Shown here: positions 1 through 64,000 of the stretch, piece by piece
How positions within the stretch are numbered: the first letter of the stretch is position 1
Layout: each line of letters begins with the position of its first letter
NCBI GenBank assembly: GCA_006503535.1
Contig: QYRS01000011.1
Location: 2,170,001 to 2,234,000 of the forward strand
Length of the DNA stretch: 64,000 bases
Reading direction: 5' to 3'
Source: Arthrinium phaeospermum
Taxonomy: Eukaryota; Ascomycota; Sordariomycetes; Amphisphaeriales; Apiosporaceae
The notes under the pieces: model-generated
Seen by the model: the letters and a program-made list of their open reading frames with translations, nothing else
Told to the model about the DNA's origin: nothing
Databases searched by the model: none
Made by a program: the position numbers and the translations under genes

Positions 1-619
1 GGAGACGGCCCTCGTGGGCGCGGATGGGGCAGGCGATCTGGCGCCAGTCTGGGTGGATGTTGGAGGTGCGCTCGTCGCGGAACTCGGCGACGAAGATGAG
101 GCCAACGGTGGCGCCGGGGATCATGGCGCCCGGGGGAGATTCCTCGAGCTGGTCGGCCAACTGGCCCGTCTTGGCGCCGCTGTTGGATACGACGGCGACG
201 TGGGAGCCGTGAGGAATCTCCTGCAGAGCGGCGCGGACGGCATAGGATACCTGGTCCCAAATCGCGGCGCGCCGTCTCTTGGTGGGATCGGCCATGATCT
301 CCCGGAGGGATGGCGGCTCGCGGGTTCGGTCAATGACGGAGTCGTGGAGGTTATGTAGGCCCGGGAATTGGGGCTCCCGGCGTCCGGGGTGGAGCTCGTC
401 CTCCATGCGGTACATGTCGCCCGGCGCAACAACGGGGTACCCGTCCTCCTTGCAGATCTCGGTTTTGACGGGCTGAGCCGTCGGCGAAGGCTTCGTGTTG
501 GTGCCCTCTTTTCCGAATTTGCCGCGGAGGCCGCCGTCAAGGGGTGACAGTCTGGGAGTCCAGACCTCGGTGGGTCCGTCTCGTCGCTGCTGCGCTGTGG
601 CATTTGTGGTGATCGCCAT
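1..619 (-). CDS. Unknown conserved-looking protein, 3' end outside window
   Basis: An open frame runs leftward from an ATG at 619-617 to the window edge without a stop, giving about 206 residues of an incomplete protein. It starts MAITTNATAQQRRDGPTEVW. Later parts include VVAPGDMYRMEDELHPG and a stretch with alternating hydrophobic residues (SHVAVVSNSGAKTGQLADQL). I see no signal peptide, membrane segment or catalytic motif that I recognise. Codon use is GC-rich at third positions like the other genes here. The family is not recognised; the rest of the gene lies to the left of the window. The start is the first ATG of the frame, but an upstream exon cannot be excluded. Confidence 0.6.
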   Translation of the reverse strand, partial: MAITTNATAQQRRDGPTEVWTPRLSPLDGGLRGKFGKEGTNTKPSPTAQPVKTEICKEDGYPVVAPGDMYRMEDELHPGRREPQFPGLHNLHDSVIDRTREPPSLREIMADPTKRRRAAIWDQVSYAVRAALQEIPHGSHVAVVSNSGAKTGQLADQLEESPPGAMIPGATVGLIFVAEFRDERTSNIHPDWRQIACPIRAHEGRL

Positions 620-2182
620 CATGACCGAAAGTGTTGATTTCAACTTAGACTGTTTTACCCGTAATGACTGCTGGATATCAAGCATGAAAAGAGTCTTTTG
701 ATGCCTCTCGGGGTGTAGCATGCTTTTTATAGACGATATCGGTCAGAGTGAATGCAAAGGCATTGCGTCGGATCACACGCACTCTGACACAGGATGATCC
801 AAAGGATTCAATGTCGCCATCCGTACTCCTTTTACATAGCCTTTTCCTTGGTTGTTGGTCAGTGAATCACTCTTTTATGGTGCAAGCGCGGCTCCCAACA
901 AATGATGATGTTGTGTACTTACTAGGGATTAATTGGTGCTATGAGAATAAATGTTCATTCCGTTAATTAGGATATTGTTTGGATAAAATGGTGTGTCAGT
1001 TAGTCATGGGAAGTAGTATAATACTGGAAGCAACGCTATCTCCGTAAAGGGCATATGGAATGACAGTGCAGAATCCAATTTCGGTTGAATCTAGAAAGAG
1101 ATGTTTGGAGAGTGGCCTGTCTTTCAGTTTGAGAGATATTATAGAGCATTATTCAATTGGGGCCATTGGCTTGAAGTCCACACTTTGCGGCTATGCCACA
1201 TTTTCTCACGATTGGTTGGCCATGCATGCCAGGGAGAAGCCACCCAGCGCCGTTGAACGCATCTGCCTAACCGAGCTCCACATCCTGGCTATGCCATTCC
1301 TGCACCGTGGTATACGGACAGTCCCCCGATAGTGCGACTGGCATTCCTTGGATTGCCAGTCGAGTTCGGGAACGGCATCTCGTGTCCTTCTTGCTTGATT
1401 TCATGCATGCTCAGCAGCTGACTCGGAACGGCCGGCCAGGAGCAAAGTAGCCAATGGGGGGTCTGATCCGGAGAAGAAGCAAAAAGGGTTTGACGTAACC
1501 CGACCATCACGCTACAGGTAAGCCGCACTCGCTTATCTCGTGCGTCAACAATAGCCAGGACCCCAATTGCTTTCTTTTGGCAGTAGGGGTCACCCCACGC
1601 TTCCCAGAGAGACCCTTCGCATTCTGGCGCGCAGGACGCGGGGAGTGATGGGTTTACCTATGTCCGATGCATGGCTCACCACTTTTGGCAAAAGGTTGTG
1701 CTTGCGTGCATGGGGAGCCAGCCATATGCAAGCCACATCAACGGGGAAAACACAAAATCGCCCTATCAAGAACCAGAAGCGACTTGAGACATCTCGTAAA
1801 TGACTATCGCTGCTTGCGGCTGAAAGAGACTAAGGTGACTTCCCACGTCCTCGTGATGCTTGCACATATCAACAACGTGATTAGCTGTTTTTTATTCCTA
1901 TGGCACCTGCGTCACATCACAGATAAGAGAATATGCATAATTATGGATTTATGGTCAAAACCCGCATCAATTAAAAGAGTACATGAATGACTATACCGTT
2001 CTATTTATAGATCAACAGGGAAGCTTGGTACGGAGCCGCAAACTGCCAAGGGGAGTCACAAAATTCTCAACTTTCGCCACCGCAGAGCATACACTCGCAA
2101 TCGGAATCATCCCAGATTGGATTTGGGGGGTCGTTTGCTTTGGCGTAACGAGTCTGTCTCTTCTCGAACAGGATGCTGCTTC
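620..2182. other. Intergenic, no gene seen
   Basis: This 1.56 kb stretch is poorer in GC than its neighbours, and its short open frames have no protein-like composition. It should hold the promoter of the leftward gene ending at 619 and the 3' untranslated region of the F-box-like gene. I see nothing else. Confidence 0.6.
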
Positions 2183-3370
2183 CTAATCGAGACCTCCCAT
2201 TTCGAATATTCTCTGAGCACCAGGACACTCTCGGACGTGCTGCGCAAACCCCTCCCTCGACCAAGCCCGTTGTATCAGACCAAACAGAACCTTGGATGGC
2301 CGGTACTCTGGCCCGCGATACTCGGGGGGTATGGAGGCCCTCATGACTGCGTCTGTCGCGGCACTAAGCGTCGTAAAGTGGTGATTCCGCCAATTCCGGA
2401 ACGCATTGCTGGTCCTTTGGCAGCCCAGGCACCACCGGGCGTGCTCGAGCGTGCGGTCTCGGGTCAGGACGGGAAACGGCATCGTCGCCATGGTGGAGTA
2501 CGCGCACTGCGTGACAAACTTATCCCCGAGGCCGCCGCCGCCGCGGAGTGACGACAAGGATACGAAGCCATTGTCGTCTCCATCCCGGTACCAGTCGGGG
2601 CGCGGCCTGCGGCGGTGCGCCCCGGTCCAGAACCGCCCGTAATCGCGAGCCTTCTCGCCGGCGCAGCCGCTCATCACGGCCTGCTCTGCCTTGGCCTCGG
2701 AGCCGTGCACGGCGAGCCCGAGGGTCCGGGCGGCCTGCGCGGCGACGGCCCGGCCGTGGATCGGCAGTTCGCCCCACCAGGGTCCCCGTCCGTTGTCGCG
2801 GACCATGGCCCTCCTGACGTGGACGGTGGGCAGCGAGTCGGCCTGCTCTTTGGTGAGACCGCAGTACTTCTTTGCGTCGGCCCGGTCCATCAGCCGGAAG
2901 CTGGGATATTGCTTTCGGCAGCAATTGCAGCACCTCTGGCAGGTCGGGAGGAAAAGAAACGGCCCGGCCTCGCCGCAGATGGCGCAGTCCTCGGCCCTCA
3001 GTACATCATACAGGTTGGCCACGGTGTGGTGGTCCAGGATGCCCATGCGGCGGAGCGCCTTGACGGCGTCGGGGACGAAGCGGAGGATGTCGCGGTATTC
3101 GTGGCAGGATCGTACATAGCCGTTGGCCTGGATGGAAACTTGGGAGAAGCGCACGATGGATCGGAGGTCCATCTGTGCGACCACGAGTAATATGAGCTCG
3201 GCCGGCAAGCGGCCCAGTATGCCCAACGAGGAGGGGGAGAGACGCAGGTGCTCATATGCGAATGGGACGTTGCGTGGGGGCTTGGGCATTTGGCCCTTGA
3301 TTGCGATCATGCCATTGAATTTTCCTGTCGCCCACATGTGATCGTGGGGAATCTGGACCGACGTTGCCAT
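2183..3370 (-). CDS. F-box-like protein with cysteine-rich motif (paralogue 1)
   Basis: Single-exon gene of 395 residues from the ATG at 3370; an earlier in-frame start at 3457 would add 29 unlikely residues. Residues about 55-90 read as an F-box (LPAELILLVVAQMDLRS), the module that docks substrate receptors on Skp1 in SCF ubiquitin ligases. About 70 residues later comes a dense cysteine motif (CAICGEAGPFLFLPTCQRCC), possibly a small zinc site. The C-terminus carries RAWSREGFAQHVRECPGAQR. The next gene to the right is a tandem paralogue with the same order of motifs and almost the same length (396 after one frame correction). F-box proteins with private C-termini are a large, expanding class in filamentous fungi; the substrate cannot be predicted. 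The F-box call is by pattern only. Confidence 0.7.
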   Translation of the reverse strand: MATSVQIPHDHMWATGKFNGMIAIKGQMPKPPRNVPFAYEHLRLSPSSLGILGRLPAELILLVVAQMDLRSIVRFSQVSIQANGYVRSCHEYRDILRFVPDAVKALRRMGILDHHTVANLYDVLRAEDCAICGEAGPFLFLPTCQRCCNCCRKQYPSFRLMDRADAKKYCGLTKEQADSLPTVHVRRAMVRDNGRGPWWGELPIHGRAVAAQAARTLGLAVHGSEAKAEQAVMSGCAGEKARDYGRFWTGAHRRRPRPDWYRDGDDNGFVSLSSLRGGGGLGDKFVTQCAYSTMATMPFPVLTRDRTLEHARWCLGCQRTSNAFRNWRNHHFTTLSAATDAVMRASIPPEYRGPEYRPSKVLFGLIQRAWSREGFAQHVRECPGAQRIFEMGGLD

Positions 3371-4060
3371 GATGGGTTTCAGCTTTGCAGGGGAGGCAAG
3401 AATATTTTCGGATATCCTGATCCTTTGATATCGTCGTGTCTGTCGGAGCTGTTGCAAAGGAGCTGGGGGGGGGGGGGGGGGGGGGGTGGAAACTATGGGC
3501 TCGAGTATTTACGTAGTAAAGATGGCAATATCAAAGATGGAGTTTACTTGGTTGACTTTTTGAGTAAAGAGGGAAAAAGCAATCGGAGATGTGCAGCTTT
3601 GCTCTGACTCTAATGTACGAAAATTACACACAGCGTCTACTGACTTCCACGCAACGCGTCTTGGTTTTGCCTGTGAGATATGGTTCATGTTGGACCGAAT
3701 ATTACCAGAATTCAATTTGACAACGATCCGGGAAATGTCAAAAGGCTTCAATGGAAGCGTCAACTACATACCCCGCTGAAGCTGAATACTTAAAATGGTG
3801 GAAGCGGATGTTTTGGTTCGAAGGAGATTCGAAATACCGTATGTTCCAACTTGGTGCTTCTGTGCACTTTTGAACAATCGCATATTCACAGGACTGTAGA
3901 TAAGTAGGCTGGGCCTACATTGTGGGACAGAAATAGTTTATATATATGATCTCTCGCACAGTCTTGTGTTTGGATGGCTAACCTTCTTGAGATCAACGGG
4001 TTTGAATAGATTCAATTGATATTCGACCGAATAATTGCATCGTTCCATGGCATTTTCGAC
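3371..4060. other. Intergenic with a G22 tract
   Basis: About 690 bp between the two F-box-like genes. It contains an uninterrupted run of 22 G at 3465-3486, about 95 bp upstream of the start codon of paralogue 1. No gene is visible. Confidence 0.6.
3465..3486. repeat. G22 homopolymer
   Basis: Twenty-two consecutive G on the plus strand, close upstream of the F-box-like gene that starts at 3370. Its true length is uncertain because G/C runs appear under-called elsewhere in this window. Confidence 0.9.
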
Positions 4061-5250
4061 TCAATCATGACTTATGCTTTCTGAGAGGGACTGATACAGG
4101 CGCAACCGCTGCGCGCCGGGGCAGTGCCGGACGTGTTCCAAGAACGAATCCCGCGACCAAGCTCGCTTGGTCATGCCCGACACAACCCCCGGGAGCCAGT
4201 ACTTCTCGGTCTGGTACTCGGGGGCACGAGGGCCTTCCACTCGCCCTCGACTTGGTCCATGTCCTCGACCCAATGGGCCAGAATGTACTGGGTCAGGTCG
4301 CAACCGCGACACCACATCGCCGTTCCCAGCGTCGCGGTCGGGCGCTTGGTGAGCGTGGGGAAAAGCACCGTAGAGGCTTCGGCCAGCTTCCTCGAGTCGA
4401 GGCTCTCGGGCGGCGGCTTGGGGATGGTGTCATCAGGTTCGTCCCGTAGGGACCGCCGAAGCCAGTTGTGGCGTGGCGACACGCGGTGGGCCTCGTGCCA
4501 GTACTTTACTCTCTGGGGGGCGATCATTCCTTTGCCCGCATGGTTGACGGCTTGGGCCAGCGCCTCCTCGGAGCCGTAGACGGTGAGAGCGAGGTCCCGG
4601 GCGGCCTTGGCGCTGACGGCTTTTGAGCACAAGGAGGGATGCAGGCGGAGTCTGGTGGCCCCCCCTGCAACACCGACCATGCGGGGTGGGAGGTGGAGAG
4701 CATGGAGTTCTTCACACTGCTCCTCGGAAAGGCCATAGTACCGCCTTGCCTCAGACGGTCTGATCAACCTCAAGGCCGGGTAGTACGCCACGCACGCCTC
4801 GCAGCATCGCTCGCAGGTGGGGAGGAAAAGTAAGGGGCCGCGCTCGCCGCAGGTCGCACATGCGTCTGTCCGGAAGACGCGGTGTATGTCCGCAATCCGG
4901 TGGGAACCGCCGAGGCCGAGGTTCCCAAACGCCTCGAGAACCGTGGGAACGTGCGTCAGGAGGTCGCGGTATTCGAGACACGCACGCACGTAGGCATCTC
5001 CCTGGAAGGAAACCCTCTGGAGACGGGTAAGGGACCGGAGGTCCAGCTGTCCCACGATCATCAGCAGGACCTCGGGCGGGAACCGATCGAGAAGGCCGAG
5101 CGACGAGCTGCTGTAGGGTCGGAGCGGTTCCGTACGAGCCGGAAGCGTTTTCCCACCAGTGTCGGATCTCCCTCCGGCGAGGATCCCGTTGGGAACCCAC
5201 GCAAAGCGAGAGATGAGCTCCTCCTCGTCATCAAAAACGTTTGCAGCCAT
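4061..5250 (-). CDS. F-box-like protein (paralogue 2), one-base frameshift near the 3' end
   Basis: The start is the ATG at 5250 (MAANVFDDEEELISRF). The F-box-like stretch LPPEVLLMIVGQLDLRSL, the cysteine motif CATCGERGPLLFLPTCERCC and the C-terminal RAWSRDSFLEHVRHCPGAQR all match paralogue 1 in order and spacing. The last about 55 residues lie in a different frame. The switch falls in a run of five G (plus strand) at 4220-4224, where one extra base gives VPPEY, matching IPPEY in paralogue 1. The corrected protein has 396 residues against 395 in the paralogue. I read this as a base missing in the assembly rather than a pseudogene, because every other motif is intact and similar run errors occur nearby. 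If the deletion is real, the conserved C-terminus is lost. Confidence 0.7.
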
Positions 5251-6338
5251 GACTGATATCGTCTTTTTTATTTTTGAGGTAACCTGCTCTCTTTGGGTCT
5301 TTTGTTTCTGCCGGGGAGCCTTGATATGAATCGGAAAAAAAGAAGAGAAGAATAAGAATGAAGTGAGAGACGTGGGTGATTCGAACGGCTAAGGATTACA
5401 CAACGTAGTAGTGTATATCAACTAGATGAAGTGAAACATTAATGGAGAAAGAAAAACTAGCCCTGGAGAAAAATCTGAGATATATGTCTCCTTTCCTCGA
5501 TCGAAATGGCTTGGTTTACTCGATTGAACGATCCGCATTACGCGTGGTCTTTATCTGGATGTGTGGTGTAGTATTTCAACCAAGCATCGTCCAAAGCTAA
5601 ATTGGCAACCTCCAGGCAATGCCACGGCACTACATTCAAGCTGTTGTCCAGCATGAACACACACACGCGCGCGCACATAGCAAGAGAGAGGGAGGGAGAG
5701 AGAATTGAAGGCATACACTCAGAGGGAGCCACTGTAGGCTTTTATACCCAGTGGGTGGTTCCCAATTGACCATTGGCAGGGTAATACCCAAAGGGATGGA
5801 AATAATGGCTTGGCTTCTGTGTCATGTTGGCTCGTTCACCAAAGTTCTTGAAATACACGGAAACCGAATGTTTAGCATAAGCAATGTTCTCTTTACGGAT
5901 GACCGTTTTGGCTGAGCCGACATATGGCACAGAAAATCACCAAAACAAAAGGGGGGAAAAGTGGGGAATAGCTAGCTGCAATTGGTTGATACCTACTGCA
6001 AACATGAAAAGCGCATGGCCTCTGTCTGCCGGATTGTGCCGTACAGCTTGAAGCACATCACAAATAAGAATTCAATTAATAAGGGATAGGTACACATTTT
6101 CTTGTTCCTGATCTGTATTACTGCTTTTCGCTTTATCTGAACAAACTTGTACACGGGTATCACAGAAATCAACGCTAAAATGCGCAAAATTGCATCGTTG
6201 TCCCCCGCCGCCGCAGCCATCTTTCAACCGCAGCACACATTCCCCAAGCTTCTGTCGGGACATGGAGAAACAATCCTTCTTCCCTGGGTGTAGCTCGCTC
6301 TCTTAAGCTCAGGTTGGTTTGGTTTTGGTCTTCATTCC
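5251..6338. other. Intergenic, one dispersed-repeat copy
   Basis: About 1.1 kb without a supportable gene. It holds one copy of a sequence also found at 59292 and a short purine/CA-rich low-complexity patch near 5655-5705. Confidence 0.6.
5281..5353 (+). repeat. Dispersed repeat ending in an A-rich tail, copy 1
   Basis: About 56 bp from the sequence AACCTGCTCT onward match 59292-59346 with few differences, including the shared core CTTTTGTTTCTGCCGGG. Both copies run into an A-rich tail followed by GAA-type repeats. A 3' end shared by two otherwise different loci and followed by A is typical of a retroposed element. No coding part is seen. Confidence 0.6.
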
Positions 6339-8261
6339 TCATTTGACCATACTCTCCCGCAGACCCTTGGTCCGCAGCGTAACCCGAAGCTCCCCATCCT
6401 CAAAGGGCGGCGTCACCTCCACGGTGCGCGGACTCGGCGCTCTCTTAGGCGCGACTCCAGCGCCCAGCTTGTTGTCGTTGCCCTCGGTTCCTTTCTGCTG
6501 CTGTCCCTCGAGGGCCTTCCGAAGCTCGTCCCGCTGCTTGGTGGCTGCGTCGCTCTCGGCACTGCCCCTCCGACTGCCACCGGCGCTGCTGCCACCTCCG
6601 CCACCGCCGATATCTTCCACGCTCATGCGGCCCTTGAGTTTTCCCGCAAAGAGGCCCCTGATGCCGCCGCGCTTGCGCTCGGGCAGCTCGTCGGTTCCGG
6701 CGCTGCACACGTAGAGGAGGTACTTCAGGTTCGGCAGGGTGTGGCGGATGTCGACGACCTTAAGACCAGAGGCCACGCAGAGGGCTTCGATGTTCTTGTT
6801 CAGCAGGAACCAGCCATACTCGAAGCGGTATTGGGCAGTAGCCCCGCCCCGCAGGAAGAGAGGGAAAGACCGCTGTGTGTCGGCAATCTGCGAAATATCG
6901 TCCCGGATACTGCTTCGCGAGCCGTACACGGAGATAGGATACGGTAGCGGTACCGAGAGGTAAAACTGTAGCAAGTTCGTGACTTGGGCCACGAAGCCCA
7001 GCGCTGCAGACAGGGCGTCATCGGATGCGGTGGACGAGGTAGGGTCGTAGTTGGTGTTGGGCAGCGGCAAGCCGCAGATCTGGAAAGCCAGGGGAGGGGC
7101 CGCGGGGGCCTGCGTGATGGGAAAGACGCGGGTGAGTTCTTCGCAGATGCGCCGACGCTGGCCCCGAATCAAGTCGTTGGTTGTAGCGATGGCCTCGCGG
7201 GAGGCAGGCAGCTTAGCGCGCGCATGCTCGACATCTTGCTCGACGCTCTCCTGGGCTGCGCGACCTTCGGCTATGGCGGTGCGTCGGGCAGCGATGGAAG
7301 CCTTGAGTTGGTCGCGGCGGGCCTCGGCAGCTTTCAACTTGCGCTGCTGGGAAGCCACGCTCTTGTTCACCAGCTTTACCTTCTCTTCCTCCGCGGGGAG
7401 GGCGTCCGGGGGTATCTTCTCCAGCACTGTGTCGATCTGACCGGTGACCGACTCGCAGGTAGCAAGCGCATCCTGGATGGAGGCCTCCAGGTTCGAAAGC
7501 TTCATCAGAGCATTGTGGGACGAGGTGGGCAAGGCAGGGCCTTGCTTCGGATCGGGAACTCTGCTCGGAAGCTCAAGAGTGTAGACGCCGTCGATTAGGT
7601 GGAAGACAAGACAGTTCGGCGGGAATTGGTGGTTAATCAGCGACCCGATAAAGTTGAGCTGGCGCAGGTCGACTAGTTCTTCCAGCAGGAACAGCCATTC
7701 CCCGCGACGTTGTGCCCAGACCTTGACAGTTACTTGAGAGGATCGAGAGATGTAGGGATCAGCGTGGGTCAATTTAAAGAAATTGAAGTCGAAATTCTAG
7801 CCATGAAGTTTTATTAGTGCCTGTGATTTTTCCATGGTTTATTGTCAGAATCTCGAGGGTTCCCGTACCGTTGATCGCGTGCCCACTTCACTGATGTAAA
7901 TCGGGTCATCCACGCCTTGGACATGCAGAGAAAAGAAAACATCAGCGGCCCGGCTCTCGATGGCCTCCTCCAGCTGCTTCTGACGCGTGACGGGGCTCTT
8001 GTTGGCGAGGTTTGTGCTTCGTCGCCGAGGTTTAGGGGGTCGGTGGCTCAGGTCGGAGGAGGAGGCGGAGTGATGAAGCTGGGGCGCATTCTTAAGGCCG
8101 TCGAGCTTGTTCGGTGAGCCTCTGCTGAGATCGACGTCGTCGGTAGTCGTGAACGCGTGCCGCTCGAAGGTCAGGTTTCGGATATAGATTCCGTGCAGGT
8201 GTCGCAATCGACGATTCTGGGGCGTTAACAACGGCCGGGTCGACTCTCGGGAGAAAGACAT
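6339..8261 (-). CDS. VPS38: UVRAG/Vps38-like subunit of class III PI 3-kinase complex (ATG14 domain)
   Basis: Two exons (8261-7869 and 7796-6339, 72 bp intron) encode 616 residues. The N-terminus (RPLLTPQNRRLRHLHGIYIR, then IYISEVG) resembles the start and C2-like region of UVRAG/Vps38 proteins. The middle (about residues 200-310) is a charged, Ala/Glu/Lys/Arg-rich coiled coil. The segment FEYGWFLLNKNIEALC followed by TLPNLKYLL is the hallmark of the UVRAG/ATG14 family. Known role: regulatory subunit that directs the Vps34-Vps15-Vps30 lipid kinase to endosomes (complex II) for vacuolar sorting, or to autophagosomes if ATG14. The N-terminal C2-like part and absence of an N-terminal Cys cluster favour Vps38/UVRAG over Atg14. 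The start follows the intron-exon logic and is the first Met before the conserved part. It is divergent from RTC1 and shares an 862 bp promoter region. Confidence 0.8.
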
Positions 8262-9123
8262 GTTGTTGGGAAGCGAGCTGCGACGAACAACAGCAGCAAC
8301 AGCATTCCTTGGTGAAGTGGGTAAAGAATGCAGGCGGGAGTGGAAGCTTGTGCAATTGATCAATGTCTTTCTGGCAACGATACACCAGGCCCAATCAGTC
8401 ACCTAACCCTTGCTTCTGCGAATGGGTCGGAGCTGGAGCCATGCATGTGAATTCCCACGACTTCTGTGCAACAGACGTCTCGAGGGTGGGTTGTGTGCGT
8501 GTTGTCCAACAACCAAAGTGGGATGAACTTGAGATCCAGTCGGAGGCCTGGTGTTGTTAGCTCATTACCTAAACCCGTACCGCCTAGACAGCTTGACACA
8601 AGCCCCCCAGAGCAACGTCATTACCAATTGGCGCGATCCCTGCAGCATGCTACCCCAGCTGTTCGGTGGATCTTGGCGGCATTAGGCGGCAGAATGCATG
8701 CTGTAAGGAAGTACCTCCAGCTCAAGTCAGGTGGGACATGGAAGAGAGCACCAGCGACAGCTGCTATGGGCATTCTTAGCTGCCTCGGGATATTCCATGG
8801 CTTGAGCTGGTAGTACTTACACACAAGCTTACAGCAAGTCTGCGACAACTTCTCTCAAAACATTTGCGATACCTGGTCGCAAATTCGCCGATGTATACTG
8901 CGAACCACATCACAACTACATACATACTAGTCGAATATTACTCAACTCCTTGTGCGCCGACGCCCGGTCTTTTTTGTCAACTCCCCGCGATCGGCCGTGA
9001 TGTTGCTCGAGAGCTGAAAGAAGCCTCTCGCCCACCCGAACTATTTCCATTACTCGTCAAAACCATGAAGCGCCTCGGCTATTCAATCCGGCTTGGATAG
9101 CCAGCTAGCTACCTTCGTTCGAC
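8262..9123. other. Shared promoter region between VPS38-like and RTC1 genes
   Basis: 862 bp between two divergent start codons. No gene is visible; it must hold both promoters. Both flanking genes act at the vacuole/endosome, so co-regulation is possible but not shown by any site I can name. Confidence 0.5.
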
Positions 9124-12100
9124 ATGTACAACCAGGGCTCCTCCAAGATCATGCGCCGCCTACTGGGCCGTCCCCAGAGCGACTCCACGACCAACGACAA
9201 TAGCAACCTGGGCCCGACGAGCTCGCCCCTCCCGACCTCGTACCGCCCGAACCAATCGCAGAATGTCGTCTACCAGGCATCGCAACCGATAGTCTGCCTC
9301 GACCGATCGGCCGACGGTCGCCTCGCCGTGTTGGGCGGTCGCGACATCCTCAAGACTATACACATTGACGGGCTACACGTTCGTGAGGGCGTGGACCTCC
9401 GCGCCTACATCCAGGCGCAACAGGCCAACCGCTCCTCCAGTCTGGGGAACCAGCTGGCCATCAAGGATGTGAAGTGGTCTTCAAATCACGAGGGCGAGCC
9501 CACCATATTCACCGCTTGCGCCAGCGGCCAGATATTCCAGTACAACGTCAGCCGTCTCGGCTCCGCGACGCCCGGTGGCACGGTTCTGGACGTGATACAA
9601 ACCCAAGAGGAGTCGCGGCAGATCAACAAGCTCGATAGCAACCCGCACAAGAGCTCACTCTTGTTGTCAGGTGGCCAGGAGGGCATTGTGCGGCTCTTTG
9701 ATGTGCGCAGCCCCCAGCCAACAAGGAGTGGCCAGCTTACGTTTCATGCCTTCAAAGCTTTTCAGGGCAATTCCGAGGGTATTAGGGATATCAAATGGTG
9801 CCCCAAGGATGGATTCATCTTTGCCTGCGCCACAGATTCGGGCGCCATTCTAAAGTGGGACGTCAAGAAGGCGAATGCGCCGCTCCTGAAGATCAATGCG
9901 CATGCATCGCCGCGCGGTACTTCATCTATTTCCTGGCACCCTGACGGAAACCACCTGATCAGCGGTGGGTTTGACAGAAAATGCCATGTCTGGGATATGT
10001 CTACAACTGCCGAGAGGAGGCAGAAGCCACAGTGGACGATTTCGGCACCAGCACCTGTCAGTGTTGTCTCGTGGCGACCGCCGTTATGGTCGGCTACTGC
10101 CCAAGGGAAGCGAGCGGCCCAGGTTGCAGTATCGTATGGCGACAGTGGCCACGGCAAGAAATACGGTATTTCCGGTGTGCATATCTGGGACCTTGGGCGT
10201 CCTACGATGCCGTACAAGGAAATCGACAGGTTCGACATCTCCCCGAGCGCCCTGCTCTGGCATGACCAAGATCTTCTCTGGACTGCAGGTCTAGATGGCA
10301 TCTTTTCTCAGTCTGACGTCGCGTTCGCTCCCAAGACCATGGACAGGCAACCACTCTCAAGCGTCGACTTTTCCCCATCGGGTGATGTAGTAATGATGCT
10401 GGAAGAAAGAGCACACCCCCGAGACCCCGCCCGACAACAGCTGTACCCGAAGTGCCCTCATCCTTTAGCACTAGTCCTTCTGGTCAGATGCTGAGCGTAA
10501 GCCGGAGTGACTCGGAAGACGACGTGGTGGGGAGTTTCCTTGGCCCTCGGAAGCGTGGCGGAAGACGGCGGAGACCTAGTGTACGCTCCGCGCAGGTTTA
10601 CAACACCACACCTCCTTCCGGCACGGGCACGGAAGAGCCCATCATCTCATTGGAGCAGGCCATCAACTTGACAGGAACTTTCAAGCCTCAACAGATCATG
10701 GCAATTGGACGGGTGCCTGTAGCTTCGAAGACAGCCATCTACCAGTATCTCGCATCTCATTACCTCGAAGCTTTGGAAAAGGGTCTTCCCGTGGATGAAG
10801 ATGAACGGCCTCTCAACGAGAGAGTCGCGGGTATCATGGACCATTATGCACGAGCTGCAGAGACTGTCAGTCAGTTTCGATTGGCCCAGACATGGAGGAT
10901 CCTGGCCTACGCGGTGGACTTGTTACTCACCCGAAGGTCTGAATACCATCTGGAGATGCGAACGGCGCGACGTAAGAACTCGAAGCCCAACGGCCTCCTT
11001 GAAAAGTCGGATTCGAAAGCCAACCTATCCAAGTTTGGGGCCATGCCACAGCTGAAAGTGAATGGCGAGGCCTCGCCGAGAAGGGCGACGTCGGTCTCGT
11101 CGATGGAAAGCCGCCAGACAACGAAGAAGTCCCTCCTAGCCGAGGAGATTGATAGCGAATCGAATGCGGCTACACCGCTGGCTCGTCCAGTGGAAGATAA
11201 CCTCCCAGAAGACCACCACCAGTATCGGTCTTCTGGTCAGACGCTAACTCCAGTCCAGGAGGTGGAGAGCTTTACTCTCCCTCCCAACCTCAACGCGAAC
11301 CTGATCAACGCGGCCCAGGCCGAGGCGCTGGCGGGTGGGCGGAAACGTCTTGATTCGGCACCGATATCTGAAGACTCGCATGACAGCCAAATATCGAGCA
11401 CCGAGGGATACGACTTCTACGACATGGAAGCTGTCGACGTGTTGCCGAAGGCCATAGATATGCCCAAGAAGAGGGAGCCATTATCGCTCGACTATGCTGG
11501 ACCCAAGACCCCAGGTGGCAGTAAGCAACGCATGACAGTGGCCCGGCACGATTCCGACGAGAGTTTTGCCCAGATATTTTCGGTATCGGATACAAGTCAC
11601 GATACCAGTGTGTCCAATTCCTCTTATTCGCGTATGCCTCCGCCAGCTTCCAAGGGGCAGCAGCCGGAACCCAAGAGCGGCTCTGGTTCCCGCTCCACGC
11701 CCGAGGAGGAATACGAAAGCCGCATACGAGGCAGGCAACTCGATGCTCTCCCGGGCCAGAATAAGCAATCACTCCCCCGGGCGCCCGTCCGGCAGGATTC
11801 GAGCGACCTCGGCGAGATCTTCATGATCTCGCAGACGACGGCGGATAGCCTCGAGAGCGACTATTCTCCGCACATTTCCCATGAAACATCACAACACCCC
11901 ATCGAGCATCCAGCTCCGAGACTCGAGGTGATGCGATCCATGTCGCCACGTAAGACGTCGAACGAACGCGTCGCTCTGGGGAAGCCGGAAGAGCAAACGT
12001 CCAAAACGGTCATCGAGACGGACTTTATGCCGTGGCTGGACGATCCCGACTTCCCCTTCCCTCTGCTCTCCGACACCAACGCCAAGACCCGGGCCGTCCT

Positions 12101-13615
12101 GCCCCCGCTGGATCCGTACAAGCTGCTCTCGCGGGCCCTAGAGTTCGAGGCGCAGCACTCGGCGCTCAATGCCTCGGCTATGATCCTGCTGCTGAAGCCG
12201 CTCGTGCCCGACGAGGTCATCGACACGGGGCAGGCCACGGCCATCCTGACCCACCACCACCAGCGCCTCATGAGCCAGAAGCTCTTCGTCGAGGCCGCGC
12301 TCTTACGGAATCTCTGCGTCCGAGACTGGCCCGACGGCATCGACGTCTGGGGCGACAACTACACCTCCATCTTCAACCGCGCCCAGCAGCGCGTCAACGT
12401 GGGCTTCACGTGCTCGCAGTGCCACAAGCCGCGCGAGATCGACCGCTCGTCGGGGGGTAGTAGTACCAATGGCGAGCCGAACGCGGCGGCCATCTGGAAG
12501 TGCGAGCGCTGCCGCGCGACCATGGCACCCTGCGCCATCTGCGGGCACCGCGACGCTACGGCCTCGGCGATGACGCCGCTGCCCGTTGCGGAAGCCCTGG
12601 CTCGCACGGACGATGCGGAGGACGACTCGGTGCTGGCGACGTGGTGGTACTGTCCCGGCTGTGCGCACGGCGGGCACGCGACCTGTATACAGGGTTGGCA
12701 CGCGCCCGTCACGCCCCCTTCGACGCCGCCCAACAGCAACGGCCGCCAGCGGGCCGGCACGACTAGTGGAACCTCGACCCCTGGCGGCGGCGGCGGCAGT
12801 GGCGGCAACAACTACAACTTCATGCCCCCCTGCAGTCCCACGACACGGCCGTCCCCGAGACCTACAGCGACGGCTGCTGCCCCCTCGACGGCTGCGGCCA
12901 CGCCTGCCTCCCCGGCAAGTGGCGCAACGAGACCAGCATCGGCAAGGCCGAGGAGCTGGGCCGCGCCGTGCGGGAGCAGACGCGCGCCGGCACGCCCCTG
13001 GCCTCCTCGGCCTCGGCCTCCGTGTCGTCAGCGGCGGCGCTGCAGCGGCAACAGCAACAACAGGAAACGCCCTCGTCCACCTCGTCCTCGCGGCGGCATA
13101 GCACCGCCGCCGCGAACCCCATCGCGTTCGAGCCCTACGCCGGCTCCGCCCCCGCCGTCGTGGGCGGTGTCCGGAGCGACATCGTCGAGGTCTCGCAGAG
13201 CCGCGCCGTCGAGGGGGTGCGGGAGGCCCTCGCGCTCGCGGGTATTGGGCGCGTCGGGACCGGGGGTAGTGGAGGGAGCGGTGGAGAGAACGAACCAGAC
13301 CGATTATCGTCGGGCTATCATACCCAGAACCGGTCCACGGGTGGCGGCATTATGAGCGTTCTCAGTTCCAGCCCCGGGCGCGTGACTAGCCATCTCGCGA
13401 CGGCGTTCAATACCAGCGCCAACAACACGAGCCACAATACCGAGTCCGCGCCCGCGACGGCGTATGGGGGCCACGGCGGGTCTGGGTTCGGGACTGGCAG
13501 CGGGACAGGCAACAGCGGGAGTGGGAGTGGTGGGACCAAGTCGGATCGCACGGATCGCGAGAGGCGGAAGAGTGTCAAGTTTGGGGGGGTCACGGAGGAT
13601 GGCCGCGGGAGATAG
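9124..13615 (+). CDS. RTC1: Rtc1 (WDR24 homologue), SEA/GATOR2 complex WD40-RING protein, two frameshifts
   Basis: Starts at ATG 9124 (MYNQGSSKIMRRLLGRPQS). Residues about 45-440 form WD40 blades (for example AIKDVKWSSNHEGEPTIFTA, NLISWHP-like and HVWDMS strands). A long disordered Ser-rich middle follows. The C-terminal zinc region has CSQC, CERC, CAIC, CPGC and then DGCCPLDGCGHACLPGKW, a RING-like end. This architecture is that of Rtc1/Sea2 (WDR24), a subunit of the vacuole-associated SEA complex (GATOR2) that controls TORC1 in response to amino acids. The frame changes twice: at the five-C run 10416-10420 and the six-C run 12825-12830. One extra C at each restores one continuous 1497-residue protein. 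A short intron ending at the CTGCAG near 12835 is a weaker alternative for the second. Convergent with the kinesin gene. Confidence 0.85.
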
Positions 13616-14522
13616 GATCTTCGCGGTTGGATTTGAGCTGATCGAGAGAGAGAGAATGCTACTGTTGTAAGATAAATACGCGTGTCGAGAAAGCATTGGG
13701 CGGGAAAGGCGGGCTTCATTGTCAGTTATGCTAGACACCATAGCTGGGAGTGGGATGGGGCATGCATGGCGTTTGGGCAGGACATGATCAATCATATACA
13801 ATGTATATCTACGGTTTCGCTCATCTATCTTCATTGCCCCATGTGCATGTGCGATCGATACTTCACATCGGAAAGTCCAAGTAACCCCGAGCTAACAGGA
13901 ACAGCAAGTACGATTGCACGATTGTCAAGTCGCTCCAAACGATAACGGCGAAAAGTAGAAAGTAGTTTTCCAAAACGAGCAATATATCATATGCCATTAT
14001 CGTACGGGACGTGAAACCATCTCCCTCTTCTCCGCCCTCAACCCCTTCGGGACGTGAGAGAGAAGAGATGTGTTTGTGTATACAGGAAGTAGTATGTATA
14101 AAACAGAAAAACAGCCACCACCACCCAGTAATGGTAGGTGTGTGGCAATCGAACGACGAAGATGACGACGACGAACAATCAGTGGTATCTGCTTTGCCCA
14201 CGGCGGCAAAAAGCACGCACGTGGAAGCCCTCGTGGGGAGGGAGAGGGGTAGAGAACAAATTATAGAAAAGCCGGCAACTCCATGCAAGTTCCAACCAAG
14301 ACCAGCCAACGAGCCAATTCTTCTTCTACTCTCTAATCTTGAAGATGGAGGGGAAGGGATACAAAAGGCAGACCATTCCATAAAATTTGTGCAGGTCTAA
14401 AAAAGACCTTTTCAAAAATGCACACCGGGAAGGGGAAAGAAACAAGAACACCAAAAACGTTTCAACCATTACAAGACAAAGGTCTGTGGGGGTGTAGGTA
14501 CTGATTAGCATCCCCCGCCCCG
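13616..14522. other. Convergent intergenic region, 3' untranslated regions
   Basis: About 0.9 kb between the stop codons of RTC1 (plus) and the kinesin gene (minus). The short open frames here lack protein-like composition. I see only expected 3' regions. Confidence 0.6.
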
Positions 14523-17500
14523 TCACCGCCAGACCAACCCCCGGTCCTTCTTGGCACCGCCCGCCAACATCGAGGAGCCACCAATAGTGATCCTACGGCT
14601 GCTGTTCCTGGCGTTGCTGGGGCCTGACGCGTCTCGCTCTTTGCTTCCACGGCCGCTGCCGCCAGTCGACTTCTCGCTCATGGGGCTGCTGCCTCCGAGT
14701 TGACTCCTCTCGCCGCCGCCGCCGCCCCGCAGGCTGCTGCTAAATCCCATGCGACGTGCCTGGCCGAGCGTAAAGGCCCTATCCTTACTGTCCTGGCTCA
14801 TGTCGCTCGGCAAGCATGTAATGGGCGGGCTCCTACGCCGCTCAGCACTGCCGCGCCGCAGTCGGCTGATGCCGTTCGTGGCCGAGGCCAGCGGTCCGGT
14901 ATAGGCGCTCGTGGGCTTGTTCGACGCTCCGGACAGAGATCCGATCGACGATACGCGCCTCGCGTTCGACGCCCCGCCGATAGAGAGACGATCGCGACGC
15001 TTGGTGGCGTGGAGGGCGGACCGAAGCTTGCTCGTGTCGATGAGAGTGCTCGTCTCCGAATCGGAGTTAGCGTTGGAGGGCGGGCGGTTCTCATTGTTCG
15101 ACGGCGAACTAGTCGCAAACGAGGGCGTAGGGAGGAAGGAAGGCTTGGGGGATACGGAGGTGCGACCGGATGATGTACGTCGGTAGTTCGGGGGCGAAAT
15201 GATGTTAGCAGATTGCGACAGATCCCGAAGCGGACTTGCCCGACCGTCCTCAGCAGGCGCCAAGCTCAGCGTCATCGTCGGAGCAACTGGCGAGCCGCCG
15301 CCGGTACCGATGCTGGAAGTCCGTCCTTTCGACAAGAAGCCCGCCTGGAACCGGCTAGGTCTCGCGGTGGGAATGGAAGAGATCTCGGGTCCCAGCAGAG
15401 AAGTGTTCGAGTCATCGTTAGAGAGGCTCTCCAGATAAGCCGAGGCCACGGGAGGAGGAATACTCTTCTCGGGCGATGGCTGATCCGGGCTGACTTCGAA
15501 CTTCTTAGGCGTCTTTTCGTACTCGGCCAAGGCGCCGGACTCGCCATCGTCGTCTCGCCATCGCACGCCCCGTTGCGACTTCTTCTTTACGGGCGTAAAT
15601 GAAACCTTCGGGGCTGGGTTAACGGGCGCCTTCCGACGCCGCGGTGACCTCCTAACCGGAGATCCTTGCTCCTCGACGGGTGCCGCCAGGGCAGGGATGG
15701 GAATGGGTTTGCCGATATCTGGCAGCAGATTGGCCGCCTTCTTGCGCTTGGGGGTTCCCCGTTTAGACGGAGAGAACCTCTCCACGGGCATCTTACCACC
15801 CTCGGGCTTGACAATGTGTGAAGCGGCCGAGAATCCGGTATCCAGTAGACGGTTAATAATGGTCTTGGCGTGGGTAATAGCCTCCTGCTCGTCCATGTGC
15901 ATCGTCTCCGCCAGCGAGGCCATGATTTCGAACTGTGCTGTGAGAAGAACCTGCATCATGCCGGCGTCACCTGCCTTGTCCTGCTCCAACACTTCGCGGT
16001 ACGAATCGCGGGCGAAGTTGGACTTGAGAAGCTCGGCCTCACGCTGCAATCTCGAGACTTCACCGGTATCGGCGTTGCCATTGCTTGTGGGAAGCTGAGT
16101 TATGCTGTGTTGCAGGGCTGTGTCGATAGCACGCTCCCAATTCGTATTCTCCAGCTTCTGGTGCAGGTGGTGCCGGCTGTTCTCGAGCTCAAGCTGGATT
16201 CCTTGTGCCGTCTTTCGCATCGCCGCGAAGTTGCTGGGCAAGCAGTCCTCATCCTCCTTGGCGTCGCATACGGTATCGAAGGCGGCAATCCAGGATGACA
16301 GCAGGCCAATCCTCCGCTCGATGTATCGAAGCTTCTTCAGGTGGTTGACCTTATCCTGTCGTTCGGGGGCCGAGTTTTCGTAGGCGATGCGGATCCGCTG
16401 GATGCCCTCCCGGGCCGACACGTCCCTCTTCTCCAGCTGCTTCTGGAACTTGGCGAAGAAGATCTTCTCGTTGTCCTTCTGCTGGGCCCTCAGGTCGTTA
16501 ATCAGGGCCATCTGCTCATCAATCTTGACCAAGAAGTCCTTGACGTGGCGGTTGACGTTGAACACGTTCCTCGTCACCTTGGTCTGGATGTTCTTGGCGC
16601 GGTTGGCGTAGCGCAGGGTATTTTGGGTCTCGTCGAAATGCACGCTCGAAGGGCTGATACACACAATCATGACGGTCTTGCAGTTGCCTCCAGAGAGAAC
16701 TTCAGCAGACGCGTCAGCTTGCTGTTTCGGTACGGGACGTGACTGCTCTTGCGGGGATCACAGAGGGCATTGATGCAGCTACCGAGGGCCAGTAGCGATT
16801 TGTTGATGTTGGCACCCTCCATCAGGCGCTCTCCCCGGTTCTTGGTCGCGCTGGCTCGTTCGCTACCAGCAAGATCGATGATGCTGAGTGTCGCCATGGT
16901 ATGGGGTTCATTGACAGCGGCGTTCCGGTCCTTCTGGGCCACGTTGATCTGGAGCACGGCGTGCGATCGTGACGAGGTGGCGTTGGCCTCGGTGGGGGAA
17001 ACCGTCCGCCATTCGTTTCCTTGCACGATCATGTCCATGACTTCTTGGACGTCCTTGGGATGGTGGCTTGTCAGGCCGGCGACCGTGACGCCCGCATTGG
17101 CGTCCTCCCTCAGCATCAGGCCCGTCTTGCTGCCACCGGGGACCAGCAAATCTCGAATCGTCTCGTTGTAGATTTCTAGGTACGACAGGGTGATTTCGGT
17201 ATGCTTCTCGTCGCTCCTCTCGGCGATCTTCTCAAACAGTTCCTGCATGGTGAGAAAGATGATACCAGGCATTTGGGCTGTGCCGGTGATGGTGTGCGTT
17301 TTGCCGCAACCAGTGGCGCCGTATGCGAAGACGGTGGCATTGTAGCCGTCGAGGACGTTGTCCAGCAGGCCCTTGGTAGTGCCCTCGTAAACCTCATTTT
17401 GTGTGGTGTTGTCGTCGAATACGCGGTCGAAGGCGAACAATTGGTCCTTGATCTTCTTGCCATTGGGGACGACGGATTTCGAGAACTTTTGGACCGGGTT

Positions 17501-17848
17501 GTCCTCGGGCGGGTCGAATACTCTGGTGGGCCGATACTGTCAGTCTTGTTCCTCTTGCTTTGGGGTCACGGTGATGTGTGGGCGGTACTTACAGGCACCT
17601 GTCATCGACAACCTTGATGACGGATCTGATGCCGCTCTGCTTGAGCTTTGGTGTGGGGACGCCTGCTAGAGATCCGTCTCCAAGAAATACTGTGCCATCG
17701 TCGATTCGGTGTAGTTGTGCTGCTTCCCTTATCGTGAAGGGTCGCACTCGTACTGGTTGCGAGTCAATCCATGTTTACGTCCTTGCACCTTTGGGCAAGT
17801 ACTCACCAGCGACTGTGATGGATGAAGCCCCGGGTCCGGCAGTGGCAT
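14523..17848 (-). CDS. KIP3: Kinesin-8 motor (Kip3/KIF18 type), two apparent frameshifts
   Basis: Three exons: 17848-17807, 17752-17593 and 17522-14523 (introns of 54 and 70 bp), about 1067 residues. The N-terminal motor domain shows [14 protein letters not shown], the P-loop GATGCGKT (residues about 136-143), switch [11 protein letters not shown] and switch [10 protein letters not shown]. Coiled coil and a Ser/Pro/Arg-rich tail follow. The long loop between the first strand and the P-loop is typical of kinesin-8, which walks to microtubule plus ends and promotes their disassembly, setting spindle length and nuclear position. The invariant SLGGNCKT segment is broken: at 16690-16691 two C stand where three are needed. 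The initiating ATG is in frame only if the four-C run 17828-17831 has a fifth C. Both breaks match the one-base pattern seen in neighbours, so a working gene is likely. Confidence 0.85.
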
Positions 17849-20346
17849 GTTGGGTTGGGGTTCGCGTACATCAATCCGTTGATGATGTTGTGTGGTTGAT
17901 TGGCGGGTGGGCGCGCGGTGGAGGAAGTTGATGCTGCTGTTGTGTTTGTTGTGATTCTACTTGTTTGGCGGTTCGAGGTTATCGATAGTGGGATGGTCGT
18001 CCAAATGGTGTCAAGGAAAGTAGAAGAAAGGCAAAAAAGCTGCAATGGCAAGATGACGATGTATGTAATGACAGAGACAGTGTGTTTTGGATATCTGCCT
18101 CGGGTCGGGCCTCTGCTACAAAAATGGGATGGTTGCAGTCCGTCGTCATTTCACGCTTGGAGACGGGTCCTCAGCTCACTTTTTGTGTTATGGGCACTGC
18201 GTGCTTTTCGTGCTGCTTTTGGCTCTAGCGCCTTTACCACAGCAACCGGGAGCCAAAATAGCCTGGCAAAAGGAGGAAAGTGGGGGTGGGAGTGGAGCGC
18301 ATCAAAACAAGACACAGCTTCCAACGAACGGCCGTTGATTCGTAGCCTTGCCAGCTGTTCTAGCGCCCCCTTAGGGCGGCCTTGGCGCCTAAACGTCACA
18401 GGCTCCGGCTCCATTTCTAATGGGATGGCAAGCACTCGAGAGATGAGACAGAACAAGACACAAGGCACAAGACACGGGACTAGCCAACAGTCAGCAGATG
18501 GTAACACGACAGATTCCAGTTACTGTAGCTTTATCTTGACAACATCCGTTTTTTATATGTCCATATTCAACTGTGCCTGTTAAGGTTGCATTGGCACCGT
18601 GTTGAATTGCATAGGTAAGTAGTTAGGTACCTTTTGGTGCTGGATCTGGGGAATCTGGGGTCTTGTTGCAGTCACCTTTGAGAAGACGGGGTTGCGAAAT
18701 TGATTCATTGGATAGATTGGGGATCTTCTTTCTCTATACATAGATTTATGTCACAACTACACATGCCGAGGACGGCGCAGTGTCTCTAGCAAGTGGCTCG
18801 TAGCTGGTGTATTGGGCGCGACACGCTGTCTTCCTCGGAACAATCAATCTGATCGGAGTTTGGCGAGATTTGCGACGATTGCTACTCGCGAATCTCAGGC
18901 CTTTCTCCAGCTCCGCTCCAAATTGCCCCACGCAAAAAGAGGAATGCATAACATACAAGTAAGGTCCGCCTCAACAACTGCCCAGTAAAGGGGTCTTGAC
19001 TAGGGAGGTTTCTACAATCCTCCGTGCTCGATTGAACGAGGCCACAGCAAGATGTAAGGTGGGTTTCGCGAAATGACTTGGTCCGGCACTCTCCGAGCTG
19101 TAGAGATCCATCCGCCCTGCTAATGGTCGGGGAGAATCGTAACCCCCCGAATGATTTGGTCTGTGCCACGGCATCGCAACCCACACCTGCTGTGTTCACG
19201 TCCGCAAATCAACGTCTCCTTCTTGACAACAACACTGCATACCATGTACTTATACCTATATCGGTATTCGATAGTCCGACTTTAAGCTGTGACTTGTTTG
19301 TTTTCCCCGTATCCCATGTACTTTTCAGAGCTCACGGTCCCTGTGATCGGTTCCGAAGCCGTGGCAAGACTCTAATACCTTGACTTCCTATAAACAGCTC
19401 CTGCGTGGTGAGGCAGATGGTGCTAGACATTTGGGCCGCGCCGGTTCTTTAGTCACGGAGGATTTCCGTATGCGCAGTGGATTCTTTCCTACATAACGTC
19501 CTGCGAGCTGGAACTGGGCATGCATTGCAAGACACGCCATCACTGGCGCGGCCCAAATTCCTCGCAATGTGGAATCAAGCCCGGATGTACTCCACCTGAC
19601 TAATCGCTTCCAGGCACACCCCGGCAAGTTGATAGATGAGAACTCGTATGTGAATGGCTTCAAGTGTTAGTACGCACGTCTTTTAGAACTGTGCCGATTT
19701 CTCGCCATGCATTGCAAACCTGTGCGCACTAGGTGACCAGGCCTAAGGAATGAACGTGCTTGAGGAATCCGGCACCAAACAGTGCCGGGGAGCCAACCAC
19801 CACACTTTTGCGACGCCGTAGTCTTCGGGATGTTTGCTCATGATCGACCTTGGCTTCTTTCCTCCGGAAGTAGCCAAGGGAGGCCAGGTACTACGTTTGT
19901 TACATGGTACCCTGCATTCCCAGGTTAAAAACAGCCGCGTTTGGTAATATCGGGGCATGAAGCAAATACTAGGAGAATGCTATGTTTTACTGTGGTTGAG
20001 TTTGATCGGTTTCTAACCACAAAGAAATAAGGGCAGTAGACTCAGAGCGAGACTATCTTCGCCGTATTCACACCTAGGTGTTGGGGTCACAGATATCATT
20101 CCTAAAATTCGAAATTGCGGTAGGGTAAAAATTTGATGGGAGTTTTTCGCAGTTGGTTCATCACGTCCGCTCGGCCCCTTATCCTCAAACATCGACGACG
20201 TTCCGTAACGTGAACGCCTATATCAAGGCTAGCCACGCCGCCGCCATATTGCTATGAGTAGACCATCAAAGCACCCAATACAGAACAGGTTATTTTACTC
20301 TTGCATCAATATCTTTCCTGTCAGACGTCCCCTACATACAGACATC
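17849..20346. other. Intergenic, no gene seen; holds a 14 bp inverted repeat pair
   Basis: About 2.5 kb upstream of the kinesin gene and of the rightward gene at 20347. Open frames are short and irregular. The only structure I see is a perfect 14 bp inverted repeat pair spanning 19429-19558. Confidence 0.55.
19429..19558. repeat. Inverted repeat pair (14 bp arms, 130 bp span)
   Basis: The left arm ATTTGGGCCGCGCC at 19429-19442 is the exact reverse complement of the right arm at 19545-19558. The 102 bp between them encode nothing evident. It could be a short non-autonomous element or a chance palindrome; no target duplication is obvious at the flanks. Confidence 0.5.
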
Positions 20347-22340
20347 ATGGAACCCGCTGCGTCTGGATCGGCGCCAGGGGCAGGCTCCGACCAGGGGCAT
20401 CCCGAGCAACTTGACCCTAGAGTAGTCAAGAGAGCCGAGAAGTTGAAACAGTTCTTCGTCACTGTGCTCAAGCGAGTCAGGCGTCGCAAGCGCGCCCAAG
20501 GCCCAGCGGATCCCGAGGATGAGGACGAGGACGAGGGCGCGGAAGGAGTCATCGAAGAAGGGGCCGTTACGGACGACGAGGTCATGGAGGCAGTGCAGGA
20601 AGTCAGCCGGCAGGAGGAGTTCCGCGAGGTCTTGGACGTGAAATCAGGGACCCTCAAGCAAGAAGAGAAGACCCCCAAGGGCTTCGCGGATTTACCCTAC
20701 GAACTGAAACTACACATCTTTCTGACCCTGGCAATGACGCCGGGGTTCGTCCACTTCCGCTTCGATCCCGTCGTCGGCAAGATACAGTGCCCCAACCTGG
20801 ACCGGCTCTACGCGCCAGGTATAGCCTTGAACTTCTTATACAGGGAAGAGCTGGAGCGACACACCGCCCGGTCGAGCTCTGTAGATACGAAATACAGATC
20901 TGCCGTGCTGGCCGTCATGACAGCTCTCCGGAGCGACAACTTCGAGGACGTTGAACAGCGGCTGGAGGAACAAGACTTCAGCTTCCCCTACGAGAGGTAC
21001 ACGTGGTCGGCAGAGGTGGCCGCCGGACTCCGCAAAGATCTTAAGAACGGAAGAATGGGGCTGCCCATGTTCGAAGTCCCCCTTTTGGTCGGTGGCAAAG
21101 ATGTCCGATGCTCGCTCCCGCTGAGGCCGGATGTAGAGCTCTTCTATTTTGACGAGTTCTTGAAAAGGGAAAATGACAGATGGCTAAGGTCTCCAGACTT
21201 GTTGAACAATGTTTCAGAGCGCCAGTGGGAGCACCGTGTCCACTGCGCCCTCTTCCCACTCTCCGAAGTGCAAAAGCGCTTAGAGGCCCTGCGCAGTTAT
21301 TATAGTCGCCTCAACATGTCAAAATCCCAGATCCAGGCAGCGGTTCTCAAGCGCCTATTTAGATCGTTGTCTGATGGCGAGTCTGATATGGATGAATGCA
21401 AGATACTAGTAGGGTCCTATCATCCTTTCTGGGATGTCTCCCACAAGGACGCGGAGTCGACTCTTCCTCTAGTTCATCTCGAGGAGATCAATCCATATGA
21501 CCTAGAGAGAGAAGGCATTCACGATCAAGGTGAACAGGAGGCGATTGAACATATCCAAAGCTACATTGATGTCACACGACGGGATTTCCTGCAAAATCGA
21601 AAGGAGTTTATGGATTGGAAACATCCAGAGCCTATGCCTGAGGCCTCTGTTTGGGACGAGGCCCATACCGAATTTACTTTAGTGGGTCCTGCCACGGAGA
21701 GGGCTCGCAACTGGCTGAGATCGAAGGCCCCAGCAAGAAGAGGCCAAATGCATGCCAACCACCCCAGCCTTTACTCACGCGAATGGCTCCGGACTGCCAC
21801 CGGGCGCGCCTGGCTACGCTCCGAGGAAGGGCTTGAATGGCTCGGAGGTCCAGATTCTCGAAGATTCTTGCGTGAACATGACAGTGGCCATGTCTTTCTC
21901 AGTGGGCCTGACGGGTGGAAGTGGCTCAAGTCAGACTGTGGCCAAAAGTGGCTCGAGACAGACGATGCACTACTGTATCTCAAAAGTCGCAAATCGGAAG
22001 ATTGGCGCAAGTCCCGTGAAGGCCGCAAGTGGTGGGAACCACATCCTAAATACAGCCGCCCTAAGACGGTTTCAGGGGGGCCGACCCTGACTGGTTCCCA
22101 GAGCCGAGTGAAAAGACGAAATTACGCCAGACCCATCCATACGCAGAGGACAATATGCCACAGGACTTTGGCCCAGAAATTATGTATTTCCAAGTGAACC
22201 TCGGATACAAGGTCAGCTTCGTGAGGTTCAAAAAGCAACGCCTACTCCCAGACGGCAAACCCCCTGAGGACTACAAATATCTGGATTACAGTGATGCCGA
22301 AAAGGGGAAAACACCCATTTATGCACTACCACGAAGGTAA
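20347..22340 (+). CDS. Protein with 2EXR/F-box-like segment and WL-rich tandem repeats, one frameshift
   Basis: From the ATG at 20347 (MEPAASGSAPGAGSDQG) about 664 residues; an earlier ATG at 20254 adds 31 residues. A basic then acidic N-terminus precedes FADLPYELKLHIFLTLAM, which resembles the start of fungal 2EXR or F-box-like domains. Residues about 476-565 hold degenerate repeats of about 10 residues around Trp-Leu (EWLRTATGRAWLRSEEGLEW, then KWLKSDCGQKWLETD). The frame breaks at the six-G run 22075-22080. With one extra G it continues through DWFPEPSEKT and ends at 22340; otherwise it stops early at 22197 with an unrelated tail. No enzyme motif is seen. Function unknown; the repeats suggest a binding surface. 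Confidence 0.65.
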
Positions 22341-22924
22341 TTTCATGGAGCCAGCATATCGATAACACAGAGCTGGCTGATCGACAGCAATGGGCCGAAT
22401 GCAGACGGGCTGTGAAAGGAAGACTGTTGTTTCTTTCTTTTGTGCCCCATTTCTGGGGATGGGTATTAGGTTTCCTTTCGTCAATCGACTTTTCTTTTTC
22501 TTTCAAACAGTGCCATGATTCTTCTACCTATCAGCTATGGGTCTGGCGTGTGCAGTGTTACTCTGCCGGATTTGGGATTCCTTCTTTTTACTCCTATTTT
22601 CCTTATGTTGTTGTAGGACCTGTCTCATGCCTGTCACTCCTTTTGATTGTGTCCGGTTGTGGCTCCGATGTCGAGATCTTATTTCACGCTTTCTTTGGTT
22701 GCCTTGATTATTTCTACTTTTTGTGGGATTCTATAATACACTCGTTTACATCTATGCCTATAGCAGTGGATCTCGAAGTGATACAACTCAGTACTCAAAA
22801 TACTCTGTACTGAACACATTCATTAAGGTTAACATTCAATCGACCGTATAGAAGATAAGCGTGATCAAATTTTAACTCGAGATAATGTTTCTACTGGTTG
22901 GACTACCAGTCATACCATATGCCC
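22341..22924. other. Convergent intergenic region
   Basis: About 580 bp, AT-rich, between two convergent genes. Nothing beyond 3' regions is seen. Confidence 0.6.
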
Positions 22925-24115
22925 TCATTGCCCAATCTCCACAACCAGCTTGGCACAACTCACCCCCTGAAGTACCATATCCAACCCAGCATTGATGGCC
23001 CCCAGCCCTTTCCCCACAACTCTCGGCTCCGGACTCGGCCTGACAAGCCCCCTTTCAAGACTCTCTTTCAACCAAGTCGCCATCCAATACCGCAATTGTT
23101 CCAACCCCTCCCCTTCATCCGTCGAGGGCTGCAAGAACACAGTCTCCACCCCATCCACGACATCCGCATCCTCAGGCAGAGGCGGTGCTGATCCGATAAC
23201 TGCCTTTTCACTCTTCCCTTCCTCACCTTCGACAAGGAAAGCCTGGAGCACGGCCTGGCACAGAGCCAGCTGCCCCATAGCAAGGAAGCAGTGCCGAATC
23301 ACCACGCCATCATCCCTGGCCGCCGCGACGATCGCGTCCACCACCCCGGGGTCCTTGTAGTCAAAGACGCGGTCCGCGCCCAGGGACTCCACGTATTCCC
23401 TGTTCGCGGGCCCAGACGTGGCGTACACGGCGGCGACGGGGGAGCTCGGATCTTCTCGGATCAGCCGGGCGGTCTGCACGCCCATGGTGCCGACGCTGGA
23501 GGAAGCGCCCCAGATCAGAAGGGCTTCTCGCTTGTGATTCTTCATCGGGGCGCCTTCTCCTCCACTCGTCATGGGCTCGGCGCTGCCGGTCAGGATAGAA
23601 GGTGAGTCAGATGCAGAGGCGGAAGTTGGGACAGTGAAGCCCATGGTACCCCATGCGTTCAGGGCCACCACGACAGCCACGGGCAAGGTCGCGGCGTGGT
23701 TCCAAGACATGCTATCGTCGGGGAGGGGCGTGGCATGCTGCCAGGGGATGAGACACCGCTCCTGGAAGATGCCGTAGTCCGGGGCCCACGACCTCCAGAA
23801 GCTGGCCGAGTGGGCCGCTACGCGGGTAATGCCCGGTCGGAAGGAGATACCGCCCGGTATGCCATCATCCTTGGGCACGTCGTCGCCCACCTCGAGGACC
23901 AAGCCCGCCATGTCGAAGCCGATGACGGTGGGGTACTCTGCTATGAAGAGGCCGAGGTCTCGCATGAGACCATCGGCCGGGTTCAGGGCTATGGACTTGA
24001 CCTGGACCAGGAGCTCCCCAGGGCCGGGTTTTGGGGTGGGACGGCTTGAGACCTCGAGTGGATGGCCTTTGCCCACAGAGACGGCGGCGAGGTGGGTTGC
24101 TGTATTGGAAGACAT
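22925..24115 (-). CDS. Medium-chain dehydrogenase/reductase, zinc-independent enoyl-reductase type
   Basis: Single exon, 396 residues from the ATG at 24115 (MSSNTATHLAAVSVGKGHPL). It has the GroES-like N-terminal fold (GELLVQVKSIALNPADG, GFDMAGLVLEVG) and a nucleotide-binding half with LLIWGASSSVGTMGVQTARL, followed by SLGADRVFDYKD, the usual end of the NADPH site. NHAATLPVAVVVALNAW is typical of CipB-like oxidoreductases and of stand-alone enoyl reductases that serve polyketide synthases. The zinc-ligand cysteines of classic alcohol dehydrogenases are absent. It would reduce an activated double bond with NADPH; the substrate is unknown. It is divergent from a Zn2Cys6 regulator 552 bp away, which may control it. 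No polyketide synthase lies in this window. Confidence 0.85.
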   Translation of the reverse strand: MSSNTATHLAAVSVGKGHPLEVSSRPTPKPGPGELLVQVKSIALNPADGLMRDLGLFIAEYPTVIGFDMAGLVLEVGDDVPKDDGIPGGISFRPGITRVAAHSASFWRSWAPDYGIFQERCLIPWQHATPLPDDSMSWNHAATLPVAVVVALNAWGTMGFTVPTSASASDSPSILTGSAEPMTSGGEGAPMKNHKREALLIWGASSSVGTMGVQTARLIREDPSSPVAAVYATSGPANREYVESLGADRVFDYKDPGVVDAIVAAARDDGVVIRHCFLAMGQLALCQAVLQAFLVEGEEGKSEKAVIGSAPPLPEDADVVDGVETVFLQPSTDEGEGLEQLRYWMATWLKESLERGLVRPSPEPRVVGKGLGAINAGLDMVLQGVSCAKLVVEIGQ

Positions 24116-24667
24116 TGTGTAAATCAAGGAGAAGTCGGCCTCGTGTAAAATAGATTGTGCTGGGTAAACTTATGAGGAGGTAGCTTGAGGTGTCTTGGTC
24201 TGACGGGAGGCCATAAATATATAGGCAGCAGCGAGTCATGCATTGCGTACTCGAAGACCACCATAGGCACACTTGTATGCTTATTATTGACAGAGTTCCT
24301 AAAAAGTCCCCGGGTTGACGTATGCAGACTGAAGTCATGTTAACCCAAAGCTGAAAGCCACCAGCCAATCAGAAGCTGCTGTATCCGAACCGTGGCTAGC
24401 GTGGAAGCTCCGTTAGTTATCCGAAAAACGGTTAGACAGCTTCCTCGGATTTAATCAAGTGGGGCCGTTTTTGACCGCATCTGCCCCTTACGGTGGCACC
24501 CCCTTCTTTCTTTCACTTTTCCTCGACATCCATCACGCTGCTCGCCATCCAACCCTGTTTGCCAAATCACAGTTAAGCCTATCCGAGTCCCTCAACCGTC
24601 AGACATCCACATCTTCAGGTCTGCTGCTGCTGCTGCCCACACCATTACGCAATAAGCCGCACACGGC
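24116..24667. other. Shared promoter region of reductase and Zn2Cys6 regulator
   Basis: 552 bp between divergent start codons. No gene is visible. The arrangement suggests joint control of the two genes. Confidence 0.5.
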
Positions 24668-25987
24668 ATGTCCCCGGCAAGTCTTGGCGAGAATCGAGGG
24701 CATAAAACTACGCGGAGGTCGAGATTCGGGTGCCGGAACTGCAAACTGAGGAAGCTCAAGGTGGGCTAATTCCCTGCATTTCTATCATAAAGGCTCCCGT
24801 GTTTGTTGACCAAGCAACGTGTGCCTTTCTAGTGCGACGAGAGCAAGCCACGGTGTAAGAGATGCAGCTCATTCGGGGTTATATGCAACTTCGAACCCCA
24901 TGTATCGGACCTCCAGCCCCTCGCCGATGACGCCTTCAGATCACTGGCCGCTCGGAGAGGAACGAGGCTTTGTCCCCCTCCCACCAGCGCCGTCTGGGCA
25001 TCAGACGCGTCGTCATGTTTTCACTTGAACGCCAAGTGTCAAGAGTTCGTGAACAGATATCTGGGAAGAAGCCTCATTACTCCAGGTGATCCCAAAATGA
25101 GACAAGTCAATCGCAAACTGCTCATATTAGCATTTCATGTAAGTTTCTACCTACACTAGTCGTGTATCAAGCCCTTGTTTAACTCATGCCTAAAGCACCC
25201 CTATTTGATGCACGCCTCAGTGGCGGTGGCTCTTGCATATGACCGCCACCTGAGCCCCTCTTCGACAGGCTCTCGCCGCACTCTAGAAGAATGCTACCAC
25301 TGGTCTCGGAGCACCGCTCTCTTGAACCAACGGCTCAGGGAGCCGATCAAGACGAAGGACAAAGACCCCATCTGGGGCACTGCCGCTGCCCTAGCTGTGC
25401 TGTCCTTCGCGTCTCTAGACGCGTCTACGCCAGAAGCGTCGTGGCCCCTCAAGTCTTCCGATGCGTCAGACCTGGAATGGCTACGAATGGGCCAGGGGAA
25501 GATGTCATTATGGGATGTTGCCAACCCGATGCGTCCAGAGAGCCTCTTCAGCATCATGGCACCCACTTACGCCCACCTACACGCCCCATTGCCAGACAGG
25601 GCCATAGATGACATACCGAAAGCTTTGACTGCCGTCTGTGGCTTAGACGACCTGTCGACGATCAAGAACAACCCATATCTCGATGCTGCCTACGCGGTAT
25701 CCCGGATCCAAGACCTCCCGGACGACCAGGTCACCATAGGCCAGACGGAACGCTTCACGCAGGCCATACGCGGCCCCTTTGAATCCTTGCTGAGGGCAAA
25801 GGACCCTGTCGCGCTTTTGCTGCTGTATCTATGGTACCGCAAAGCGGGCCGTTGTATGTGGTGGATCGGGCTTCGGGCGAGAGTGGAATGTCCAGCTATT
25901 TGCACGTATCTGCGCCTATATCATGGAGAACACAGCGCCGTGCAAGCATTTCTTCCAGGGGGTACTTTTGCCCGTGGGTGGGGCTAG
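24668..25987 (+). CDS. Zn2Cys6 transcription factor (sterol-uptake-regulator-like)
   Basis: Three exons: 24668-24760, 24833-25138 and 25196-25987 (introns 72 and 57 bp, both between codons), 396 residues. The zinc cluster is split by the first intron: GCRNCKLRKLK joins CDESKPRCKRCSSFGVICNF, giving C-X2-C-X6-C-X6-C-X2-C-X6-C preceded by a basic stretch (HKTTRRSRF). The rest (HPYLMHASVAVALAYDRHL, DPVALLLLYLWYRKAG, RARVECPAICTYLR) is the pattern of the Upc2/ECM22-like class of fungal regulators. Known role: binds paired CGG-type sites as a nuclear activator or repressor. Head-to-head with the reductase gene on its left. The start is the first ATG before the zinc cluster. The target genes are unknown. 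Confidence 0.85.
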
Positions 25988-27621
25988 TCCTTATTTGGCT
26001 CGTAAATTCTGGATATCTCCAGTCTGTCTGAGATCTCGAGGATAAGCACCAGAACAGCGTAGGGTTAAACCTCATTTCAGTTTCTTTTCTTCTTCTCGAT
26101 TCACAAGAAGTCCTCCTGGCATAAACCTCATTAAAGCCAACAGATTCAAGCGTTACCAATTTCGATCCCTCTGATACCGGCGGGAACCTTTCTATCATCT
26201 ATCGCGTCTTGGATCCTAGACCTCTCTACTCTACACATTCATATCTTGAGACAATATCACGCGGAATTATCAGGATTGAGTACATCAACAAACCTTTACA
26301 TTGCTGGGTCTCGAGAATCGTCTCAACCATAAACCCCTTGGCCTAGGAAACCCCTTGAACGGGCTTTCGTACGATCATACAACTGGTACATGTTCAGAAT
26401 AATGATATCTACCAATATTCTTTTATATGCTACCCCTATCTTCAGATGGTGGTCCCCCTCCAGCTACCTTCGCATGATAGACAATGGTCCGTGCACGCTG
26501 CCCCCTTTCTGGGCAGTGCCTGAATCCCCTATACCAACAACAAATCTCACAGCTTGGCTTGACATGCTTTTTGGGAAACCCGACAGTCAGTCAAGAAACC
26601 TGCTTCAGGTAAATGGCATGCATCACTTGCCCTGGAGTCACATCTTGTGTATCCTTCATCTTAGGTTCAGCAATCGACGTTGCCACCTTCAAGTTCAGTA
26701 TCGCCATTTGAAAGGGGGCCGCGTGCTAGACATAATGAAAGTTAGTAATAGATGCATGTACTGAACAGGCTGCCCACGGAAAGTTAGAGATCGGGCGGTA
26801 TATGTACTCACGGCGCCAGTATCTCTGAAGGAACCAGCCCACTGGTGCGAAGACAATGGTGACGAGGAGGATGGTGAGGCTGATTATTGTGGCGTCGGGC
26901 CAAGCCACGCTGCTGATATCATTCGACTTCTGCATTGCTATCCTGAGAGACGCGTGCTGACTGGAAGAATTCATGCTGGATTGCTGCATTAATTAACGAA
27001 GCTGATGTCCTCACAAGCAAGAAATCAGCGAAAAAGTTAGACAACTGATGTATAAACATAATTCTTGGAGAACACAGTTGACCATATATATACCTATTCT
27101 GCATCTAAGTAATTTGAAGCCATTGCTCAAATGAGGCTGTGGAGCATCCATGCTGTCGACTTTTCGGTGTTTCACCTCATTGGCCCATGGGGAAAACAAA
27201 GCCAAGTCAATGGCCCTCGGTACGCAGCTGCCCACCAAGCCATGGCCAACGAATGGGCGACGAGAGATTCTGAGATCGCCACCGGAAATGAAATCTATTG
27301 GTTTTCAAAAAGGCACTTGAGCTGATGCTGCAGAAAGAGGCGCAGTGGCTACGAGGTTGTGTAGTAAGAACGTCCCTGCGTCAATCATCGAATCAGATCA
27401 CAATGTAGCGGCCGGAATCACTGTCGATTGGATGCAGAGAAAGCGGGGGGGTGTGACCTGGCAGGAAATCCTGCTTCACCCCTAAATGTACATGAGGACC
27501 AGCTGAAATTCAACCGGGTACAAATATGCAGACGCTCGCTTCCTAAGCATATAGTTTCCGTTTTTGCTTCACCAGATACATTCATCCTCATAACAGTCTC
27601 TTCTCCCACTTCTCGCCCTTG
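25988..27621. other. Intergenic, no supportable gene
   Basis: 1.6 kb between two regulators. One minus-strand stretch near 26780-26990 encodes a hydrophobic run that could be a decayed membrane segment, but it is too short and isolated to call. Confidence 0.5.
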
Positions 27622-29857
27622 ATGATGCAGCGCCCAGATATTGAGATGGGGTTCGATGACCCCTCGGCTGGCGATGCCCATCACCCACTTCATGAAAACA
27701 CGTCTGCCCAACAGCCTTTTGCGCCGGGTCATGATCACTTTCAAGGCCCGGAAGAGCCACATCCAACTTTCTTCGAGGATGCAATTGACTTTCTCAACGA
27801 TCCACCAGCACTGTCTGTGGAACTCCAACCTACCCAAAGGTCTCTTGACCATGCCCACGAAAATGATGCAGAACTTGCAACAAACAACAAATCGTCCACA
27901 CCGGAACAGGAAGTGCATTCTGCATCACCATCATACCTAGAGGATCCACGGGTCAAGAGGATCTGTCTTGATATTCCCAATGATGAAGCGATTACAATGG
28001 CTTCACTTATGCAAGGTGTCTCTTCTGATTCATCAATCGAGATGCACTCAAGTGAGAAGCACTTCATGGAACAGCAGTCGAGACCTCTGGCCCCAAAACT
28101 TTCCATGCCTGGACGAATGATGAACACCTCGCCCAATACTGGCCCGACGATTCCAGTACCAGTAGCACGACCTCTGGAGGTGCGCAATGTTGCAAAGCCT
28201 GTTGAGCCATTGCCGCTGGCACCTACCAGGAAGAGGAAACTCCCGACGCCCCAGCAGATGGCCCAGATCTACGCCTCGTCCCCACGCAAGAAAGAACTCG
28301 GTTACTATCAGAGATGCAAAGGAAGAGGTGCATGTGACCGGTGCAAGTTCAAGAAAATACAAGTACGTATGGCTCTGATTGATTGCTTAGTTACTCTGGT
28401 GACCTTATATTCTGACTCCGGACAGTGCTTGGGCGGAAAACCGTGCTTGGGATGCAAGGAGGTAATATTGGCTACAAAGACTCGAAATTACGAGCAATGG
28501 ATCCTTCTCGCCAATCGCTGTCGTCAAGACTTTGACGAAAGTGACTTTACTTGCTGCGTTCCTTGTGAGTACAATGTTCCTCCTACACTTTTGACTGATG
28601 TCAAGTGGACTGACATTGTCGATAATAGTATTCGGCACCATGGTTGAATACCATTCTGTACGCGACATTAAAACAAAAATGAGAGTGCGAAGCTATCCTG
28701 ATGTGACCGATTGGCTTTCTAAGGAAGCACTTAACGTATTGGACTCAATCGAAGAGATGGCAAGTGACGACTCGCATCTGGCCAGAATACTCTTATTGGA
28801 AGCTTCTGGTCTCCTACACCACGGTTCGGGTGGTAAAAATTCCAAGCTCCACGCTCCAACAATGTTACAAGCATTCCGGAAATACCTCCCAACAGAGCCT
28901 ATCCCTTGGAAATCCGCAACTCCTATTACAACAAAAGCTGAAACCCCTGGAGACCACTGGATGCTAGTGTTACTCACAGCCCGATTCCCGTCGCTCATGT
29001 CCAGCATTCACTCTAATAAGGACAGGATGGTAATCTTCCAGTTTTGGCAGGAGTTATATCTGACGACTTGGCGGGTTCTTCAAGGAGTGATCAGCGGCAA
29101 AGCTACAGCTCTTGACCGTGACGTTTGGACCATAAAACTTGGAACACTATACCTTGTATGCTCCATGTTGAAACATGAGTGGCAAGGGCTTGTATACAAT
29201 GTATATTACAAGATCCTTGAAGATGATTCTCTTGGCGAGGACGTGCTCTCATTTCATACTCGAGCGTCTTTGGGACGCACGTGGTCGAGATGTAAGGAAC
29301 TATTAGTTGATGGAGGCAAGTTGGACTTTCTGCTGGCATACCTATCACACTGGCTGGGCAGGCTCTCGGCGGTGCAATGGAGTGGAACTTACATGTTGTT
29401 CTCTTACCAAGTCTATCTTCTCTGTCGCATGGATGGTCCCCTGGAAGAACAGATGGTTAAGGAAAACCAACATAACCATTCCGATGCCAGAACCATCAAT
29501 GTTTCGTCTACAGGAGAGCTCCCAAGCGTCAACAAGGAAAGGGAATGCCACGAGTTGCCAAACCATCAATTAGCGGCGACAGAGGGCATTTTGAAAGGTA
29601 TGAGGGAACTCATGTCCTCAAACTCCTGCCATCATTGCACGGAACCTGCCGGTCGTCCATCCAGTTACATCTGGTGGACGCGGAAACTGCTCCAAACAGC
29701 AGTGTTGATTCAATCAGAAACAAAAGTGGACTGGGGTGAATTGGATTGGTTGAAAATCCTTGAGGTTTACAAGAGCCTTCAAAAATGTTTATGGTGTGGG
29801 CGTAACTCAATGCCCCATTCTCCTACTGTTATGGGCGAACCACTTGATATCGATTAG
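27622..29857 (+). CDS. Zinc-cluster-like (Zn2Cys6-type) putative regulator
   Basis: Three exons: 27622-28362, 28426-28564 and 28629-29857 (introns 63 and 64 bp), 702 residues from MMQRPDIEMGFDD. An acidic, disordered N-terminus of about 215 residues precedes RKRKLPTPQQM and the cluster GACDRCKFKKIQCLGGKPC followed by LGC. Spacing of the first five cysteines is C-X2-C-X6-C-X5-C-X2-C, as in Zn2Cys6 domains. The sixth cysteine is not at the usual distance; the next candidate is about 22 residues on. The C-terminal half is helical without a motif I know. The zinc cluster in the middle of the chain, rather than at the N-terminus, is uncommon but known. A DNA-binding regulator is likely; the targets are unknown. 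Confidence 0.7.
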
Positions 29858-30091
29858 TCAACTCTTCAGAGATAACTAAAATCAATCGCACCGCTGATTG
29901 CTTCTTTCTGTTTCACATCACTGGTTATAGACTCCGTCGGTAGCCATCCCATCTCCAGGCTGTTACTGAGAACAGAGAACATGTGAGTGCACTTTATAGG
30001 GATAGGCCTTTGTTCATATTGAACGTACAAATATCTAATACAATCCATTGACTGCTTGAGATGACGCCTTCAGCAATGCCGATGGATGTAC

Positions 30092-31227
30092 TCAGGACTT
30101 GTTCAACTCGACACTGTCCCCGAAGCACTTAGACATCATCGCGGGCGGGTAGCGCGCCCCCTTGGACCCGCCGACGCTCTCAATTGCCTGCCGGATCTTC
30201 TTCTCGTCGTCCTGGCTCAGCTGGACCTTGACCGCCTCGGCGTTCTCCTCGAGGTACTTGACCCGTTTGGTCCCGGGGATGGGAATGAAGTCTATTCGTC
30301 GCATTCGTTAGTCAAGCAGCCCATGTGGAGAGAAATGTATCATCATGATAGGATTGGCCAATGGGCGAGCTGTGGCATCTGCTTACCTTCTCCTTGCGAC
30401 AATACCCACGCCAACGCCAGCTGCCCCGGCGTGCACCCCTTCTCCTTCGCGATACCAGCCAGCGTCTCGACGAGCTTGAGGTTATCCCCGAAATGCTCCT
30501 CGGAGAAGCGGGGATGCTTGGACCGCGTATCGCTCTCGTCCAGGTCCGCGCGGCTCTTGATGGCGCCCGTCAGGAACCCGCGGCCGAGGGGCGAGTACGC
30601 CACGATCTTGACCCCGAGCTCGCGCGCCGTCTGGAGGAACGCGGTCTGCTCGCTCTCGATCTCGAGCGCGAAGGGCGAGTACTCCATCTGCGCCGCCGCG
30701 ATGGGGTGCACCGCGCACGCGCGGCGCAGGGTGCGGGCCGAGCACTCGCTCAGTCCCAAATACCGAATCTTGCCCTCGGCCTTGAGGTCCGCCATGGCCT
30801 TCACGGTCTCCTCGATGGGCGTGTCCGGGTCGACGCGGTGCTGATAGTACAGATCGACGCGGTCCGTCTGCAGGCGCGCGAGCGAGTCCGCGATCGCTTG
30901 CTTGACGTAGGCCGCGTCGCCGTGGACGGCCATGACGCCGTCCTCGAAGCGGTTGGCGAACTTGGTGGCGAGGAAGATCTCGTCGCGGCGGCCCGTCTGG
31001 GCGAACCACCGGCCCAGCAGCCGCTCGTTGGTGAAGGGCCCGTAGATGTCCGACGTGTCCCAGAAGGTGATGCCCAGGTCCGCCGCGCGCGTCAGCACCT
31101 TGAGCGACTCGGCCTCGTCGTAGCCGCCGTTGGACGTGTAGCCGAAGGACATGCCCATGCAGCCCAGGCCCAGGGCGGAGACGGAGTCGCTTCCGATCTT
31201 GCGCTGGGGGAACTTGGCGGCTGCCAT
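30092..31227 (-). CDS. Aldo-keto reductase (YakC/AKR13-like)
   Basis: Two exons (31227-30387 and 30291-30092, 95 bp intron), 346 residues. The start is [20 protein letters not shown], directly before the first strand of the barrel. The catalytic tetrad is visible: Asp57 and Tyr62 in WDTSDIYG, Lys89 in LATKFANRF and His130 in YYQHRVDPD. The phosphate-binding end of the NADPH site is [15 protein letters not shown]. Length and motifs fit the aryl-alcohol/YakC-like aldo-keto reductases, cytosolic enzymes that reduce aldehydes and ketones with NADPH. A run of 35 A lies 112 bp upstream of the start. It is transcribed in the same direction as the xylanase gene to its right. The physiological substrate is unknown. 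Confidence 0.9.
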
Positions 31228-31337
31228 CTTTGCTGTGATGTGTTGCAAATTGTCGATCCTGTAAAACTTGGGTGGGTTCAATTGGGATGCAATGAAAACG
31301 GACCTGTGTAATCAATTGATGCAATTGAGTTTCTGAA

Positions 31338-31374
<37 letters not shown>

Positions 31375-31860
31375 AATGCTTTCGCAATTGGCTGATACTG
31401 ATATATCACTGACACCCGCGACGACAGTCGGTGAGGGGTCACGACGATAGCGTCATGTCCGCCCCTTAAAGCCGAGGGGAGATCGCCAATCGCTGCGCCC
31501 GGTGGAGACAAGCCCCATAACCCCGGATGGCGTCACAGACCTATCACCAAATCATCACGGCTTTGAGAAATGCATGTTGCGCAGGCAAGGGATGAGTCAC
31601 CGAAAAGCGGCATCGCGCTTCCTCGCGTTTCGGACATCGGACTTAAATGCTTAGGTCAGGTTGTGTTTCAAATCTGCAGGTCGCCGCGGGTAAGACAGGT
31701 TCATCATAACCATCATCAAGTGTGGGAATTAGTAATACAATTAAAGTACATATGCAACGCTAATCGACAATCGGCAGTTCTCTTCTTTCTCTCTCTCTGT
31801 CTCTGTGCACCATTACTTCGTCATAGCATTAGGCCGAGAGACTGTTTCACGAGACCTCTC
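31228..31860. other. Intergenic, promoter of aldo-keto reductase
   Basis: About 630 bp. It contains the A35 tract at 31339-31373 and the 3' region of the xylanase gene. No gene is visible. Confidence 0.6.
31339..31373. repeat. A35 homopolymer
   Basis: Thirty-five consecutive A on the plus strand, so a poly-T tract on the coding strand of the aldo-keto reductase promoter. It may act as a nucleosome-excluding element or mark an old retroposed tail. Confidence 0.85.
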
Positions 31861-33062
31861 TTATTTGGAGAGCAGCTCGACGACGGCCTTGTAGGCGTCC
31901 TTCTGCTTGTACTGGTGGTCGAACAGAAGGGGGTTGTCGTTGGGCAGCCAAGAGTTCTAATGAGTCATATGTCAGCTTCAATTCAATTCGGAGCAAGTGG
32001 GCGAGTGGGAAAAAGACTTACGGCATCGCTGACACCCCAGGTGGTGATGCCGACACACATCTCGATGGCCAAGCAGGCCTCGAAGACCTTGACGTACTCG
32101 TCGGCGGGCGCGTTCAGGATGTCGAGCTCCGTGATGGCGAGCTCGGTGACACCCGACTTGGACAGCAGCTCCATGCCGTCCTTCATCTCGGCCGCGGTGG
32201 GGTTGGCACCGCCCAGGTGGCCCTGCAGACCGACACCGTCGATGGGGATGCCGGCGGCGATCCACTTCTTGACGTAGTTGTTGAGGCCGGTGACCTTGGT
32301 GCCCGAGGCCGACTCGAGGTGGTACTCGTTGATGTAGAGCTTGGCCTCGGGGTCGGCGGCGCGGGCGGCCTCGAAGGCGATGCGCACAAAGTCCTCGCCC
32401 AGGACGCGGGTGAAGACCATGTCGCGCAGGGTGCCGTCCTCGTTGAAGATCTCGTTGACCACGTCCCAGGCCTTAATCTGGCCCTTGTAGCGGCCGACGA
32501 CCTTACTGATATGGTTCTGGATCACCTTGGTAAGCTGGTCCTTGTCCGTGATAGACTTGACCCACTGCGGCAGCTGCTGGTACCACAGCAGCGTGTGGCC
32601 GCGGACGATCTTGTTGTGCTCCTTGGCGTACTTGACCAGGGCGTCGGAGCCGGTGAAGCTGAAGGAGTCCTGGCGCGGCTCGATGGCGTCCCACTTCATC
32701 GAGTTCTCGGGCGTCACCTGGCCAAAGTCGGACTCGACCAGCGCCTCGAGCGGCTTGACCGACAGCGAGCCCTGGTCGGCCGAGGTGCCGAAGTACTGCT
32801 TGCCCTTGGCCTTGAACAGGGCGTCGATGCCGGCGTCAGGACCCGGGGCCGGGGCCTTGGAGGGGGTGGCCGATGGCGCCGCCGACGACGAGGCGGTCGG
32901 CGAGGGGACGGCTGGGGTAGGCACCGCGGTGGCGGAGGTGACGGCCGTGGCCGAGGCCGAAGCAGAAGACACAACGGCGGTCGAGCTGCTGGGGCGGTGC
33001 TTGCAAGGGCTGGCCATGGCGCCCAAGGGGGCAAGAAGGTAAGCAATCGTGGAAGCCTTCAT
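31861..33062 (-). CDS. Secreted GH10 endo-1,4-beta-xylanase
   Basis: Two exons (33062-32022 and 31956-31861, 65 bp intron), 378 residues. A signal peptide ([17 protein letters not shown]) is followed by a Ser/Thr/Ala/Pro-rich linker to about residue 75, then one GH10 barrel. The acid/base Glu204 is in WDVVNEIFN and the nucleophile Glu312 in [30 protein letters not shown] and [10 protein letters not shown] are further GH10 signatures. The chain ends with [16 protein letters not shown]. The enzyme hydrolyses xylan backbones outside the cell with net retention of configuration. A linker this long normally joins a carbohydrate-binding module, but none is present N-terminally, only a lone Cys. Expression is probably induced by xylose-type signals. 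Confidence 0.95.
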
Positions 33063-33330
33063 GTTGGCGGATTGTGTGTGTGTGTGTGGGTATGTGGATT
33101 AGAAAAGATCGGCTGGTAGCAACAAGAGGTTACTGATCAGTGAGTGGATGGATGTAGATCCGTAGCGAAAGACAATAGGTAGTGAGTGTAAAGATCGAGT
33201 TTAACGATAGTAAGTCGTTCAATAAGATGAACCGACAAGATGGACTGGCCGCGACGAAGAGAAAGAGGCTAGAGAGCGAGAGTGAGATAGGGTGTGTCTC
33301 TCCTTTGCTGGCGCCGGCCGGACTGCAACC

Positions 33331-33338
33331 ATATATAA
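33331..33338 (-). promoter_or_regulatory. TATA-like element upstream of xylanase
   Basis: ATATATAA on the plus strand (TTATATAT on the coding strand) lies about 270 bp upstream of the xylanase ATG. It is the only clear TATA-like sequence in the proximal region. It would imply a 5' leader of about 240 nt. Confidence 0.4.
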
Positions 33339-33586
33339 ACCAACGCCAACCAACTGGCATGTTGCTCTTTCCGACGACTGACTCTCAGACTGCGACCCCC
33401 AAAATCGCACAAGCAGCAGTGAAGGTGGGCCTGGCGGCCACGAGCTGCCGAATTGGGGCATGCCCAGAGAAGGTGTTGCAGGCATTGGAGAACGGCCATC
33501 CCTGCAATATACCCGAACGAGCCGCATGCCGTGCTCCATCCACACCACCCAGACCACCCAGGCCACTCCCCCTGGCGACCTTGGGG

Positions 33587-33837
33587 GGCTATTTCGGGAA
33601 AGGCCTCCCTCTTGTCGAGATCCGCTCCCCACGCGGTACGAGCAATTGGATTGCAGACATCATAGCAGTATTTATTGAAAGGGCAATTGCCGTAGCGAGG
33701 TAGAGAGTAGAATGAGGGCCCGTCTTTAGTCGATAGCACGATAACAAGATGGCGGAGATTCGTGGTCCGGCTCGGTCAGGTAGAGCAGACAAACAGCTGA
33801 AGACGGTTCATCCGATTGCGTAGCGCAACTGGCTAAT
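33587..33837. promoter_or_regulatory. Candidate XlnR/Xyr1 (GGC-W4) and CreA sites
   Basis: GGCTATT at 33587-33593 and GGCTAAT at 33831-33837 fit the GGC-W4 core recognised by XlnR/Xyr1, the activator of fungal xylanase genes. CCCCAC at 33627-33632 fits the inverse of the CreA site SYGGRG. Such short sites occur by chance, so support rests on their position in front of a xylanase gene. Confidence 0.3.
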
Positions 33838-35531
33838 TAGCAAGAACAGGCGACCGACTAAGCAGGACTGGGAAGACCGTTGCGTTGATCCAAGTTTACC
33901 TAACTTAACGGGCTACTCGAGCCGCCTTCACCCAAGTTGACATGTTTCAGGCGGATGGACAAGGAATAAAAAAAAGCTGCGCCCTTGGTGTGGTTCAACG
34001 TATGGCAGTGGTGTGTTGCGTTGGAGAAATGTTTGCCCACCCTCTTCGCGCTTGGTCGACAAGAGTCTCGGGTAAGAGGGACGAGGTCGTAGCGGCGGTG
34101 GTCCTGAGGTGGTGGTGATGCACACCCACTCGGTCGGGGCAATAGAAAAAATCGAAGATCATTGGCACGCTAATGGGAAACCCTCCTACGGCGGCCCGCT
34201 CTTTCAGGGGAACCAAGCCAGAAAAGGCCAATGGGACGAGCTTGACAGGCGGTCCGCGGGATTCTCAATCCTGGCAAGGTCCCTGAAAGCCCGCTGTAAG
34301 CCACACGGGCCTGATGTCTAGATCAATTGATCAGTGATTTGCAGGCACTAATGAAAAACCGGGCGCATTGACGGGCAGCGTGCCTGGTGCCTGGCATGAG
34401 TAGCGCTGCATGATTGATCCAAGCTGGTGGGAGACTCAAGCAGGAATCGCCGACGACGACAGCAAGGCGGAAGCCATGCTCATGCTACATATCTGGGCTC
34501 TATTATAGATAAAAATACCACGGCCAGCGGGGTGCCGTTGGTTATGCCGTTTTCTAGGCGAAACAAACATGTGTCGTGATGGCCAGGTTCGGCTGGGGCC
34601 GTCGTCGCTGCGCCTTCGGGGTGGGGGTTGTGCACATGAACGGGCAGCGCCGGTACACGTAACTGCTTCATGCAACCACCGGCAATTGGGTGGGATGCAC
34701 GCTGTCGGCGTATTCATATTTGATGGCCTTGGCCTCCTTTTCAATCTGCAAACCTGATTTCATGTCGTTGCTGCTTGTTTTTACGAGAGATGCAAGTTGG
34801 CAGACATGCAGGCAGCTCAGGTGCATTGCTGCGTTGCTGCGCTACCTGACGTTTTCCCTGAGAGGAGGTGGGGATTCGACATGCTCCCCCAGCGCATGCC
34901 CCTGTCAACTCCAATCCCGATCCGATCAACGTCGATATTTTGGGCATTTTCTTAAATTGAGTTTCCGCGAGGCGCTTACCTTGTTGATCTTTTCCATTCT
35001 CTTTTGGGATCGATATATTTCGATTGAGGAACTGCATCACCGTACTCTGCGCTTTCCGATTGCTCCTTGGTATAAAATCTTACCGGGTTCTCGACTCGAG
35101 CCTACCCCTTTTCTCCCTCCCCTGCAAACTCAACTTGTCGTGTTGAATCGTGACAACGCCAAATAGGGAGCCACAACCCCTGTGCAGTGTCTGAAAATCT
35201 AGATGCACGGCAAGATCCAATATGTTACCATCTCGAATTGCTAAATCTTTACTTAGAATAAGACCAGGGTGAGGTGGTCCACGGATGAGTCTAGGCCTGG
35301 CCAAATGATTAGGCCACGATGTGTTCTCTCGAAGCTTTCTTGAGTGTGTGCTTTTCTCTGGAAGAGCGATCACAGCATGGCACACGGACCTGTCTGTCGG
35401 GGGGCTTGTCACATGATGTTCGAGCAGCGGGATAGATAAGCCCATTGCATTTGATTTTACGCCGAAGAGAAACGAGACTAATGGAGGTTCAAGCTACGAC
35501 TTCTCGTTAACAGAAGCGCTATCTACAGTAA

Positions 35532-38500
35532 CTAGTTAGACGGAGCAGACTCTCGGAGTAGTTCATCGAGCATGGCCTTCGTCTTCAAGGTACTCCGGTG
35601 TGTTTTCCCCAAGACCTCGCGCTGCATCTTCCAGGTACCCTTGAACATCTTGGCGGAATCCTCGTACCGCTTGCGCAGTCTCAGATTCAAGGCCAAGCTG
35701 CAAGCCGTCGACAGCGTGTCCGGATGGTCCTGCCCCAAGAGATTGACCTGGACCTTCAGGATCTCCTCCAGGAGCTTGCCCGCGGCCTCGACCTGGCCGG
35801 AGTTGCCCAGAAAGATGGCCATGTTCTGCCGCGTGACCATGGTCTCGGGGTGGTCGAAGCCTAACAGCCTCTGCTGGCCGCGCAAAGCTAGCTCGAAGGC
35901 TTTCTGCGCCTCGTTCGCCCGGCCCTGCTCGGCGTACATGCAGGCCATGTTGGTGAGAATCCGGTGCTGCTCTGCGCTGCCGGGCCCGAGGCTCCGCTCG
36001 GTCGTCTGGGCCGCCTGCAAGTACATCTTCGCCGCGCGCTCGTGGTCGCCGCTGGCTTCGAAGGCGAGAGCCAGGTTGTGCTGCTGCCGCGCCGTGTCGA
36101 GGTGGTCGGCGCCGCGGTTCTTGGTGCACCAGTCGAGCACCCGCTGGTACTGTGCGATGGCCTGGCTGGGCTTGCCTTTCGCTCCATGTAGCAGGTCTAG
36201 TTTGGCCAGGTCGCTCGCCTTCCTAATGGTGCCGACATGGTCGCCGCCCTGCATCGTTTCCAACTCTCGGAGCTGCGTTCTTGCTATAGATGCTGGGCTG
36301 GCGTCGACTTCAGTTTTGGCGCTTTTTGCTGAGTCTCTCGATATCCTCTGAGCCCTCTTTTGGGTTTGCTCCATGACCCGTTTTGTCTCTTGAATCAGTT
36401 CGTCATTGCCAGGGGGACTGTCCTTTCGCAGCTTGAAACACCGCTCAAGGTGGTCATGGGCCGTTTTATGTTCTCCGTGGCGTATGTAGTAGTGTGCCAC
36501 CTTCCAGAGGAGGGTAGCGAGATCAGTCTTGCCTTCCGTTGTCGGTCGAAACTCGATGGCAGCCAAAGCGCAGGGCAGGATGTGACCGGATTTATCGGGG
36601 TCACCTTCGTCGAATCTGTGAACCACTTCTGCAAGCGTCTTGGCCTCCTGCGAATCCTTGTCCTCGGTTTCCCGAAGCCATGTTTGGACACAGCGACGGA
36701 TCAGGGGCGTCAGGTTGACTAGTCTGTGATCGGCAGATGGCTCAATCATGCCGTAATCCACCAGACGTGGAATCAATTTCGAAATCTCGTTCCTGAAGAA
36801 GAACGCACTCGAAATGGTCTGCATGTCCAGCGATGCAACCATGAGCAGAAGCTCACTTGCATCTATGTGATCCTTTTGCAGTAATTTAAACACAAGCCTC
36901 CAAACTCTTTGAGGTAGTTGCTCGGACCTGTTTTTCGTGGAAATCGTTTCGAGATCCATCCTATCCAAGTACTTCGACCAATGAACGCGTTTTTCCTTCT
37001 TTATGCATAGCTTTATGTATAGATTCGCTAGGGTCAATGTGCCTGCTGAGCCGCCTAGCTTCTGTGCTGCCTTGATGGATTTCTGTTTTTGGTCTTCGTC
37101 TGACGTGGACCCGCCAAGAAGTAGGAACGATGCATCTTCGTCTGTCAATCGGTCTACAGTGATGACGCATTCGGAGCGTTCTTTAGCGAGGACAGATGCT
37201 ACGGTTTTGGACCGGGTGGTGACTAAGACCTGGGCACGAGGAGGCGCCTTGGGCAGGTAATCCAGCAGCCGACTTCCAGCACTGGCCCCGGAACTCCCCA
37301 TGAGCTTCATGTCTTCTAGACCGTCCAGTACCATCAGCCACTGACCACCAACGTCTTGTCTGAGGGCGTCACGGACGGCTGCAAGCACTCCGGTCATCTT
37401 GATCTCTGCCTTGCTAATGTGGATGTTCTCGGCTATCCGTGTATACGAATGTTCAAACTGTATCGGGCAGGCAGCATTCACCCAGTGGACATGTGAGCCG
37501 GGGTGGTTGTCATGGAAGCGATGAGCATACTCGACAGCGATATGTGTTTTGCTACAGATGCCACTACTTTTTAGCTTCTCGATACTTCATACAAAGCACA
37601 GCCAACTGGAGTCAGGAGCGGGTAAACACGCGCTTACCCGTGACCAGAATCACCACGCAATACGACCAAGAATGTATCTCGAAAACTGTGCTCTAGCTTC
37701 TCCAATACCCCGCCTCTTTCCGCAAAGTGCTCTTCCTTCGCGATGGGCGCCGCCAGAGAGGGTCGATGGTTTTTGTTTCTATGTTTGAGAATCATTGAAT
37801 TCCCCGGGGTCTTGTCTGTGGGTTCAGGGGCGTCAGGCCGTAATCTTGCCGGCATTGGGTTATCTTACCCAGGTCCCTGAGGCCAATAATGTCTCTCGAA
37901 GCATCCGCCATTTCTTGGATCTTCCACACGACCGCCTTGTAATTCCCGTCCTCGCAATCTTCAAACTTGTTCAGATTGAAATGGTCCAGGGGCAATGTGC
38001 GCTTATCGTGACCGCTCAATGCTGCCGAAGACTCGGTCGCGACAAATTCCTGAATAGACAGTTAAACACTGGCTAAAAAGAGAGATTGCCTGGAGGTAAA
38101 AGGTTCTTGACTTACCAGGGGCATATTCTCGAGACCGGCAACTGCCCCAACGTTGGTCTTCTTTGACTCACAGAAGCAGAAGACCCCAGGCGCTTTGTCC
38201 CGCAAGTTGCTCACAGCTCTGGTGAAGTCGTGGACAGTGTCCTCAAGCATGTCATTGTCCTGTGTCATGCTGTAGAGGACATTGTCTTCTCTCGGCACTT
38301 CTGCTGCCACTATAGCCCGGTATACTTGCGATAGGGTGAGAGACCCGGAGCTGTTCCACACTCCTTTATTAGGAGTGCCCAGGAAGACCATGCCCGTGAT
38401 TGAATCAACTATCCCAGGATAGTCTTTCCGGGATCCACCCGCCATCGTGTAGGCCTCACATCATCGTCAGCTCATAACGCAACATGAACATCCTAGCTGC

Positions 38501-39096
38501 TGGGAAACTCACCTTTTGCAAAACGAGACCCCCGAAGCAATGGCCCACCAACAGTAGCGGGCGATCCTGGCAACGTTTTCTTTCCTGACCAAGGTCTTGG
38601 AGGAATGACCTAGCGACACCACTGATTGAAGTTCTCACTGCGTCCTGACCAAACCAGCAGGACTGGTAGCCATACGTCATGATGCGTGCTCCAGGGAGCT
38701 CTGCCGGAAGCATGGTCGGGTCACGCAGCCAGTTCGTCTTGGTCTTTCGGTGCTCCCAGGCGGTCTTTGGATATGCCCCTATGCCATGAACGGCAACGAT
38801 ACTGCAAACATATCAGTAAGTGTTGAATTATTGAACTACTGCTTGATAGCAACCGAAGCTTACTCATACTCGATATCATCCCAGTCCGTGGGACGAAACA
38901 GAACTTTAAGCCCCGTATCCTGTGGCCTGATGGTCGCCGGGTTAGGACGGGCTTTGGGCTTCGTAGGAGGGTTTGATGTCGCCAGAGGCTCTTCAGCACC
39001 CGGCGGGGAAGCAGTGGTAATCTCCATGTTGGCCGATGGTGCAGGCGACAAGTTTGCTACCTTCGGCGTCTCCGTGTTCGGCTGTTCTGAAGACAT
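35532..39096 (-). CDS. Fungal NLR: alpha/beta-hydrolase - NB-ARC - TPR
   Basis: Six exons (39096-38864, 38801-38513, 38454-38116, 38049-37869, 37815-37638, 37551-35532; introns 53-86 bp) encode 1079 residues. Residues about 78-290 form a lipase-like alpha/beta-hydrolase (IVAVHGIGAYPKTAWEH, LLLVGHCFGGLVLQK, GMVFLGTPNKG). The nucleophile elbow has Cys (about residue 165) where serine hydrolases have Ser. The P-loop RGDSGHGKTHIAVEYAHRF (about 400-410) spans an intron; LMVLDGLEDM is Walker B and QVLVTTRSK the next NB-ARC motif. The last about 220 residues are kinesin-light-chain-type TPRs (LGFDHPETMVTRQNMA, LGQDHPDTLSTACSLA). This is a STAND receptor of the kind linked to non-self recognition and cell death in fungi; the ligand would be sensed by the TPRs. 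Divergent from the membrane-protein gene at 39958. Confidence 0.9.
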
Positions 39097-39957
39097 GGTC
39101 TAAAGCTTGGAAAACTTTTCGGTTAGAAACTTACAGACGACTGAGAGATGGTATTGGCTATCAGACTTGAACGATGAAGATACGGTGAAGCAAACATGCG
39201 CCATCACTAATAAATCCAGTTTATATAAGACAGCATGCCATAGACCAACAGCCAGAACCAGCAAGCACGCTCTTGCAATACAACTTCCGCAAGGCGGCGA
39301 TGGACCCATATCACGGTACAAGCTGCCAATGTACCCTTCACGGAAACACAATTGTGGAGGGTGGTTTCATCCTTGCAGGACGATATGCATGTGGAAATTC
39401 TGCGGGGGCGGGGTTCTATTCCCAGTTGCAGTCGTGGTTGCGTCGATATGTATTGATTTCAATTCGGTCCTTCCGTTTGTACGGAGAACCGGGCAGCATT
39501 GCGTATCTGCCACCACCCGTTGGCCCCCGAGCCATCAACGTGTGGTTACACCCTTTCACCTGAACGTGTGACTGGCTGCGCTTCCCGAAGATCGCCACTG
39601 CTTGCCCACATGAACCGGGCGAACGTGAAGTCAAGTTAAGCCTTGCGATGTTGCTTACATTCTCTATGAGTTCCAGTCTATCCCTGCTTCTTTGGCGGGT
39701 AATGTAGGCCAAAGCGATGCATCATCTATTGCGAGGCTCGGAGCGTCGCACGATGGCGTGAGGCTATAGCCTTCTGAACTCTGGCGGGATGTCTTATTTT
39801 AACTATCCCAAGCCCCCATGGCCAGTACACACCAACTTCTATTCTGAGTCCGGTGATATCCTCGCACACAACCCAAGATATGACAGGTAGCCGCCAGCCC
39901 CCTTCCTATCCCACCCCTGCCTCGCCCGCCACCTAATTCACTACCGAGACAACTGCC
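39097..39957. other. Shared promoter region of NLR and membrane-protein genes
   Basis: 861 bp between divergent start codons. No gene is visible. Confidence 0.55.
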
Positions 39958-40911
39958 ATGGAAATGAGTCTCATGCAGATGGCTTCTCCGGACGGGGTGG
40001 TCGCACTTCCATTTCTGGAGACGAATCAGATCACCTTGGACCAGGCTGAAGCCTCCCCCAGCCCGCTGATCTCATTCGACGACAAACCTGCGGTGCTCGC
40101 ATCCATCACGGCCGAGTTGTCGACCGAGCGCTTGGAGCGCCTCTACGGCATGCTCTTCCTGGTGTCGAATCGACGAAACATCAGTCCGCTGCACCACCAA
40201 CTCATCAAGGGGCGTCAGGCTCTCATCACCGAGCGGGCTGACCTGCATCTCGTATGGAACTACGACCGCATCTTTGTCAAACCTATCCCCCGCTGCCTCC
40301 TCAGTCACGCATTTTGGAAGACACACCTCTTGCAGCCCCTTGTCAACCACACCATAGCCGGGCAACTTGGGGCCAGGCAAGCGTCGGCGGCTAAGACGTT
40401 GCAGGAGGCCCAGGGCTTCCTCCGGACCTATGCCAGCCTCATCCAGCACCCGTCGGATCTGCACCTGGCCAAGGCCCTGCACCTGGTCCCCGGCCACACC
40501 GAGTGGGCCACGTGGTGCCACTTCATCTACGGGTTCGCCCAGCTCAGGGACCGGCAAGTGGCGCCCCGCTACCACTACGGGGAGCTTCGCCTGACGAGGC
40601 TCAACTTCTGGTGCAAATTCTTTCTCCGCGGCCAGAGCTACCTCGACACGACGCACAACTACGGCACCTACTTTGGCCACTTCTTCGCGCCCTACCTGTT
40701 TCTCTTCTCGGCCGTGACCGTCGTCCTGGGCTGCCTTCAGGTAGCGTTGCAGCAGGATCCCCAGGGCCCCATGGCTAGTCTAGCCACAGCCTTTGTCCCC
40801 GTTGCTATGCATTTGACCTTCATCGGCGTCTTCTCGTTTCCCCTCTTGTATCTCGCCTTTCAGTTAAGAGAATTGTTGTACTTCATCGTCTGGAATAGGA
40901 GATTGACTTGA
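39958..40911 (+). CDS. Fungal integral membrane protein (DUF6601-like)
   Basis: Single exon, 317 residues, starting MEMSLMQMASPDGVVALP. The core (LYGMLFLVSNRRNISPLHHQ, ITERADLHLVWNYDRIFVKP, CLLSHAFWKTHLL) is a conserved pattern of a fungal family that I believe is DUF6601. Two hydrophobic segments near the C-terminus (FAPYLFLFSAVTVVLGCL and HLTFIGVFSFPLLYLAF) are likely membrane helices, so the N-terminal two thirds face one side of a membrane. No catalytic motif is seen. Genes of this family are often found among NLR and HET-type genes, as here; the function is unknown. An ATG three codons on (MSLMQM) is an alternative start. Confidence 0.75.
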   Translation: MEMSLMQMASPDGVVALPFLETNQITLDQAEASPSPLISFDDKPAVLASITAELSTERLERLYGMLFLVSNRRNISPLHHQLIKGRQALITERADLHLVWNYDRIFVKPIPRCLLSHAFWKTHLLQPLVNHTIAGQLGARQASAAKTLQEAQGFLRTYASLIQHPSDLHLAKALHLVPGHTEWATWCHFIYGFAQLRDRQVAPRYHYGELRLTRLNFWCKFFLRGQSYLDTTHNYGTYFGHFFAPYLFLFSAVTVVLGCLQVALQQDPQGPMASLATAFVPVAMHLTFIGVFSFPLLYLAFQLRELLYFIVWNRRLT

Positions 40912-41151
40912 CAAATGTGTAAATATGTTGGTTCTGAAGGCATACTGGTACTAAACTATGTTGGTGCTGAAACGCCATGTCACCGTTTCGCGCTGGTCAT
41001 TTGTTGCTTTCAACCCTTTCTTCTCTTCCTATTCGGTCTTGCGTGGCTGTGGCAATGGCTCGTTCAGCCTATTCCTAACCTGCATCACGGAAGTCTTTTG
41101 CTGGTTTACTTCCATCTCTATTAATTGAAGCCTTTGCACGTTCGACTGCCC

Positions 41152-44100
41152 CTACCTCTGTAGCTGAGCGCCGCGTGTGAAGTTTGACCCCTCGACTTTC
41201 TGCTCAACCTTCCTTTGTTCGATGACCGTGCTGGTCTCGCCTTCTTCCCACTGCCGCCGCAGCCTCGCTCGGTGGCCAAACTCCTGGTTCCATCTCTTCT
41301 CCTCCTCGTCGCGCAGACGTTTCTCTTCCTTGGCGACGTCCTCGGGAAGACCTACCGCAATGCCGGGCTGTCGGCTTCCCAGTGGGGCATAGAACCGATC
41401 AATGGCGCCCTTGTTTCGCAGGAGCTGCTGCAATTGCCCCGTGACCTCCCATTTGCTCTTGTCGGCGGACCGTAAATAGAAAGTGGGCGACCTGTAGTAC
41501 AGGGGATGCCCGGTTCTCAAGTCGCATTCAACCATGACGTTGCGCTCATTGTTGATTTCAAGCCCGAACACGGTATCCAGGAGGGCTCGTGTGACAGGTA
41601 CCGGGTGTCTGTTTTCGAGGGCGAGGAAAAGGGCATTCTTCTGCTGCCATTGGTCAAAGATGTCGACTTTGCCGTCTTGGATGGAGCGGATAGTATCTTC
41701 GACCTGTACCGGCTTTCCCCGGCAGTCGCACCGGTAAGCGAGTTCCTGGAGAGGCGTGCGGCCCTGATGTTCGGGCATGCTGCTGGGGAAGTTCACGCCA
41801 TGCCCCTTTTTGACCAGCGCAGCTGCAACGTCACTGTGGAGATTCCTGGCGGCCTCGTGGAGGCTCCCGTCGTTGGTTTTATGCTTTGACTTGAGGAGAA
41901 GGTTGACGGTATCCAGATCTCCCGCATTAGATGCATAGAGCAAAGCAGAGCGTTGGAAACAGTCGCGGTGGTCAGTATTGGCGCCGGCTTTGATCAGCAG
42001 CTTGACAATGTCCGCTCGACGCTGCCTTGCAGCCAAAATCAGGGGGGTGGTTCCCGAGTGTTTTGCTACATGGTTCACGTTTGCTTTATTCCAATTAGAC
42101 ACCATTGCAACTGCGTCTTGGAGGGTGCTTACCATTGGCCTTGATCAGCGCTTCCACTACCCCGATGCTCACCACTTTATCTTTCGATAACGGTATCATC
42201 GCATTGAATAGCACCGTAGCCAGCTCTGTTATTCCATTGAGTCTAGTTTCAAACTCGGTTTCCATTTCGCATCCCAACTCAGCCAGTCGTTTTACTAGCT
42301 TCGCCGATGTCGGGTGAGCAGCGACGCAACAGGCAATGGGCGGGATGTGGTCGGGGGTGGAGGCTAGGTAAAAAGGGCGACATCGAGAACCCCCCTTGGA
42401 ATGCAAAATGTCTAGAAGATGCAGCACTGCGTCTTCACTTATTGTCGCCGTGATTGCTTCATGGAATGCGCATGTAGCCGCGTCACGGTCAGCGCCGCCC
42501 TTCATTAGTAAAGCTAGAACCTCCGCGTTGCCAGCTTGAACGGCGATCCGGAGGGCCTTACCGGAACGGAAACTGACATTGACCGAACCGGAATAGAGCA
42601 GGGTCTCAATCACCAACAACGACCTGCCCCCTGAACCGGCAGCCTGGACTGCGTTGAGAATGGCAGAGTTCATTGCATCTCCGCCGGCGCCTCTTTCAAT
42701 GAAGAAATTCACCAGCGAGGCGCAATCTATCTCACAATTGTTAGACATGTTGGCATTCTCCGTGAGCGAAATCATGGCGTCATTGAATGCTGCCGGACTA
42801 ACGTAGTCCGCCAGCAAGTCGATGGCGTCCTGGCTGAGCAAAGAAGCTGCGTGGCAAAAGGCTTGGTCGACGTGGGAGCCAGAAGCACCCATGCCTAGCA
42901 GGAATTGGATGACTTCGAGACCAGCGGGGGTGTTCCAGTGGACACCTGCCGATGTTGCTGAAGCAAACCCCATCAGCACGTCAGCCTCTGAAAGCGTGGG
43001 CTTGGCCAGAAATCGGAGCATGTGGTAGTCAAGGGCTCTGGCGGCCGACTCGACTGCGGTGGACTTCAATCGCCGACGGGCAGCTTGGTCAATTGATGTG
43101 ACCCCAAGTAGCAACCCGACGACATCTCTCCTTCTGCCGGAATCCGACAGCCCCAATGCGGTGGCCAATGCTGCCTCGAGAGAAGAGACGGAAGGCTTGC
43201 CGTCGAGTACGACTCGAAGCAGCAACAGGTCACGACTCTTCACCGCACCGACCACGGCTGCTCCGAAATCATGGTCGACCGATGCCTGGTACTGGACTAG
43301 AAGACGGGCCAGCTCGCAGTGGTCATTTTGGATCGCTTGGACCAAAGTTTTGTCCGTATTTGGCCCACGGGCACCTGCCTGTAAGCAGCTGTGCACTACG
43401 TCATGCTGTATTCGAGCATATGCTTCACCGACCGCGAAGTCCAATAGCTCGGGTTGTGCTCGCGATCCCTCGTTCGATGCGATGGCAATGGCTGCCTCGT
43501 TGTGCCCTGCCTGGATAGCAGACAGCAGCGCGGCTCCACGCCGGAAGGATGGTGCGGCACCATTCGCCAACAACAGGCTAACCTTTTCGGTATGCCCAAG
43601 TCTTGCCGCATCGACTAGGCCTACATCACGACATTCCTGGCATGCTCCTCGAACTCGTCGTAACAAGATGTCGACCAGCTTGTCAGGCCCCGACTCCACT
43701 GCCCGGCGGAAGCCTTGGCAGAGCGGAGACGCATCTGCCCCCCTGGCGAGCAGTATCTCGACCTTCTCGGCGTCTTGTTGATCGAGGGCGATAGGTAAAG
43801 CTTGATTGATGGCCGACTCGTCCGCGCCCTGAGCGACCAACAACAAAATGTCGGCGGAGCAATTGCGAGCCGCGTCTTCAACCAAATTGCCCCGTATGTC
43901 TTCTTGGTTACGGTTCATCAATTTGTTTAGAAGGCTGACGCTTCTACGACGCTGGCGGACGACGTCCGCATCGTTCTCCAGCAACGCCTTTACCAGACCA
44001 GGGGTTGCATTCGGGATTCCGCCTTGGCAGATATGGATCAGGGCGGCAGTGGCCTCCTTGTAGGACGCCCCATCCGAATTGTGTTTGGCGAAGCAAGACA

Positions 44101-44188
44101 TGACTTCCTTGGCCCAAGAGTAGTCATCTTCGGAAGCAGCGGATGAGACCGAGGCCACCGCCGGCCGGATCGATGGCGTGGGTGCCAT
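41152..44188 (-). CDS. Large ankyrin-repeat protein
   Basis: Two exons (44188-42133 and 42083-41152, 49 bp intron), 995 residues from MAPTPSIRPAVASVSSAA; an upstream in-frame ATG at 44329 adds 47 non-conserved-looking residues. Ankyrin-type helix pairs run through most of the chain. They are degenerate in the first 650 residues (VEDAARNCSADILLLVAQGA, LVDAARLGHTEKVSLLLANG) and canonical around the exon junction (SGTTPLILAARQRRADIVKL). The C-terminus is a Glu/Arg-rich helix (KEEKRLRDEEEKRWNQEFGH). There is no P-loop in the part seen. Related fungal proteins often carry the same repeats behind an N-terminal STAND ATPase, so this may be a shortened member, or an N-terminal part may have been lost. 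Likely a protein-binding scaffold; partners unknown. Confidence 0.8.
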
Positions 44189-44922
44189 AGTAGCGTATGG
44201 CCTCGGCAGGTATCGGATTGTCGGCAAGAGCTTTGGGAAATGTAGGCAATTGTCAAAGGCAACCGTCTGGGACCAGCTCACTTTGACGTTGACCCAAATT
44301 GCGACTCGAAATGGCCTTCGTACTTGCATGCAGGTAATTAAGTGTGATATTGCTCAGGTGTTCAGGATGTGGCTATGGGCAAAGCCACTTGCTGAACTGA
44401 AATGACCACTCAAAGATTTCCAATTCGGATACCGCTTCTTGGTCACTCGAGGCAGAGCCTCAACTATGCCCGAGTGCTACTGGTATTACACCAACCAGGC
44501 TGTGAATAGCAGTCCAGACCTTTGTTTGGGTGTGTTGGCACTTTGACCGGTGGGCATTGCATCGTTACATGCGTCGTTACACCAGCCTGAAATTCAATAT
44601 ACCATGCATATGCAGTGTACCTGTCAGCATACACCAAATACGATATTATTGGAATGCATGTGAGGCTGTCCCTGGCCAGGTACTTACTTCACATGTACCT
44701 TCGGTTGCAAGGTTCTCGGTTGCAAGGATCGCAACCATCACGTGGCAGTAGTCTACTAAGAAGAGAGAGTTCCATGTGAGCATTGTCGAGCGTTCGTCGT
44801 GGTGGTCACTGGTAAAGCTTGTCGTATCCAAGGTGGTTCCTCACGCCGTTCTCATTCTACTTACCAATATCGAGACCGTCCAAAGGCAACAGTCCTCCGA
44901 AGTTTCAGAGCTATCGCCAGCC
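44189..44922. other. Shared promoter region
   Basis: About 730 bp between divergent starts of the ankyrin gene and the charged-repeat gene. Nothing else is seen. Confidence 0.5.
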
Positions 44923-47900
44923 ATGGCCTCTAGAAATGCAATGCCTCACGACACGCAATATGAATCGCCTGTAGCTGGTTCCGCTGAGTTCCTCTCGAGT
45001 TACCTGAAGACTCGCGGTCATGCTTGCAGACATTTTCCCAAGTACCGCATCGTGACAGGTCAGGCCCATCATGAATACCCCAGTCGTCTTGGATTCTTCC
45101 ACAATTCCTCGTCCGAACCCATGGTCAGTTACCTAGACACCTCAAAGCTCTGCAAGACCTGCCTGGATCTCGTCGTCCCGAAGGGGTATAACTACTGGTC
45201 CATCTTATCTGCACAAAACAAGTGCAAGAAGGGAAAACCCTACTCCTCGGCAAACCAGAAGTCCGGTTATGCCGAACGCAAACCGAAGTGGCTTGATACA
45301 CCGCCATCAAAGTCACATTATTCGCAAATCATCCAGGCCAGGGCTGAGCACTCACCCAGAGAGGGCTCAACGGCGAGAGCCAACGTCAGCCAGAGCTCAG
45401 CTATACCCACTGCAATCCCAATTCCTCACCTCGCCTGGGCAAAAGAAGCCTGGCAATGGCTAAGTAATCAGCGCAAGCCCTTCTACATTGATCAGCTCCA
45501 TATGGTCAAAGGTTGGACGCCTCTGGCCGAGGAAAAGGCTGCACGCGACTTCCTGGTTGCTGAGAAAACTGGGAATCCTTTCATTCCCACCATTCAACCG
45601 GATCGCGTGAAGATTAGCAAGTCAAATCGCCGAACGACGGAAGGCCCGGGACTGGCTGACATTGACGCCTCGTCTACCGGAATCAGTAACGAAGTTCCCA
45701 AAGTGACCAAAACGACCAAGACTACACGGAACAAGAGCGCTCCAGATTTGCCGGCCTCTGGTCCGACAGCAAGCATCCTCGCTGGTTCTTACCCCGAGCC
45801 CAACACTATTGAGGATCAACCCCCTTTCTTGCCAAACGATCCCGGCAAGCAGGAGCTACCGACCAGTCGATTTTCGAAACAGAAGAGCGAATCTTCGGCA
45901 AAGAGGGTCAAGACAGATACACTGCCTCCTGGCCTGACCAGACCGAGTCGTGAACGCAGTCGGAGTGCTGAGAAACCAGCCAATGTGACTTTTAAGCCAC
46001 AAAAGACGCCCCAGTCCAGGAAAGACAAACACGTACGTACACCTGTCAGGACTCGTCCTTGATATTGGCCTTTCATTAAAACAACTAGCTACAGGAGCGT
46101 TCAACCGAGCCCGTCTTCAGTCACACGAGCAACTATAATCGTTATGAACCGCTCCCATTCGACAGCCCAGTCAAGCCCACAAGCTTGGAGAACTACAAAC
46201 GTGGGGTGGAGGTTTCCGTCAACACACATGTTTCTCCGTCTCGGCTCCCTCTTAGAGCGGTTTTTGGCGAAGACTATAGCTCGGCCACGAGGAGCAAAGA
46301 TCTACTACGAGGTCCAGAGCCGCTTGTGGAAGAAGAGGATGTGTTGGCTATGATGTGCGGCCGTGGGCTTAGGAAGCAAGCAGGCCCGGAAACCAGCCGT
46401 GAGTTCATCGAGGCTGTGGTAAGAGCCAAACCGAAGGTCCCGGTTACTCCCCAAAAGCCATCGGTCACTCGCAAGAAAGTACAGGTCACTCCCAAGAAAG
46501 AAGCGGCTACTTCCAAGACCGACCGACCGCCGCCTTTGCACAAAGACAAGCCTCGCAAGGTTGAGACGCCCAAGTCGGAAGTCGATCCAACAGAGCCAAG
46601 CAGAAATACGTCGACCCCAAAGGTCTCGGCTACTTCCGAGAAGATACCCAAGTCATCTACACGGCACGATGAAACACAAAAGTCCGGCGTGCCCAAGGCC
46701 AAAGTCGTTTCCCCAAAGGTATCTCGTGCCAAGTGGACTCAAAAGTACCCAGCTACTTACGAAACGGACGAGTCGTCTTCACAATACGATGGACCGAGAG
46801 AAGCAGACACACCCAACTCCAAAGTCGCCGGCAAAAAGCCGCTCCGAGACCGGTCAACTCCAAATGACCCGGCTCCTTCTAAAAAAGGCAAGCCGTATTT
46901 GCAACACGGTGAATCGCGAAAGGGTGAGACACCCAAGTCCAAAGTCGTTCCTCCGAAGGTATCCCGAGACAGATCAGCTCCAAATGCCTGGCTTAGTTCT
47001 AAAACAGGCAAGCCGCCTTTGACGCACAGTAAACCGCGAAAAGTCGGGACTGCCAAGTCTGACGTTGTGTCTAAAGAGTCACCCAGGGGCAAGTCGGTTC
47101 ATAAACCTCCAGAAACTGGAAAAAGACCAGGCGAAGCAAGAACCAAGAAGGCAACCAGCAAGAAATTTCGCACAGACGACAAGGCCAGCAAGAAACCACC
47201 CGGGACGAAACGTTCTGATCCTGCGACGCCAGCTCGGCCGCTTCCTGTGAGCAAGCAGATCTGGCGCCGCAAACAGGAAGACGGGCGGGATCGTCGCCAG
47301 GGGGACAAACATCGCTCGAGAAAGCCTTCGGGTGATGACCGCCCTGTATCGCCGACGACACAAACTTTTGCTCCCCTGCCAGCTTCAGGAGACATCCCTG
47401 AGAGCGAAGAGCCAGACGCCAATGTGTCGGGTAGTGGTGGTGAGGAGAACTCGGGCGTGCGCCAAAGCAAGGATGTCTCGTCAGATGATGAATATCATAG
47501 CGATCCGAACGGAGATGTCGAGAGCATGGTATCCCCATTAGATGACCATGCCTCGCAGTCCAATGATAGTGAAGCTCATCCGGAGAGCCACGAATTCTTT
47601 TCAGAACAGGATGATACCGGTAGCGAGAAGAGTCTCAACGATAAGGGCGATTATGGTCCAGACGACGATATTCCAGACGAAAATGGTCTTAACGACAATA
47701 ATTCTGACGAAGACGGACCTGCCGAAGATGGTCCTGAAGAAGACGAAGATGGTGTGAAAGAAGACGGCTCCGACTGTCCTGACTACGATGGTCCCGACGA
47801 AAACAACGATGATCTTAACGGCGATGGTCACAACAAAGGTGGTTCCGACAGAGAGAGCAGTCTCGAAAGAGACAACAGTCCCGAGGACAGTCCCAACGAA

Positions 47901-48689
47901 GGCATTTCCGAAGACGACATCCCCAACGAAGACAGCCCTAACGAAGACAGATTCAACGAATACGGTTCCGAGGACGATAGTTTCGGCGAATGCAGTCCCG
48001 GTGACGACAGTCCCGAGGACGACAGCGATCCCGACGAAAATAGTAATCCCGAGGTCGACAGTAATCCCGAGGTCGACAGTAATCCCGAGGACTACAGTAG
48101 TCCCGAGAACAGCAATTCTGAGGAGGACGGCAATTTTGAGGGCGACGCCAATTCTGAGGAGGACATGAATTTTGAGAACAGCAATTTTGAGGAGGATAGG
48201 AATTCTGAGGATGGCGATTTTGAGGAAGATGATAATTCCGAAGAGGACATGAATTTTGAGGACGGCGATCTTGAGGAGGATAGTAATTCCGAAGAGGATA
48301 TAAACTTTGAGGATGGAGATCCTGAGGAGGACGGCGATCCTGAAGAGGATCCCGAAGAGGATACAAATTTTGAGGACAGCAATTCTGAGGAGGATACGAA
48401 CTTTGAGGATAGCAATTTTGAGGAGGATACGGACTTTGAGGACGGCGATCCTGAGGAAGACAGTAATTTCGAAGAGGATATGAATTTTGAGGACGGCTAT
48501 CCTGAGGAGGACAGTCATTCCGAGGAGGATATAAACTATGAGGACTATCCTGAGGAGGGCGGCGATTTTGAGGGCGATAGTAATTCTGGGGATGATAGCA
48601 ATTCCGAAGAGGATATGAACTCTGAGCAGGACGACAGCGATCCCGAAGACAATATCGAGGATAGTGTAGAAGAACTGGACTACTATTAA
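44923..48689 (+). CDS. Giant charge-segregated repeat protein (basic tandem repeats, then acidic tail)
   Basis: Two exons (44923-46032 and 46095-48689, 62 bp intron) encode 1234 residues; the start MASRNAMPHDTQYESPVAGS is the first Met with protein-like composition. The N-terminal 110 residues contain ordered-looking sequence with paired cysteines (KLCKTCLDLVVPKGYNYW). The middle is Lys/Ser/Thr/Pro-rich with five tandem units of about 40 residues around ETPKSKVVPPKVSRDRSAPN (DNA 46530-47132). From about 47400 to the end it turns strongly Asp/Glu-rich, with short iterations such as NFEDGDPEEDSNSEED. No enzyme motif is visible. Such charge separation is typical of nuclear or condensate-forming proteins, but that is inference. 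Family not recognised. Confidence 0.75.
46530..47132 (+). repeat. Five in-frame tandem repeats of about 120 bp
   Basis: Five consecutive units of 40 (once 41) codons, each with the order Lys/His/Pro-rich start, T-P-K-S-K-V core and S-R-D-R-S-like end. Units 4 and 5 are the clearest; the others have diverged. The multiple-of-three unit length keeps the reading frame. Confidence 0.7.
48097..48630 (+). repeat. Acidic coding minisatellite
   Basis: Irregular iterations of GAG GAG GAT and AAT TTT GAG GAC encode EED and NFED blocks. Period lengths vary in multiples of three, consistent with replication slippage kept in frame by selection. It creates long false open frames rich in Leu and Ile on the opposite strand. 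Confidence 0.75.
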
Positions 48690-48888
48690 GAGTTGGAAAA
48701 CAATGTAAAGTACTAGGACAGCGAAAGCTAACTACTGAAACGACGACACGTATCAGGGAATAGCGATAGAGAAACTGTTTCCTCTCATTCATTGACTACT
48801 CCAGCTGGATCTCAGGGTGTGTTTTGTTCTGTAAACATTAGAGAGAACGGGGATGCGCAAATAGTAACTGACCACAGAAACCAACATT

Positions 48889-50721
48889 CTAGAATACGCT
48901 TTCGTGTCGCCCAAGGTTCGGCACGAGACCGTCGCCTAAATTGCCTGCTTGCAACGAGATGTAGTCCTCAGCTCGGAAGGAATGCCGAATGTCCATACCT
49001 CTCTGGGCACAAGTCACTAAGATCTTCAGGACCGAGGCCACTGTCCCTTTGGATGACAAGGTCACAAATGCGTTGACGATGGCCTCCATCTCCTCACCCC
49101 AGCCATATAGGGAGGTTTCGAACTCTGTGGCATCGTCGATGACCATGTACACGACAACGCTACCGGGAACTTGGCTCAGGAGCTCCATGAACAAGCGCCA
49201 CAGCTGCTTCACATCCTGGCGCGAGATATCCTCCAGCAAGTCGGCGCCTATAGTTAGATTCACTAGATCCCTGTCCCCTAAATGACCAAATCCTACGACA
49301 AGCTGCGCTATGAAACTCAAGAGTAGACCCCTAGGCCCACTGGGCGTATCCAGAGGGTGAGAATGGAGTCCGCAAAAGTGATACAGAACCAGCGAGTGCG
49401 GCTGCATCCGGGCGACGCTGACAAGAGTCGATGCCAGGTATGACAGTGGTGACAACTTGCTGATGGTGAGCTCCGCCATGTAGCCATCGACGAGGAGGAC
49501 GTCGTTGTGTTCGACGTTTGTCCATTCCGCGAAACGTCCCGTTGTAAGCACCCAGGCGGCCCGGCTGATGGCGCTTGGTGGCATCAAGCGCCCTTTCCGG
49601 AGGACCTCCTCTAGGTCGTTGACGAGGAACAGGGGGTCCTCGAAGTCAATCATGTGCAGAACGTCATCATAGGTGACCTGAAGTGTCTCTGGAAGATAGG
49701 TTGGTGCTTTCCACCCCGCCTCTCTCTGCGTGGCTGTCTCCAGAGCGCTCTGGGCTTGATTTGCCAATAATCTCTGCAGGTCCCCTCGGAACTCGGCAAC
49801 CTCTTGCCGAAGCTGCGTTGTAACTTCTTTGATCCTGTCTTCGATGGTGGTTGTGAGTTGCCGGAACTGCTCAGGCCTGTCGTCGTGTCTCAGTTGGAGT
49901 CCTTGGATTGCGCGAACCTGGCCGGACTGGATGGTTTCGATCCCTTGGTAGAGCCTGTCCATGTCTCCCTGGACTTGGTCGATCTTGGTACCCAAAAGTC
50001 TTGTCTCGGAGAGGTTGGTCACCACAGCTCTTCCGACAAGAACGTCAACGCGATCGGAGACCTTTCGCGCGGCCCTCTTCACCAGTCCAGTGCACTCGTC
50101 TATGGTAATGGCCTCATTTTCGGGGTGTTGTCTTATTAGTCGTCTGCCCACTTGTGAATGACATGAATAAGCATGAAAGTTACTGAACTGTGGTTAATCG
50201 GGGTCAACTTACATGAGCCTTCCTTGGGTCGCGTGAGGGTCTCCACCAGCCGTGGCACTTGCAATCTCAGTGTTTCGTACAAGTCGATGACACATTGCTT
50301 CAGCGTTTCGTCTTCGCGGTGGTTGCTAAAGGTCTCACACGCTTTGGAAAAAGTCAGGGGCATATCTTCAAAGGCTCGAACGATTTTATCTCGGTTTGTG
50401 ATTCGTTGTCGGAGCATCTGTAGTCGATTGAGGTTAGGGCCATCCGATCAATAAGGGGTTCTTAATACTCCTTACATCGAAAATATACTTTAGGCCCCCG
50501 CGCATGACACTTAGTCCGTCCTGGTCTGGGATCATATTCGTCAAAGACTGCAGGGTCATGACCACTGGTCTGTTGCGAACCAACGCCCTGGCTCGGTTGT
50601 GGTGTGTCTTCGACTCGTCATCTGTTACCGCTTGTTCCATCGAAGCTAGGACATCTTCCCACGAGCAGCGCTGGAAGGAGGAGGCGGCTGCTTCCGCGGG
50701 CGTCAAACTCAAGGTCGCCAT
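48889..50721 (-). CDS. STAND/NTPase-like fungal protein with coiled coil, partner of the AAA gene
   Basis: Three exons (50721-50476, 50417-50213, 50150-48889; introns 57 and 62 bp), 570 residues. The N-terminal about 150 residues (GGLKYIFDMLRQRITNRDK, ACETFSNHREDETLKQCVID) match the helical start seen in many fungal STAND-associated proteins. A coiled coil follows at about 190-290. The C-terminal half has the order of a NACHT/STAND-like fold: VLLVDGYMAELTISKLSPLS in place of a P-loop, HFCGLHSHPLD, then SVVVYMVIDDATEFE like a Walker B strand. No intact GxxxxGKT is present, so ATP binding is doubtful. Its start lies 302 bp from the divergent start of the AAA ATPase gene, suggesting joint expression and a shared job. 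Exact family not identified. Confidence 0.7.
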
Positions 50722-51023
50722 AGTTCTGCGCTGCAGTAGTACTGGCCGGCTTCCACCTGCAGGTTTGCGCTCACTTCCATGTTTTTCTTTTTCGCAAGGC
50801 TGGATGAGGGGTAATGCCATCCAAGTAGCAGGAGTCAGCTGACACAAACGAACGAGGGTGAGAAATCCAGCCCCCAAGCTTGACCGGCTGGTTGCTGACA
50901 ATAAATATCTCCGGTATTTCAAAACAAAGAAGAAGAAAAGAAAAGAAAAGAAGAAAAAGAAAAACAGAAGCTCCCGCATGCTTCCATCGACATTTGCCAC
51001 AAGCGCATTGAACGTAACAGGTG
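50722..51023. promoter_or_regulatory. Compact bidirectional promoter
   Basis: Only 302 bp separate the start codons of the STAND-like (minus) and AAA (plus) genes. A purine-only tract of A and G lies at about 50929-50965, a common feature of fungal core promoters. Confidence 0.5.
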
Positions 51024-54000
51024 ATGGCGACCAGCACCACCCCCGCTGACGCCGATTCAGCTGTTTCTGACGGTCAGAAGCCCAACTCCGATGATTCGGG
51101 GGGTCTCTTGCAGGAGAACCCAGATGATGATCGTGAAATGCTTCCAGAAGTCAGGTACTGCAACTGGGAAGGCTTCGTCAACCGTTTCTCTCATGATGAA
51201 CCATTGTACGCGATTGAAGCATTGTTGTCAGGGACAGATTTCGCCACGGAAATTGCAGCCGAATCGCTCCAACGTCATCGCCGCGGCGTGAGGGGTTACG
51301 AGAGAGAGCCCTCAGATGTCGTCACGCGGATTCGCCAACAGCGCGTGTCAATAGAACGCATCCGTGTTCGCTCAAAACCACTGCTGAAACTCTTCACAAG
51401 ACTGACAGAGTATTCTTGGGGAGAGAAGCCGCGAACGTTCACGCAACCGTTCAAGTACTTTGTCCACTACCATGAGACTTTCCAGCAAGAGCTACATCGA
51501 CTTCGGAATCAAGCGCTCCAGCATTCCACCTCGGCCGTGTCGCAGCACCACGATAACGCCGATCATGTCCAGTTTGAAGAGGCGGAGAGCCTTGAGCATT
51601 TGGAATGTTTTATCGACTTCGCCGAGAAGAACATCATGCATCATATACACCAATTTCGAATTAAGAGCCCTACTGAGCCTGTCATGGTCCGTTACGACCA
51701 TTTGTGGTACCTCTTCCGGCCCGGAGATCTCATCTTCGTTCCTCCAATGACCTTAAGAAAGGCTGTTAGGAGACGGGTGGCCAAGATAGGTGTCCGTGAA
51801 ACTGGCTTTGGTCACGAGAGCTCCATGCAACAAAAGATTTGGAAATTGCACGGTACATGGGGTTTGGGCAGGGGTGATGATGATGAAGAAGAGGCTGTAC
51901 AGCCGCGCTTCAGAGTCTTCGCTTATTATCTTGATTACGATGGGACATCCTATAATGCCGTATGTGAGCAGCTGGACATAGAGCAGTTCAAAGGCGACCG
52001 GGAGGTGAGGGAGTTGGCCCTATACCCGCTTCGATTCGCTAGTCATGTCGACGAGCTTATCACGGAGTCCCTGCAAACTGGCAGACTTTACTCCAAGTTC
52101 CTGAAGGAGCGGCATGTTGCCTATAATGGTTGGTCCCTTGTCACAGATCCAATGGGTGTGCCGATTGTGGACCCAAAAACTTCGTGGGATACGAAGAAGC
52201 AGATTCGGCCTGTACACATTGAAGGGGATGTAATTGTGGACTTCCTCGAAGCCTTCAACTCCGACCCCGCACACAGGAGTGAATTTTTCTCCAGGCACGA
52301 CTATGCTCCTGACCAAGCTGCGTCATATCTTACCATTGATCATCCGTTCCTTGTATGGTCAGATTCACAGCGCTCCAAACTGCTTGAATTGAAATCCGAG
52401 TTTCTCTTCCAGGCGAACGAGCTGGATGATATCGAACAAGAGGACTACTGGGCGACCGACAAGTTTCTGGATCCGGCAGCCACCCCTGAGACAAAGAAGG
52501 ACCTGGCGGAAGATGACGTTATTTTGCTTCCCCGCCGACTATTTGCATACGCCTTGGAAGAGCGGGTTTTCGTGCCGATCGATGTCCGGTTTGTGAAGTC
52601 AATCACCGTACAAGGAAGCGCATTTGAGCAGCTGCAACTACCAAACAGTTACAAGGTAATGCTCAAGGCTGCCGTCGAGTCCCACATGCGCAGACAAGAC
52701 ATCGAGAAGCAGTTGGAAAATAAGGGAGGCTACTTACGGACCCAGGACTTCATCAGAGGTAAAGGAAGGGGTTTAAGTATCATGCGTAAGTCGATGATGC
52801 ACTTGCACGAACTTCCCGTCTCTCGCCTGGTATGTTTCAGACCACTGATTAACTAAAATCGGGGTCGTAGTCCATGGAGAGCCCGGTGTTGGGAAGACGG
52901 CCACTGCCGAGGCCGTAGCCCAGTGGACGCGACGCCCTCTCTTTCCCATGTCCATGGCAGCTTTCGGTATGCCCCACGAGAGAGAAGTCAAGATGGAAAG
53001 ATTTTTTCGACTGGCACATCTCTGGGGCTGCATACTTCTTCTCGACGAAGCGGATGTTTTCCTGACAGCCAGAAACAGTACGCCGAACATGAATAACGAA
53101 CTGGTTTCAAGTAAGCAGACATGCGTCTCTCTTTTATCATCATGACATACACAGACATTACCTCGATACTTACTATGCTCATAGTATTCTTACGAAGAAT
53201 TGAGTACTTCAACGGGATATTGTTCTTGACAACCAACCGCATCGGCAAACTGGATCAGGCTCTGGGATCGAGAATACACCTCATCCTGCACTACAAGCGA
53301 CTCGGGCTGGACCAGTCTCGCGAGGTTTTCCGTCTCAACATACAGCGTTTACGCGAAGCCGAGGCGCAGCAATGCGAGCTCAGCGGCGAGAAGCCCGTGT
53401 TCGTCATGGAATCCGCCATTATGAAGTTTGCCACTGACCACTACAACAAGTCCCCCAAGGGGAAGGGGGCCTGGAATGGCCGGCAGATCCGCAACGCGTT
53501 CCTGCTGGCGACGTCGCTGGCGCGAGATGAGGCGCAGCAAGTTAACGATCCGGCTTTTCAGCCACAGTTGCGTTACGAGCACTTTGAGCAGGTCGAGAAA
53601 ATGACGCGGGAGTACGATCTTTTCCGTGCTCGCGTGCTCGGCGGTGACGATGCCAGGAAGGCCCGCTTGAATGAGGAGCGCGACGACGACTTCGACGTCG
53701 ACGAGAAGGCTGCAGGGGTCTCGCCGGGGCCATCGTCGAGATACGGCGGCATGGAACCGACAGCTTCAGTTGGTGCAAGACCCGCGCCGCCGGCATCATC
53801 CAGATCCTTGAGCGCCTTGGTGAGAGTAGGACCCAACCCTCCTCCCATGTCGTACGGCCACCCGACACAGGGTCCTCGCGGCGGGTTGTTGCCAGGGGGC
53901 TTGTCCAAAGTCAGAAATACTCACATGGCACAGTCAGGGTCGCAAGGCAGCTATGCATCCTCTCTTGAGGAGATGAGTCCTCAGTTTATGGCCGGTCCTT

Positions 54001-54128
54001 CTCACGCCAGCCATCAACAACACCTAAGCCCCTACTTGGCTCAACCAGGCCACCCACACTTCACTCCTACAGGGTCTGCATTAGATGTCGAGTCCCACCC
54101 GGAAGGATCTTCTGATGCAACCCAATAG
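51024..54128 (+). CDS. AAA ATPase with DUF7025-like N-terminal region
   Basis: Three exons (51024-52785, 52871-53110, 53185-54128; introns 85 and 74 bp), 981 residues starting MATSTTPADADSA. The N-terminal half has the fungal pattern around VRYDHLWYLFRPGDLIFVPP (DUF7025-like) and a beta-rich part. The AAA core begins after the first intron: Walker A HGEPGVGKT (about 589-597), Walker B CILLLDEADVF, sensor-1 FLTTNR and the arginine finger region SRIHLIL. All ATPase residues are present, so it should hydrolyse ATP, probably as a ring. The region between Walker A and B is shorter than in relatives. A low-complexity Pro/His/Gln/Ser tail ends the chain. Head-to-head with the STAND-like gene. The remodelled substrate is unknown. 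Confidence 0.85.
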
Positions 54129-54824
54129 CGACGGGGACAAGAAAACATATGAGGAAATCAAAGACATGGGATCCCTTATGTCATGTAAAGGTGGCTCCAG
54201 CGGATAGTAGAGGATTGGTATCAGGACACAAACATATAGGCGCAGTTCTCAAACACGGATGACCTTTGGCTAGGCTTCAGTTTCGAACAGCGGGGTTTTG
54301 GTGCGTATTAATGGAGAAGAAAAGGGGGCATTGGCCTTACGGGCTTACAGGGAGATGATAACTGTCTCTTAGTCGGTACCACTCAGAGTCCGATTGACAT
54401 ATATTACATAATCTCGGATGTTTCAACCCTTGTGATACTGGTCTTTCGTGAGACGATGTGCTTTCAGCCTTATACAGGGACAAAGAGTCGTGGTTCTATC
54501 TTGACAGTCACATGATCTGACTGGATTAATCTCTATTAAATTCGAGAAATATCGGATCACAATCTTTCCACCATCGTAAGTCGCAGTGTCATATTCCGAC
54601 GCTATCTATATTGCCGCGTACGACTTCGAAGCTATCAACAGACGTGGTTTATTTGTTATTTTTCACTGAAAATTGCTAGTTCTTAGATTTGAGAATTGTT
54701 ATTGAGTTCTTCGCGTAGTCGGTATCGGCCGTTTCATATTGAAATGGTATTCATTTGTACATAAGACCAGACATCCCGTCCATGACAAGACGCTGACCAG
54801 ATATCGCTACATCACCTCCCATCT
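54129..54824. other. Convergent intergenic region
   Basis: About 700 bp, AT-rich, between two convergent stop codons. Nothing else is seen. Confidence 0.6.
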
Positions 54825-56891
54825 CTACCACTCCGCAACCTCGCCGGCCTTCGGCTTCTGAACCCGGATGACCTTGTCGCAGTTCAGCAGGCAGAGGGGA
54901 TCCAGAGCCAATTTGAGCTGTTGGAGGTACGTTAGCAAATTGGCCAATCATTACGATAGGTGGTAAACTCAAAACAGAAATGGGTAAAAAGGCATTCATT
55001 GTGCAGGGAGAGGGAGGGAGAGAAGAACATACCTTTCGCATCGTGTCCACCGTGGTCTCGCCCAACTCGTGCGGCAAGTAATCCCGCTTGACCAGCCCGA
55101 CGCCGTGCTCGCCCGTCACGGTCCCCTCCATCTCGACCGCCTTCTTGACCATGCGGTGGACCAGGTCCTCCGCCTCGATGCGCTGCCGGTCGTTGGACAG
55201 CAGGATAATGTGGAAGTTGCCGTCGCCGACGTGGCCGACAATGGTGCCGTACATGCCGCTCCGCCGGATGTCGTCCTTGGTCAGCTCGATGAGCTCCGGC
55301 AGCCGGCTCATGGGCACCGCCACGTCGCCCGTCCAGACGCGGTCCCCCTCCTTGGCCATGGCCTGCGTGCTCCAGAGCGCCTCCTTGCGCGCGCTCCACA
55401 GCTCCGCCTTCTCCTCCTCGTTCTTGGCGAACTCGAAGCCCTGGCTGCCCGTCGCCCGCGCCAGCTTCTGCACCAGCTCGATCTGCTCCTTGACGCCGCG
55501 CTCCGTGCCGCTGAACTTGAAGAAGAGCGTCGGCGACTCCTTCCAGACCTTCTTGGTCATGCCCGCATGGTTGATGCACTTCATCTGCTCGTCGTCGAGG
55601 ATCTCGACGGCCGCCACCGGCACGCCGTCGCCCACGACGCGCGCCACGCAGTCGGCCGCCTGCCGGATCGTGCCGAAGGAGCAGACGGCGACGCTCGTGC
55701 TCTGCGGCTTGACCGTCACCTTGAGCGTGGCCTCGGTGACGAGGCCGAGGGTGCCCTCGCTGCCGATGAAGAGCTTGGTCAGGTCGTAGCCGGCCGACGA
55801 CTTGCGGGGCCGCTGCCGCGTCTTGATGACGGTGCCGTCCGCCAGCACGACCGTCAGCGAGAGGACCCACTCCCGCATGGTGCCGTAGCGGTAGGCGTTG
55901 GTGCCGCTGCAGCCGGTGCCGATCATGCCGCCAATCATGGCGCCGGGGCCCGGGTCCGGCGGGAAGAACAGGCCGTCCTCGGCCAGCTGCTCGTTCAGGA
56001 TCTCCCAGCCGACGGCGGGCTGCACGACCACGTCCAGGTCGTCCTTGTGCAGGCTGATGACCTTGTCCATGCGGCTGAAGTCGACCGAGATGCCGCCCCG
56101 GGTGGGGGTGAAGTGGCCCTCGAGGCTGGTGCCGCCGCTGTAGCCGACGACGGGGATCTTGCGCGAGTGGCAGACCTTCATGATCCGGGACACCTCCTCG
56201 GTGGTGGCGGGGTACACGATGGCGAAGGGCCTCTCCGAGTCATGGGCGCGGTAGGAGGACCAGTCCGAGGTGGAGTGTGATTGCAAGTCGTGGTCGATGG
56301 TGCTGACGTTCTCCTTGCCGACAATGTCGGCGAAGTCGGTCCAGGCGGCCTCGAGGTTGGCCTTGCCCAGGTTGTGGCGCAGGGGACGGACTTGCGAGAG
56401 GGGGGAAGTCGAGTTGGGGTCGGGATCTTGGGGATTCAGGGTGCCCATCCAGTAGGCGGCGGCGACACCGGCGACAAACACTGCACAGAAGAAGAGGGAC
56501 GGTTAGCTCTAGAGCTCTTCGCATGCCCGCATCGGTTTCATCTCCAGCTCTCTGGGGGCCAACGACTCGTCGCAGCAAGGGTTGGAGAGGGTGGCAACGT
56601 AAAAGAACGGAACGGTAGCAACATACTGAAGGTGATGGCCCAATTCCTGGAGCCGGCGCGGTTCTCTCTTTGCGCGGCGAACTTCTCTCGTTCTTTCCTC
56701 TCGCGGTGAATACGTGAGGATATACTCTCCAGCATCTGGCCCTTAAAGCTGGGACCATTGGACCCTTCCTTTTCCGTCGCATAGCGTCGTAGCGACGAGC
56801 GTGTGAGGAGGCTGTTGGTGCATCGCGATCGTGCGGCAGCAGCTGCCGCGCGAGCTGGGGAGCTCGTGGCGGCGCCGAAGCTTCGTAACAT
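54825..56891 (-). CDS. DLD1: Mitochondrial D-lactate dehydrogenase (cytochrome), FAD-dependent
   Basis: Three exons (56891-56627, 56480-55033, 54917-54825; introns 146 and 115 bp), 601 residues. The Arg/Ser/Ala-rich start (MLRSFGAATSSPARAAAAAA) is a mitochondrial presequence, followed by a membrane anchor (WAITFMFVAGVAAAYWM). The FAD-binding domain shows PVVGYSGGTSLEGH and PDPGPGAMIGGMIGTGCSGT. The C-terminal oxidase cap has GHVGDGNFHIILLSND and EHGVGLVKRDYL, with the catalytic histidines. The last exon encodes the conserved end LDPLCLLNCDKVIRV. The enzyme oxidises D-lactate to pyruvate and passes electrons to cytochrome c in the intermembrane space. The family has near relatives acting on D-2-hydroxyglutarate, but presequence plus anchor and motifs fit Dld1. 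Confidence 0.93.
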
Positions 56892-58669
56892 GATATCGGG
56901 TCGGATTGGGGCTGTCGCAAGGAGGGGTCGGGTGGGAGAGATGTCGCAATATATATCGGGGAGCTCTGGGGAAACCAATGGCTGATTAAGTATCACCTCC
57001 GAGTGCGCATGGTCTCCGGGGGGCTGCTTCAGATTCGAGGGTGTGCAGGTCGGTCGGAGTGGGCGGGATGTTGCCCGAAGTGTTGGCCGGTTGAAGCTCG
57101 TCAATTCGGTAGAAAATCACGACTTCGGGCGCGCGATAAGAGCTTTTGGCCGATACAGCGAGAGTGTGTGTGGGAGCTGTGCTGCAAGGCCCCCTGTAAG
57201 CAACCCACCTGGGCGCCACCTTAGCAGCTCCACAGTGTCCCGTCGGAAGCGGGGTGGTTTTTTTCATATGACATGGCGGATAGAGAAGACTACAGGGAGA
57301 GTCATCATCTTGCATGAAAATTGCCGGCCTTCAATGCCATAAGCACTTCCAGTAACAGCAATGCACAGGCGGATCATCTTATCGGGACTTTTAACGGGAT
57401 TTCACTCGTTCTGGCCAAGTTCAAGACTGTGGGAAAGCAACCGCCCTGACAAGAATCCCGGCGTCTTGTCAACAACTCCCCCACTCAGAACATGAAAGGG
57501 TAGCAAAGGGCTCATTCATTCAGAACTCGGCTCGTCCCGGGGATCATTCGGCGATTCAGGATCATTTCGGTTCTCTGGGCATCAATCGAGGCAATACGTG
57601 GTGCGTGTGCGCCCGCATGCCGAGTTTGCTCAGGAAGACTTAAGTACTTACTGGAAGATCTCTGGATTCCCCTCGTTTGCAGTGCTGTGTAGGTAGTCTC
57701 TCAATCTTGGCACCGAGCTCACCCCGTGGGGTACCACCTTTCCCCTCTACCAAGACCGCTCATCATTGACCCAGTCACGGGCGTGCATTTATGCCCGCCT
57801 AAGAAAAAGGCACGGCCACAACGAGCATGCGAAGATCTTACATGCTGCGCCTTGCCATGCCTGCACGGGCATCACGGCGTTTTCTGGCTTCAATGGACAA
57901 TGTAGGAAGCTTTTCTAGCACGCCCAAGTCGAGACTCTTGCAGGCGCCTATCGCATCTGATGATAGATTGGCCTGACCTGACCTGATACATGCATTGTCC
58001 TCCGACTGCGAGACTGCCGGCAGCGATTGCAGTTGGCTGTACACAGTCAGAAACCCTCTCAGCCAACACGAAGATGGGACGCCGGTCTCCGCTTAAGATC
58101 GGAAGCTTTGTCAAACGAAGTGAGGTGTCTCCATCACAGAGTCATGTTGTCGTCGCCTGCAGAGGCGCCGGGACGTCATCTTGAATTGATGCACCCTCGC
58201 CATCGCATTGTCAATCGTCCAACGAGAGGACGACAAATCCGAGCTTGCTGGGTCCGCCACCCCGTGATGGTGCTGACCACCCTAGACTGGAACAGTCTTT
58301 TTGGCTGTTGGTGGCTGGGCCAGCATGACCCGAGCCAGCACACAGCTGCACGATAGTTGGTATGGCATTGCTGACGGCGCTGCTCCTGATGGCCCTGAAG
58401 CTGGGTTTGTTTTTCTCAGAGGATTATAAAACCCAGTTGGAGCTTCTCCCCGTCCTGGTGATTCCCTCTTCGTCCCAAACCAATTCGCTGCAACAAAGTG
58501 AGCAGACCAGTCGTCAAAACCATAACGAAGATAACGAGGCTAATTAAGCTGGTCGTTCCCCTGATCCCCTTTTCATAGCCACCAGCCAATCGACTGGCAC
58601 AACTCTCAGAAACATTTTTTGGCTTATCCAGAGAAATCAAAGGGAAAAGAAATACCAGTACTCGTCAAA
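56892..58669. other. Intergenic, no gene seen
   Basis: About 1.8 kb upstream of DLD1 and of the small peptide gene. A TATAAAA at 58425-58431 sits 239 bp before the peptide start. Open frames are short and unconvincing. Confidence 0.55.
58425..58431 (+). promoter_or_regulatory. TATA element of the small peptide gene
   Basis: TATAAAA in front of a pyrimidine-rich leader, 239 bp upstream of the ATG at 58670. Confidence 0.4.
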
Positions 58670-58945
58670 ATGTATCTCACGACTATCTTCGTCGCTTTGG
58701 CCGTTGTTGCCTTGGTCGCTGCCGCTCCAGCACCGCAGCAGCCCGTAAGTCCCTCTCCGCCACAACCCCACCCCTTCTTCATCCATGGTGTTGTTTCCAT
58801 CTCTTGCCTCCCGTATCTCGTCCTCTTCTGGTTCCCATTTCTGCCTCAGACAGCTTGAGCTGACAGCCTATATTATTTCCCCTCACAGGTATGCCACATG
58901 GAGTGTGACAAAGTCACCAAGCGTTGTCACACGATATGCTACTAG
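58670..58945 (+). CDS. Small secreted two-disulfide peptide (CX3C-X6-CX3C)
   Basis: Two exons (58670-58744 and 58889-58945, 144 bp intron between codons) encode only 43 residues. Exon 1 is a signal peptide (MYLTTIFVALAVVALVAA) plus a short APAPQQP spacer. Exon 2 is the mature peptide VCHMECDKVTKRCHTICY with four cysteines as C-X3-C-X6-C-X3-C, the spacing of a helical hairpin held by two disulfides. A dibasic KR lies in the turn between the pairs. Donor GTAAGT and acceptor CACAG are good, and the intron sits directly before the cysteine cassette, as in the larger gene 1.1 kb downstream. It may be a defence, signalling or effector peptide; function unknown. The small size means the gene model rests on these features alone. 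Confidence 0.55.
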
Positions 58946-59291
58946 GCAATTAGGAACGCAAAGGGCCTCAATGACGTACACTGTTTTGCAACAGGTAGCA
59001 ATGCTACACGGCGTGCGAATAAACCACCAAGGGGTTTGCACTGGGAATACTCCGGAGGTCTGAAATAGCCAAGAATAAGAAAAATTATTATGGTCTCTTT
59101 TCCCTCCATGTTTCCCTTTCCTGCTCTGATCTGTACCAGTTCGGGATATTGACGACCTATGTCCTGAACAGGGCACCATCTGATCAAGGTTTTGTCAGTG
59201 GTGGCAGTGACCCATTCACCCTATTCGATTTCATGGCCGAAAGGGGTGGGTTGAGCATTGCAACGCGGTAGTCAAAGAGTGTATAGCAACC

Positions 59292-59382
59292 AACCTGCTC
59301 TTTGTGAGTCTTTTGTTTCTGCCGGGAAACCTTGGTACGAATCGAAAAAAAAAAAAAAAAAAAAAAAAAAGAAGAAGAAGAA
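59292..59382 (+). repeat. Dispersed repeat with A26 tail, copy 2
   Basis: Matches 5281-5336 over about 56 bp, then continues as 26 A (59345-59370) and GAA repeats. The longer pure A tail suggests this copy is younger than the one at 5281. Confidence 0.6.
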
Positions 59383-59966
59383 AGAAAGGCGGTTGTGGTT
59401 ATGGTGTGTTGGCGAACCACCATTAGCTCAGAGTTCAGGGTGGGTATACGCTCTGGTATCTCGATAGTGTCCATACCTAATATCAGATAAGGTTTTTATA
59501 TTTCTCTGTATGAACATTGGAGTTTCGAGGTTCCTGCTACACTTTGTTTATGGGAGTAGTATTTGGTGGAACCAACTTGTGTTGTATTATCTCGTGTGCA
59601 TCAAATTGTTAACATGGCATCGGGAAGCTTTACCCACGTCCATTTCATATGCTGCGCTCAATTTGTAGCCGCAAAAGCTAAAACAAAAGAAACGATCAAG
59701 TGATTTGGTCCCCGACTCCCAGGGATTGTCGAAACTTGGGATGTAATTAGCTCATATCGTCTCCCAGAGCAAGATTTACCGTCACACCAGGGAGTGAGCC
59801 TGATGGGGCACGACAACCCTGCTCAGAATACAATTCTTCATCCTAATTCACTCGGTGTCCCATGATTTGCCCTGAGCAGGTTGAAAGTCGGGCACACCAG
59901 AAGAAAAGTTGCAAATGTTCTCTCTCGCCCTCCTTTCCGGTCCCGGCTGGCAGGTCAGAGGCCTGG

Positions 59967-59973
59967 TATAAAA
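59967..59973 (+). promoter_or_regulatory. TATA element of the polyprotein gene
   Basis: TATAAAA 113 bp upstream of the ATG at 60080, followed by a C/T-rich leader typical of strongly expressed fungal genes. The start context CCACCATGCG is also strong. Confidence 0.55.
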
Positions 59974-60079
59974 TTGTGCTCCCGCTCCCTCCCATTCATC
60001 TACAAGCCTACTTCCTGAGACCTCACCACTCACACCTTTCCCACTTCCATCTCCCGCTCCAGTCGGCCCCTCCGCCACC

Positions 60080-62435
60080 ATGCGTTCCGCCGCTCTCTTT
60101 GCCCTGGCCGCCGCGGCCGGCACGGCCTACGCCGTCCCCGTGCTCGTCGCCAACACTCCCACTCGCGTCGTCCGCTCCGTGGTCCCCAAGTCGACCGATG
60201 CCGAGGCCGGCGCCGCCTTCGATTCCGACCGCGACCCCGAGCTCTGGAAGGTCATCGTCACCGTCGTCGATACGGTCAAGGCCGCGCTCCTCGACTTCCC
60301 GGCTGGCCAATACACCTACCCCGACTACATGGACGTAAGTCGCATTCCAACCCATGCGGGCTCTCTGCCTGCCTGCCTACCCGGTAGCAGAGTCAAAAAG
60401 GAGTAAATAATCCATATACAAAAGTGACGAATACTGACGTTGGAATAAACTAGACTTGCGTGGAGCCTTGCCGCGCCAGAGCCGCTAGTTCGGGTAACAA
60501 CTGCATGGAACAGTGCGACGCCGTCGTCGAGTACAACTTTGACAATGCCAACCTTCTGACCCTCCGCTCCACCGGCGCCGCCAAGGCCCCGCGCCTCTTG
60601 ATCCCGTTCCCCAACTATTACGAGACCAACCCCAAGAACGACGACGCCGCCAGCGCCCCCAAAGCCCGGCGCCAGTTGATCCCGGCCACCAATGTCGACG
60701 TCTCCGTCCAAGACTACGCGGCCGTAAGTCGCAATTCCATTGACCCCCCTACTTACCCTAACACCACCATCCCTCCCCCCTTGGCCGTACGGGCTGCACA
60801 ACCAAATTGCACGAGATGACGAATAATGCTAACCTTTTTGGTGGGGGTCACTACAGTCCTGCTTCAAGCCTTGCCTCGAGAGCGGCGAGGACGAGGCCGT
60901 GTGCTCGGACAAGTGCGCGCCCCTGACCGACAACATGGACACCGACGCCAAGCTCCAGGTCAGCTCCGGAGTCGACCTCGGCGCCCCCAAGGCCCGGCGC
61001 CAGTTGATCAACGTCGTCAACAACATCCTGAAGGGCCTCGGCATCGACCTCGACCTCGAACTCCGCCTCGACAACAACACCAAACTCAACCACAAATCCG
61101 AAATCGGCTCCCCTAAAGCCCGGCGCCAGTTGGTCGCACGTACTGATTCAGAAGCTATCATGGACAAGTACGTGGAGGTAAGTCGTATTTCATGGATCCT
61201 ACCTACCCTCACCATCCCAGCCTGTCCTAGAAGAGTGAAAAAGGGGCCATGATGAATGCTAACGTTTTCGTTTTGGCAATGCAGTCTTGCCTCCTACCTT
61301 GCCTCAGCGGCGAGAAAGGGGCGTTAGACGAGTGCATGCCCGAGTGCGAACACCTCCTCAACGACCTCCCCGACGAGGACAGGCGATTTACCGTCGAGAT
61401 CGAGGAGGAACTACTCGGCCTCCCCAAAGCCCGGCGCCAGTTGGTCGCACGCACTGATATGAAGGCTATCATGTCCGAGTTCGTGAACGTAAGTCGTATT
61501 TCATTAATCCTGCCCACCCCCTACCGTCTCGGCGTGTCTCGGTAGAGTGAATCAGGGGCAAGCTGGTTCTAGAAGATTGACGAATGCTGACATTTTTGTT
61601 CTGGCAATGCAGTCTTGCTTCAAGCCTTGCGTCCTCGAGCAGGGGTTCTCAGCGAAGTGCGGAGCCAAGTGCGGACAAGGCCTCAAGGGCCTCCTTGACC
61701 AGCACAAGAAATTCACCGTCACGATTCCCCGGCCCAAAAAGGAACTCGGCCCCCCCAAGATCCGGCGCCAGCTGATCGCGCTCACTGATGAAGAAACCAG
61801 AATCCAAGGCTTCTATGACGTAAGTCATATTCCCTTGGCCGTATTACCTGCTGCTGCCCCAGCCGAGTAGAAATGCTAATGTTTTTTTTTTCTGCCAAAT
61901 GCAGTCTTGCTTCAAGCCTTGCCTCGAAGACGGCGAGAACCCGCAAGCGTGCTATGACGAGTGCGAGTACATCGTCAACGACCTCCTCGACCCCGACGAG
62001 ACCGTCGAAGAGCGCGTCCAGCACCTCCTCGAAGGCCTCGAAGAAGAAGCTGAGCTCGAAGAATACCTCGACGCCCTCAAAGACCTCCAAGACGTCGTCG
62101 AAGACCACCTCGAAGCCCTCTTCGAGACCCTCATCGAAGACCACGGCCTAGAGTTGGACGGTGCCGATCAAGTCGACGAGCTCTTCGACACCGTCTCCGA
62201 AGACGTCTTCGAGAACATCCTGGAGGGCCTCGGCATCGACGACCTCGACCTCCCCCTCGACCTCGTCGACGACACCGAGCTCAGCCGCCGATCCGAAATC
62301 GGCTCCCCCGACGTCGGCGTCCCCTTCGGCTCCGGAGTCATCACATTCGTCCCCGATGATGACCCCAACTCCAAAATCACATTCATCCCCGGAGCAACCG
62401 GATGGGGGATCGAGCACGGCCACGACAACGCCTAA
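60080..62435 (+). CDS. Secreted polyprotein of repeated CX3C-CX3C peptides with Kex2-type RR sites
   Basis: Six exons, all joined between codons: 60080-60334, 60454-60723, 60857-61177, 61285-61488, 61613-61819, 61905-62435; 595 residues. Exon 1 gives a signal peptide (MRSAALFALAAAAGTAYA) and a pro-region. Each of exons 2-6 opens with Thr/Ser-Cys and a cassette C-X3-C-X9/10-C-X3-C (for example SCFKPCLESGEDEAVCSDKC). Exons 2-5 carry P-K-A/I-R-R before Q-L-I/V (cuts at 60672, 61000, 61126, 61437 and 61768). Where the exon then ends, exactly 17 residues remain to the next cassette. Kex2 in the Golgi would release peptides of 65-69 residues, one cassette each, plus a cysteine-free 42-mer. The long acidic helical tail of exon 6 is unlike the rest. 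It resembles Kex2-processed repeat precursors in layout and alpha-hairpinins in cysteine spacing; homology is not shown. Confidence 0.85.
60724..61904 (+). repeat. Tandemly duplicated exon-intron units inside the polyprotein gene
   Basis: Introns 2-5 (60724-60856, 61178-61284, 61489-61612, 61820-61904) share their ends. Donors read GTAAGTC followed by an ATT-rich stretch. The 3' parts share AATGCTAAC/AATGCTGAC followed by a T-rich tract; GGCAATGCAG ends introns 3 and 4. Exons share the cassette at the start and the RRQL site near the end. The unit of duplication was therefore exon plus intron. Confidence 0.75.
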
Positions 62436-63509
62436 GTGGGCTACCAGCTCCCTCTCGACCTCCCCTTTCCAGCACCGTGACGTACCCCTGCAATGCTTGG
62501 AGGGTACCGTCAGTAGCACCTACATCATCATCGGTAAGAGAGATTGGACGCAGGGGGGACGCGTCACCCGGACAGGAGTGCCGTCCCGGAATGCTCTCGC
62601 GGCCTCCCGAGTCTGAAAAAAAGTCGACCACCAGGGAGAGGGAAACCTTTGCCAAATCATGGACGGAGGAATTATACGTGGTATTCGTTCTCGCCGACTC
62701 CGCGCCGGTAGATCTCTTTGGGGTTTTGATTACATTGCACAGCCCTCGCGAGGAAAACCGGCACTCGCCGGCACTTTTCTTTTACTTCCTTACCTACTTA
62801 GCTCCCATAGCTTTCTTATTCCTTACTTAATCTACTTTATTCTCTACTGATTCTATTGCATCGATCGTGGTATTTACGAACCAGAGTTTGATCTTGACGC
62901 ATCCAATGATCCAATTGGTTGACTGCATCGGCATCTCTGCCCCCTTATAAAAACCTTTGGTCGGATCTCATCTCACAGCCAATGACGAACTAATTAATCA
63001 GGGCAATGCTCCCTCCAAGCGACGAGGACGAAAAGAAAAAAAGTACAAGGAGCTGGAGAGAGATAGAATTGACTCGAGATTTGATGTGCCTACGTACGAA
63101 GAAGAGGGGCGGCCGAACATGCGTAAGCGGCTCGCCTTTACATCGCCCAAGCCAGCGAAAAGGGGCGACAGTCCAGTAAGAAGAGCCTCACAAAAAGTCC
63201 TGCATCGTGGTCAAAAAAGGCACAGAGGCGTTCAAATCTCAAACAAAGTTAGACGCCCTAAAGTAGACACTGCTCTTTTCGAGGGAACTGCCCAATCAAT
63301 CACCGCCAGCCATCCCCATCTCGTCAAGAACGATCCCAGCTCGTTCCTATTGTAATCCACTCATCGTTGTCATCGCCATCAATACGCCGCGAACCGGGCT
63401 AGAAACATACAGTAGCCATTCAGCTCCTGCCAAGTCACTCATTCACCACCCGCCCATCACGACCCCAAAAGTACTTCCTTGCTTCCTCTATATGCAAGCA
63501 TGTACTCAC
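62436..63509. other. Intergenic, no supportable gene
   Basis: About 1.1 kb. A plus-strand basic open frame near 62983-63355 lacks any recognisable motif and I do not call it a gene. Confidence 0.5.
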
Positions 63510-64000
63510 TCACCCCTTCCACCCCGCCCCCACCAACTGCACAAAAAACCCCGGCGCCCCCTGCGTCCCCGACCCGCCCCGCCCCTCGACCACGGCCAGG
63601 TACGCCCGCAGCTCGTCGTCCCGGCTGATCTCGATCGTCATGCCCTCGCCCAGGATGCCCTCGACGCGCTCGCAGACCACACCGCCTTCCGCGGCAACCT
63701 CCTTGACCGCCACCTGCCGCAGCTCCGCAAACGTCCGCGTCGTCAGCGTCGAGATCCAGATCGGCGGCCCCCCCACGTTCACGGGCGACGACGGGTGGAG
63801 CCGCAGGTACACGGCCACGGGCGGCGGCGCCGGGCTGACCACCGGCTGGGTGGGGAACGGGCTGGGGACGAAGGCGTTGTTGTTGTTGTGCGAGGGGGCG
63901 GCCGGGGCCATATGTGGTGGGGCCATGAACGACGGGGCGGTCTGGTGGTGGTGGTGTGCATGTGCATGTGCACTGATGTTGGCGCCGTCCAGGAGTACAG
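63510..64000 (-). CDS. Unknown protein, 5' part outside window
   Basis: An open frame enters from the right edge and ends at the stop at 63510, giving about 163 C-terminal residues. It begins with low-complexity His/Ala/Pro (including AHAHAHHHHQTAPSFMAPPH). A compact part follows with predicted strands (VAVYLRLHPSSP, PPIWISTLTTRTFAELRQVA, EGILGEGMTIEISRDDELRA, FFVQLVGAGWKG). The spacing of a strand, a helix after TFAEL and an acidic EISRDDELRAYL resembles a ubiquitin-like or PB1-type fold, but that is a guess. The family is not recognised. Confidence 0.6.
   Translation of the reverse strand, partial: VLLDGANISAHAHAHHHHQTAPSFMAPPHMAPAAPSHNNNNAFVPSPFPTQPVVSPAPPPVAVYLRLHPSSPVNVGGPPIWISTLTTRTFAELRQVAVKEVAAEGGVVCERVEGILGEGMTIEISRDDELRAYLAVVEGRGGSGTQGAPGFFVQLVGAGWKG

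Follow-up and report, generated by a model that had tools for sequence, protein, structure and literature searches.

The window analysed here is a 64,000-nucleotide stretch of DNA (C11:2170001-2234000) from a genome of 48.4 Mb in 19 contigs. On its forward strand lies a gene at 60080-62435, with its ATG at 60080 and a stop codon ending at 62435, whose six exons encode a protein of 595 amino acids. The five introns (119, 133, 107, 124 and 85 nt) are all of the GTAAGT...AG type and in phase 0, and each holds a branch-point-like [AG]CT[AG]A[CT] motif 21-30 nt upstream of its 3' end. A TATAAA element is located at 59967, 113 nt upstream of the ATG, and third codon positions are rich in GC (GC3 0.82). 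Introns 1 and 2 are independently backed by the hypothetical protein P0001 of Apiospora marii, which continues uninterrupted across both junctions; this support covers introns 1-2, and introns 3-5 rest on the DNA of the window. The anatomy of the gene can be read directly from the sequence, as can its repeats and motifs:

60080..60334 (+): exon 1, translated as a signal-like peptide (residues 1-18) followed by a pro-region (19-85); identity to A. marii 17/18 and 55/67
60335..60453 (+): intron 1, phase 0, GTAAGT...AG; A. marii P0001 reads through the junction
60454..60723 (+): exon 2, cassette 1 core, linker, first RRQL, N-terminal half of product 2
60724..60856 (+): intron 2, phase 0; A. marii reads through the junction
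60857..61177 (+): exon 3, cassette 2 core, two RRQL sites, 42-aa Cys-less fragment, N-terminal half of product 3
61178..61284 (+): intron 3, phase 0; 80% identity to intron 4
61285..61488 (+): exon 4, cassette 3 core, RRQL site 4, N-terminal half of product 4
61489..61612 (+): intron 4, phase 0
61613..61819 (+): exon 5, cassette 4 core, RRQL site 5, N-terminal half of cassette 5
61820..61904 (+): intron 5, phase 0
61905..62435 (+): exon 6, core of cassette 5, then the acidic helical tail, the C-terminal peptide and the stop codon

In the encoded protein, residues 1-18 (MRSAALFALAAAAGTAYA) resemble a signal peptide, as judged by eye, and residues 19-85 a pro-region. The remainder contains five cassettes C-X3-C-X9/10-C-X3-C whose loops, taken in gene order, measure 10, 9, 10, 9 and 9 residues, so the alpha-hairpinin motif C-X3-C-Xn-C-X3-C (n = 9 or 10) is present in all five, and five RRQL sites with RR at residues 157, 222, 264, 332 and 401. 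When the residues were shuffled 10,000 times, no shuffle contained more than one cassette or more than one RRQL, versus five of each in the real protein. An earlier note, made from the DNA alone, had described the 595-residue protein with its signal peptide, five cassettes and five cut sites between RR and QL; the cassettes and sites were borne out, and the N-terminus is signal-like. Exons 2-6 all open with [ST]C at the start of a cassette core, and a unit bounded by RRQL therefore begins in one exon and ends in the next. The positions are as follows:

60457..60516 (+): cassette 1, C-X3-C-X10-C-X3-C, residues 87-106; 33/35 residues identical in A. marii
60667..60678 (+): RRQL site 1, RR 157-158; RRQL also in A. 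marii
60860..60916 (+): cassette 2, C-X3-C-X9-C-X3-C, residues 177-195; A. marii counterpart modelled as helix-loop-helix
60995..61006 (+): RRQL site 2, RR 222-223; RRQS in A. marii
61011..61113 (+): repeat of the C-terminal tail DNA (62203-62308), coding most of the Cys-less fragment; repeats D6 (89%) and D7 (80%)
61121..61132 (+): RRQL site 3, RR 264-265
61288..61347 (+): cassette 3, C-X3-C-X10-C-X3-C, residues 284-303
61381..61386 (+): extra dibasic RR, residues 315-316, within product 3
61432..61443 (+): RRQL site 4, RR 332-333
61616..61672 (+): cassette 4, C-X3-C-X9-C-X3-C, residues 352-370
61706..61711 (+): extra dibasic KK, residues 382-383, within product 4; second KK at 392-393
61763..61774 (+): RRQL site 5, RR 401-402
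61908..61964 (+): cassette 5, C-X3-C-X9-C-X3-C, residues 421-439
62286..62291 (+): RR 547-548, followed by SEIGSP; RR kept in A. marii

Cuts at all five RRQL sites would give fragments of 158, 65, 42, 68, 69 and 193 residues. Only cassettes 2, 3 and 4 are bounded by RRQL on both sides (65, 68 and 69 aa); cassette 1 would be left joined to the pro-region and cassette 5 to the long acidic tail. The release of several hairpins, as it had been proposed, is thus retained for the three middle cassettes and not for the two outer ones. The 42-aa fragment between two RRQL sites (residues 224-265) is free of cysteine and duplicates the C-terminal tail. The net charge, counted without the RR ends, is -7 for product 2, -11 for product 3 and +7 for product 4, so that two of the three are acidic. 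Besides the five RRQL sites there are four further dibasic sites (RR315, KK382, KK392 and RR547), which may permit additional trimming, including within products 3 and 4; neither these nor the 42-aa fragment are mentioned in the earlier note. RR315 and RR547 bring the RR sites of the precursor to seven in total, which would yield eight fragments if all were cut. A degenerate cut-site block follows cassette 1 (60567-60603), where both species have KAPRLLIP in place of KARRQLIP, which looks like a cut site that either disappeared or never arose.

The comparison of the full protein and its cassettes with databases, suggested in the earlier note, returned a single relative. In two protein searches, with scoring over about 8,000 candidates sharing most words, this was A. 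marii P0001 (431 aa); the search with the cassette units had 16 candidates and no match at E<=10, and no second copy of the precursor gene was found within its own genome. Identical residues were counted at 33 of 35 aligned positions in cassette 1 and 55 of 60 in product 2, which corresponds to an identity of about 93% over both, and at 38 of the 47 C-terminal residues, the acidic tail and the C-terminal peptide being kept. The likeness to this protein suggests that the host of the gene, a filamentous ascomycete, is probably Apiospora or a near relative. P0001 contains cassettes 1-2 and lacks cassettes 3-5 as annotated. With two annotated cassettes and RRQS at the second site, neither the copy number nor this site is conserved. 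At residues 258-290 of P0001, RRQS occurs together with a stretch resembling the tail of cassette 4 (16/20 aligned) without its cysteines, pointing either to a formerly longer protein or to exons missed in the annotation.

The DNA repeats indicate how the gene grew. Repeat D1 (105 nt) occurs four times, and every copy runs from the cut-site region past the donor splice site and on into intron sequence. Of 107 aligned bases, introns 3 and 4 share 86. Since D1 spans the donor sites and introns 3 and 4 are alike, the units were copied together with their introns. Growth by tandem duplication follows from the same borders, as cassette cores open exons, all five introns are in phase 0 and repeats span exon-intron junctions. 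Repeat D3, the DNA around the cut site, is present in six copies with 78-100% identity to its reference, one of them coding PR and not RR. The Cys-less fragment, being a copy of the tail (61011-61113, 62203-62308), is a trace of gene growth in its own right.

The copied units have diverged widely. The cassettes are 22-48% identical to cassette 1, and invariant among them are the four cysteines, kept in 20 of 20 cases, and one proline (CxxPC). Pairwise identities among cassettes amount to 9/91 in the loop and 40/88 in the cut-site tail. Over the whole unit dN equalled or slightly exceeded dS in all six cassette pairs (in the pair of cassettes 3 and 4, for instance, 0.41 against 0.38), and in the Cys core alone dN was below dS in two of the six. 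Between cassettes 3 and 4, protein-changing divergence (50/156 sites, rounded) was modestly above that of their introns (21/107; Fisher p 0.034). Both the dN/dS values and the contrast to the introns are suggestive only, since a pair offers about 44 synonymous sites and codon use is biased; the GC3 of 0.82 may depress dS.

Structure prediction was conducted with AlphaFold on the A. marii protein, the window exons serving as alignment (seven rows). The A. marii model reached a mean pLDDT of 42 and a pTM of 0.26. Its best blocks were those of cassette 2 (pLDDT 72, 82 and 68), modelled as helix-loop-helix with C216/C220 on a helix at 209-222 and C230/C234 on a helix at 227-238. The alpha-hairpinin trait of two antiparallel helices with one CX3C pair each is hence predicted for cassette 2 of A. 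marii, and it appears weakly in cassette 1 (block means 52 and 50) and in exon 5. A model of exon 5 only had helices at 4-8 and 14-21 and no residue at or above 70; the front of the first helix, coded by another exon, was absent from it. Helices of the acidic tail were predicted at pLDDT 56-72, and all three RR sites of the A. marii protein were found in stretches below 50. One globular domain burying the RR sites, the outcome that the earlier note had set against its proposal, was not seen in this model of the A. marii relative, which is weak overall. These predictions of a hairpin fold and of exposed cut sites lend limited support to the hairpin reading of the cassettes.

A profile of the five cassettes was compared with PDB sequences and retrieved 12 matches at E<=10, none of which is significant alone. 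The best five, Tim8 (0.015), OmTx2 (0.17), kappa-KTx2.9 (0.31), Tim13 (0.5) and OmTx1 (0.55), are all helical hairpins with CX3C pairs; the remaining seven comprised six lysozymes and one fibrinogen. OmTx2 and kappa-KTx2.9 aligned with all four cysteines at the spacing of cassettes 2, 4 and 5, and the second CX3C was out of register in the Tim8 alignment. Three control profiles, in which the cysteines were fixed and the other columns shuffled, gave 0, 1 and 1 matches with no Tim, OmTx or kappa-KTx protein among them; in one of the three the aligner placed the gaps anew, giving 85 columns. The result supports a hairpin-like residue pattern in the cassettes beyond the spacing of their cysteines, and homology is not implied by these matches.

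The small Tim proteins Tim8 and Tim13 carry CX3C pairs on a helical hairpin, as the cassettes would, and are mitochondrial chaperones with a longer loop and without signal peptide. The scorpion kappa-KTx2 and OmTx toxins are helical hairpins as well, with a C-X3-C-X9-C-X3-C spacing equal to that of cassettes 2, 4 and 5; homology to them is not shown, as the E values are only 0.17-0.55 and the toxins come from another kingdom. Plant alpha-hairpinins account for none of the 12 PDB matches, and none was returned by the protein database searches. The alpha-hairpinin likeness that had been noted thus extends to the cysteine layout and not to significant sequence similarity. We do not file the precursor in this family, which has been described from plants, since the only relative found is fungal and the genome contains matches to UstYa, a fungal family.

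The plant precursors are described as containing 2-12 modules, a number varying among relatives (PMC7191063; PMC11591084). Like them, the precursor combines a signal-like peptide, several C-X3-C-Xn-C-X3-C modules and a C-terminal prodomain, and the module number differs among relatives through loss of middle or C-terminal modules (PMC7191063; PMC11591084). In contrast, the alpha-hairpinin genes of wheat, chickweed and barnyard-grass are described there as intronless and their products as cut by plant proteases, whereas the fungal precursor has five phase-0 introns and Kex2-type sites (PMC7191063; PMC11591084). The precursor therefore resembles modular plant hairpinin precursors in its presumed working, by analogy; kinship is not shown. 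The scorpion toxins are cited as potassium-channel blockers with the alpha-hairpinin cysteine layout (PMC7191063). Hairpin Loop Peptides, reported from fungi and insects in a 2026 paper, are portrayed as secreted helix-loop-helix peptides with nested disulfides, coded by single-peptide genes of about 85 aa with six mirror-placed cysteines and a 15-residue loop, and as highly hydrophobic and generally uncharged (PMC13357843). The precursor differs from this description by four cysteines per unit instead of six, charged products and a multi-unit chain of 595 aa (PMC13357843). Our literature search found no paper on a fungal Kex2 precursor of four-cysteine hairpins.

Kex2-processed repeat proteins (KEPs) include the precursors of fungal alpha-pheromone, Rep1 and ustiloxin-type peptides, and their repeats are described as identical or nearly so (PMC6339444; PMC7329392). 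A review, in its treatment of Kex2-processed effectors, places repeat precursors among these (PMC8528282). KEPs were defined by at least three repeats of 8-100 aa between dibasic sites (PMC7329392) or by at least four KR/RR fragments (PMC6339444); the precursor has eight RR fragments and RRQL-bounded units of 65, 42, 68 and 69 aa. It shares with KEPs a signal-like peptide, a pro-region, repeated units split by RR sites and a kexin-type gene in the genome, found as one P_proprotein match (C4:2033598-2033792). It is unlike them in units of 65-69 residues with four cysteines and a predicted fold. In the likeness of its units the picture is mixed, with cassettes of 22-48% identity to the first and six copies of cut-site DNA at 78-100% identity to their reference. 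The string "cystein" occurs four times in the main text of PMC6339444, where it belongs to two-Cys pheromones and the list of abbreviations, and zero times in those of PMC7329392 and PMC9769878. UstYa matches number at least 24 across the genome, and none among the matches listed lies on contig C11, where a RiPP of the dikaritin type (ustiloxin, epichloecyclin) would have a tailoring gene of this family beside its precursor. Of the likeness to Kex2 repeat precursors drawn before, the Kex2-type multi-peptide layout stands and the RiPP tailoring context does not.

We consider it probable that the protein is a secreted multi-peptide precursor releasing hairpins outside the cell. The chain would enter the secretory pathway, and every cassette would fold into a small antiparallel helix-loop-helix with two disulfides, expected as C1-C4 and C2-C3. 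A Kex2-type convertase would cut after exposed KxRR within flexible linkers and free at least three hairpins, those of cassettes 2, 3 and 4 (65, 68 and 69 residues before trimming). Kex1-type carboxypeptidases trim basic ends and N-terminal Gln can cyclise; both steps could apply to these products. We infer the cleavage, the disulfides and the Gln cyclisation, and the cutting together with the hairpin fold appears quite likely. Kex2 is reported to prefer Leu or another aliphatic residue at P4, against which the precursor sites have Lys (PMC8528282). One transcript would give rise to a mixture of differently surfaced hairpins, since its units share the scaffold and the cutting motif but differ in loops and charge. 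Such hairpins would most likely target competitors or a plant host, an outward-acting role that we propose tentatively, at slightly less than even probability. Given net charges of -7, -11 and +7, a uniform cationic membrane-active role is unlikely, and a hairpin mixture with differing targets fits better.

Other readings of the gene were weighed against the same observations. An uncut secreted multi-domain protein, for instance of the wall or matrix, in which the RR stretches are linkers, would account for cassettes 1 and 5 without bounds on both sides and for the acidic tail and C-terminal peptide, kept in A. marii (38/47), which would fit a separate role for the tail. We regard it as unlikely, as RRQL recurs five times in identical register in stretches predicted to be unstructured in A. 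marii, and random linkers would not retain the same four residues. Quite unlikely, too, is a KEP-type signalling precursor whose short spacer and tail peptides (the 42-aa fragment, the SEIGSP peptide and the FTV...KARR pieces) are active, the hairpins only aiding folding or secretion. The extra dibasic sites would indeed free short pieces, and the segment that makes up the SEIGSP tail occurs twice, the tail being its second copy, which A. marii retains along with the RR; however, the strongest constraint among the repeats falls on the cysteines and CxxPC, and cassettes 1-2 are almost unchanged in A. marii.

A young gene under weak constraint, expanded by slippage and without settled product, would be consistent with one relative from protein searches, with dN close to dS between cassettes and with the three cassettes lacking from A. 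marii as annotated. Yet every one of the 20 cysteines is intact, as are the five frames, the five introns and the five RRQL sites, and the identity between both species is about 93% in cassette 1 and product 2, so that we hold this reading to be very unlikely.

A further reading extends the precursor to a modular peptide library, a locus that makes or evolves new hairpins combinatorially by exon skipping or unequal crossing-over. Every intron splits its hairpin at the same place, immediately before the [ST]C of the Cys core, and as these introns share phase 0, the front helix of one unit could be joined to the core of another with frame, cysteines and Kex2 sites intact. A shared intron phase is expected from duplication alone, which counts against such a library, as do the junctions of the annotated A. 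marii protein, which lie off these exon borders; its probability seems low. If true, it would be a fungal counterpart of venom-peptide diversification.

The favoured reading, a precursor of secreted hairpins, bears on what Kex2 processing may deliver in fungi, where repeat precursors have so far mostly been known for short, near-identical linear or cyclised peptides. If folded two-disulfide hairpins are carried, the Kex2 system would be joined to a scaffold of plant defence and scorpion toxins, apparently reached independently. The gene offers a compact, testable case of secreted peptides diversified by exon duplication with scaffold and cutting site kept. As the units differ so much, the class could escape searches based on repeat similarity.

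The surroundings of the gene were viewed in a Pfam scan of 22 of the 65 ORFs of the window and four of the five ORFs of L007, and no peptide-tailoring gene near the precursor was suggested among the scanned ORFs. To its right are a Tri-helical/Clr5-type gene and a fungal transcription factor, and its nearest neighbour on the left is:

54754-56502 (-): FAD-oxidase gene (Pfam)

Neighbouring NLR-like genes lie at 35535-37586 (-), 41155-44353 (-) and 48892-50193 (-), with TPR and weak NB-ARC/NACHT, ankyrin repeats and NPHP3_N. At 51018-54125 (+), a fungal AAA+ lid domain comes after DUF7025, and the two ORFs concerned are probably parts of a single AAA ATPase gene.
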